Both the position numbers and the translations under genes were made by a program. A stretch of 64,000 bases of DNA from Pegea sp. RAD2-039 (lineage: Eukaryota; Chordata; Thaliacea; Salpida; Salpidae). The stretch is taken from NCBI GenBank assembly GCA_034620365.1, contig JAQGEQ010000175.1:2294001-2358000 (forward strand). Direction: 5' to 3'. Below, piece after piece: positions 1-64,000 of the stretch. The notes under the pieces were generated by a model. It ran no database searches. It was not told the DNA's origin and was given only the letters and a program-made list of their open reading frames with translations. Positions within the stretch are counted from its first letter, which is position 1; each line of letters begins with the position of its first letter.

Positions 1-3000
1 GAACAATTTCTCGCGAATCGCGCTGCAACAGAAGCAGAAGCAGCCATGAAAAATGCCAAAAGCATCAAGTCGAATGGAGCTACAAAATTATTCAAAAAAG
101 TTACCTCACAAACTCTTCTTAGTTCGTTTCGAAAGAAGAAGCGAAACGTGAACAACGCTAATGTGGTTTCTATGACAACTGCTCATTGTCACAAGTTGGC
201 TGCAACCACCAAACTGAAAAACGAAGTGATAAAAAAGGTTTTACATCACCATCAGGATCTAGCTGGACCCGATCACGTGACGTCACCACCATTGATGCAG
301 AGTTCGATCAATAACGAGAAGGAAGCGGCGGTTGAAAGTAAGAAAAGAACATTTTTGATTTGTTCTAGATAAGAATTTGAACTTGTTGCAATTTTAATGA
401 AAATATTTTACTTTAATTTGGATTTAGTTTTTCGTTCAGAATTTGATCTCAATTTAAGCGAATTTAAAGTTAAATCCAAGTTACAATACTTGCAGATTAA
501 GTCTGGCTTCATTAAAAATACATTTAAAGACATCGAAAATGTTGTTCATAAACATAACATTCGTTTGATATCAATTTTTTGTAAAATTTTCAACTAGAAA
601 ATTACCAGAAAGTAAATGACCAAATATGGAGGTTGTCAAAGTTATGGCTAAGTTAAAAGTTGGGTCAATTTTGAAAATATAAAAAAGTAGAAAACTATTA
701 GTCATCTATTGAGAAAGTGAAGCAGAAGTGCTTCCATAACAAAACTAAAACCTTTTTTAACTGAATACTGGAAGTTCAAAAAGAAAATTTTCAAAAACCT
801 ACTTGAATTTATTACCAGAAAACTCTTCGTAGCATCCTTTTACATAAGACATTGAGAAATGACATCATTACCACACAGTGACGTAATATATAACTTGACG
901 ATTAAATATATTTAAGAAAAATATTAATAAATTAAAAATGTTTTCTACCTATGTTGCAAAATTAAAGGCTTTCAATTATTTGTTTAAACTTAAATCGATT
1001 ATTTTCAATGTTTACTAAGTATTTAATTAGGATTTAATGAAGTAAGAAATCATTTTTTTAAGGTGGATATCTGGCTCAGATAAATAAGACGTTAAAATCA
1101 CATAATTACTAAACAAATATTTAATTGATAAATTGAACTGAATTTCTTAGGATTCATCTTATCCTAGCATTTTTTTAAACTTGATGCTTAAGATCTAAAA
1201 ATAAACAAATTTAAGTTTTTAATAAAACCACTTTAAATGTTTTTTAAGAGATTAAAAGAGTTTAACTTTATTCTATCAACAACTGATTTTTATCACATCG
1301 TTTTTAGTATACATAATTTTTAAATCGAAAAACATCGTGTTTTCAAAGATTATCTTGTTTACAGCTTATTTCAATTTTTTTTACTAAATAAAAATTGAAA
1401 CTCTTTATACCATGCGATTCTTATAAATTAATAAAACTAAATTCAAAAAACTGTTTTCTGTAAACATTAAACAAAATCAGATTCTTTCAAAATAGTCTCA
1501 AAAGGTTCTGTAATTTAAATTATTATTGTTGACGATTGTTTATGTTGAGTTTAATTCAATTACAGTGCAGCTTATCTTTACAAGTAAGAAAGAATTTGAT
1601 TCACTATTTTAACAAGTCAAAGTTTAATCGCTTTTACATCAAATTATCACAAAATCTTTCATAGAGTAAGAATCCTTAGGCTGTTTTTGAACAAAACAAT
1701 TCAAAATTCATTACTTTTAATTTTCTTCCAAAATTTTTCATCAAAAATAATCGTTAAAATATATGAATAATCGCTTAAAATTATCTGTTGATGCCAAACT
1801 TAGCATTTTGATGTGAAAAGAAGTTAAAATTATTTCAATCTTTCACTACTAAGGTGTTAGGTTATATTGGAGGGTGTAGTCTGCATCGACTTAGTATTTA
1901 AAGAAGTTTATAATAAACTTTTAAGCTTTTTGCAATTTCATATTTGGTAAATAGCTTTTCCAAAAACTTCTCAACTTGTAAGATAAACTTCAAGATACTG
2001 GATAAAGTTTGCATAAGAATGAATTGATCCATCGTGTTTTAGTTGAATAGTCATGACAACAATTTATTACATTTGTTACATTTGTATAACTTTTAAAGTT
2101 TAATTGGATATCTATGCTTTTTGTGTTTTTAAGCTTGTATTCATCATTGTGGTTAATTTGACTTCAATTTTTTTTCTTGTAAGAAGTTACTTAACTTTAT
2201 GTTATCCAGTTAATTTTCAAACTAAAACTAAATTCATCTTTTTCATTTTAGCAGACGAAGATACAACTGTTCAAAAGCTCAAAGATGATATTCTTCGAGG
2301 CAACCAAGTTTTATTTGAACATTCATTAAAGGAAAAACAAATTGATTCAGAAATCGAACGTCTTACTACAGAGTTGCAGAGACTCACAGACCAAAGCGAA
2401 AACACCTTCTTACAAGTACTTACTTCAATTACTGTCATAAATGAACACAATTAGTATCTTTATTTTTAAAAAAATCTCAAAACCAATACTAATCTATTAT
2501 CCAGTTTTAGAAATAATATTATTTAATTCTTAGGATACAATGAAGTTAAAGGAGGAAGTCCAAGAATTAAATGAAAATGAAGAGCCGGAAGAAGGAAGTT
2601 GGATTAAGAATTGCAATGACCAATCCCAATTAGCTTCTTACATTGAATGGAGTCAAAAGATCATTGAAAGGCAACTGAAAATTGAGGAATGCAAAAGAAA
2701 GGAGGATGTTCTACTGCATGAAAAAGCGCTTGAAGAATGGAAAGCGACAAAAGAAATAAATAACAAGCTAGTGGCTGAAGGCTCTTTTACTTGTAGCTTA
2801 AATTCTAGTGAATCAAGTGAAGAAGGAGAAAGTATAGATGATGAGAAAAAGCTGAAAGTCTCTTCTTTTGTAAATAAAAGTTCAACGGATGAATTGTGTC
2901 TTTCAAGAATAAAAAAAGAAGAAATTTTAGATGAAATGGGATTAAATTGGAATGAAAAATCTGCATCCGGAGTTGAAGTGCAACATCGAAGTAAAGAGAA

Positions 3001-4383
3001 GTTAACCGAGGTAAGTTGCTTAACTGATTTGAAATATATTCAGCTTATTATAACTCATTTAAACCCTTTATAATCTACTCAAAACATTAAATTTTAATTG
3101 AAATTAGTTACTAAAAGAAAAAATAGAATAATTTTGTTATTTATCAACAAGTTTCTGCTGGAAAAATATTCAATTAAATTTTTAGTTAAGTTAATTTTCT
3201 GGAAATTTCTGAACAATTATATGACAAAATGATATTTGAACTGAAAAAAGTCATCATCAAACTTATTTTTATATAAAATACTTTAATTTTTTAATTGTAG
3301 CCTCACGAGACGGTTGAGGAAGTTCGTGAGCTTGCTTCATCTTCAGTTGGAGTATCACCAGGTGTATGGAGGCAGTGTGGAGACCTTGTAGTATATTTTG
3401 ATCAACAAATGTTATCGAATCCTTCTCAAGTATCATCTCTATTAAATCATCAACAAAATTGTAAAGATTTTTCAAGGAAAGTTTCAAAAGTCTTTGATAA
3501 ATCGGAAGATTGTTCAGAAACATCTCTTAATAGACTTCCATCTACTTTTATCACATCTTCCAAATCCCAACTCTTACCCATGCACCCAATCTCTATTTGC
3601 CCTGATAGTGACTACGAAGACCTAGACCATGTAGTAGATCAGACTGTTAGTTCTGAGGTAGACTGTAGTGAGTCTATCTCTTCCGCTATCACTTCTTCTG
3701 GCATTTCAACTTCTGGAAGCGCGAACAAACTGATGACATCACACAATTACAAATTCTTACAAGATCTTCCGATGCAGAGCAGTAACGCTAGTAATAGTAC
3801 TGATGACTCTGGTAATGCGTCTGCTGGGAGCATCAGTAGCTTTACGAGCGCAGATGGATGTGGAGTTGAGACTGCGAGCAGAAGTGGAAGCTATGACGGG
3901 GGAAGTCCCACACCAAACCAGGGATTAAATGTTCAAAGGCAGAATGGAAGTTGGAGGGCAAAATTTCTGTTCCCAACTCATCAGAAAAGATCTTTCAATG
4001 AAGAAGAGAAAATCAAGTCAATAAATCAGAATATTTCAATGACGTCATCACACCAAAGAAGAGCTGATGATGTCATCGGATCGTTCTACCCAATGAAGTG
4101 TAATGTCATGCCTCTGAAGTATGAAAAAATAAGAAGAAGCGTCGCAACAAATCGAAATTTTGTTGACCATCGGAGCAAAAGTTTGACGAAAATTCGTTCA
4201 AAGTCTCATCACATTCCAATGTACAACAATCTCAATATGTATCACCCTTTTCATGATCTTCGACTGATAAAGATGAATGAAAGAAGACATATGATTAGTG
4301 ATAATGATTCTGACACAGGTCTGAGCTCTTTACATTCAACTGATTCTCTTGATCCTTTCATTTACTCAGAAACTCTTGTTTAA
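1..4383 (+). CDS. Coiled-coil protein, RASSF9/10-like, 3' part of gene
   Basis: Five exons can be chained: 1-337 (already open at the window edge), 2252-2415, 2534-3010 and 3301-4383, with phases 1, 0, 0 at the junctions; the first of the five lies outside the window. The visible protein has a basic stretch (FRKKKRN), then a long charged coiled coil over exons 2252-3010, then a Ser-rich, low-complexity tail. It ends with SDTGLSSLHSTDS and a terminal SETLV. A C-terminal S-D-T-G-L/I-S-S motif after a coiled coil is how I remember RASSF9/RASSF10 (Ras-association scaffold proteins), which is the reason for the call. The Ras-association domain would lie upstream and is not visible. The last residues (ETLV) could also act as a PDZ ligand; this is inference. 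The acceptor at 2251/2254 is a tandem TAGCAG. The gene converges on MyBP-C. Confidence 0.5.
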
Positions 4384-4428
4384 GTTTCATCTTCTCTTGA
4401 AGTATAATTTTCGAAACGACTGTTTAAA

Positions 4429-4434
4429 AATAAA
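4429..4434 (+). other. Poly(A) signal of the RASSF-like gene
   Basis: A canonical AATAAA lies 46 bases after the stop codon and is followed by a T-rich run. A second AATAAA at 4709-4714 could serve as a distal site. Confidence 0.5.
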
Positions 4435-4439
4435 CTTTT

Positions 4440-6638
4440 TTTTTCTTCTTTTTCCTTTTACTGTGATTGTTTGTTCATTTTTGTTCATGTTTTCTAAAAT
4501 CAATAAATAAACAATTACTTACAAAATTCAGCTACATCTTTCTATTTGTTGATCAATTTCTTTTTATTTTTTTATTGATTCAGGCAGCTTTAATAACTTC
4601 TTTTATTTTCACCAATTTTTGTTTTAGCGGAAACTTTGAACAAATTTTTTAGCTGCTTTTTTGCAAAATGATTTTTTTTTAAACTTTTGTTTTTATACTT
4701 TTTTCTCAATAAAAGCCCAACAAAAAGACAAATGCTTGTGTTTAGTTCGTCTCTCAGTTAACAAAAAAATAAATTTCCATTTGAACTGAAATAATAATAA
4801 CAAAAAACATTAAAATAGACAAATAAGTTTAGATATTTTGCTCAAATAGTTTTGCAAGAAACTTTTAAACGTTTCTATCATCACTTTTTGTATTTTATGT
4901 TATTTACTTTTGTATCTTTAAAGTCGGATCTTTTCATGACCACTAAACCTGCGTGAAACAAAAACAGTTTTCTTCTTTTGTATTTACTTCAATTCATTGC
5001 GTATGACATAAAAGTAACAAAGGAGCAATTTTTATTAGTTTCATTATATTTGATGGTATTTTTAGAAAAGTGTTTGATAAACCATGAGACTAGTCCATTC
5101 GAATTGTTTATCAACTTTATAATTTTGTCAGAAAGGATTTGAAACGATTTCTGTTAAATTTATGGTAGATAATTTGTCGTTCATTATTCTAAAGTATATA
5201 AGCTAAAAGTAAAAGGATATATGAGTTTTGAAATCGATATTTTATTACTCAGTGTCAGTTATAAAAGTAAAAAACTAAACAAAAGTTTTTTGCAACTGGG
5301 CTTACATTAACATCATCCCGAAGTAGGAAAAGAACACATAAGACTTGCCCGAAGCATTTCTCTTGTATGTCAAAAACAACAAATTTGAACTCTATTGGTG
5401 TTTGTTAGATTTCTTTGTAAATTTGGACTTATATTAAATTAATTAAAGTAGTTAGTTTATTAAAAATGATTTACTTTTGCAATGAGAACTGTTCATAAAA
5501 CTTTTCTGAATTTTTTGAATCAAAATACAAGAATTCTTATCCTACATTTTCATTCGTAAAAAATATTTGCAAGACTTTCAAAAAAAAACAGTTTTGAAGT
5601 TATGTTTTATGATATCAAAAAAATCTCCAAGGAGGGTTTCAAGTTGAAGAGTTTTTCTCTTATCACAGAAGAATGAAAGAGCGATAAATATTCTAGTCCT
5701 CTTATCTGACTGAGTTGTGTGTGGGCCAATTTTGTATCTAAACCTTTTGCTTTATTCCTTTTTAGACAAACTTTGATATATCTTTATAGCAGCTGAAAGA
5801 AATTTTGTAGAACAAAGAGCAGAATTACATGAATTTTATTCAAAAGCTTGAAACAATAGAAACCATAATATAAGTTTAAAAGCTCAATTGAAGTTTACGT
5901 CCAATTTTTTTTATTTTATCTCAATGAGTTTTTTTAAAGTCGCAGGTTTTGTTTTGGAATTCCTAATAATTATACTCTTATGATAGAAAGATCATTTAAA
6001 CTTTTTGAAATTTGTAAAGTTATATTCTTCTGAAAGTTGTTCAGTAATGTGGATCCTTATTTTGCTAAATAAAAAATTCTTGAAAAATATTTGAATATTT
6101 CACCTTTGTAAATATCTACAAGTTAAAACTCATATTTTATGATTAAAATCAATTTTTGCAGTTAAAATTAGTTAATATTTAACTAATTTCTAGTGTAAAA
6201 TTTATTAATTCTTGTGAAAAAACACAAAATTTAATTTCAATATTTTATTGATGATATGTCATTAAAAAGAGTTTATACATTATTAAACTAATTTAAAAGA
6301 GTTTTTACATTTACTTTATATTAAGCTTAAATTATTAATACTGTTCATATCTATAAACAAATCAGAAGTATACTTTTTCCTTCAACAAAACTTAAAAAAA
6401 TCCTTTTTTATTTAGGGCATTTAAGATTCAGATTTACAATATGTACAAAATCGAGAATAATTTCCAGAAGTTTCGTCTCTTTTTCCTCGCTTACTGTTAA
6501 GAAAATATTCAAAAGTCAGACTTTAGTCAAAATCGCTAAAACTTAGATATATTTTTTATATAAATAGATTAATGATTGAAAAAAAATTAAATTTAAACTA
6601 AATATTAGATGTCTTTTATAGTCGAATTAAAATCGAAT
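4440..6638. other. Convergent intergenic region
   Basis: AT-rich DNA between two convergent genes. No exon-like block, repeat with a recognisable end, or RNA gene was found. The 3' UTR of MyBP-C should lie in its right part (minus-strand AATAAA candidates near 6244). Confidence 0.5.
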
Positions 6639-9600
6639 CTATTCTACTTTGTTTTCTTTGACTGTGACTTGCGCAGAAGTAGAGTCTTCTCCAAGTTCAT
6701 TTGTAGCTACAACTGTATAAAGTCCTGCATCTCCGACTCTTGCTCTTCTAATCACCAATTGAACGATTCCTATCAAATATATTTTACATCTTACATATGT
6801 AATAGAAATAAACATACTTACCCATTTCATGAGAAATTTTGTATTTTGGATTATCAATTATTTCCATTTTGTTTTTGAACCATTTTATCTTGGGTCTAGG
6901 GTGCGATTTTAATGAGCAACTTAAAGTTCCGTTATAGTATTCGATGATTCTTCTTTCTTTTAGAGGGTGCGTGAACTCAGGTTTCATTCTTAGATCTACA
7001 CTGCGATATTCAGGTCGTTTGTATTTAGTTTCTACAAAAAAAAAAAGATTAAAAAAAGATTAAATTATAAAAAGTTTTTAGAGTTTAGAAATTGTGTAAA
7101 GTTAAATTTTCGTTATTTGTTAAAACAACGAAAAATCTTTAAAGAATATTTTTACCGCAATTTCTCTCCTCAGCATTTTGTGTGCTGAGAATTAGTCAAA
7201 ATATTTTGTATAATTGAAAGTAAGTTTTGAAAATTCGAAATGACTAAAAGTCTTTATTTTTAATCACTGTCATCTCAAAAGCATCAACACGATTGATATG
7301 TTCTAAGCAAACGATCATTTACTACAATTAAAATTTGAACGGCTAATTTTTCATTTTCATTAAAAAAATTAATTCTAAGGTTTACAAGGATAATTGTAGT
7401 GAAAAAAACGGAGACTTGTTTGAAGAATTGATTTTCAAAATTGTGTTATCTATCACGTTTTTAATTTTTAAACATTTAAAACGTTAAAAAAATGTTTTTA
7501 TGTTATCCTAATTAATCTACAAAATTTTTCAAAGTTTTCAAAAATATCGGCAAAAATTTCTTTGTTAAATTTTAGGTTTTATAAAAATAAGTTTTAATTT
7601 TAATAGATCAACGATAAAACATTTACAAAAATACGAAACAACAATAATGTTTTGTTTAAGTACTTCTATAAGCCTATAGAAAGAGCTAAATTAAAAACAT
7701 AAAAGCAAAGATGATGTTAGTAAATGCCGAAAGAAAATTATCAGCTTTAAAACGAAAACACAAATTGGTTTAACCAGAATTAAATGAATAGTAAAAACAT
7801 TGAGAATAAAAAACCAGGATTTGATAAATCATGTTCAATTACTTTCTTTTGGTATGACTGCTGCTTCTTTAATGACAATAGTATCGCTTTCACCTACTTC
7901 ATTGAAAGCGCGAACACGAAAGAAGTAACTGTTTCCAAATATCAGGTCAAAAATTTGACATCTGGTTTGACGTTGTTTATCATTTACAACATACCTTTTA
8001 AAAACACAAAACAGATTAAGTTTAAAATAAAAGTTGTAAACACTTCTTATGATTTATTATCTTGGTGATAATTTTCAAAAACAATTTGGTTAAAATCATT
8101 TTCATAAATTTTATGGCATTTTAAAAGTATAAAATCAGTTTTCCTTCATAAAGTTGAAGCCATTAAAAGTTTGAGAATATTATTAAGCTTGAACAAAGTT
8201 GACTAAAGTTTGATAAAGTTTGTTGTTTACACAGAAACATGCTACAGTGTTGTTGAATGAATTGTTCTCAGCACCAAGTTTGCAGAAAAAATACTTAAAT
8301 GCAGTTTATATAAAATATTTAGTTGTGTCAAAATTTGACCAAATACTTTTGTTCTAAAATGTTTATTAAAATGTAGTATTTACCAGGAAGGATAATACAT
8401 CAGAAAAACTACAACGAAAAAATCTATTTTACAATTTTAATAAAAATCTATTTGTGCTTTCTTTTTTAAGAGTTAAAAAACTAAAAGTTGTTGATTTTAT
8501 AAATGAAACAAAGATATAACTCCGACACAAAGATCTTTTTAGATAATTTTTTGCAGGACTTTACATTGTTGCTTAATTGAAAATTCTAGTTTTCTTTGTT
8601 TGATTTTATATTAAAATAACAATTCTTACTAAGATTTTGCCAACTAATAAAAATCTTACCAGATATCGCATCTTATATCACGTTTTTCCACTATGTAACC
8701 AAGAATACTGCAATTCCCACAAAAACTTGGTGGTTCCCAGGTCAATAAAACTGAGTTTTCCACAACCTCACATAGTTTTATTCCTATCGGCTTAGAAGGG
8801 ACATCTTAAATATGAAAACATTTAATCTCACTGCAGACATTCAAGTATAAATATTGTTTAAATTTAAATCAATTTCATCAATTTAATTTGATTTATGACA
8901 AGGCATTGCGTCAGAAACCAAAAAGTTCTTATTTTGTTTCTCTGTTGAAGGTAAATTATTTTGAATAAGATCGATTTTTAATGCGTGCTACTGGACGAAA
9001 AGTGAAAAAAAAAGAGAAGAACTGATGAAATGAGCGTATGATCAAGCATAAGTAGGTTTAAACGCTGAGGCATCAGCAAACTTTTTTTTGTTTCAACAAC
9101 TGCAGCTGGACTTGTTTCATAATTCGTCTTTGTTGTGCAAAGAAAAGAGATTTCTTCCAAAATGCAAACTTCATGTTTATGAAAAGTAAACTTTTGTAAT
9201 CACCAATTATATTGACTTTTATATTTGCTGAGACAATATCATCATCTCCAACTTTTAACTGCATCACATAGTTTCCAGAATCGGAGTTTTCGGTCGATCT
9301 TATAAATAAAACTGTTGAATCTAAAGAATTACGTTGAGCCACGTGATCTTTAAGGTCTTCTCCATCTTTCTTCCAAGTGATTTGTGGCTTAGGCTTTCCC
9401 TAAATAAACACAAATGTAACTCGATGAGTTGGTTAAATCAATTGAAAAATGTCTAACTATTTTCAAATTTGTTATTCATGTGATTTACAAAGCAAATAGA
9501 AAAGTATTTAGAATCAATAAATTAAAGTTAACAGCAGAATCAATTAGAGACAAATTTGTAAACAATCGTACCTGGAAAGGGATGTTGACGTGTAACTTGC

Positions 9601-12600
9601 TGCCAGCTCTTACATTGACGGGCTTCGACAAATAACGAGGAAGCAAGATCTTTGCTGGTTCTGAAACAATCAAACATATTTTACAATTTAATAAAATTCT
9701 AATAAAACATTGAAAGCTTCATTCAATTTTTAGCAAGTATTTGATACGATAAAAACTCTAAAAGTAATAAAACCGAACGGTTTTGCTGACAACATAAAAA
9801 TTATCTAAAATAGGTTTTCATGAATTTAGCAAAATGAAAAGAAGATTAAAAATTGTTCGTTTCAATCCTTAACTCGCTGATGCTGCTGATTATGTCAGCA
9901 CTGTAAGATACAAGACAGGAAGGATTGTATACAGCCTAACAATGTGACGTACTTGTATGTGTACATCTTTCATGATATATCAACTTACGCATCTTTCTCA
10001 CTTGGTTGTATGACGTCAAACTACTCAAGTGTAAATGGAATAAAAAATTCTATGAAAGGGGCTTTCGCAAAACCTCTGAAGAAGGTTTGTTTTGTATATA
10101 CCTTTTAATTTACTAATTTTGTTTTAGTTAAAGTTTATGGCATCAAATAAAAACTTTACTTTAAAATTCATTTTTTAAACTTTTATTCAAACAACATCTA
10201 GAAGAGTTGTTAGAAGGCAAAATTAATTTTCCTTGAAATTGTCTCTTAAAACTATATTAAATAAATATTTTGTTTACAAGTCAGACTTAATTTTCAATAT
10301 CACAGGTTCTTCTTCTACTTTATTACCAACCACTTTAATGTTATCACTTGTAAACTGGTATGCTAGTAGCATCAAACCTAGATAATAATGTGACTTTGAA
10401 CTGAAAAATGTTTTAATCATGACTTTTCAATCAATCAAATGTAAGGTTTGAACATCGACAACAATGGAAAACTCCCTAACACATCTTACATTGTAGGAAC
10501 ATATGTCTAAGAATTAAAAGTATTTATATTTTAAGAAAAAAATTGTTTTTTTATCCTTAAATGTTCAAAACTTGAAATTGGATTTGTGATATTTTCATTT
10601 TGAACAAGATAAAAACAAGTTGTCCTGATATTTGAACATACTGAAAAACAATTATATCCTTACTCTATTAATAAAATATATTTCGAGAAAACGATTTTAG
10701 TTACAAGTTGTAATATGCAAGAAACATGCTACCACAAATTCCCTATAATCTATAAAATGAAATTAAAAAATAGTTTTTTCAAAGAAATAGTTTTGACAAA
10801 TTTCTAGAATATAAAATGTTAAATATTTTTTTAACTCATAAAAAAAACTATTGACGTCACTTATCAGAAAGCAATAACAATTTTACCTGTTGAAAGACAA
10901 ATGTAAAAACAGTATATTTGCGTCTAATTTAATAATTGATTTATACAAAAAAGACTCCCAAGCATAATATAACTACTAATTCATGTACATTGTAATACAT
11001 TTTTTGATAATTTAATTATAGTAAAGAATGGAATATTAAATCTCAAACTAACCAAAAATAGCAGCCGCAATTGTTACAGGAGTGCAGAGATATGAGCTGA
11101 TGCCAGCTGGATTTATTGTCGCAATTCGAAATTTGTATTTCTTTCCAGTTGTTAAACTATTTATAGTGTAATGTTCTTGGTTCAGTGTTTGATTATCTTT
11201 TAAAACTGGTCTCCAATCTTCATCTTTCTCTTCATTAGACCTCACTTCAGTCATTTCCAGCTTGTTAACAAATCGGTTAGCAATTTTCAACTAATAAAAC
11301 GTTTTCACAGCTTTCAGCATAAACGCTTTCATTGACCAAGCAACAATTTGTTATTTGCACTCTCATAAAAGTGAACATCTCATCCATCAAACATTTGCAG
11401 ATAAGTGTTTTGGTGAAATTTCATTTTCCTTATTTTATTTTACACTTAAACAACTTACTGACGTAATTGACCAATAAGATTATTTTCTAAACCATTTCTT
11501 ATAAACTCAAGTCATAATTAAAACACAACAATTGAATCAATTATTGATCAAACAATTTTATCAATTAATTTTATTAATATTCTATCAATAAGAAGGTCGA
11601 AACTGCAGTGACTGACAAAGCTGATGACATTGATCAAGTAAATACAAACAAAATTTAAAATATTTTAGAAGTAAATACCTGATACCCATCAATAGTATTC
11701 GTATGTGTGTCCGCAGGAGCTCTCCATACAAGAGATACACTATCATCTGTAGTTGATGAGACTCTTAGACTTGCTGGAGGATTACATTTTCCTGATGACA
11801 GATTTTCAGAATTTATTTTTGCAAAATAATGCTGATGTTTTATTCAAGAGGCTCAATGTGACTTTATCTCAAAAGATTTTTACTATTTAAAAGTAAAATA
11901 GTTTTTGTTATTTTTGTGGTTTGTTTGTAGCAGATGTTAACTTTGATCTTTAAAATATTATTTTTAATTTCTAATAAAGACAAAATAAATGCATTTATAT
12001 TTATGTAAGCTGCTTTTAAGTATATTATTTACATTTTCTAAATAATATTTAAATACTATTTTTCCGTGTAAATTATAGTAGAGATTATTTTTTTATCCTC
12101 TCAAAGTATCTCTAAGTAAAAAATTATTATTCTAAAGTCGTTAAATAAAGTTTAACTTTTTCGAATTCAAGTGAATTAATTAAATTTAACCTAAAAAGTA
12201 AACTTTTACAGCTAATTAACTTATATTATCAAATGCAGTTAGAAAAAGAGCAGAAAATGTTAATAATAGAAATAAGGCAGATTCATATCAAAAAGAAGCT
12301 GAAATTGTTATTGAAGCCAGAAGCTGTTTAAGTAACGACTTAAAATTAGCGATGGCGATGATGATGATAAAACGTTATTCTTGTGCTTTGACGTTTATTT
12401 CATATCATTAGATCAAATTATGGCGTCGAAAAACTAAAAAAGAAAAAAGATTTCTTTGGATAAAGCTAAGATCCGGACCTGCAAGAAGCCAGCTCTTAAA
12501 CAACCAGATTTTTAACCCCACACACACACTTATAAGTGGTTTTGTCATTGATGGCAGCAAGAACAACGTAGAACAAAGTTAAGATTACCAAATTATTACT

Positions 12601-15600
12601 TCGCGATTTTTATGCACCACTGCACATTGAGCGCATGGTGGTCAAAGAACCATATAAAGCGCTTTCCATCTTAAGATGACATGACGGTAATTGTTTAACA
12701 GTTGCAACAAAGTCTTTGTGCTTTTTGCGTTAGCTCGACCGATTTTCACCGAAAGATATCGAGATTTGACTTTTCTTCGGGAAGCTTAAAAATGCAACGA
12801 AGATTATACATGTGAAAAGTGCCGTGGTTGAATATGTATCGTGGTGACTGGTGACAAAGAACGAAGATCAAAATCGTAAGAAGCCATCTTATCACAAATA
12901 ACTACTTCAAAATTGTTCATTTTACCACCGTATTTGGCGGCAGTGTTTTTTTTGGAAGCTGCTTATTTTAGAGACATTTAAATTGGAAGAAGATATGTAG
13001 AAGCAAAACACCTTATGTTTAGTAATTACATGCGGTTTCTAAGTGAAAAAACCTTCATTTAATGATCAATACTAAAGAAAAGAAGTCAATAGTAAAAGCA
13101 ATAATATTGATTTTTCAAGAGAAAGAAAAGTTATAAAATGACGATTTGAAAAACTTACCTAAAGGCACAAAAGGATCAGATGCATCACTTGCTCTTCCGA
13201 CCCCTACCTGATTACAGGCTGATACTCTGATTTGATATTCGATATTTTCAATCAATCGTGTAACACTCATTTCACAAGACTCGTGAAGACTTGTGTTGAT
13301 CCTAATCCATCTATTTGAAAAAGTCTTACGACGCTCCACAATATATCCTAAGTTATAAAATAATTTCACCATCAAAATAAAATAACTTTTAGTTTTTTAT
13401 TTAATGTTTTTTTCTGGCTTTAAAAATAATTGTTTTTTATTTGCGAATTTGTTGAATAAAGCCAATTTTGTTGAGTGAAGCATACCTGCAATATCTTCGG
13501 CATTTTTCGGTGGGTCCCAATTAACTTGGCAACTTTCAGGTGTTATTTTTGAAATGATTGGTTTTGATGGTGCTGACGGAACATCTAAAAATATTTTATT
13601 TTCAAATGTTGTATTTTACTCCCTACTGCACTCGAGTGGATACAGCAATTGCTGATAACAAGCTGAACAAATTATTTAGTGCGGTATAAAGTTTTAAAAA
13701 GTTAAACTTCTATCTTTTATCTATTTCTTACCCAATAATTTTTATTGGTTTCGTTAGACTTATCATTAGCCATAATTTAATCTAAAAATAATGCAAAGTA
13801 TTAGGCTTACCGACAACTTTAACAACAAAACATATTTCTTTCAAGTTTGTTTCTTCACTTTCTTTGACGTCATTCAATATAATAGCATATTCTCCACTAT
13901 TCATTGTTTGTATGTTATCAATAACAAAATGAATGTTCTGGCTTCTATTATCATAGAAAGATTTTATTTCTTCGCCCTCTTCTTTACTTTCTATTGTGAT
14001 GACCTTTTACAAAACAAAAATCTTTTTGTTTACATAGATGATACAAAAGACTCCTTATCTATTATTCATTTGAAAAAACATGCTCAATCAATTTATAAAA
14101 TAATTTTAGAATAAATTTAATCTTTAATGATTACTAAAAGTTCGTGTTCGAAAATTTTTTAGTGAAATCTTATTAGTGTCGCCGACAACGAAAAACCGAT
14201 CGTAATGACGAATGGATTGAATGCTGAACAGAACTTTTTTTGCCAACATATTATTAGCGTTTCATGTAATTATACAAAGCTTATTGGTTTATGAAAATGT
14301 TAGAAAATAAAAAAAACCTTTCCATCTTTTTTCAAAGATATATTTTCAGGTTTTTCTGAGGGAAACTTCATATTTAACTTGCAGCCTGCTTTTACTTTAA
14401 CTACTTGTTTCAATTCGTTGCACTCTATAAAAACTTTTGATGGTTCTGCAAATACTTAAAATAAATATAGAAAAGTGTAAATTATATTTAGATTAATCCA
14501 CAACAGATTAAAAAAAATCAATTGAGAATTAGTCTAGATGAAGTCTTTGATGATAACCTTTATTTTCTGATTCCAAAGCAATCTTGATTGGAGGTAAATT
14601 CATATCTTTATGAGTTGATGGAGATATACAAACTCCAATATTAGATGTTGGATTTCCTATTTTTTCACTGGAATCATTTGAAGTGACAATGTATGAATAC
14701 TCGCCACAATCGCTGTCTCGTATTTGAGAAATTACTAATTTTCTTTCTTTACCATCCTACAGTAATTCTTTGCTATATTTTTGGAATAATATCTTGATAA
14801 CAATACTTGTATCATCTTGATTCGTTCTTTTTCTTCTTCTAATGGAAGATCGTTCTTAGTCCATTCCCCTTTATCACTTTCTTTCACTTCGCAAAATATT
14901 TCAGCTTCATCTTGAAAATTTACCTAAAATTGGGAAATTATTCAGAAAACTTTTGGAATTTTGTTAGATTAAAAAAGAACCTTTAGTCCAGAAGAATGAA
15001 GTTCTTCATCTACTTTTCGAAACTCATCTACAATTAATTCAGCACAAGTTGATCCACCGTTTGTTATCAGCTCATAAAATCCTTCATCTCCAGTTTCAAC
15101 CTTAATTCATGATTATCAGTTGACTGCTTCTAAATTATCTTTAACTAACTTCACTAATCTGCAAAGTGATGACGTCTTTATTTTGCTTTAAGTTTACTTT
15201 ATCTGTAAAAATAAGATGTCCTCCGTCCTTCAGCACTTTGAATGAACCCTTTTCATCTGAAATCTGTTTAAACATTTTTTACATAATGAGTAAAACCTAG
15301 ACCGAAAATATTTGATGCCAGTGGTCTGTTTAAAAGCATGTAATTGTATAAAGACTTCTATAATAATAAATTACATGACATTAACTTATAAGATTACAAG
15401 CATAAAGAACATTATGGACGTAACGTTATATACGTAAATAGTTTGTGTGTGTTCAGTTTTCAAAAACACTTTCATAGCTTGGGAAATACTATAAAAGCAA
15501 AACAACTGATGTTTGAATTGATTTAAGTAAAATGAATTTTTGACACATATCTATGCAACAAACTTTGCAAGAAAAATGAGCTGTTGAACCGCAGATAACC

Positions 15601-17711
15601 AGACAATCATCAAAGCCTTTTACAATTGTCGTTGGTGGAGCTAAAAATCATTTTTTATCATCAAAACAAACTTTTGATGTACTAAATATACAAACTTTGG
15701 ACAAAGACTTCACATGATGTAACATCACTGCCAACAGCACAAGTAATCACCGAATTATCCACGTTTGACGCATTGTTGATGACCAAGCTACGTTTGCTGC
15801 CTGCATTCGTGATTTTTTAGCTAAAGCAGTTTGCAACAAGTAGCAAAATACCTTTACTTATAATTTGATAGTCTTGATCAGGTACTAGCTCAGTTCCATC
15901 TCGTTCCCATTTGACTGTCATTAAATCGTTTGTTACTTCAATTTCAAACAATAATTTGTCTCCAATAAGTGCTGAATGGGTTTCAGGAAGACGTTTGCTG
16001 AAAGCTTAATAGAAATGACTTTTTGTTATTCATCTTATTAGAAGACTAGTTGATGAAAAGTGAAGAAACTTTAAAGCTCTAAAAACAGACCTTTTGACTT
16101 AATCATATTTTTTCCAATAGTTTTATTCAGTCTGTTTACTCGTCGCAGCATACTTCGCATATCACAGATACCAAATTTAAACGAGATATTTTCATACTCC
16201 TTTTTTGTCTTTGCTTTTCTCAATAAACTCCAAAAATCACCAGAATTTGATTTGTCAGAGCGTTTTGATCTTTCACTAAAAGTTAAAAGATTTAAAAAAA
16301 ATAAACTTTGATTCAGAACTTGATTAAAACTGACACTTTTTTTAGCCTGTTACGAAAATCCACATCTTTTTGTTGAGTGGACTCCTCTCTATAATTATAC
16401 CAATAAAAGATAAATTTAATAGTTTTTACTGTTATAAACAAACTATGAAATAAACTGTAATCAAAATTTTCTTACATTTGTTTCCCTTTTTTAACAATTT
16501 CAATTTTCTTTTCTTCGACTGCAGCAGCTAGAAATTAAAAAAAATTGTTTTTCGGAAAACTATCTCTTGTTGCTGCTTAATGAAACTATTTTTGAGTAAA
16601 ATCAAAATTGTTTTTTCTTTCAAATATTCATAAACATTAATTTATCATACTTTTTAAATGGTTAAAAAATGTTGGTTTGGTAAATTTAGTATTGATAATT
16701 GATAGTTGAACAATTTAGAGTTATTCCAAACTCATAGTTTCCAAACTTGGTTAAGTCTAATTTACAGCTATCACTTAAAGTATAAAAGTTGAATTTTGAC
16801 TTACGAGTTACATTAACATTAAAAAAATTTTCTTCCTCTCCGTTTGGTGAAACTACTTTCACGCGATAAGTGCCGGTGTCAGTAGTTTTAGGTTGCTTGA
16901 ATTTTAAAAAATGTTCAATTCCTTGGTTAAGATTTTCTTTGAACCACATTTCATATCTATCTCCTTTTGTTAACTCATTCCATTTCCCTTTAATCCATGT
17001 CACGTTAAGAGACCCACCGAGAATTGAGCTGATGTTAGCTAGACGTACACTAACAATAGTAGGGACACCTTTCAAACAAATACTTCTTAAGTAATCAGAA
17101 TTTACTTTTAATAAGATAGCATGGAGATCTAATAATATTTTCGATCTTATAGTAACAAAAATATTCAGTTTAGAGTTGAAATAAAACTTTCTGATATTTA
17201 AAATTATTTGCTGCAAAAGTAAGCAGATGATTGTAGATCAAAGAACAGGAAGTCTTACCCTCACTAGTGTAAGCATCAGAAGGTTTTTCAATAACAACTG
17301 ATCGGTCTAAAAAATATTAAATAAAACAAACAGCAGGACTTTGGTGTTAAACAAACTTTTTGGTTTTTCTTCTTCAGAATTGGATATTTTCTTTGAATTA
17401 TAAGTCACTTCTTCATGTGAAACTTCTTTAATATTTTCAATTTTTTCAACATTTTCAGTGATTGTTGTCACTTCTTTTTTCTTCTTGATAACTTTTTTTA
17501 TCTTTTTCTTCACAACTTTTTTAGCTCCATCAAGCACTAATGATCAAAATATATTTTAAAATAAAAGTTTTTTATTGCAAACCATTTCATAGACTAATAT
17601 ATTCTTATTTAACATTTTTTAACCTATTTAAAAAACTGACTAATTTTAAATACTTTCGAATAAAAACTATTTAATAAATTCAAATCTACCTTGGTGTTCT
17701 ATTGTAGGCAT
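6639..17711 (-). CDS. mybpc: Myosin-binding protein C, complete 26-exon gene
   Basis: Thick-filament protein of the striated-muscle sarcomere that binds myosin and actin. Exons in order: 17711-17690, 17536-17357, 17306-17259, 17068-16805, 16527-16476, 16388-16320, 16275-16091, 16004-15852, 15800-15696, 15640-15564, 15263-15150, 15100-14981, 14923-14807, 14756-14558, 14454-14318, 14003-13811, 13584-13486, 13347-13159, 11791-11679, 11290-11053, 9660-9572, 9399-9204, 8804-8660, 7994-7843, 7031-6822, 6769-6639. They close in frame to 1198 aa. Domains: Lys-rich N-terminus (1-70); Ig C1 (75-172, with the WIKGKW motif); M-domain with its three-helix segment (FWSLLRKAK, ISFKFGICDMRSMLRRV; about 220-272); Ig C2-C5 (274-678); fn3 C6 and C7 (679-891); Ig C8; fn3 C9; Ig C10 (1086-1198). 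The final order Ig-fn3-fn3-Ig-fn3-Ig is diagnostic; titin/twitchin would carry a kinase. The donor at 16319 (GTTCTG) is weak but is the one that keeps phase. Confidence 0.93.
11792..13158 (-). other. Large MyBP-C intron with a less AT-rich island
   Basis: The intron between the C6 and C7 fn3 exons. About 12330-12970 is visibly less AT-rich than its surroundings and contains a short (CA)n run near 12519. The minus and plus strands give only broken reading frames. It looks like an old insertion, but I could not assign it to a family. Confidence 0.35.
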
Positions 17712-18461
17712 AATAGAAAACTAGTCGACAAAACTAATTTCAAATGATGTATAATCATGTTTCGGTTTGGAAGATGTATCTGAGTGCTAGCCTGGAAAAT
17801 GTTAACTCTGACATCTTTCTAAATTTAACATTTTTCAGACACTGATACGACTTATCTTACTACTTATATATGATGTCACTTGTTTGGCGTTTAAGAAGTT
17901 AGCTAAGAAGCTCAAATTATGAAACATTTAAAATAGAAACTAATTAGGGTACAAGTCTTTGTACAATGATTTGAAAAATTATTGATTATAGCTAATTTAA
18001 TACTTTGAAATTGCTTTACTTAACATTTTAGAGAATATTAATTCCTTATTTAGCTCTATAATCAGTTAATAAAGTTACTTTTTAGTATTTGTAAAAATTA
18101 AACATTCTAGTTAAAACTATTTTTTTTCAGTTTTATTCAATTTAAATGAATTTACGAGGAAATGTTTGGTTATTTAACAATTTTGTGATTGATATAAGCT
18201 CAGAATATATTCTACAATTTGAATTTTAGTAAAATGATATTAGTGCTTTTTTCACACAAGCTTTAGAGTCGACTTATTTCAAACTTTATAAACAGAAAAT
18301 AGATCTAAGACAACACTAACCGTTATTATCTATTTTCAATTAATATAACATCTTTAGATAACTTTATACGAAAAATATGTTATATATACAATCGTGAAAA
18401 ATAATCAAGTACAACTAGATGATAATTAGCATCTTGGTGTTGATCAATTTTAAATTTCACA

Positions 18462-20864
18462 TCAAATCCATTTTCCATGCTTAATCTTGCTTGGAAGAAA
18501 AACTTGACTCAAATAACTGTCAGAAATTCGATTAAGGGCTTGAATTTCAGCTTTGTATCCGTTTGAAAGCATTTCGTGAATCTAATGAGATAGATGTGTC
18601 TTACAATAGATCAATTACTTGATTAGCAGCAAGTTACTTCTACATTCATTTGAGGGTGATAAGATTGGCAAAGATAAGGTCTTTTCAACATTTCCTCAAG
18701 TTTATTCTCATCTTTTTTGTTAAGAGGGATCAATACATCTTTGGGAAGCTGAAGTCTTACAATTGAATTTACATCAACAATTAGGTTACAAAATAATCAA
18801 AGAACACCTTTTGATATCAGACGGCAAAATTCCAATCCAATGAACAAACGGAAGAGCTAAATTAACAGAATCCCATGCATGTGTCTAAAAGTAGGAAAGT
18901 GTTATCGATATTTTATTGAAATTGCACGAGTGCTAGATAAATAGTTTCAAAAATCAGAAGAATACCTTTGAAGAAAATTTGTAGACAAAAAAGATTTCAA
19001 TTCCTGAAAATAAATGCTGAAGTGAAAAATTACTTTTTTTAATTTCATTATTTTAGTTCAGATATATTTCATAAAAATAAAAGCAATTATTTTATTCATC
19101 AACTCTTATACAATTCTTATTTTCTGAAAATGCCAAGATACAAATTTCAAGATAGATGATATCTGTGCGAAAGCGTCGATGACGTCATATTCAGCGCTTT
19201 CTCATCTTTTACTAAGCAGCTACTGACTCGTTTCAAAACTATGTTTAAACCATGCTTGAACAGCTTTTAATTTTATTGATAGCTTTCTCAAACTACAACT
19301 TTAATCTTTTGTTTATAAAGTTCTAAAAAGAAGTATTCATAAAATAACTTCTAATCCATTAATATCTTATCTGCAAGAGCTTGAGAGTTTAAAAACACAT
19401 TTAGCTACAAACCATAAGGATCAGCATCCATTAGAGCAAATACAGGAATTAGCAGAGCCTCACGAAGTTTTCGAATCATTAATCGAACATTTACATCCGG
19501 GACACCTTTACCCTGCATAATAGAACATTAAAAGTCTAAGAAAGACGAGCCAATGAAATTCAAGTACTGACAGTTATAAGAATGCAAGGAAGTTTGCTGA
19601 CAAAATTATGTTGAATCAAATGCTGAAAAGTTGCGTCTTTTTCAACAATTAACATAAATTTTGCTCTTTGGCTGCTTATTGAAGTAATTGATTCAATATC
19701 AACAGGAACCAAAACTCCCTGTAAGTTACATGTTTAATTCACTTTATAAGGTCAAAAATGATTTGTTGAACAAACTTACGCTTGGTGTTAAAGAGCAATC
19801 AACAATTTCTTCATTTCCTACTTGAAATTTCAAATCACCCACAATACAGGCTTTTGAAGTAGCTACTACATTTAACCAGCGTCTGGATATCCTCAGCATA
19901 CAAGCAATCTCATCAACTAAACTATCTAATGCTCTTTGAGAATGAAATAACTGAAAAGAAAAATTTCATATGATAATAAATCAGCTAGCAAAAGATTATT
20001 TTTATCGCTTAAATTTCTGAATCTTAAATAAATTTTGAAAGCTCAATTTAAGTTAAGCCTATAACATTCTAAGATTTAAATGTAAATAAAAAATATTTCT
20101 ACTTACATGAGGTTCTTCATAAAACAAATCTCGTTTAGTTGCGATTTTATTATTCTGAAGAAGTTTGTAAATCATTGACATTACTTTCATCATAAGCCCT
20201 ATATAGATAATTAATAATTTTGTCCAATAAACATTCAAAAAGAATTTTAATAAAAACTATACCAGAAGAATCTCAATTACATTTTACAGTGAAATTAACA
20301 TATTTTTTGAATTTATTGGTCATGCAAATAACTTTTTTAAAGTTGTTTTTTGGCATTTAAATCTCAACTTAACAGGATCAAGCATAACAAGTGAGCTAAC
20401 CAAACTTTTTTACAGATGATTTATGGGATATTGAAACAGTTGTATAATCTGGATCATCAACTACACATAAACCAACATTTGCTTCATAATAAACATTCGT
20501 CCACCTAGTTCTAGTTCTTTATAACAATTGAATTTGTTACTTTTTAGTATAATTATCAATATTAATCATTTACTTTGTTTTATAACTTGGTGATCTCCCT
20601 TCTGAAAGTTGATGAAGGATATCTACTATGAAATCTTCAATTCGAGTAATTACTTCACGCCTAAAAAAATATAAAATTATAAGTGAGCGAGTAATTATAA
20701 TAAAATAACTTTTCAAGTAATTGTGACACTAAAAAGACAAAAGTAGCTGAAATATAATTTCACCTTTCTTTCTTCTCAGTTAATGGGATTGAATACAATT
20801 GTTCATCATAATCTTTTAAAGTTTTCAAATGACTCCAAAAGTCTCTTGAAAACTCTTCTGACAT
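18462..20864 (-). CDS. spo11: SPO11 meiotic recombination protein, complete
   Basis: Topoisomerase VI A-like transesterase that makes the DNA double-strand breaks starting meiotic recombination in the nucleus. Eleven exons: 20864-20764, 20660-20574, 20516-20401, 20198-20107, 19950-19780, 19718-19572, 19512-19413, 19003-18966, 18884-18808, 18755-18638, 18581-18462. They sum to 1167 bases, giving 388 aa, close to the roughly 396 aa of vertebrate SPO11. The catalytic Tyr lies in KRDLFYEE (about Y128). The Toprim acidic residues are visible as IVEKDATF (E215) and LMDADPYG (D267, D269). The C-terminus KAEIQAL...LPSKIKHGKWI matches the family ending. The gene lies on the same strand as MyBP-C, with its stop 750 bases upstream of the MyBP-C start. 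Confidence 0.93.
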
Positions 20865-20889
20865 TTTAATAAATCTCTGATAACAATTT

Positions 20890-22360
20890 AAATATCAGAT
20901 GTAAGAATAAGAGTTAAAACTATTCAATAGAAAAATTTTAAACAATTTTTTTCGTCAACAACAATTTTTATTATTTAATAATCTTTTTTTGCAATTTCTT
21001 TCGTTGTTTTGTACCAAGTATTTTCAATAAAACCAAAAAATATTTCGATAAAATGGAAAATAAGTCATTAAGTATAAAAATATTAGATTTAAAAAGTATT
21101 TGATGCTAGTTAAGATAGGACATAAGTTCATATTAAAGATAGAAAATCATTTTTTAAACAACATAAGCAATTCAATTTTTGGAAGGTTAAACCGTTTACC
21201 AAGATGTATATAAAGTAATTGCTGAGAGAAAAATGATTTTTATCATATAATTTCAAAATATACAGACAAATAAAAAGGTAGATGATGACATTTTATATTT
21301 AGCGTTTATAACATGCTTTTATCAAATTAGATGCAACTAAAAATAATACTTTTAAAGTTTGAAATACTTTATAATTATTTAAGTACGTTACCACCAAAAC
21401 ATACAAGATAAAATACAATAAAGGGATTGTTATTGTACTAAAAAAAGATATTTTAAGTAGTGAAAAATTAATTTTTGTTTGTATATTATGCTTGAGTAAA
21501 TGATTCTTCATTTAAAAAAAAGTTTGTAATAAGAATCAATCAATATCTTTTTTCCCAATAAATATAAAATCTATAAAATATATATATACACAAATTCTAG
21601 GAACAGAAAAACTGACATAAAGAAGCTTACGTTTAAAGAGTTTTAACATTCATACCAATAATCGAATAAAAATCTGAAAAAACTGTTCTAAACGAAAAAC
21701 TAAGGAAGCTATTTTGACCTAAAAAGGTTTAATTGAAGATAATCAGAATATTAAAGATTATTATAGCAAATAATTTATTTTAACTTTTTTTTTGATAAAA
21801 AAAATTATAGCGTGATATTATTGTAGTATCTAATAATTTTTTAAATGCTTTGAAGTAGAAAGTTCTTAGTTTCAAACTTACAGCATCTTAGATAAAATCA
21901 AAGAAGCCTCTAAAACGCGTGGATGCTAAGCTAAAAGTTGGGACTTTACTGTAAACTGCTAAAAGATGTTCTAATTTTCCAAATCAAAGTAGTTGATCTA
22001 TATGAAATGTATTAAATGGGCTTTTTAAAGATCGTAATTACTAAGAGCTTCAAGCAACAGAAAGTACAAACTTATACTTCCTAGCAATGGTGCACACAGC
22101 AATTTACTAAAAATGGTAAAACTCTTGTCATATGTATTTATAGATACTAGACTTGTTTGAAGAAGAAAAACAGTACGATTCTAAACGTAAAAGTTTTCAC
22201 CAAAACAATGGCGATATATGGTCTCAAGGTGATAGTTCAAAAGGGTGGATGGAAAATCAGTATGCCTATGCTGGAAACAACTTCAAAGATTACATTAGGC
22301 AGTTTTTAGTGAATAGAGGTCGAAGGAAAAGAAATCAAATAAGAACAATGTAAAACGTCA
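20890..22360. other. AT-rich intergenic region upstream of SPO11
   Basis: No recognisable gene. It should contain the SPO11 promoter. A short open frame near 22153-22353 starts at TTG and resembles nothing I know. Confidence 0.4.
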
Positions 22361-22364
22361 TTAA

Positions 22365-22912
22365 TCTACGAGATTGATATGCTTCTTAAATTTTGATACT
22401 TTAGAAATTTGACGGATTAAATATGACGTAATTCTTAATTTAAAAATTATCCACAATTCAACTTATCTTAAATTCGATGAATTATTTTCCATTAATCTTT
22501 CCCTCAAGTTATATCAAATCAGACGACACACATTACATCTTAATAAGCCCATATCATCTAGTATGTTAATCAGAGCAAATTTGTTCTCGTTCCACACAGT
22601 TAGTATTTGGAACCAGCTGCCATCAGACATCGTCATGTCAGAATCGCTCGTTTTGTACAAACAGAAGTTGGACCGTTATGATAATACCAACACTAACATT
22701 TCTAAATTGTGATTTTCCCCTTTTTTATATTATTAACATTCTATGTAATTGTTCATTGTTATATGGTTTGAGAACTACTGAAATGCCATGTGTTACATTT
22801 TTTGCTTTCTATATTTCTAACTTGGTAGATATTATTAGTGAAAATCTGTGTTAGTGGGAGGTGCTCTCTTAAGGCATCTCCCTTCGCATTTATTGAAATA
22901 AATAAATAAATC
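22365..22912 (+). mobile_element. 5'-truncated LINE, reverse-transcriptase tail and 3' end
   Basis: From about 22567 the plus strand reads the characteristic C-terminal tail of non-LTR reverse transcriptases (TVSIWNQLPSDIVMSES, then KQKLDRY), with a stop at about 22711. The 3' UTR follows, with a GTGCTCTCTTAAGGCAT hairpin and an AAATA-type tail (TAAATAAATAAA) at 22900-22912. The same sequence occurs inverted at 23950-24500 and 52478-53160. No catalytic RT or endonuclease part is present, so this is a dead 5'-truncated insertion. Confidence 0.8.
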
Positions 22913-23945
22913 TGTTGTTTGTTTTAGTCTTGAAAATAACCTCCACAGGAGTGGATACCACAGTAGTACACTCCAAATTAGAAGCAATGACCTACATACC
23001 AAAAGAGGATCAACAAGAGAAAGATTGCCAAATATAAAAGATAAAAAAATCCCCGCTTCTTAAGCAGACGTGTGCTACTTGCTCGTATGCTAAAAGTCTG
23101 TTAGTGAATACAAAACCATCGAATTTTCCGTCACAACAATATAGTCACAACTATATCCAAAAATTTTAAGAGAACCTCATATTTTAGCAGGTCGAAGCTT
23201 CATAAGGCCGGGTATTTATTTGATTAAACGCATGGCTGCAGAAACAACTTATACACCTCTCATACCGAACAAAGAACAACAAATTTATGACTGCAGAAGG
23301 ATAATCAGAAAGTCTCAAGCATCATAGCTTAGCATAAATATTGTAAAAAAATAGAAACATTCCAGAAGCAAATAACATAAGTAAAATAAAATAAGTCAAT
23401 AACAGCTATGAATCTAAGTACAAAATAAGTTAACAATAAACAAATAAAATGACAAAACTTAGAAAATTATCACATTTAAAAAAATATTTAAATCATATTT
23501 TGAAACAAACTTTTTACATAAGTTTAAATAAAACAAAAAGAGGTGATAGGTGTTGATGTATTAATAGAGTCAAGAAAAACAGTCGTTGACCTTTGAAAAA
23601 TTGCAATTTTTATAGAAGTCATTGAAGTTAAAATTACATAACCCGTGAATGAACCAATTCTAAACAAATTATCTACGTGGTGAGCCTGGTTTACACCGTG
23701 GAACATGAATATAACCATATTTTTAATTACAGAACATTGAAAAATTCTATTATTGCTTAGATAAAAATCAAATGATGTTGAGATGAAGTTTGAAAACTTA
23801 TTTATTGGCAGCTGGAAACATATGTCAGTAGCAAGCTTGAGTAGTTTGGATTAAAACTATAGGTTAGTAGATTCCAAAGAATATTGAAGAGATACTAATA
23901 TTAAACCAAAAAATTCTTCGTCGGCAAAGTGCATTAAATTTTCAA
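22913..23945. other. Unassigned spacer between two LINE copies
   Basis: Contains a minus-strand open frame of 64 codons (23524-23718) without recognisable features. Base composition is mixed and probably includes older transposon debris. No gene is supported. Confidence 0.3.
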
Positions 23946-23949
23946 AACC

Positions 23950-25330
23950 ATTTATTTATTTCAGTAAATGCAAAGGATGTTGCCTGAAGAGAGAACCTCC
24001 CGCTAACACATTTTCACAAATGATATCTCTTAAGTTAGAAATATAGAAAGAAAAATATGTAACACATGGCATTTATTGAGGTAAAACAGTACGTAATGTC
24101 ATTAATATAAATTCTTCAAAGTATAGGTCTAAAAACGCTGTTTAGAAGTGAAAATTGTTGAAAACGGTTGAACTTAAGCTTGTTCAACACGAGAGATTCT
24201 GACATGACAATGTTTGATTGTAGTTGGTTCCAAGTACTAATCGTTCAGTATGAGAAAAAAATTTACTCTGATTAAAGCACCATGAGATATGGGCTTATGA
24301 AGGCGTATTGTATGTCGTCTGAGTTGATATATCTTGTGAAAAGGACTAACGGAGAACCACTATTAAATTGAAGGTCAACCGATTTGTTAAGAATTTAAGA
24401 AAATAAAAATTAAGTCGTATTTAATCCGTTGAATTTCCACGGTATCTAGATCTAAGAATTTAAGACAGTTTTCATAACTATCGCAAAAATTATTATGTTA
24501 AATCAATATTAGAAGGCATCGCTAGGCATTGCATCTATCATATTTGATGTCGTCAGTAAAGTTTAAAATATAAATTCAGTAAACAGTTGATAGAAACTCA
24601 TTAATCCCATCATAATTTCTACGATAAAAATTCCATTTGCATTCAGTTTTAACGTTTATAAAACAGCTTGATGAAGTTTGAATCCGATCATATTGTGATC
24701 AAATGTAAAAGCAAAAGATTCTTTTTGATCAACATAGATAATATTACAATCAATTGTACTAAAACCAAATCCTCCAACGTCTATAACTCAGGGCATTCAA
24801 CATTCGTTCACTACCTTGAATAAAACCTTAATAGTAAGACCGTCATTAGTTTTAGAGGGTGGTAGGTAGGTACATAAAAATAGAAATAATGGAGTTTATC
24901 TCAAAGTGGGTTTTGTTTTTAATTACACAAACAATTTCACCTCTATCATACAGTCTGTCACAACGCAAAACACAAAAACGATTACCGTCAACCAGAAAAG
25001 AATCCGGATAAAACGGCTTCAACCAAGTTTCAGTAATAAAAACAAATGTGAAATCCTGAGAATGCAAAATAGTATTCAATTGAAAATTTTTGTTAATAAT
25101 CGACCGCGCGTTGAAGAGCATACTTAATGTGATAAACGAATTATCTTTTTGACGCTTGTGAGAATTGATATGTGGTAGAACAGTAGAGTATTTTGCCGCT
25201 GACGTAAATGTGTTAGTTAACATTTTCTTTCAGGCCTCGGTTATTTGGTGATAGACTGTGGATAGTGCGTATCGTTGGTATGTTTATCATTTAGTCACCT
25301 TAATAATCTAAATAAAGCTCGATATAACAT
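23950..25330 (-). mobile_element. LINE copy with internal deletion (endonuclease joined to RT tail)
   Basis: On the minus strand, 25330-25224 matches the 5' leader of the copy at 26160-26340. The frame 25223-24852 reads the N-terminal part of an apurinic-type endonuclease (LFNARSIINKN, VFITETWLKP). It is followed in shifted frames by the post-endonuclease linker (FYRRNYDGINEFLSTV near 24600). At about 24510 the sequence jumps to the RT C-terminal tail and ends in the shared 3' hairpin and an A/T tail near 23950. The whole catalytic RT domain is missing, and several stops and frameshifts are present. Confidence 0.75.
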
Positions 25331-25334
25331 CGTA

Positions 25335-26340
25335 ATTCTGTCGGAGACACAAAAATCACCTTAAACGAATTGCAGTATATGAAGTAGAAGAATTATTCTA
25401 GTTTATTATTATTATAGCCTTATAATTCACAGATGAATGTGATACAAGTGGTGTAGCGATATCAGCCACGCTCAATCAAAACAGTTCAGTGGTCTTTATG
25501 TCAAAAACTTTACAAGGGTTAAGGCTTTTATTTAGAGCCCTATTGCAAGTAGTACTAAAAATCTCTTTTCTTGTGTCTTGTTGAAAAGTTTTCTAAATTT
25601 CCTTTTCGTTTTCTGTGTTCTAAGATAGATTCTAACACGGTAATTAGCTATTTGGAACTTAAAGTCATATCCATTCAAACCGGGCTTCGGCTGTCGTGTC
25701 TCGATAACTGAAGTATTATCTATTACGAAAAGGAATTTAAGCAGTAGAATAATTTCCTACCACTCATAAAGTAATGATCAAGTAGAGAGGTGTTCAGGAA
25801 TAATCTGGAGGGCAGTGAGGTGTGCGTCGGTTTGACGGTGTAATAAAGTGGATAGTTCCCGATGGGGCTTCACCAAGTGATATAAGGGATAATCTCGATG
25901 ACAACATCAGGATTACAGAGGGAAAAATGACGAGAGGTACAAATCTAGTGAGCATGTTTTTAATGGGGAATTAACGAGGAGCTTTGATGGTTCGGGCATC
26001 AGAAGTGGTAACGTTAGCTTGAAGAGCGGGAGAAAGGCGGCGTAGATGTTAGGCGGTCCACCAGATCATTTAAAGGCGTACCTCCAAAGCGCTACGGTTG
26101 GGACTAATTGTTCTTGATGGCAATAATGAGACAATGTGCGATCTTTACTGTTCGGCCAATTGTTTGGTTAGGGAGAATCTGTTATAATAGTAAATTGTTT
26201 TGTCGCTGACGTAAATGTCATTATCATATAAACTTGGGTGATTCGGTAGTAGACTGTGTCGTGGTTAGTGCACATCGCTAGTATTCTTATCATTGTTGTT
26301 AGTCGCCTTCTGAATAATTTGAATACAGCTCTATATAAAA
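25335..26340 (-). mobile_element. Second LINE-like fragment, related 5' leader, diverged body
   Basis: The stretch 26340-26190 on the minus strand is homologous to the 5' leader and first codons of the neighbouring LINE (the TFTSA codons after the start). Downstream, the reading frames are broken and differ from that LINE's endonuclease. Near 25640 a basic stretch (YLRTQKTKRKFRKLF) resembles the linker that follows the endonuclease in other LINEs. The segment is much less AT-rich than the surrounding DNA. It is probably a related but distinct LINE subfamily, heavily decayed. Confidence 0.45.
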
Positions 26341-26529
26341 AGCCATCATCATTACAATTTATTTAAACCATTAAAAATTAAAACTATAAAATTAAAGTTT
26401 ATTGTGATTTTAAGATTGTTACGACAACAGCACACAAGGATGCATAATCAAGGATTCATTTATAGACTCATCAAATATAAGGCAATGGTTGTTAGAGCGT
26501 GAAACTTTATTATTGAAGAAAGCTTTTAA

Positions 26530-26880
26530 CTAAACGGTGACACTGAACGATGCCCGGCGTAGTAACCAATACTTCGTGCCTGGCAGATCGGTTGAAGCTG
26601 CAGTGAATTCAATGGAATTCAAGGAAGAGAACCAAGCAGAACCGAGAGTAACGTTGCACGAGCTACCAGAACAACACTGAGCATAACGACGGCCTGTCTT
26701 CGGGGCTCCAATTCTGGCTTTTAATTCGGATTTTTGTATCTCCCAGAAGTGTTGTCATTAACTAGATTCACTGTGTCCTTCTACCAAGGTTTATAATGAC
26801 CTTTTTCTTGTCTTCGATATGTGTCCACCAGGGCTCCTCCCATGATAAACAGATGTAGTAGCCGCAACATGGACTAATGA
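26530..26880 (-). repeat. Decayed tRNA-type SINE copy
   Basis: Aligns by eye with the body of the SINE at 61325-61695. Shared blocks include the region around 26700-26770 (TTTTAATTCGGATTTTTG against TTTTAAATTCGGAGTTTTG) and the preceding AGAAC...CATTGAG-like block. The tRNA head is no longer recognisable here. Confidence 0.5.
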
Positions 26881-26899
26881 GTACTAGTGAGTGATAAAT

Positions 26900-28045
26900 C
26901 GTAATTTTAACTTAGAAACTGGTTAGTTTTGTGATTAAATATATATTCAAGCGGTCGAGTTGCCATATCTTTACCAAGTTTAAGATTTTTATCGTTAAGT
27001 TTGTTTTCTGCTACAGCGTTCTTTTATAAATATGAATTTTGTCTTCTGAATAGTTACATAGCTTGAGCAAGTATATGATTCCACTCGTCATATACGCACG
27101 TCATATCTTTCATCTGACTGACTCAAACATACTACTTTTTCATTAAGTGCCGTCTGAAAAGTCTCTGAAGTTTTTTCCGTGTAAGTTCTTGATATACATG
27201 TGAGAACATAATCTCATCTTGTCTTAAAAGATACAATACACTGCATCATATAACGTCTCTAACCTAACACTTAAAGTATTTTTCCTAACTATGAGTAAAT
27301 ACTACCACTAACTTGTGTTTACTTCTAAAAAGGAGAGGCTATAAGAGTAAGCTCATATAAAAAAACTACAGTCTGTTGATCTTAATGTCACTGCTCGAGA
27401 TCATTTGGCCGTGTCACCTAACAGTAGATCTAAAGACTGTGGTTATTTCATAGCACTCACTTATCCACAATAACCAAGCTTCATGGGTAGCAATCAATTT
27501 TCATATGTCTACTGCCGCTTCGGGTTACTGATTTTCATAAAGAGATGAACATCTCCCATAACTTGTTTGAAAGAAACCCAAATTAACTTTTGCCTACTTA
27601 ATGAAATACGCTTACTACAAACAACAGTATTTTACCAATAATCCAGTTTTACCTTAACTTGTTAAATCAAGGTTTTGACATTTCTAACTAATTAGGTAAT
27701 TTCTTAGACTTTTTACGAATAGAAAATAGACAACTCGAACAAGTTTTTATATGAAGGTTCTATTACAAATTTTCAAAAATAGACAATAAATAGACATGCT
27801 GAATCACTTCTTGAAGAGTGCACGAAAGATTACTAAGTGATATGTTCGGTATAAATTATTGGTATAAAATGATTATTAAGGCTTCAGGGCAACTGTAGTT
27901 GGGTGATCTATTATCCTTGTTAGGTTTCCTTCTGTGATAGTTCATTCTTTTTTGCTTTAAAAGATAGTTTAAGATGTTCTTATGGCTTTCCTACTAGTCA
28001 TTTGGAGTTAAAAAAATTTCCTCCATTGTAAGACGTCTTTGATTA
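26900..28045. other. Transposon-like debris, unassigned
   Basis: Mixed-composition DNA. The minus strand shows long but interrupted open stretches around 27000-27500, of the kind left by an old coding element. No motif allowed a family call. Confidence 0.3.
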
Positions 28046-28049
28046 CAAA

Positions 28050-28255
28050 ATGTCCTGCTTGGTGGCGAAGCGGTTACTACACCTAGCTACAAGGTACATC
28101 TAGCTTGGAAGTACCGGGTTCGACCCCAGGTAGAGACATATAAAACTCCTGAGAAATAAAAACCATAAAAAACTACTGAGAATGTGTGTTAGTGAGATGT
28201 GCTCTCTTTAGGCACCCTCCTTCGCATTTATATATATAAAATAAAAAAATAAAAA
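28050..28255 (+). repeat. SINE with tRNA head and LINE-derived 3' tail
   Basis: The head has RNA polymerase III internal promoter boxes: an A-box-like TGGCGAAGCGG at about 28070 and a B box GGTTCGACCCC at about 28117. After a short linker, the 3' part (GTGTTAGTGAGATGTGCTCT, then TTTAGGCACCC and CCTTCGCATTTAT) matches the 3' end of the LINE copies at 22845, 23950 and 52480, and an A-rich tail closes the element. It is not a functional tRNA gene because the acceptor and anticodon arms do not pair properly. Confidence 0.75.
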
Positions 28256-28259
28256 TCAC

Positions 28260-29261
28260 CCTTTCCGTCCACTTTTGTATGAACAGCTTATTGAACGTTC
28301 CCTTTCATACTATATATGGTTATTTTCTTACAAGAAACTCTAAATCAAGTTGTATTTCTGATTATTTGGATTCCATCAAACTGACCGGCTCTATTATTTC
28401 CAGGACTACATAGTCTAATTCGAAAAGAGCAATGTTTAAGGAGTAATTGACAGTGTAAAATAAATTTTGCTGTTAAAGCAAATCTTCTCATAAATCTTTA
28501 GCTGCACTGCCCGTCGCCTCTGACATTTATGATTGCCTCGCGTTTATTATTGATTACTTTTGTCTACACCTGTGGTTTGATAAGTACATAACTTTATATC
28601 TCTACCACATGAGCACACATTTTTTACAGGTTTCCTAATTTTTTAAGTAATTTTCTTTTAAATATTTCTAACTTATCTGTAAGTTCTTATTTGGTCAGTA
28701 TTTAATGCACTCGTTATTCTTTTTGTATAATAAGTTTTATTCTAATCATTTTTATAGAGTAAAAACTTTTTTAATTTTTTAAGAAGTCATAACTAAATGC
28801 TACTACCCTGTAATTATTTCTATTTTATTTATTATAAACCATTTTATTTAATTTTTTGCACTTAGGTTTTATTTATTTATATTAATTAGCTCAGATTTTT
28901 ATTAGGTTATTTAAGTTTTTTTACCTAAAAACGACAGCGACCAATTTTGAGTTATGATTACTTATTTGAAAAATTAGTTATATTTTATCATAAGTTTTTT
29001 TAAAGACTCATTAATTTTGAATATATATTGATTATCTGTAAATGAATATAAAAATTCAATTTAAGTAGATTAACAAAAGTCCCACTTATTATTTTTCATT
29101 TCTTATAATCTGATAGAATTAAGTAAAACAAATCAATTATTTGATTTGAATCATGATAGATAAAATTATGATACCATAATGTGCTATTTGTATATAATAT
29201 TATCTAACTGCTTATTGTTTAAAATAATTTTTTTCTATTCCATGTAGTTAGTGATGCTAAA
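28260..29261. other. Intergenic region upstream of HDAC3
   Basis: The first 400 bases are mixed in composition and may be repeat debris. The rest is very AT-rich. A pyrimidine-rich acceptor ending in TAG at 29247 lies 14 bases before the HDAC3 start. Confidence 0.4.
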
Positions 29262-31298
29262 ATGACATCATCCAAAAAGGTTGCTTACTTTCTTGATATG
29301 GATATTTCAAGGTATTACTATGGTAAAGGTCACCCAATGAAGCCACATAGAGTTGCTCTAACCCATTCACTTGTCTTACATTATGATCTTCATAAGAAGA
29401 TGCAGGTACTATATACTAGTTAGGTATTTGTATTATCTAAATAATTATAAATTATAGTTTTTTTTATAATCCAGCTATAATTTAAATATGTTATAATTTT
29501 TTTGATTATTTTGCTATTCAATTTAGGTTCATAAACCATATAAAGCTTCAAGCATTGATATGTGTAATTATCATGGTGAAGACTACATAAAATTCTTGGA
29601 AGGAAAAGCTCCAAGAAGAAGAAAAAGTAAAACATATACTTCATGTAAAGAGGATTGGTTGGTATTTTGAACTGTTTTTATTTTGTTCTGTATAACTAAT
29701 CTTTAAGTTCTCCATTTAAATTTCATATTTCTCATTTAACAGTTATCAATTTAAATAAAAAGTATTTGGTTTCTATTTTTGTTAAGTTAGTTGTAAGTTT
29801 TTTTAACTAAAATAACAGCAAATTTCCTCTTATAAAGAGCTTGTTGTTTACTTAATTAATGCATCTGTAAAATAGATCTCTCAAAAAACATCTCACGAAA
29901 TATGTAATTAATCAAGTTGTTTTTCATCATATTCATTTTTATCTGTTTTTAGTCCTATTTTTCCTGAGCTTTTTGATTTTTGTTCAATGTATACTGGTGC
30001 TTCATTGCAAGCAGCAACCATGCTAAACCACAAGAAATGTGAAATTGCTATTAATTGGGCGGGAGGTTAGTTTTTGAATGATTTTATTTAGTTTTTATGT
30101 GACTTATTACCAGGTTTACATCACGCCAAGAAAAATGAAATGGCAGGATTTTGTTATGTCAATGATATTGTGCTTGCAATCTTGGAACTACTTAAGTAAA
30201 AGTTATTTAACATCACGTATTCATTAACTCACCAGTTTGCTTACAGATATCACCCAAGAGTACTGTATTTGGATATAGATGTTCATCACGGTGATGGTGT
30301 CCAGGATGCTTTTTATCTAACCGATCGTGTAATGACTGTTTCATTCCATCAATATGGAAAAGATTTCTTTCCTGGTGAGATATTTTTATCAAATTGTAAT
30401 TTTTTCTCAATTTTCGATTGAACAGAAAGTGGATATGTAGACGAGATAGGCGAAGAGTCAGGTAAATTTTATTCCCTCAATATCCCACTAAAAGCTGGAA
30501 TAGGTGACGAAGGTGAAGTCTTATATAATTTTACCAACTTTATTTGATTATTTAAAATAATTCCACAATTTTAGCGTATTACAATCTTTTCAAACCAATA
30601 ATGGAAGGAGTTGTCAGATATTACCAACCTTCTTGTATTGTGATGCAATGTGGAGCAGACTCGCTATCATCTGATAAAATAGGCCGTTTTAATCTGTCAT
30701 TTGAATGTCACGGGTTTGTTCTTTGTTTAGTAAGTTCTTGCATCTAACTTGTCTAATTGCAGTGAATGTGTCAAGTTAATGAAAAGGTTTGGAATTCCTT
30801 TTATGATTTTAGGTGGTGGTGGTTATACACCTAAAAACGTAGCCCGTTGTTGGACTTATGAGACTTCAATTCTTGTTGATGAGTCTATTTCAGATGAATT
30901 ACCTCAACATGGTAAGACCAACTTAGACAAACGTTTACGACTCAATGTAAATCTTTGAAAGATTTCAGCATCTTAAAATCGAGTTTCAATTTCTTATAGA
31001 GTTTCTATATCAATATGGCCCAGACTATAAGCTCAAACCTGACCTCGGAGGAGGATTAGAAGATCAAAACGAAAAAAAGGTTAACATGTTTAGAAATGAA
31101 CTTGCTTAATCTAAAAATTGGATCTTGAAGTTTTTGGAAATTCTTAAAATGAGAACTTTTGAAAACTTGTCTAAGCTTCCTTTTACACCAAGTGTCCAAT
31201 TAATAGAAACTCCTGCGGACACCTTATCTTTACTATCTAAAAATAATGAAGAGGAAGCTGATCCAGATGAAAGAGAAAGTGAAGCTAAAAGTAAATAA
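29262..31298 (+). CDS. hdac3: Histone deacetylase 3 (class I HDAC), complete
   Basis: Zinc-dependent lysine deacetylase, catalytic subunit of the nuclear NCoR/SMRT corepressor complex. Ten exons: 29262-29405, 29527-29657, 29953-30065, 30114-30195, 30247-30374, 30426-30512, 30575-30713, 30763-30911, 31000-31079, 31131-31298; 406 aa against 428 in human. The N-terminus ([13 protein letters not shown]) and the C-terminal block ([18 protein letters not shown]) fit HDAC3 better than HDAC1/2. Active-site elements are intact: the GGLHHAKK His pair, [15 protein letters not shown] and GGGGYT. Most introns are 48-62 bases; the one at 31080-31130 carries an in-frame stop. The segment between FLEGKAP and CPIFPE is unusually basic. 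An alternative 3' exon after 31298 cannot be excluded. Confidence 0.95.
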
Positions 31299-31309
31299 AA
31301 GTTTATATC

Positions 31310-31990
31310 TATTTGACCTTTAGTTCAATTCTTAATGATTTAATCTTAATACAGGATTGAAGCTAATATAAATTCTAATGAAGACACTGATGAGGGAGCT
31401 ATTTTCTACTTCAAATCTATTTTTGGAGTCTAAAAAATTTCTGTAGCGTCGATTTTTTAAACCAGAATTCTGTGAAATCTTTTTTAAACGTTGAGCGTTA
31501 TTTTAAAGTATACCAAACACTGCCAAGTTCTGGTTGAAAACTTTGTTTGAGAAATTTACAGAAAGATTTAATTTTCTTAGTATAATTAAAACTTTTGAAC
31601 AGACATTCAGCTAAATGAAATCTAAATAACTTCAGCTAAGTTTAGTTTAAAGTGATTATCTTTTAATCCTAATCTGAAAGAAATAATCTTTCAGTGGTAA
31701 AAATTTATGTTGACTCTGATAAAAATTACTAGTTATAGGGTTGTTTAAAAATTTTCTAAAATGCTTAAATAATTTGTAACAAGCAAATTAAGGAAAACGA
31801 TAAATTATTTCACATTAATGTATTTCAAATGGTAACAAAATTATGTATATCCGAATGTATATCTTTTAAACTAAAACAATAGCTTTTGATCTTAATAATA
31901 AATTCAAATTAAAAAAGTGTTTTTAAACAAACTAAGAGAAAGTTACACAATGAATACATAATATCTTTAGTACTTTCGATGCTTAATTAT
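31310..31990. other. HDAC3 3' flank
   Basis: AT-rich DNA without a recognisable gene. It probably includes the HDAC3 3' UTR. A possible extra in-frame acidic segment near 31360-31430 could be part of an alternative C-terminus. Confidence 0.35.
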
Positions 31991-31995
31991 CAATA

Positions 31996-33012
<1,017 letters not shown>

Positions 33013-33054
33013 ATGTTTAATCAATTTAATCAATTAATTAGTTGTAAGTGTCCT

Positions 33055-34260
33055 TCCTTTCTTCCTCGCTTTAGTTTCTATTAAACTGTCAAGCATAACC
33101 CAGGTCTATAAGAGAATGACGAATAACACATTTACGTCAGCGGCAAAGTACTCTACTGCTATATCACATTAGCCACATCTTTTTCCAGTACCTAACAAAT
33201 TGTTATACTGTTTAGTCAATCTTCTCTTTTACCTATGACCGCTTTAACAATTATGTTATAGTTTAGTTTAATCCATCTGCAGATACCCACATTGATAAAA
33301 CAGCCTCGGCTTCCATCCAGATCGTAATAAAACTTACATTAAATGTATCTTAAAAGAAAGGCTATAGTCGAAAACTTGTATACAGCAAAATAAAATCTTA
33401 AGTGTAAGAAATATGAAATTGCAGTATGTGATTGGAACAATCGCAAGTTGTTGATAGCGTTTCATCACGTAAATTAAAAAAATTTTTTAAATTTAAATTA
33501 ATTTTTTTATTCATACCACCCCTATTATTGATTTTTTTATCTAAATGATCTTTAAAAAGCTCAACTTTTCAATCTCAGCTTTCAAACGGTCCCCGCCAAA
33601 TACAATGATTCTAAAAATATTATTTTTAAAGTCGATAAATTAAGACTTGTGGGTGATTTTGTGGCTATTGATTTTGACATTTTTACTACTGTCCACAGTA
33701 TTAAGAACAAACGAACCCGTACACTTGAACTATTTTGTTTTATGCTCCAATTATTCATCCTGTATTATATATCTTCGATTCTTTGTTATGTTCCAGTTAT
33801 GTACTTTCTCAATGGAAGAGTTCCGTCATTACCCTATTACATAAAAATGTAGATAGAAACAAGCCATTAAGGTATCGGCCAATTTCTCTCACTTGTAGTT
33901 TTTTTTCAAATCTTTGAATTAATTCTTTTACAAAAATTCTGACTTATCTTCTCCATAAGAACTTACTTAAGCAACATTATTCTTTTCAGTATTCATATCA
34001 TGAATGTTAGATAAATGGTTATAGAAACTTAATGTTCTTTGTCGACAGTGTCAAAGTTTTTAGCACTAACTTAATTATTTATCATTATTATTTATTATTA
34101 TTATCAATATACTTAGGAGTTGTTGTCTTCATTTTAGGCAACTTAAGCTTGCTACTGAGAACATTTTTATCTCTCAATAGATAAACATTCAAACTCTACC
34201 CAGCATCATCCAGTTAATTCGTTATTTCAACCCAAAGCGGTAGGGTGATTTTATTTCTTT
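33055..34260 (+). mobile_element. Decayed LINE copy, plus strand
   Basis: At 33125-33165 the sequence matches the first codons of the LINE family (NNTFTSAAKYST). At 33735-33900 it reads the start of the RT domain (WKSSVITLLHKN, then LRYRPISLTCS), the conserved P-x-NYRPISLTS region of non-LTR RTs. Frameshifts and stops separate these blocks, and the endonuclease in between is eroded. A clear 3' end is not visible. Confidence 0.65.
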
Positions 34261-34264
34261 TTCT

Positions 34265-35327
34265 AAATCGATTGCATTATTTATGTTTAATAAGAGCCAG
34301 GTTATAAATAAAGTACTTAAAACATTTTCCATCAAATTAAAAAAAGTTCTGGGCTAAATATTATTCAAAGCATTAATTGAATTTCAATATATGGAAAAAT
34401 TTCAGTGAATTTGATTAAAGTTCAAAAGTTATACTTTATTTTGATGTCTTGTAAAATTAAATTCCTTTTTAAAAGTAAAGGTTAATTCTTTATCAGTCAT
34501 CTGATATTTCCAGCATCACAGTATTAAACAAATTTGGTAAGCTTTTTATACTAGTTGATTAGTTAAATATATTTCTAACATTTAAAATATTAATTGCATG
34601 TACAATTTATAAAGTGTTTACTTACATTAAAATAAAAAACCGAAAAAGTATTTTAGTAAAGCCAAATTTTTAATCATAAATAATCAGGTTTTTTGTGTTA
34701 ATAAATAATTCAATCTTTTCATGTAAGCTTCTATGAAAAGAAACACTTAAAACTAAAAGTTTATTATAATCAGCTTTCCCTTTTTTTTACAAAATAAAAC
34801 AATGCAGCAAATTTTATTTTTTATTTGTCGACATCAACGAAAATCATTAAAGACCCAAATAAGAACATGTTTATAGTTTTTCATTTTTAAACGCGCTCGG
34901 CTAATTTCACTGGTGAAGGTGTTATTATGATAGTATTCTTTTTACTAATATATTCACAATTTTTTTTAAGTATGCTGTACAATATATTTGTTTATTTTAT
35001 AATACTTTCAACTTACAATTGTATTTGGTCAAGTTGTAAATATTTAATTCATTGATATTGCTTTTGTATCATTTTTATTTTTATAAATATATGTACAACC
35101 ATTTTTTAATATTAGCTTTGGTTTGTTTTCTTGCATTATCTCTATGTTCAGATAAAATTTTACTTTGTGATATTGTTTTATTATTAGAGTTTTATTTTAA
35201 GTACTTGTAAAGTTTCATTTTGTTAAGCAAAATTTCAATGAAAACTTTTTAAGCTTTATAAGGTTTTTGTTATATTTTTTACTAATTTACTTTTTTTACA
35301 TGTTAGTTTAAGATTTACATTTTAAAA
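34265..35327. other. AT-rich intergenic region upstream of BRCC36
   Basis: No gene or repeat boundary recognised. Acceptor-like AGs at 35306 and 35312 lie just before the BRCC36 start codon. Confidence 0.4.
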
Positions 35328-37437
35328 ATGTCTGTAGTCTCTCGTGTCTGGTTGAATTCTGATGCTTACTTAGTGTGTCTTACTCATGCTATGTCTAATG
35401 AAACAGAAGAAATTATGGGATTATGCATTGGAGATACTCAAGAAACAGTAAATATTTATCTATATTCTTATTGTTATATTTTAAGTTGGTTTGACCATGA
35501 AAAGTGTTGTTTAATATTTGTAGGAATTATTATTGCTGAAATATTTTATATAAATAAATAATAGTTATATTTAGTAAATAAACTAAAATAGTTATAAAAA
35601 TATAAAAAAAAATGATTGTTTTAGTTGAACTGTTCTGATTATTTTATGTAAAAATATTAAATTAGATAAATCTAGTATATTTAGATTATTTTAAATATTT
35701 ATATGATTATTAAATTTCTTTAGCATATTTAAATAAATTGTTAAATAGTTTTATGCTTATTGAAAACTTGTTCTATATTTACTTGATGAATATATACAAT
35801 AGTCACTATTATAAAACTAATAATTTCTCAATAGAAAAATGGATATGAAATAACAATTTCAGCTGTGATGCTGTTAAGACGCATGGATAAAAGAAAAGAT
35901 CGCGTTGAAATATCAGTAGAACAGCTATCAAAAGCTTCTACAGTGGCTGAGATATCCTTTTTTTTATCTCAAGTTTTTTATAGTTTAAAATTGATTGAAT
36001 TAATTCCTCTCTTGATTTGTAACTTAAAATTAATTTGTTTTATATACCACATTTATAAGTTTTTTGGGTTTATAAATTGTTATAAAATGAACTATGTAAA
36101 CATTTTCTTAATAATTATTACAATATGGCTAAAAAAACTGGGAAGCCTTTGCATATAGTTGGATGGTATCATTCTCATCCACATATAACAGTATGGCCTT
36201 CTCACGTTGGTCAGTTTTATTTGTTTTGTTTTAAATTGAGTTTTAGTAAAAAAATGACAAATTATTCATAAAATTATTAATATAATCAAAGCTTTTCTTG
36301 ATTTAAAATATTGTTATCAATATTTTGAATTTTTATTATTATAAAAGAAAATATAACTTTTTTAGTTTCTTAAATTGTGGTTTTTTGAATTTGACAGATT
36401 TTATTATAATTAGCTACAGCTTAAGTTGAAGTAATTTTTAAGATGATTTTTAAACTTGTAAACTTTGAATTAATTTCACTAAATTGTTATATGTTTGAAT
36501 AATACTAATTATATTTATACTGATTGTACTTGATATTATTAAACCTATGTTTTAAGTAAGTAAATTTTCAAATTGATGTTTTACAAATTTTTTTCTCATA
36601 TCATAACATTGTTTTTAAGATTTAAGAACGCAAGCCATGTATCAACTAATGGATAAAACATTTGTTGGTCTGATCTTTTCATGTTTTAATGAGACAAAAA
36701 GTAATCTGGTAAGTTTTTATTTCTTACTTATTAACTCAGTAATCACTGAAATGTTTCTTTCATAAAATTTTTTTAGCATCAAAAAGTAGAAATGACTTGT
36801 TTTCAGTCTGTACGAAGTGAAGTCAATTGGGAAAACTCTCAGTAAGTTCTTCTATTTGATTAAATTAAAAAAGAAAGTTGTAAATAAAATTAGTTCTATT
36901 AATAGGCACCATCGTGTTGAAATTCCAATATATCTAAAACGCATGCCTACATTTGATGAAACTAATCTTCAAACTCTTATTGATCTTCCAAAAATTCTTG
37001 TTCAAGAAGAGAATGAAGCGTATGAAATTGCAAACAGGTTAATTGGTTGAAGAATACTACAATCCATAATACTTATTAATATATGTTAATAGATTCTCAG
37101 ATAATTTCAAAACAAAAATGATTTTAAATAACCTGTTTTGTAAGAATTCATCAAAATTTTAAATTACTTTAATTCCACAATTATGCTAATTAAATTTTCT
37201 AATTGTAGATCTTCTAGCTCTCATATTCTTACCCGAATTCACAATGCATCAGCTTATGCTCAAACTCTATGCAATGTTACTGAGACTATCACTTCACCCA
37301 TGTTACATTTGTTACATTCTACTGATATCTCGCGTTGTAACTTATTGGATATCATAAACAAACAAAACGATGAAATTTTCTTGCGAGTTGAAAACCTAAA
37401 GAAAAAGATCAAAGAGAAATCAGCTTCACGCCAGTAA
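35328..37437 (+). CDS. brcc3: BRCC36 (BRCC3), JAMM K63-specific deubiquitinase, complete
   Basis: Zn-metalloprotease that cleaves Lys63-linked ubiquitin chains in the BRCA1-A DNA-repair complex and in BRISC. Seven exons: 35328-35447, 35835-35951, 36122-36209, 36620-36708, 36777-36841, 36906-37037, 37209-37437; 279 aa in frame. The MPN+/JAMM centre is complete: the Glu in EEIMGLCIG, then HSHPHITVWPSHVD with both His, the Ser and the Asp. LRRMDKRKDRVEIS, TQAMYQ and FVGLIFSCF match the family, and the C-terminus is a coiled coil (LRVENLKKKIKEK) like the one that pairs with Abraxas/KIAA0157. The second intron (35952-36121) is of the AT-AC type. The poly(A) signal AATAAA is at 37699. Confidence 0.95.
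35952..36121 (+). other. U12-type AT-AC intron in BRCC36
   Basis: The intron begins ATATCCTTTT, the U12 5' splice-site consensus, and ends in AC (36120-36121). A branch-site match TTTCTTAAT lies at 36104-36112, about 10 bases from the end. Removing it joins codon GAG to AAT in phase 0 and restores the conserved protein (AE|NMAKKTGKP). No GT-AG pair nearby gives a conserved frame. Confidence 0.9.
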
Positions 37438-38155
37438 CAAGTCGATGATTTAATTTGTCAATATTTTTTTACTTATTAATTTTCTTGTACTAAATTACAT
37501 TTTAAGCAGTTTGTTACACTAAAAATCTGATCTTATTAGAAAGTATTATGTTTATAGTGACCGCTCGTTAATCAACTTTACTTAGATCTCCAAAAAACTG
37601 CCTTCTTTTTTCTATTATCATCTTAATTGTGTTATTCACTTTTTTGTACAAATTTCTTTCTAGTATCACTTGTAAATAGCCTGATTTACGAGGCTGTGAA
37701 TAAAATACTTTTCAGAATGAATTATCTAACTACCAACATCTCTCTCACTTCCATTCATTCGTATTCTTGTACTAAATAAAACTTATCTTCTGAAAAACTG
37801 ACATTAGTAGTTTAGCAGCTAGAAATTAATTTATATTTTTCATTATTAACCATTTTTCTTTTATTGATCACATAATTTGTATCAAAACTCAATCATGTCA
37901 GTAGATTCCAGTAGAATCCCAAAAATCTTTGTTGAAGTTTGAGTCCACAGAAGTTTGAGGAGAAAGTATTCTCAAATTCGACCAAATAATGCCCTGCAGT
38001 AAAAAAAATGTTTAATTTCTAAAATAAACATCTAAAATGATAATTTAGTTATAAGTTAGTCTGTCAACTGAAGTGGTTCAAAGACATGTAGTGTTGAAGT
38101 AACAGTTTTGTCTTAGTTAACTTTTTATAAAGTATTTTCAGCTAAAATGAAATTT
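37438..38155. other. Convergent gap between BRCC36 and the esterase pseudogene
   Basis: BRCC36 3' UTR with AATAAA at 37699-37704, followed by AT-rich sequence without a recognisable gene. Confidence 0.45.
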
Positions 38156-41100
38156 TCATTTGATGTATATCTTGGCCAGTTTGTAAATTGGTTTGATTTC
38201 TGGCTTTCCATTATAAGCAAAACTACTCCGATAATCAGTAAAGATTTCTGTGATTATTTCATCATTTTCGTTTGTGACTTTCCTGAAAATGTCATTCTTT
38301 AAATTTCTAAACTACTTTTAAAAAGTTGCCTGAAAAAATGGATATTTTACGTAAATGAAAATGTAAAGTTGAAACAAACCCTGTAAACTCCGCAGTTTCA
38401 AACTCATAAACCAGTTCACAGCCATGGCATGAATATGTACATAGTCTATTTGTAACAGCAGATTCAGCACATGATGAATGATTGTAAATATAAATGAAAA
38501 CATCTTTTTCAGTAGTAGCTGAGAAAGATCTTTTCAAACAATTAAAATAGTTTTTATTAGAAGCTGATAAATAAATACATTTGTAAATCTGCTCAATAAA
38601 AATAAACTTTCATAAAAAATTAGCGCAAGTAGATATATATTTTCACTGAATTCAATCAAATTTAACTTAAATGAATTATTTTTTACAGTTACCATTATAT
38701 GTCACTAAAATAATTCTGAATTAAAACAGATTAGCATTATTCTGAATCAATTAAGCAATTGAATGTTGATGAATGTAAAGAAATCAAGTTTGAAGATTAA
38801 CAGAAGATAAATTTACTTTCAAACAGGTTTATGATAGTTTAAAAAACTAATTTAAATACTTTTAGTTTAACTGAATTATTATACTTTTGAATGTAAGAAT
38901 TATTATATAGTAAATTTTAGTTTAATCTTTTCAAAGTACTTTAATTAAAGGGCTACAAAGAAAATCTTGATTCGCTCAATTTTCTATAGGAATTTTCTTT
39001 ATTGTCCTGTACAATAAATATATATTTTTTGTACTTTTCAAAGTTTGATTTATGGGTAGATTGGTTAGAAATAGTATATACTATATAAATTGTATATGAT
39101 ATTTTTGCGCTACAACAGTTTAGCTACCCGTGAAAACTTCTATTAAGCAACTTTTCAGTGCAACTAAAAAGAGTTATAAGCTGTTTATAACTTATAAAGT
39201 CTTGTCGTGTACTGAAGATTTGTATTTAACAAGTTGCAAACGTAGATGAAGGATAGAATAAAGTTCTTGGTTTTGCATAATAATAATAATGATAAGGTCT
39301 GCTTTGGCCGAGAAGGGCTATGCTGGATGTGCTATAAGTGATGATGATAAAAGCAAAACACAGTGAGATGCAAAAGAGCTAAAAATAAGTTTTGCATTTC
39401 TATTAAAAAATATTTGTATGAATGTTTTTGACCTCTTCTTATAAATGTTTAATCTTTGAGCTTTTTAGTACCAATCTTGCAGCTATATTATCGTTTATAC
39501 TAAACGTAGTTTTTGAAATAATTATTTTCTGCTTTATGAGAAATATTTTTGCTTTCTTAATAGTAAGAAGAAAATGAAGAATTACTTTTTTCATGAAAGT
39601 GAAACTGAAATGATTTTCATATAGAATTAAAAAATTCGACTTTCAACAACTAATCTGCTATATGAAAGTTTAAGAAATTCATTCTACCTTACGAAAGCTC
39701 TTGTTGAACATTTGAAATCTCTGATTTGTTGAGAATAGATATCCGATTAGTCGAAGTCTGAGCCAGCAACAGACGGAACAAGTTTTGTGTATTAGTTGAT
39801 GAAACTTTCTGCAATCTGGGGTCCAACTAACGTCTGGGTTAACTCCTTAATAAAGTTAATTGTTATTTTTAAATTAAAAGATAAGAGCAAATCTTCTTCA
39901 AACCAGATAGATATCCTTAGTGATAGATCTAATGTCTACATCTGATTTCATATACTCGTCATAACTGTGGCCGATAATTAAATCTTTATCTGTTTGTCAC
40001 TGACCCGTTTGGACTAGTTCAAGTGGTTGATCAGTAAATTCAACACCGTCAATGTGTACATTAAAAGGTTCAGTTGAATCTAGTAGAAGTCCTTCATGTT
40101 CATATTCTTGTGCTAATTCGGATACTGCTTTAACTATATTCTCAGCAGGAATATTTAAATAAAAAACTGTTCATAGTAAATTAAGTTAAATTTGTAAAGC
40201 AATAAATAGTCAAATTACATCAAGCAACTTAAAATAGAAGTGTAACTCGACCAACAATCTAAATGTTCAAGAAATCCTTTAGCTTTTAACTCAGCTCGAA
40301 GGATAAACATAAGCCCCAGGATTGCTTTGTATAATAGAATGTTTAAAATAAGGAGCACTTTCTGCAGAGAGCAAGTGAAAGGTCGTCGATTGAGCTCCAG
40401 TACTTACACAAAATACAATAACCTTCAACAAATAAGTTTTGAAATGAAAGATTTTTATATAGCTTCTAAAAATAAATTTCTTTGGTTATACAAGAGGAAA
40501 AATAAGAAACTAATCTAATAATATTATACAAACAGAATCATTACGAGTATCCAAAGAAAAAAACATTAGAACTGTTCAAAAAAACTTGGAAGAAAATCAA
40601 ATGACTTCAAAGTTTTTCGAGCAGATTATTATAAAGCAAAACGTCGAATTAGATTTCACAAAAAGATTTAGGCACATCAATAAAGATTAAACAGTTTTAA
40701 ACTTTTTCTGCAACTTTATTTTTTATAGTTATTTATATTTCAGAGATTTTTAAATCTCAGATTACATCTTCCAGATGATGACAATTCAAAAACTGCATCT
40801 TTCGAAGCTTTAAAAATATTAAGTTTTGAACTCATAAATCTAAAAACAAAATCACAATGAAAATAAAGTAATAAAAGCTTTTAAATTTGCTTTTTGATGC
40901 TAAAATATTTGTAAAACTCAATTATTTTGCTGTAATTGATTTGGGCCTCCACCAAACTTTGTTATTTCATCATTTCAAGGCAAGTTGTTGATCTTTTATA
41001 GCTTGATTTCCTGTGAATAAGACCTTGTCATCTCTATAGACCATGAAACCTAGAGCACCTACAACAGCATAACAATTGTTTACTGTAAACGTTTAGTTTG

Positions 41101-42317
41101 AGAAAAAACCTTATGACAAGCTAAAATGAAAATTACTTAAAAAATGATTATCCAGTTTAAGTAAATAGCTTCTAAATGCTCATTTAGAATAATTGAAATA
41201 TTATTTTGAAAGTAATTTAAGTAAGAAAACCTGATTTATAAATGATAAAACATTAGTTTGAGACTAATAAATTTAAATTAAATGAAAAATATTAAAGAAA
41301 AGTTGTTCACTAGTTTTAAGCTTAAAAAATCTAAGCTTTAAAAAAACAGTTTATAAAATCTTATTTGTCTAATCTAATCGATAATTTATAGCAACCACAA
41401 TAGTGTTAGTAGAATTGCTCAAAAATCTTCCATCAAAGAACTTATCTGTCCCGGATCCCACTGTATAAGCACCTCCATGAATAAACAACATCACAAGAAA
41501 AAGTTGCTCAAAATTTTCACTTTTTAACCACCCAAAGCTTACTAAGTTTGGAACATGTACATTTAAAACCAAGCAATCCTCATTTACCTTTCACAAATAA
41601 TAAATAGCTTAAATAGTAAACATTATAAATATATTTTTGATATTATTCAACTTTCAAATATAAATAAAAAAAACAATCTTAATAATAAACTATTGCGTTT
41701 TATTAAATGTTCATCGAATTAAATATGTCATTTGATGATGAACTTCTAGTTCTTTGTATAATAAATGTAAACGTACCCCTTGATTGAGTGAACTCATTTG
41801 AGGGTATTTTACTGCTTTTGGACGAGAAGTGACTCTTTTTTGTCCATACTTTCGGTTGAGGTGGCATAAATTTAAAAGTTTATATTTTCGAGTTTAAAAA
41901 AGAAGGATCATTAATGTGATAGTAAGTTGGTGTATTTAGTCCTTCGTGATTAGGGTAACTTTCGATCATTAAACTTGCAATAACTATAATTAAAATAGTA
42001 AAAGCTGTAAAAGTTTATTTAAATTATAAAGACTATTAAAAATATGTTAGATAAAAATATAAAAAACCATCAAGTTAGTTTTTTCACCTTAATTCTCCAA
42101 CTGGAATCTCAACGTAAGTTATACTATAAAAGAAATGCGCAAATGATTCTGCTTGTCCGGTAATTGGTGCTCCTGAAGCATTGACTGTAGGATGGTAAAA
42201 TATGTCATCACCTGATCCGAATGATGCAAATTGATTGAATTCAGCAAGAGTTGAAAATAAATCGTCTGTTTCCTTGTTTAGATTGAAAGCTCCAAACAAA
42301 GTTACCAAACAAACCAC
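38156..42317 (-). pseudogene. Type-B carboxylesterase / cholinesterase-family pseudogene
   Basis: Blocks in family order on the minus strand: 42317-42088 (YVEIPVGELR); about 41875-41770 (MPPQPKVW, then YPQMSSLNQG in another frame); 41588-41380 (NEDCLVLNVHVPN, FIHGGAYTVGSG, VVAINYRL); 41066-40925 (GALGFMVYRDD, IKDQQLALK); about 40340-40250 (LRAELKAKGFLEHLDC); about 40130-40000 (HIDGVEFTDQPLELVQTG); about 39995-39920 (DLIIGHSYDEYM); 38537-38340 (IYIYNHSSCAES, CHGCELVYEFETA); 38290-38156 (IKPIYKLAKIYIK). Defects: a frameshift at the A run in block 2, a lost GT donor after NYRL (now AT), tandem stops after ALK and further frame changes. The GxSxG nucleophile elbow was not found. This is an alpha/beta-hydrolase relic of an enzyme or neuroligin-type adhesion protein; the subfamily is unclear. 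Confidence 0.8.
39290..39350. repeat. Short SINE 3'-end fragment (tentative)
   Basis: The motif CTTTGGCCGAGAAGGGCTAT resembles the 3' region of the SINE at 61335-61360 (CTTTGCCGAGAATGG). It is a short match inside the esterase pseudogene and only suggestive. Confidence 0.3.
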
Positions 42318-42319
42318 AT

Positions 42320-45230
42320 GATTTTGAAAAATTATTTTAAACTAAACTTTTTTAATGAGCTGTAAAAAAGCTCATTAAAATCTGTATGAAGTACTTAATG
42401 AACAATCTATTTCAAATGTAAGTTAAAGCAATCTTCATTGTATAAAATCATCGGCAAAAATAAATTCCTTTTACTTATGAAAGTATAAAAAGTAGGTCAT
42501 ATGCTCAAAATATATATTTGTAGTAATTATAAAACTTTTTACTTGACATTAGATAAAGGTCATGAGAAATAAGTTATATGCTGAGGTCATAACCAGTTAA
42601 TAAAATAAACAGCAAAAATCTCAATTGATAACTTAAGAGTTTTTATGAGTTTTAATTAAACGTTTTCCAGGGAAATAATAAAGTTATCTATATAAGAATT
42701 AAAAAAAAGAGTTTACTGTGTGCAATGTTTTGAGAAATATTAAATAGAATACTATAAATTGCATTTCATAATTAAGTGATATCTTTCTAAAACATTTTCG
42801 TTTTTACTTTTATTGTAAACTACAAAAATTAACTTCAAAATTTTCCGACCAAGTTCAAATAGAATAAGTAATAACATCAAAAACATTTTTGAAAGATATT
42901 TCATAGTATGATTAATCATACCTTAAACATTTTTAGGTTTGTTTTCAAGCTTAATTATTTTTACAATCAAGCAAGCAGTAGACTCAGAAGACAAAATCAC
43001 CACACCCAACTACTTGCATTTACATAACAACCTTATCAAACAAAATAACTTAGAAATTAAGTTTGAAGCTCGTGCAAGAATTTTTCAAGATAAAGATAGA
43101 AATATGTTTCGATTTCGTATTTATAAAATTTATTTTCATGATTTTGGTTTCAAAGAGATTTTTAGAATATTAAAAAGTATCTCAAATCAATAAGTAAGAA
43201 TGAAAAACGATCAACTATTCGAAATATAACGTCGGAACGCGACTTTAATAAGAAAAACTTCATAATATAACTAAATTGATTTGATAAGAAAATTAAATGA
43301 ATAATTCAGAAGATGTTTGCTATAAATATCACGAAACTGCTGTCTAACTTAAAAACGGTTTGATGTTTTATTACGGTTAAAAGTTCAATGGTTCAAAATT
43401 ATTTTATTTTAATTTCAATAATTTTATATAAAAACTCTTAAATGCTAAGTGTGTTATTTTGTAGATTAAAATGGTTGAAAATACCACGACATTTTAGCAA
43501 ACGTTTAGTTGTCAGACTTGATTTCATTCCAATAAATAATTTTTATAATTTAATTCTAATTTAATTATAATGATGTTATACTTTATTTTTATACTTCATT
43601 AAACGAAACCAAGTCACCGCAAATGTAGATTTATTTTTATTTTAGATATTTGTTTCTAGATACAATTACGCACAACACAAATTTTTGGTTTAAACTTTTT
43701 ACATTGATATTTATCCAGAAAATATTTGATGCTCGTCTCATGAAATCATTGGTTTGTAAACCAACCAGCTGGTTCGATTTACCCGATTCATAAAACTATT
43801 CTGCAAAAAACACTAAGCCTCTGAAAAGTTGTCTTGGTTTTGGACAAATCTTGGTAAATAGATCTGACAAAATATGGAAACATTTATCTTAACTAAGTTT
43901 TCAGTCTGTGTGCTGAATATATTTTTGTTTTTTCCCAAACATCACTCTTAGTTACAAAAATGCTCTTCTTGAATAAATCTTTCTTTTTTTATTGTTTTTT
44001 TAATAAACTTTTTAATATCTGAACGATGGATGAAATACTTCTTTTAAATTATCTGAAAGTTTGTTTCAAACTATTTCAAAGTTACAATAGTCTTTTCCAA
44101 ATTTCATAAAAACTTGCAACTTTTTTTATGATATAAGTCAAAGTTATACTTTTTAGAATTACCTTTATTTGAAACTTTAATTGATTTGCATCAAGCTTGA
44201 AAAGAGCTAGCAATTTGCAGTTTAATCTATTCAGCAAAACTACTTGTTGTAAAATCATTTAAGTCTTCAAACTTAAATCAATACGTTTATTTTTCTAAAA
44301 GGAATTATAGAAATATTTCAAAGATCACTGATTTTCATAGCAATTATCAGTTGTATAAGTATATGCTGTTTGTTTTATATAAAATTTGATGAGTTGTAGA
44401 AAATCTATTATGTGATGAAATTCTTGCGTTTAAAAACTTTGAAAAAGCTGACGCCAAAAAATTCCCACTTTGTATAACCTAAGCTCTTTAAGAAAAAGAA
44501 ATAACGTATATATAAATTTGTTGACTTTGCAAGTCATCAAAATGTACAAAAACAGTTTTAAGATAAATTTTGTTTTATGCTGTTGCTAATTTTATTTTTC
44601 TTATACTTATCTAAAATAGTTTTAATTAATTTTAATTTTATACAGATTTGTTTGTCGCGTTATCTTTAAAAAAATTATGAACGCTCTAAATATATTTATT
44701 ACCACGAAAGATGGTTTGTTTCAAAAATAATTAATCATATTTATCAAATCATAAAGTTTATCAACATACAAAACATCTTTTAAAATTTCATTGACTAATA
44801 TAGCAACTGGTTTGTTACTTCTATTACGATTAAAGAAAGCCTTCGCACCTTCTATCAAAATACAGAAGGGACACAAAGTTATGGTTTGGTTTCTTACTAT
44901 AAGATGCTTTTCTAATTTCTACCAAGTTTTTATTGACTTGTGTAATTAAGACTGAATTGAAACTAAGTCGATAATATATCAACTAAAGTTTGTTATAAAA
45001 GTTATATGAGATTATGATCATAATTTATTTCAGAAATATTTGCAGGCTTTATTGAATTGTATCTAAGCTATATAAACGTTCGAATCGTTTTATAACAACA
45101 GTGATACTATAATTAAGTTTCTTAAGAAGTAAAAATGTAGAAATAATTTGTTTATTTTAATCGTAATGTTGGTATCAGTACTTGTTTAAATTTCTATGTT
45201 TCATAAAAAAGTTAACTGTAATCAGTTTGA
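42320..45230. other. Intergenic region, left end of a duplicated segment
   Basis: AT-rich. The part from about 44205 is a diverged duplicate of 49078 onward (shared blocks AGCAATTTGCAGTTTAAT and AAATCAATACGTTT). An 84-codon frame at 42939-43193 has no recognisable features. Confidence 0.5.
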
Positions 45231-45358
45231 AATATTAATTGAATAAGACAACATTTTAGTAATGTCACCATCATACAAAATTAAATTAAACTAAATAAAG
45301 CCACCAACGATTGATTGATTTAAAAATGTCTAAGATTTGTTATTCAGGGACAAAGAAG

Positions 45359-46814
45359 ATGATAAAGCTAGCAACTGCTGTTTTTCTTCTACTCTACAAA
45401 GCATCTTACCATTCAACAATGGCAGATTTGGTTTGTAATTTTGGTATTCTAGATTAAAATATTTGTTATTTGTATATACAAAATGTAAACTAAATATGTG
45501 ATGAAATTCAAAATAAAAACAAGTTAACAAGAACAACTTCGAGGTATTTGCTGAAAAATTATAGTTTTAAGTCTGATTATGCGATAATATTTTTCACTGT
45601 TCAGTTTATACTTGTCCAAAAAGAGATGAAATGTGCTCGATAACAGACATTCTACAGGTATAGACGGTATGAAACCCGTACAAACTATAAAACTTTCTAC
45701 TGTCATATAAATTAGTCGAGATGGAAATGTATCTTTGAAATGTGAAGTAGAAGGTGAACTCAAACCTACTTGGTGCTAGTATGAGACTGAATTGTTGATT
45801 GAAAATAAACATCTGATCATTGATCAAAGTATTATCAATATTTCAACAACATCTATCCAATCAAAGATATGACTTTTGCAAAGCAGAAAACTATGCCGAT
45901 GGAGGCGATGTAAATATTATTGTGATACTAATTAAGTGATTAAAGTTCTTTTTTTCTTTTTTTCTTCTCCCTATTTAGTGATTAACAAGTCGTTTACTGC
46001 CTTACAATATTTTCAAACAACAAAGGAAAATGTATTTTTAACCTTTAAATGAATTCTATTTTTTCTAGGTTAGCTTCTTTCATTGAAACTAATTCACTAC
46101 AAAACAGATATGCACCAGTTTGTTGAAAACTGTTTGCTAATGAAATGGAACTCTAGAGCTGAAACATTTTATGAGAGCCCAACAGAAAGAACTTATTATT
46201 CTTTTGACCCTTTACAAAGACTTTAGGTCCAAAGAACTGGTCCACGTTCCTAGCATAAAAAACGCTGTATTTACTTCTCACCGGACTCGTTCTCTTTTTC
46301 AAAATGTAAACATTTTTTGTTTCTTAAACGTAATTTTTTGAATAAATTTATTACATTTAGTTCATATCAACAAAAAAAACTGTGTGGTTGATTGTTTAAC
46401 TTCTTACGATTTACTAACTTGATAACGGGACTTGCAGCAAAAGAATAGTCCAGTTATTGTTGGGACTCATCCCAATGTAAGTTGAAGGAAACAATTTATC
46501 ATGAAATATTTCTAGTATCAGAAGTTTCACTATGAAGGTTGTGAAAAGAATGAAAATTGATGCTTTTACATAATGATGCGTGCTGCTTGAAAAATAAACT
46601 TGTTTTCAGAAAATTGTAACATTTTCGCTTACATAGATTTTCCCCTTAGCTCCTACTTAGCAGCTATTGTGAATTTTTTATTTGTTGGAACAACATCATT
46701 TGCAGATAATGCTTTAAATGTACTTGTTGAAAACAATCTTTACAATAAAACTGACATCAGCTCTCTTATGAATTTTAAATCACCTGTTGTTTCTAATCTG
46801 TCTGTCATTAAGGT
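45359..46814 (+). pseudogene. WFIKKN-like pseudogene
   Basis: The signal-peptide exon 45359-45430 is nearly identical to that of the complete gene at 49857. The follistatin/Kazal exon is absent. An Ig remnant with stops lies at about 45715-45930 (VSLKCEVEGELKPTW). Kunitz-1 at 46110-46270 has an in-frame TAG where the complete gene has Cys, and two more of its Cys codons are changed (to Tyr and Arg). Remnants of Kunitz-2 (46390-46560) and the netrin module (46620-46814, SADNA-like and NKTD blocks) follow. The order matches the complete gene 4.5 kb downstream, so this is a tandem duplicate that has died. Confidence 0.85.
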
Positions 46815-46829
46815 AATTACTTAAAAAGA

Positions 46830-49800
46830 ATTTATCCAACTTAATAGAATTTTAATGAAACTTGAATATTTTGAAACTTACATTTTTTATTGACTAACTG
46901 CATTGTTAATTTCATAAAAATGTCCAAAGATGAAGAGATCTGTAAGGACCTTCTAGTGCGATGATTTTATGGTTTATTTCTAGTTCAATTTGTTCATTTA
47001 GATTCTGCTAAATATTCTAAGATTTTTGAAGTTTTTTTTGTTTAAATAATTATTGTTTAAGTTTTTATCACTAAAATTATATCTTTTATTATCTTGATGT
47101 TAATTCGAAAAAAATTGTAAATACGTCACGACTAGAGATAATTTTTTTCCAAAATATGTTAAAAGCAACACTATTAAAGTTTATCATCTAAAAGTTTCTT
47201 TCAATTTGATCTTTATTATTTACTGCAATTACTCAAAATCAAACAATTTTACAATAATAAAATATTTAAATGAACTAAGAAGTAGTATCTAAGAAGTTAT
47301 GTCAGTTTTGAATTTCAAATAGAAATTTTGATTTCTATCTAAAGCTATACTGAATCAAAAAACAAAATTTTGCTAGAAAATTGATTAGATGGAATTTTAA
47401 AGTTTCAAATTGATTAAAATGTTGATTGCTTATAATGTATATTTTTTATAGTTTATTTTTGTAAACAAAAATTAAAATCTCCAAAAGCAACTATTACATA
47501 AGATCTACAAAATTTTCTCAAATATTTTTTAGATGAATAAATTGTTGAAGATTTTTTACAAAAATAAACATAGAAAGAAAATTCTAGAAAATACGGTTTT
47601 AGGAGTTGTTTCTTTTTATTGTCACAAGTCTTACATAAAAAGCGAGCATTGTATTAACATCAATTATTATCAACCAACTTTGTTTTAGGTAATTTTAAAA
47701 ACTAAAATATTTGAAAATTTGTAAAATCAACCAAGCGAGACCCTTCTGTGGTCAAAGTTAACATCGTTAGAAACGTATTTAAATAAGGAAAATCGAACTA
47801 TAAAAGTCTGATTTTATATTTTTGTTTTATGTATATACGTTTGGCCGTTTTTAATTTAAAATTGTTAAGCTAGAAAGCAGTTTAGATTTATTGATAACCT
47901 TAAAAAGAAATTAGAAAAAATAATATTACAATTGTTTCAACAAATAACTCAGTGTAAGAGTAGAAAACCTGTACGTGGTTTAACTTAAACCCTTTGCAGA
48001 TCATTTTAGTTAATAAACAAATAGTTAACTCAACAGTTAAGTTTTGATAAAAATTTGACTGAAACTATAAATATTTTAAAAACACCTATCACATCTAACT
48101 TTTAAAGTATAATAGAATCTTTCCTGTCTTTTACTTGAATAAAAATATTTTGAATCCTTTTTTATAATTACAATGTTTTGTAATTTTGTAGATCAGTTTA
48201 GAGATAAGAGTTAAAAGATGTTTTTTGAAAGTTAGTTTTTATACATTTTTGATTTGATATCACCCTTTTAAAAACTTGGAAGTAAAGATTGAGAAGACTT
48301 AAAATATAATCATTTATAATCTTATCCATATCTTTTTTTCATTAAAAAAAAGAATTGAGTTTAACTACAGCAATTCCTTAACAACTGAACCGTTTATACC
48401 AAGGCTCATTAAACTACAGAAATGTTTCAAATCTATTCAACAATAAAATAATCAAAACTAGTTCATGCTGTTAATGTTTGCAATATTTTTCTATTCAAAA
48501 ATGACTTCAGAATATAATTCATTATAGAACAATTATCTTGACGTGCTTACAGCTAGTATGTATAATTCAAGTTCCAGCAGCATATCATTGAAACTTTAGT
48601 TTCATTTGTTTTTTACTTGAACAAATTCTTTTAATTTTGATCATAACTATTGAAAGTTAAAACTGTTTTTCTTAGTGAAAAAGCTAAGAAATGTTTTTTG
48701 TATTTATTTTGTTTGCAAAAGTTGACTTAAGAAGATTAATCTTAAAATAAGTTTACTACGGTTTAGTTTAGAAAAAACACTAAATATTCTTGTATTTGAT
48801 AAAGTTTGCTATACAGATTGGCAGTTTTGATTTATTAATTAATTACTAAAAAAAAATTCTCAACACTAAACTATATACAAATCGTAAATTTTTTACTGAG
48901 CTAAAAAATTTTGTTAATTTTATTTGGTCTTATGTTTTAAAGTTTTTATTACTAGCTTTATTTGAAGTAAGTAAGTTTTTATAACACTCGTTAATCAATA
49001 CTGTATTAAAACTTCTTTTTTGTTATTATAAACTTGTTAATCAATAGAACTTTATATTGGTTGTATGAAACTTTAAAAGAACTAGCAATTTGCAGTTTAA
49101 TGTATTCAGCAAAACTACTTGTTTTAAAACCATTTAAGTCTTCAAAGTTAAATCAATACGTTTTTTTTCTAAAAGAAATAATAAAAATAGTTTTAAGATT
49201 ATCAAACGCTTAAGTAATTATCAGTTGAAAATTAATAGCTTTATGATGTTCATTGCCTATAAAAGATGATTAGTTGCAAAAGAATTTTTAAAGTGATTTA
49301 TTGTTGTCTGAGAAAACTTAGAATAAGCTGACTGTGTAGATTTCTTTTTTTATTTTAAACACTTACTTGGATAAAAGTATGAATCAAACCGTTGAATCTA
49401 AACATCATCAGAAATTTATCTGAAGTAGTGTCATGACAAACGTTGTTATATTCAACTAACAGATTTAGTTATTAATTTCTTGAAACTAGTTTAAGCTTAG
49501 GTTGCTTAAATGCTTATTTTTTATTATATATATTATTTTTTTACTTACTAATTTTTTAACCTAGAGTTACTTTATTTGATAGCACGAAATCAGAATTTTA
49601 GAAATAAACTAGAAAAGAAAATTCTACATCTACATTTTAAAATAAATAAAATAAGAAATATTATTCGTTTAAAAGTAAAATTATACAACATGCTCTTTTC
49701 TTCTAAACAATTAGAATATCATAGCAGAAATAATTTTGAAGAAAATCAAATTTCAGTAATGTCACTATCATACAAAATTATATTTAAATTAAATAAAGAT

Positions 49801-49840
49801 CACCAACGCTTGATTGATTCAAAAATGTCTAAAATTTTTA
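46830..49840. other. Spacer between WFIKKN-like duplicates
   Basis: AT-rich and without recognisable genes. From about 49078 to 49856 it repeats the upstream flank of the pseudogene (44205-45358) with interruptions. Confidence 0.5.
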
Positions 49841-49856
49841 TTCAGGGCCAAAGAAG

Positions 49857-52283
49857 ATGATAAAGTTAGCAACTGTTGTTTTTCTTCTGCTCTACAAAGC
49901 ATCTTACCATTCAACAATGGCAGATTTGGTTTGTAATTTTGGTATTCTAAATTAAAATATTTGTTATTTGTATATATAAAGTGTAAACTAAATATGTGAT
50001 GAAATTCAAAATAAAAACAAGTTAACAAGAATAACTTTGAAGGTAATAAGTTTTTTATAATTGTTTAAAAGAAAATATGTTTTAGTGCTCAGGTTTTACC
50101 TGCCTAGGACGAGGCCAAACATGTAAGATAATAAACAACCAGCCCATATGCGCATGTAAAGAATGTGATAGTGTCCCAGAACCTGTATGTGGGACAGATG
50201 GGGATACTTATTTAAATGAATGTTTATTAAATAGAAGAGTCTGTATGACTAATATGAATATTGAGCTTACTGATTGTAATGCTAACAAAACTAATTTTGA
50301 ACCTTGTGATGGAGATGAAAACGCAGTTGTACCATGGATTGATATTCCTCGCCGGAAAAATTATACTGTCCGGACTGGTCAGAATTTAACTATTCCATGT
50401 ATAGCTCATGGCATACCTCACCCATTAGTTGTATGGATTAACAAACAAGGAGTTCCAGTTTCAAACAATCCTATCGATCAGGTTTATGCAATTGATAGAA
50501 ATCTGAAAATTAAGTTTGCAACAGAAGAAGTAGAGGGAGAGTATAAGTGTGTTGCGATAAACTGTGCTTCTGTTCGGAACATCAACTTTGCTACTTTGAA
50601 CAGCGATAGCAGTATGGTGATTCAGATTCATTACAGAAGTTGTAAGTATCTTTTATAATTATTTTGATATTTATGTTGTGAATTGTAAAATGATTTATTT
50701 TTCAGTAAAAGATTGTAGAAATATCGTCGGCATGAAACCTTTAGCATATAAAGTTCGTACAACCACCGTCACTACCAATCGAGGTCAAAGTGTATCACTG
50801 ACATGTGATATAGAAGGTGTACCAAGACCTAAAGTTACTTGGTATAAGCAAGAGAGGGGACCAGATATGTTGACTGAAAATTCGAATCAAATTATTCGTG
50901 GAAATTTTCTCAGATTCTCGTCGGTTCAAATTCAAGATGCTGGATATTACACTTGCGCGGCAGTGAATTGTATCAGCAAGAAACCTACTCGTGCTTATGT
51001 AAGATTAGTTGTTAAAGAAGGTATGATAACAATTTCAAGTTTTGATAAGTTTACTTTTTTGTTTACTTCTCCTATATAGTGATCAACAAATCGTTTACTA
51101 CTAAAGCAATAGTTAAATTTAGCTAAATGCATGAAAAGATAAATTATATATTATTATAAAACTTGATCATATCAACAGTTAACTGTTTTAAAATAACAAA
51201 CAAAAATACATTTAAATGAATTTAAGTTTTTCAAGGTTAGCTTCTTTCATTAAAACTAATTCATTATAAAACAGATATGCACCAGTTTGTTGAAAACTGT
51301 TTACTAATGAAATGGGACTCTAGAGCTGAGAAGTTTTGTGAAAGCCCAACAGAAAGAACTTATTATGCTTTTGATCCTTTACAAAGACTTTGTGTCCAAA
51401 GAACTGGTCCATATTGCCCTGGTTTAAAAAATGCTGTATGTATTTTTTACTATGCGACCAATTTTTGCTTTTCTAATATGTTGGTTTGTTAGTTCACAAC
51501 TCTATCACGTTGTTCGGTGGATTGTATGACATTTTGTGATCTGCCAATTGATGCTGGAGCTTGTACTAATAGACAAATCCGTTATGGTTGGGACTCATCT
51601 AATTGTGTTGTAAGTTAAAGTCAAGCATGTAAGCAAATTAGTACTAAAATGCTTTTTTATATTAGAAATTTTTCTATGGAGGCTGTGGAGGAAACGAAAA
51701 TAATTTTAAATCGAAATCTGTGTGTAGAGATACTTGTGAAAAACGTTATTTTAAGATTGCTTATCACCGGAAGTTGACTGACGATTTTACTTTTAACCTT
51801 GAAATTCCTGCTCAATGCCCTTCTTGCAATACTACTTTGATTGGCAGCTACTGTAACCACGATTTTATATTAGTTGTCAGAATGTTATCATCTGCAGATA
51901 ATGCTATAAATGTACTTGTTGAAAAAATTCTGCACAACAAAACTGACCTAAGTCCTTTTATTGATGGTTTAAATCATACAACAGTACTTATTGATAATGA
52001 CATCAGCTGTAAATGTCCAGAAGTTTCGTTTATCTCTTGGCCGAGTCGTCAGAAACATGAGTTGTATCTGTTAACAGGAATGATTATTGATGATTCGCTT
52101 CGTATCGTTCATGGATCACTTTTGAAAACTTTTCAGCACCGTTTTGCAAAAAAAGTATCTTTTTTCACCCCGGCTGTTTGTGATGTCATCAGAAATTGGA
52201 ACATTGTAGATGACAAGTTACTAAATGCTTCTGGTATAGAAGTCGTACCACCTGAAGAATTTATGAAACGTTTTGGTCTGTAA
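49857..52283 (+). CDS. WFIKKN-like secreted multidomain protein, two Ig domains
   Basis: Secreted protein related to WFIKKN, which in vertebrates binds GDF8/GDF11-type ligands. Six exons: 49857-49928, 50086-50641, 50706-51020, 51275-51435, 51493-51609, 51666-52283; 612 aa. Order: signal peptide (LATVVFLLLY); follistatin/Kazal module (CSGFTC...VCGTDGDTYLNEC, about 25-95); Ig 1 (about 105-205); Ig 2 (about 215-310); Kunitz 1 (six Cys); Kunitz 2 (CDLPIDAGAC...FFYGGCGGNENNF); netrin/NTR module starting CPSC. No WAP domain is present, unlike vertebrate WFIKKN, and there is one extra Ig. Ig 2 is a single phase 1-1 exon. The start is supported by its conservation in the pseudogene and an acceptor 11 bases upstream. 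Papilin-type proteins are an alternative family, but the NTR module argues for WFIKKN. Confidence 0.88.
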
Positions 52284-52298
52284 TTTTGTTGTAAAAGA

Positions 52299-52304
52299 AA
52301 TAAA
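52299..52304 (+). other. Poly(A) signal of WFIKKN-like gene
   Basis: AATAAA lies 16 bases after the stop codon. Confidence 0.5.
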
Positions 52305-52477
52305 TGTGAAGCAAAATTATTTTTTGCACGCTTTTGTTGACAGTAGACAGAAAAATTTAGATAATTTTAATTAAAAAGTAATATTAGTTTTTTTTTAACT
52401 GTTTGAATCTTTTATTAAAATTATTTATTCGTAAAATTGTCATTATTCATCTATTTAATTATTACAATAAGCGCAAA

Positions 52478-53160
52478 GAAGGGTGCCTGAAGAGAGCACC
52501 TTCCGCTATCACACATACTCATAAATATTATCTTCTAAGTTAGAAATATACAAAGCAAAAGATGCAACACATGGCATTTCAGAAGTCCCCAAAACATATA
52601 ACAGTGAACAATTACATAGAATGTTAATAATAAAAAAGAGGAAAAAATCACAGTTTAGAAATGGCAGTGTTAGCAATATTATAACGGTTCAACTTCTGCT
52701 TGACAAACACGAGTGATTCTGACATGACAATGTCTGATGGCAGCTGGTTCCAAGTATTAATTGTGCGGTATGAGAAAAATTTTATTCTGATTAACGTACC
52801 AGGTGATATGGGCTTATTAAGATGTAATGTGTGCCGTCTGAGTTCATATAATTTGAAGGAAGGATTAATGAAAAAAAAGCATCGAGCTTAAGGTCAATTA
52901 AACTGTGGATAATTTTTAAATAAGAATTAAGTCGTATTTAATTTGTCAAATTTCCAAAGTATTTAAGAAGCGAAGACGATGTTCATAATTATCATATTTA
53001 ATATTAAGTTTCCTACATACGAATCTCGTAAATTTTGCCTGAACAGATTCGATTATTTGATATCATCAATTTGATATGGCATCCATGTACTGATATTATT
53101 TAGTTTCAATTCCTTAGTTTCTCTGACAAATTAAATCGTGAAATTTGTTGTCCTTGTTAG
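52478..53160 (-). mobile_element. 5'-truncated LINE copy, minus strand
   Basis: On the minus strand it reads the end of a non-LTR reverse transcriptase with few breaks: IESVQAKFTRFV, YDNYEHRLRFL, LRRHTLHLNKPI, TINTWNQLPSDIVMSES, then KQKLNRY and a stop near 52648. The 3' UTR has the GTGCTCTCTTCAGGCAC hairpin. It is the best-preserved tail of the family in this window and extends further 5' than the copy at 22365. Confidence 0.8.
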
Positions 53161-53164
53161 TTTT

Positions 53165-56100
53165 TAAGTATTTTCTAGTAGGAACACTTTTATACTTACA
53201 GTTAACAAATTGTTTTTTATTTGAATACTAATTATTTTTACAATATAAAAACTTTAATTTCAACTAAATGCAAATAGTAAGTCTCAATCATTAATTATCA
53301 GCTTAATTATAGTCTTAAATCTGAAATACTTCTTAACGTTTATATGGTATTTGCATTTGATTAATTATAAAATTTAAATTTAAAAAAATCCATTACTACA
53401 TGGCTATATAAATCTAAAATTCCAGTTAATCAACAATAAGTAAATACTTTTTGATAAGTGGTTGACATTAAACTTGTGGTAAATTTTGGAACAAAATTAT
53501 TTGTTTAGTTATTACATTTGTAATCTTTAAGCTCAAAAAGTCATTTTTTTAATTGTCTCGTTGTAGATATGGTGGAAGTGAACATAAATTTTTTCTAATG
53601 AAACAGTAATGACTCTTTAAATAATATATTGAAATGAGTCTTTAAAATAAAAAATCTAATCGATACAGAAAAAAATAAATTTTTTAAATATTGTTCTTTA
53701 GTTTTAATTAATACTGAGTCTAATTTCTGTTTGATGATTATTTATTTCAGAATTTCAAGAATGTACATGTAAACAAGATGATAAACATGTCTGCTAGTTT
53801 TCAAGCTTCAAAAACATTTAGCAGTTTAACTTCTAAAACGCGTCTTCAAAGCTTCAATTTTTAATAAAGACTACTATTGAAAAAATTCTTAGGTTGCAAC
53901 AACTGATTGAAATAAGCTTCAAAAGGCTGATTCACTAATTGGATAATTTGTGAAAATACCTGTTGAGCAACTAACAAGTTGATGTTTTCATGGAATTTCC
54001 AATTAAAGGTTTAGAATTTTAAAGAATTATTTCCTATTTAATTGAAGAGAAGTGTTTTGACACTGTTAGAGAAAACATTTTTCAAGCTAGCACAAAGCAT
54101 CAACTTAACTCAAGTAGATCTGAGGCCAACTTTAAAGTTTTTCTAAAAACTCACTAATCACTATTCAGGAAACAGTTCAAAGAGATTTATTTCCGCTCCA
54201 CCTAATCAATGTCATTACAGTAGACTTTATCTGCTCCAGTCAACCATTTCTCCGATAGCTTTGTAGTAAGATAATTGATCTACACGTAGAACACGTGACA
54301 ATAACAAATAACTGGAAAGTTGTAGACATTTTTCTTCTAGTTTCATTCACAAATACTTTTAGGAACAATAGTTTATTATTATCTGATTTTTTGACGTTGA
54401 TCTTTTTACCTAATAAATTGTTGGTCTTTAGAAATCTGGTGTCCTCATTTTAAACAAAGTTGTCCTAATTTTCTTATTTGATTAAATAGTTTTAGATTAT
54501 CATTGAAATAATCTTTTAACACAATGCTCAAATAAAATATTGATTGCTGATTTTAAAATTTAATTGTTGAACTTATCAACACTATTCATGACATTAGCTT
54601 CCTACTAAGTGGCCCAGATACAAACTATTTAAATCGTTTGTTTGATTTTTTCAAGTAATAGTTTTTACTTAATTTACTTTATTCTATTAGAATAGATTAC
54701 CCCCGATAAGTAAACCTGAAATTTAAACTTATCAAATCTCTATTTTATGTAACTTAGTAAATTAAGAAATAGTTTTAAACTGACGGAATTTATATGATGA
54801 AATCTTTCAACATCAAAAAGTTATTTATTTCAGTGAGATTATTTGTTAACGCTGAGCAGTCTGGATAAAAGAATTGTTTCTAAACTTGTATTTAGCATTT
54901 GTAAATTAGTTTTAATAAAATTTAATTCACAACATAGTAAAAGAAAAATAGGAAATAAAGATTTTGAATGGTCATTTGATAAAAATCTAACATAAAAGTA
55001 TCATTTAGATGTACATCATTTTTTTAAATAAATTTGTTGACATTTTTATGAACTATTTAGTGATGAAAGCTAAAAAATTTAGGAAAAAAACAATGATGCT
55101 TAGATCGTAGATAAATAGCTTAGCGAGTACAGTAGACTAGAGTTGAAAGACAGAACATCATTTCAAAAGCAGTTTTACAATTTAAAACGGGGCTTAATTG
55201 ATGTGGTAATATTAAACCGTGAAAAATTCTTATGATGCTAAAACTTGGTCACGTTGTTTTACAGTAACCTTCTAAAAAATATCGAAAATTTATGAAACTT
55301 TCTCACTCACGTCTCGTTTCGATTAATAGATGAATATCCCTCTTTGGTTTTAGCATAGACAAACGTGATAACGACGGTCACGTTTAGTCCGGCTGCCTGA
55401 TGTAACTATATGATAAAAACTTACTCTTTCGTCTGTTCATTGTTTTTCAACTCTTTAAAATTCTTCTTACTTACTTGGTGTATATAAGGATGAGTTTTTT
55501 GGTTTCATTAGTAGTTGAGAGATCTTCAGTCCAGCCGTCTTCTTACTGTGTCGCTAGTATACGACAAGCAAATTGCGGTTTGTAGAATATCGAATATTAT
55601 TATTATTTATAGAATATCAAAATAATAATATACACTTTTATAGTTTTTGTTATTACCAGCAGCACCTGGACTCGTTATTTGGGTAAAGTATTTGCGTATT
55701 TTAACTAGAAGTCATTATATTATATCTATTATCACATTTACTATATTTAATGATATTAGATAACTTGCACTTAATTATTTTTTACTAAATACTAGTAGTT
55801 ATCTACAATCTTAACACAAATGATAAGCTTTGAAAAACAAATTAAAATTATTTAATAAATCTGAAATCACTATTAATTCATCTTAAGATAATTTTTGAAT
55901 TTAAAGCTTTGAATATTCTCGAATCTCAATGTCTTATGCTCACAATTTTTAAGACGTGAAAGTATTAAAATAATTGAGTATATTAACGCAATCTATATTA
56001 TCAGAATAAATTATTTTACATTTTCAGGTTTCAAATAGTGTCAGTATATTCTGTAAATATTCAGTTCCTACAACCATTAGTATATCCGTAGAACTAATTT

Positions 56101-56300
56101 TGAGCTGAAAGGTTAAATTTAAACCCAATATTATTGATATTTATATCCAATATTTGAGGAACTATTTAACAGTTACAAGAAATGTAATTACAATCGTTTA
56201 AATAAATCATACTAAACGATATTTTGCTTTATTTAACAGTTTCAAAAGATTTTTAAGATAAGTTCTGTTTAAAATTCTACTGTAAGAAAAATCTTATACA
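53165..56300. other. Intergenic spacer
   Basis: AT-rich. Between about 55360 and 55690 the composition is more balanced, with a TATA-like GTATATAAGG at about 55483. This could be a solo LTR or a promoter region of the next gene; neither can be shown from sequence alone. Confidence 0.35.
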
Positions 56301-59300
56301 ATGAAATTCCATATTTCAATTTTCATTCTTTCAACTCTGGTTGTTTTATCTTATCAAGTGAGAAAATATCTTCATAATATTTAGATATTAGTAATAATAA
56401 CTTGACACAAAGTATTAAACTTATTTACATATCAGAAACCTCATTATGGGATTCAACATACCAGCACATCAAATGAGAGTTACGAAGAAATCGTACGTAG
56501 TTTTTTCATGCATCAGGTAATCTATTTATAGTATTAAAAGGGTCTTTTATAAAATGTATCAAAAATATAACTTATTTTCTATGTTTTTGTTTCAAGTGAA
56601 ACGAATTCGAGTTTTAAACTGATCAAAATAAATTTAAAAAATTTAAAATAGCGTAAAAAGCCGAAATTGATTTCTTCAGAATCAAAAATGTTCTCTTTAA
56701 TTACAGTGTAAATTCTACAGCTGTCTTCGGCAAGGTGCAGAGTGTCAAGTAGTTGATGGAAGTCCAACTTGTGTTTGCAAGACACAATGTGAGCAAGAAG
56801 GTCCTTATGTATGTGGAAGTGACTCTAAAGTCTATAAAAGCATCTGCCATCTGGATCAAGAAGCATGCAATAAAGGAAGATATATTAATCCAACTTTCTG
56901 TACTGATCCTGAAATTCAAGCATTTAGTTTTTGTCCACTTCAACCAGGGAAAGTCGTCCCTAAAATACCAAGCATGCAAGTTACAGATCATTTCTATATT
57001 GGACCTGGTCAAAGCTTAAATATCAGCTGTGAACCAACTGGAATGCCTTCTCCAAGAGTCCACTGGCGTTCAAATAAACATTTTTTACTCGATCGACGTC
57101 GCCAAGTGTATGCTAACAACAACGTCCTCTACATCAAGAATGCAAACGACCATGTAGCTGGAGTTTACTATTGTCAAGCTATCAACTGTGCTACAGACCC
57201 ATCAGTATATATCCCGACAAAAGCTTTCAAAATTCATTTCGATCCGGAATTTGTGGGTAAGTTTTAGAGATTTCAAAAAACTTTTCTTTTGGCAAAAATT
57301 AAAGTAATTAATTTACAATAAAACTAAAAATGAAACAAATTGTAAAATAATTTTCAACCATTTAAAAGTGGATGGAATATATATTAGTATTAAGAATAAC
57401 TATATTTATTTTTGAAAACTTTAAAATTGATAAATTTGTCTGAAAGCGAGGTAAAAAGTCACTTTTAATGCAAACGATGATGATTTGAGCTCCATATAAA
57501 GTTCACAAATTAGCTAAAGAAAGTAAAAGGCAAATAGGGTCGAATTTGCTCTTTGATATTTAGAAATTCCTTAGTCATCATTTCATGATAAATGTTGTGG
57601 TTGGCTGTGGTTGTGCACTAACACAGTAGTTATTCCTAGGTTACGTAAAAAATGTGTTGCTCAATCTTTTTCTTTAATTTGTAAACAGCCAAATGACCTC
57701 TTTACGATAAAATCATTACTTATTCATATTGTCTAGACACGATAATTAGTAAAAGCAGAAATATAGGTTGAAATTTTGATATAATTTCAATTTTTATGAC
57801 AAGTTATATTAATGAAATACCTTGAATTTTAAATTCAATTTAAATGCATGGATTTTATTACAATTTTATAATGAATAAATACTCACTAAATAAAAGTTTG
57901 TTTAGTTATTAAAGTGTGCCAAAAATCATATTTTGTTATCAGTCTACATTTTTCTGACAAATAATTTTAAAATGTTACAGAAAGTTTCAAAAGTTTTGTG
58001 AAAATCATTTTCAAGAAGTCACCATTATATAAACATGATTAAAAACTTCATATTCTTCCGTAAAATGAAAAATTGTAAAGCTGTGTATTTACCTCCTAAA
58101 ATTTCACTATATATATTTTATATATTTGTATATAAATTTGTAGAATCAGAACCCAGAAACTTCCGACAGTCTTGTCTTGAAAATTGGTGGTCACGCCGAA
58201 ACAACAGTTGCAAAAGTGATGGTTCCAAACGTCAAGCTTGGGTTTATGACGTCTTTGCTAGAAAATGTATCGCTAAGAACATTGACAAATGTGAACTTTT
58301 AATGAGCTCGGTAAGATTATTTGCATTTAATCCGATTCTTTCAATACAAAGTTTGCTTTTTGCTGCTATTGACTGGAAATTATAATTTGTTGTAGTTTAA
58401 AACAAAGAAAGAGTGTAACCGAGCCTGCCGTGTTGAATGTGATATCCCTGTGTCCAGGAAGCGTTGTCAGCATCAACCAAACTCAGTGGTATATGACCCT
58501 AATCGAAAAATTTGCAAAGTATGAACCTGTCTATATTACATTTCCAAAATGATTAATTCAAAAAGAAATTTTAAGTAAATAAATATGTCTATTTCAGTAA
58601 ACTTTTATATTATTCGTTGTTTTGGTCAAATTGAAGAGTTTAAGTGACTGTGCCAAACTAAAGCAAATTAAATACTGATCACTATTTACTTTTGTTTCAA
58701 AGATATTTTTTACTCTACAGCAAAGTCGATATTCTTGTGGAAAGAACTCGTTTGAGTCTATAGAAGATTGCGAAAATGTTTGCGTAGAAAGGCAGCTGAT
58801 ATTAGATGAAGAAAATAATATTCCATCACCATTTTTAAGCTGCCCTATAAGCTGCGAAACACCTTGGAAAGATGGTTATTGTGATTCAGATTTTATGGTG
58901 TATGGCGAAATACTGGAAATGTCTATGGATGTGTTTACTGTTCAAGTTTTCAGAATTATTAAAGACCATCAGTTACTATCCTTAAAAATAAAGTTAAATG
59001 CTTTTTCAAGTTTTAAAATGGTTTTGAAAAATACTAAATCCTGTATTTGTCCAACATATCAAAGTTTAAAGCTATTGTTTGATAATAATATCACTCACTT
59101 CTATATAAGTGGTAATTACTATAGAGGAAGACCTTATCTTGGAAGATTTGTCATTCAAAGCTCAACTTCAAATAATATCTGGGCAGAGCGGATGAGTAAG
59201 ACATACTGCTATGCCATAAAAAATGCTCGAAGACTTACAGAAGAGTCAGCGAGGTTAGCAGGTATACGAATAGGCAGCCAAAGAGAATTTGCTCGGTTGG

Positions 59301-59347
59301 TAGACTTAGAGGATGCTAAAAGAATGAAGAGACGAAACGGTCAATGA
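56301..59347 (+). CDS. WFIKKN-like secreted multidomain protein, one Ig domain
   Basis: Seven exons: 56301-56357, 56436-56516, 56707-57256, 58144-58310, 58396-58518, 58721-59347 (the last contains Kunitz-2 end plus NTR; six coding blocks in all), giving 534 aa in frame. Order: signal peptide (ISIFILSTLVVLS); a short linker; follistatin/Kazal module (CLRQGAEC...TCVCKTQC...HLDQEACNKG), which is very close in pattern to vertebrate WFIKKN; one Ig; two Kunitz modules; netrin module (SCPISCETPW...ICP); basic tail (KRMKRRNGQ). The WAP domain is missing. Kunitz 2 is shortened between Cys 3 and Cys 5. The first Kunitz has Lys after its second Cys, the P1 position. It is the same family as 49857-52283 but clearly divergent, so it is an older paralogue. 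AATAAA signals lie at 59590 and 59602. Confidence 0.86.
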
Positions 59348-59609
59348 TTTGTGATAGTAGTGAAAGATGTTTGTTCTTTACCTAGCTTTGAACTGCGTTT
59401 ATTTGAATAGCATTTGTACTTTGAAAAAAAAAATAATTTCTAAATTGATTACAACTGTTTGAAACTTTTTATTTTGTTGTGTATGTAAAGATTAAGTGAC
59501 GGTACAAGTAACTTGTGCTTTTCAGCGATCGTAACTTCTACCATGTTTTTATTTACGACTTATTTGTTTGTGACTTGTTATATAATGAAAAATAAAACAA
59601 CAATAAATT

Positions 59610-61320
59610 CAAATCAAAGATTGTTTTGTAATTACGACTGCTTGACTTTTAAAGTCGCTTTTATCATTTAGTAGAAACTGGCATAGGTTTTTTAAGTAAT
59701 TAAAACATTCTGTAACTTTAGTTTGAATTTTGTGAATTTTATTACAAAAATAAATCTGTATTTAGATCTCTAAAGCCAAACAAATTAGCTGTTTATGAAT
59801 CATTCCTAAATGCTGCAAAATCTAAAGGAAATCACCAGATTACATTTTTCTACTTCAAACCACTCTTGACACAAAATATGGTTTTAATTTTGACAAAATA
59901 ATGATTTAAAAATATAATGAACAACAACTCTGTGTTTTAAGTTTTGTTTTTTATATTTAATTAACGGTAGAAAATACCTACAATATACGTTGTCTACAGA
60001 AATCACGAAACAAACTAGGAAAATCTGTTGTATTTATAAAAGTTTATATTTTAAATTTTTAAGCAGCATGGTTTTCAGAACTTTTGTTATAAATATATTA
60101 AGATTATTGCAACGTATATAAATTTATTCGATAAAATAAGTATATTTCCAAAGTCATCAGATGCTGAAATCCCAACTTTCATAATTCTTTTGTTGCATTT
60201 GTGAATTTGTATTAACACCAAAGTTATTCTAAATTTCTATGGTTGTTTATATTTGGCAGCCCCAAAATACCCTTTATTTGAAACGGTTTTTCTAACTGCA
60301 TCTCCTATGATGTTTCTTAAAACCAAATATTTTTACAACTTATGGCCAATTTTTGCAACACGCAAAGTAGTTAAAGTAAGTTTGTCATATTTTTTCGTGA
60401 ATAAAACTTTCTAGCAAGTAAAGTAATATTAAGGAAAGAAAAGAAAGTGTTTAGTAAACAGAAAAATATCAAAATATAAGCAAGCTTCTTGCTAGAAAAA
60501 TGAATTTTATTCATTTTTTAATAGAAAAAATAGTATTTACTTTTGTCTTAAATATTAACTCTATTTTCATTTTTACTAATTAGCACACAAAATTCTTGCT
60601 CGTTTGAATACCATGTTTAAATAAAGTTGAAAGTATCACATGGAATTACTGAATTAAATAAGTTCCTGAAACTTCTTCTTACTTTGGAAATCCAGTTTTC
60701 ATAGGCGATAGAAGACGAAGATGACAAATAATTGTCACCATCTACTATTGAGCGTTCATAATAACGGAGACACTCTAATTTATGAATAACAATCTTAGAA
60801 AGCCTAGATTAAATTACTTTTTTAACATTTTAAGGTTTTACACTTGCTGTTAACTCCATAAAAATTAGAAAAATTAATGTTGTAACAAATTTAATTATAA
60901 AAATTATCATTAACAAATCACTTATTTGACTTTTATTTTCTTGTACCAGCGATAAGTTTACTTTTGGCCGCTTTCTACAAGAGCAAAAAATGTAAAGTTA
61001 AATGAATAAAAAATACAATAGCTTGTTTTTGGTTAGAATTATGGTAATAAGTTTTTCTAAACCTATCTGTTTTAGATAGCTTAATTTAAACTTCTTAATA
61101 ACTTATGAAATGATACAAAAAATAAACAAATTTAAGCTTTTATATGTCCCTAAGTATAAATGATATCAATTTTTTCGGTAAACTAATTAATTAGTAATTG
61201 TGTCAAAGTATTGAATGCCTCAATGAAGCTTTTAATTAAAAAATTTTCAATTTGATACTTTCTATATTGCAGCTGACAAAATAAACTATTTATACAAACA
61301 TGTAAGTCACTTAAGATTGT
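59610..61320. other. Intergenic spacer
   Basis: AT-rich; no gene, RNA gene or repeat end recognised. Confidence 0.4.
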
Positions 61321-61324
61321 AGTA

Positions 61325-61695
61325 GTTTGACCACCTTTGCCGAGAATGGACAAGCTGTAGGCCGGGGTATAAATGATAGGGATCCAGTTGTTAACCATGC
61401 AGCAAGATTCTACTTTCCTCGCCAACAAGGTATGAAGCGGAACAGACGGACTGATGCGGCTACGCCCGGCTGGAGTCGTAGAAGCTATCAGAACGACATT
61501 GAGTACACTGGTTAACTGCCAACGAGGTTCCAGCTTCAGTTTTAAATTCGGAGTTTTGCGTCTCTTATAAGAGCTGTCATTATGCAGACTACCTAAGCTC
61601 TTGTGAAGTCTTCGTCTCAAACATGTGTCTGCCCGGTCTCGAACCCGATACTTTCTGAATGTTACGTGGCGTTAAAACCGCTACACTGAGGAGAC
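61325..61695 (-). repeat. tRNA-derived SINE, minus strand
   Basis: Read on the minus strand, the element starts GTCTCCTCAGTGTAGCGGTT, with an A-box-like CAGTGTAGCGG and a B box GGTTCGAGACC about 40 bases further. It is followed by a body of about 300 bases that is distinctly less AT-rich than the flanks. The body recurs, diverged, at 26530-26880. The 145-codon minus-strand open frame across it is incidental. It is not a working tRNA gene because the acceptor stem pairs poorly. Confidence 0.7.
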
Positions 61696-61699
61696 AGGA

Positions 61700-63690
61700 T
61701 TAAGATTGTACATCACTATTTAAAGATGTTCAACTTCTTTCACTTATACCAAAAGTAGTAGATACAACATCTTCTACATCCGGATAATGTTCTTGTGATT
61801 AAAAATAATCCTTAATTCCTTTAATAAATACAGAAAATGATTCAAAGTGATTCTTTTCTTAATTAGACTCGTCTTACAAAGTTAATATAAAACTTTAAAA
61901 TCAAATAAATTATTCTTTCATATATTTTTTTAGTTGAAAAGTTCATTTGTAGCTTTATTTCTATTTAAACTAGATTTTAAAGTTGAAAAATACAAATTAT
62001 AAAAAATTCTTTTTCTATGTATGTATTATCAAATTTTATTATTATATTCTATAAATCATCACAAGCTTCAGATAATTAAGAAAATTGAATTATTAAAACT
62101 GAAAATTATAAAAACTTCAACGACAGAACTGAAACTGTTTGAAATTAGAAGAAATTTAACCAACATATTTTTTCACTTATAACAAAATCTTTTTCAGTTA
62201 TCAAGGAAAGCAAGCCAACAACAAAAAAGTATTTTAATAAATTATGAAAAATTAAAAAGCAAATTTAAGAAATTTAAAGAAGCTTATAAAACAAAACTTT
62301 CCAACATGGTAATGTTCAAGTCTTCAAAACAATTTCCAATAAAATGATTTATTTAGATTCTCAATTCATTGGCAGCTAATTATTTATCTACTTATTGAAA
62401 TTGATTGGATTATTAATATAATAGATCGAGTAAAAGCTCTTCTGCTGCAGACATATTATAAAATTAATGAGTATTTAGGATATAAGATATAATTAAAACC
62501 TCTACATATTGAAGGTCATTACAACAAAGCTTAGTCACATTTGGCGCTAAAGAGTTTCTTTGAAAAATAATTGAATATAAATTTAAAATTTAGAATATTA
62601 GCTATTAAAATTCAATCATGAATATTATCTGATATAAATATATTTTAAGAGAAGTAAGTTTTAATAAACTATCAGTAAATACAGCATAAATTAGAATATA
62701 AAAAATGTCTTTTACCATAACTTTGTTTCTAACTTAAGCAAATGTTAGAGGCAGGTTATATTTCCATACTATCTGTAAAACCGAATATCTTTTAATAACA
62801 TGAGAAGAACTCACCTAAAATTGTCACTAAAAGTTGTTTATACTTTTCATGTGTTAGCACTGGTAGATATGTCATAAATTCTATAAATATTTGGTCGTTC
62901 TGATCGAAAAGTATTATTTGAATATTTATAATTAGATGAATAATTTTATATATTTGCTCAAACGTCATCAATATTCATTAAATTTCTTTTGAAAATTTAA
63001 CCTTAAAAAAAAGAAACTATTCCAAAAATTTAACTCACAAATCAAATAACTTAACGTTAGATGGTTAAAATATTGCATATTCAAATTTTAAACAAGTTTA
63101 AAAAAGTTCTTTAAACAAAATTTGAAGTTATTTTGAGGCATTAAATTCATGATGACAAATCAAAAATAGATATTTTCAATATGAAGATTTTAATTACAAG
63201 TTGGTTTAAAACGATCTAACACAGCATCGTTTTAACAGTTTGTAATTCTACCTTTACTAAACAATATCAGTTGAAGAAAAACTAACATCTAAAACTGTAT
63301 TGTCACATTAGTAGATAAACATTTGAATTCATCTAAGTACTGTATGTAAAAAATTAATACAAATAACGTTTTATTTAGTTTGTACATTTGTAAATGGTTA
63401 GATACTGAAAATTGTTAATTTGGAAGTGTTTGAAAATGTTAGTTTGAAAAATCATTTTCATTCTCCGCAATTTGAGTTGATTAAAAAAGAATTTACATTT
63501 ACAGCAGCAGTAGGAGTAAGAATTTGAACAAAAGTATTTGGTACTAGTTATTAAGTGTAAAGAAAGTTAAAGTGATTGAAACAACTTCAAAAATTTTTCC
63601 TTCAAATCGACATTAAAATTATACAAAGTAGTTAAATAATAGCTCTACTTATTGATAAGAAATGAACTTTTTGCTAAATACAAAGATAAC
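61700..63690. other. Intergenic spacer
   Basis: Very AT-rich; nothing recognised apart from short A/T runs. It should contain the 3' UTR of the minus-strand gene to the right. Confidence 0.4.
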
Positions 63691-63691
63691 T

Positions 63692-64000
63692 TTAGGTTTT
63701 CATTCTACGGCGAGATTTTAGTTTTTTAGAATGGCAAGTAGAAACATTAAAATTTCTTAATTTCATTGATTTTGCTCGAGTGGTTGGAGCCAGATAAGAA
63801 CCATTACTTAACATTAAAGTGCGACCATAAAAATCACCAGAAACAATAAAATCACTTGTTCCGCTTTGGAACAATTTCTTGGTAAGTTTCAAGTTTGGAC
63901 ATTGACATTCTGGTTGAAAATATAGAGCGATCGGTTTTGAGGGATTTTGTCGCAGTAACTGTCTTAAAGGCATTCTAATACCAGTCTTAAATACCCGAAG
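63692..64000 (-). CDS. WFIKKN-like protein, C-terminal part of netrin module (partial)
   Basis: The open frame runs from the window edge to a TAA at 63694-63692. It reads a netrin/NTR-module second half: VFKTGIR, ECQCPNLKL, DFIVSGDFYGRTLMLSNGSY, and a basic tail (KKLKSRRRMKT). The Cys-x-Cys-Pro followed by a SG-x-FY strand matches the NTR modules at 52010-52100 and 59040-59130. It is the 3' end of a further WFIKKN-like gene on the opposite strand; the remainder lies outside the window. Confidence 0.75.
   Translation of the reverse strand, partial: LRVFKTGIRMPLRQLLRQNPSKPIALYFQPECQCPNLKLTKKLFQSGTSDFIVSGDFYGRTLMLSNGSYLAPTTRAKSMKLRNFNVSTCHSKKLKSRRRMKT

Follow-up and report, generated by a model that had tools for sequence, protein, structure and literature searches.

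In minor splicing, U11 recognizes the 5' splice site and U12 the branch region, after which U4atac/U6atac joins and U6atac replaces U11. The branch motif of U12-type introns is near TTCCTTRAY and lies some 10-20 nt before the 3' end. The described system closest to the locus analyzed here is the BRCC3 gene itself, given that only two U12 introns of Arabidopsis, those in EXOSC5 and BRCC3, have human U12 orthologues according to U12DB (PMC2831892). Among tunicates, Ciona intestinalis has 113 U12-type introns in U12DB (PMC2831892). An automatic comparison of Ciona with human (154 comparisons) gave 41 U12, 83 absent, 29 U2, and 1 ambiguous (PMC2831892, Table 1), and a later count over 77 clusters gave 25 U12, 1 ambiguous, 17 U2, and 34 absent, with the same source warning of under-detection. 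Larvaceans, on the other hand, are described as lacking any U12-type snRNA (PMC13326754).

The second intron of a tunicate BRCC36 gene

The window, i.e., the whole 64-kb stretch of DNA that was analyzed, contains a complete gene for BRCC36/BRCC3, the K63-specific JAMM deubiquitinase. Like the human and Arabidopsis BRCC3 genes, it carries a U12-type intron, here the second one. The features are as follows:

35328..37437, + strand, BRCC36/BRCC3 gene, 7 coding exons, 279 aa, complete
35328-35447, + strand, exon 1
35835-35951, + strand, exon 2, last codons GCT GAG
35952..36121, + strand, intron 2, AT-AC U12-type (minor), 170 nt, phase 0, between exons 2 and 3
35952..35961, + strand, 5' splice site ATATCCTTTT, which can pair with the U11 5' end (AAAAGGG) and with U6atac (AAAGGA)
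36104..36112, + strand, branch-site-like TTTCTTAAT, matching TTCCTTRAY with 1 mismatch, its branch A being 36111
36120..36121, + strand, terminal AC of intron 2
36122-36209, + strand, exon 3, first codons AAT ATG GCT, encoding GWYHSHPHITVWPSHV of the JAMM motif
36620-36708, + strand, exon 4
36777-36841, + strand, exon 5
36906-37037, + strand, exon 6
37209-37437, + strand, exon 7, stop included

The identity of the gene was established by comparing the 279-residue product with PDB and Pfam. Eight BRCC36 sequences in PDB match it, with E values from 1.4e-75 (DrBRCC36) to 1.7e-55, and all of them rank above the 26 remaining JAMM/MPN sequences, which include RPN11 and CSN5. Pfam recognizes both JAB (80.7 bits) and BRCC36_C (70.1 bits). 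The product therefore joins a JAMM/MPN+ domain to the BRCC36 C-terminal helical domain by both PDB and Pfam, as is expected of BRCC36/BRCC3. A search for relatives of the locus in collections of genome contigs and of viral contigs gave 52 and 10 pattern-matching stretches, respectively, none of which was confirmed.

The preliminary description had placed an AT-AC intron at 35952..36121 with a given 5' end, branch site, and terminal AC, and both coordinates and sequence are as it claimed. Its reading of the intron as U12-type also agrees with what is found: the 5' splice site matches the U12-type ATATCCTT at 8/8 positions, the branch motif matches TTCCTTRAY at 8/9, and the branch A is 10 nt from the 3' end, TTTCTTAAT stopping nine bases before it. 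Intron 2 therefore combines the 5' splice site, the branch motif at its proper distance, and the AT-AC termini at the junction by which the class is recognized. The remaining five introns of the gene are all GT-AG; their 5' splice sites have 3, 4, 4, 4, and 5 mismatches to the U12 type versus 0 for intron 2, and their best branch motifs have 2 to 4 mismatches, a single mismatch being found in intron 2 only.

That excision restores a conserved reading frame was likewise borne out, given that the joined exons give an open BRCC36 of 279 aa that aligns across the joined codons GAG/AAT with no gap in all three of the PDB alignments shown. To place the junction, splice pairs were enumerated with the last exon base at 35880-36009 and the first exon base at 36060-36199, admitting GT-AG, GC-AG, AT-AC, AT-AG, and GT-AC termini. 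The AT-AC pair 35951/36122 is the best of the 56 in-frame pairs, with a score of 235, followed by a GT-AC pair (218) and the best GT-AG pair (206). The junction can be slid by +1 alone, which would give TA-CA termini. The possibility that intron 2 is in fact a GT-AG intron with shifted ends, e.g., 35973-36145, is scarcely credible: this pair does keep the frame and gives a protein of 278 aa, but it replaces the conserved NMAKKTGK with ISFFLSQ and scores 206 versus 235, and gap-free homology to BRCC36 requires the AT-AC junction.

The motif scan was rejected as evidence by itself, because in a window as AT-rich as this one the motifs often combine by chance. Indeed, RTATCCTT occurs three times on the plus strand of the window and twice on the minus strand, and 54% of 100 simulated strands with the dinucleotide make-up of the window contained a combination of 5' splice site, branch motif, and AC. 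A second ATATCCTT with possible partners is found at 10654, among minus-strand frames that look immunoglobulin-like by eye, and was left without support as a further minor intron. What makes the motif of intron 2 improbable by chance is that it stands exactly at the junction fixed by homology: the motif counts put the 5' splice site at ~5e-5 per position and a branch motif within range at ~1%, the product being ~4e-7.

The termini by themselves do not fix the spliceosome that removes an intron (PMC2831892), and AT-AC introns of the major (U2) spliceosome are known, as in SCN4A intron 21. Nonetheless, the major AT-AC introns of sodium channels all have a G at +5 (PMC2831892), whereas intron 2 has CC at +5/+6 and agrees with the U12 type at every one of the eight positions of the 5' splice site. 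It is thus very unlikely that intron 2 belongs to the major spliceosome. Taken with the homology-fixed junction, we are almost certain that 35952-36121 is an AT-AC U12-type intron of a tunicate BRCC36 gene and a substrate of the minor spliceosome, and most likely a retained ancestral BRCC3 intron.

Minor-spliceosome components in the same genome

The preliminary description had predicted that U11, U12, U4atac, and U6atac would exist in this organism. All four are present above the Rfam gathering scores in the genome (105,744,746 bases in 387 contigs), where the search, whose counts are lower bounds, gave at least one U11 (92.4 bits), at least two U12 (77.8 and 76.0 bits), at least one U6atac (73.5 bits), and at least one U4atac (73.3 bits). 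The identities of the five loci were confirmed by a separate Rfam scan. The genes sit on other contigs, and an Rfam search of the 64-kb window at gathering scores gave no matches.

Judged from their sequences, these minor snRNAs look functional. Sm sites AAUUUUUG are found in U11, in both U12 copies, and in U4atac, and U4atac:U6atac duplexes have energies of -26.9 kcal/mol for stem II and -9.6 kcal/mol for stem I. The 5' end of U11 is UAAAAGGG, which is able to pair with the intron's UCCUUUU; U6atac contains AAAGGA. The pairing of U11 to the 5' splice site is equalled by 1.3% of random 20-mers. For U12 and the branch region, the pairing is unremarkable, being equalled by 19% of random 22-mers from the window, and the duplex program favours a register slipped by one; RNA duplex energies were therefore set aside as weak support for the branch site.

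For the intron found here, the proposed course is that U11 would pair with the 5' splice site of intron 2 and U12 with its branch region, that U4atac/U6atac would join next, and that U6atac would take the place of U11. Removal of intron 2 in vivo by the minor spliceosome is thus what the sequence features lead us to expect.

Upstream of these genes, CCCACAAA is found in four of the five, at -57 in U11 and in both U12 copies and at -63 in U6atac, while U4atac has GTCACAAA at -54. As background, CCCACAAA occurs twice over both strands of the 64-kb window. The two variants may represent a common snRNA promoter element, perhaps this animal's proximal sequence element for snRNA genes. The two U12 genes (C374:6635-6783 and 60152-60300) are in opposite orientation and ~53 kb apart; their RNAs are identical at 148 of 149 bases, and their flanks are alike for ~200 bases upstream and ~50 downstream.

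The snRNAs also bear on the idea that intron 2 is part of a wider relaxation of splice rules, of the kind known from the larvacean Fritillaria, where non-GT-AG introns are removed by the major spliceosome. The genome studied here is apparently that of a tunicate, as is Fritillaria. However, larvaceans are without U12-type snRNAs according to PMC13326754, whereas all four are found here, and the five neighboring BRCC36 introns are all GT-AG. The probability that such a relaxation explains intron 2 is minimal, and removal by the minor spliceosome remains the preferred reading.

Four families of minor-spliceosome-specific proteins were searched for in the genome (U11-25K, PDCD7/U11-59K, U11-48K, and CENATAC), two of which are encoded. 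The suggestion in the preliminary description of looking for U11/U12 proteins was thus rewarded in part. U11-25K is clearly encoded, to judge from a profile match of 103.8 bits in the genome; of the two PDB matches to its frame, the second is a chain named U11/U12 25 kDa protein, with an E value of 1.5e-23. The presence of a gene for PDCD7/U11-59K is supported by the profile scores: it reached 24.5 bits in the whole-genome search, below the cut-off of 27, but its open frame scanned singly gave 27.6 bits, and the frame joined with two neighboring pieces picked by eye gave 41.3 bits. No true U11-48K could be recognized among the matches to CHHC zinc fingers in the genome. Matches at C11:758525-758892 were at first read as U11-48K and then rejected, given that they are two CHHC fingers in tandem (PF05253, 61 bits joined), an arrangement that we take to be GTSF1-like rather than U11-48K-like. 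For CENATAC, which promotes splicing of AT-AN minor introns in human cells (PMC8280824), the genome gave no match, but this carries no weight as an absence because the search matched nothing anywhere.

Origin of the intron and a second AT-AC intron

Among the papers examined on minor or AT-AC introns of BRCC3, PMC2831892 alone bears on intron 2. We infer that intron 2 has the same position and subtype as the human and Arabidopsis BRCC3 introns. The available text of PMC2831892 gives neither; the position of the human and Arabidopsis intron is likewise not stated in the available text of PMC12475092, PMC8345071, PMC2258195, PMC2426677, and PMC9630842. A U12-type BRCC3 intron common to human and Arabidopsis is already published. 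Intron 2 is most likely unexceptional, the ancestral U12-type intron of BRCC3 from an ancient intron class, kept in a lineage that lost many. Given that BRCC3 has one of the very few minor introns on record for both plants and animals, and that a tunicate keeps one as AT-AC although the group has lost many minor introns, its retention may be read as a result of selection, for instance if the level of the K63 deubiquitinase were tied to the activity of the minor spliceosome; this we regard as improbable.

One further gene, syntaxin-6-like, was tested for a second AT-AC intron, and the result was positive. An AT-AC U12 intron in STX6 is common to fly (Syx6, CG7736) and human (PMC2831892), and the counterpart gene here likewise has one. 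This syntaxin-6/10/61 gene, on contig C21, contains a 56-nt intron at 1291244-1291189 on the minus strand that reads ATATCCTTTT...TTCTTTAAC...AC, and its excision gives LEETISIVEMNPQKF in frame. The joined exons score 85.7 bits in Pfam versus 49.1 and 30.2 bits for the two separate genome matches. The intron is only 56 nt long and is likened to that of STX6 by gene, not by aligned position.

A complete set of minor snRNAs together with AT-AC introns is therefore present in a small (105.7 Mb), AT-rich tunicate genome. Ciona intestinalis is another tunicate with U12-type introns, and the set is notable beside the larvacean branch, which lost these snRNAs (PMC13326754). Gene predictors that demand GT-AG introns would break or truncate both BRCC36 and STX6 here. 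Intron 2 also provides an extra data point on which minor introns withstand loss.

Other loci in the window and genome

Two adjoining stretches of the plus strand of the window, 50086-52280 and 56701-59344, contain Kazal-, immunoglobulin-, and Kunitz-like exons, recognized by Pfam in the former and by eye in the latter; they resemble secreted inhibitors of the WFIKKN/papilin type. On the minus strand, an open frame at 24852-25223 looks, by eye, like a non-LTR element endonuclease of the CR1/jockey-like kind.

The palindrome TGACGTCA recurs often, in the window at 278, 4040, 10011, 10852, 13865, and 19180. It is also found in the loci L007-L010 and L017-L019, some of which overlap (L009 and L010 are the C374 U12 loci). 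The window has 10 copies of the palindrome's core GACGTC versus 3.3 expected and L010 has 13 versus 0.5, while several loci, e.g., L012-L015 and L021, have none.

At C14:72138-75739, a cellulose synthase catalytic exon is followed one to three kilobases on by GH6 exons, which is the arrangement of tunicate CesA. A GH6 domain in CesA is reported for 8/8 tunicates and 0/35 other metazoans (PMC6523144). The animal is therefore most likely a tunicate and, since larvaceans are without U12-type snRNAs, more probably an ascidian or a thaliacean; a COX1 search gave no match. The cellulose synthase exon scores 63.3 bits with Pfam PF13632 and matches cellulose synthases in PDB with a best E value of 1.5e-21, and the GH6 domain scores 27.5 bits on one exon and 60.9 bits over four exon pieces.
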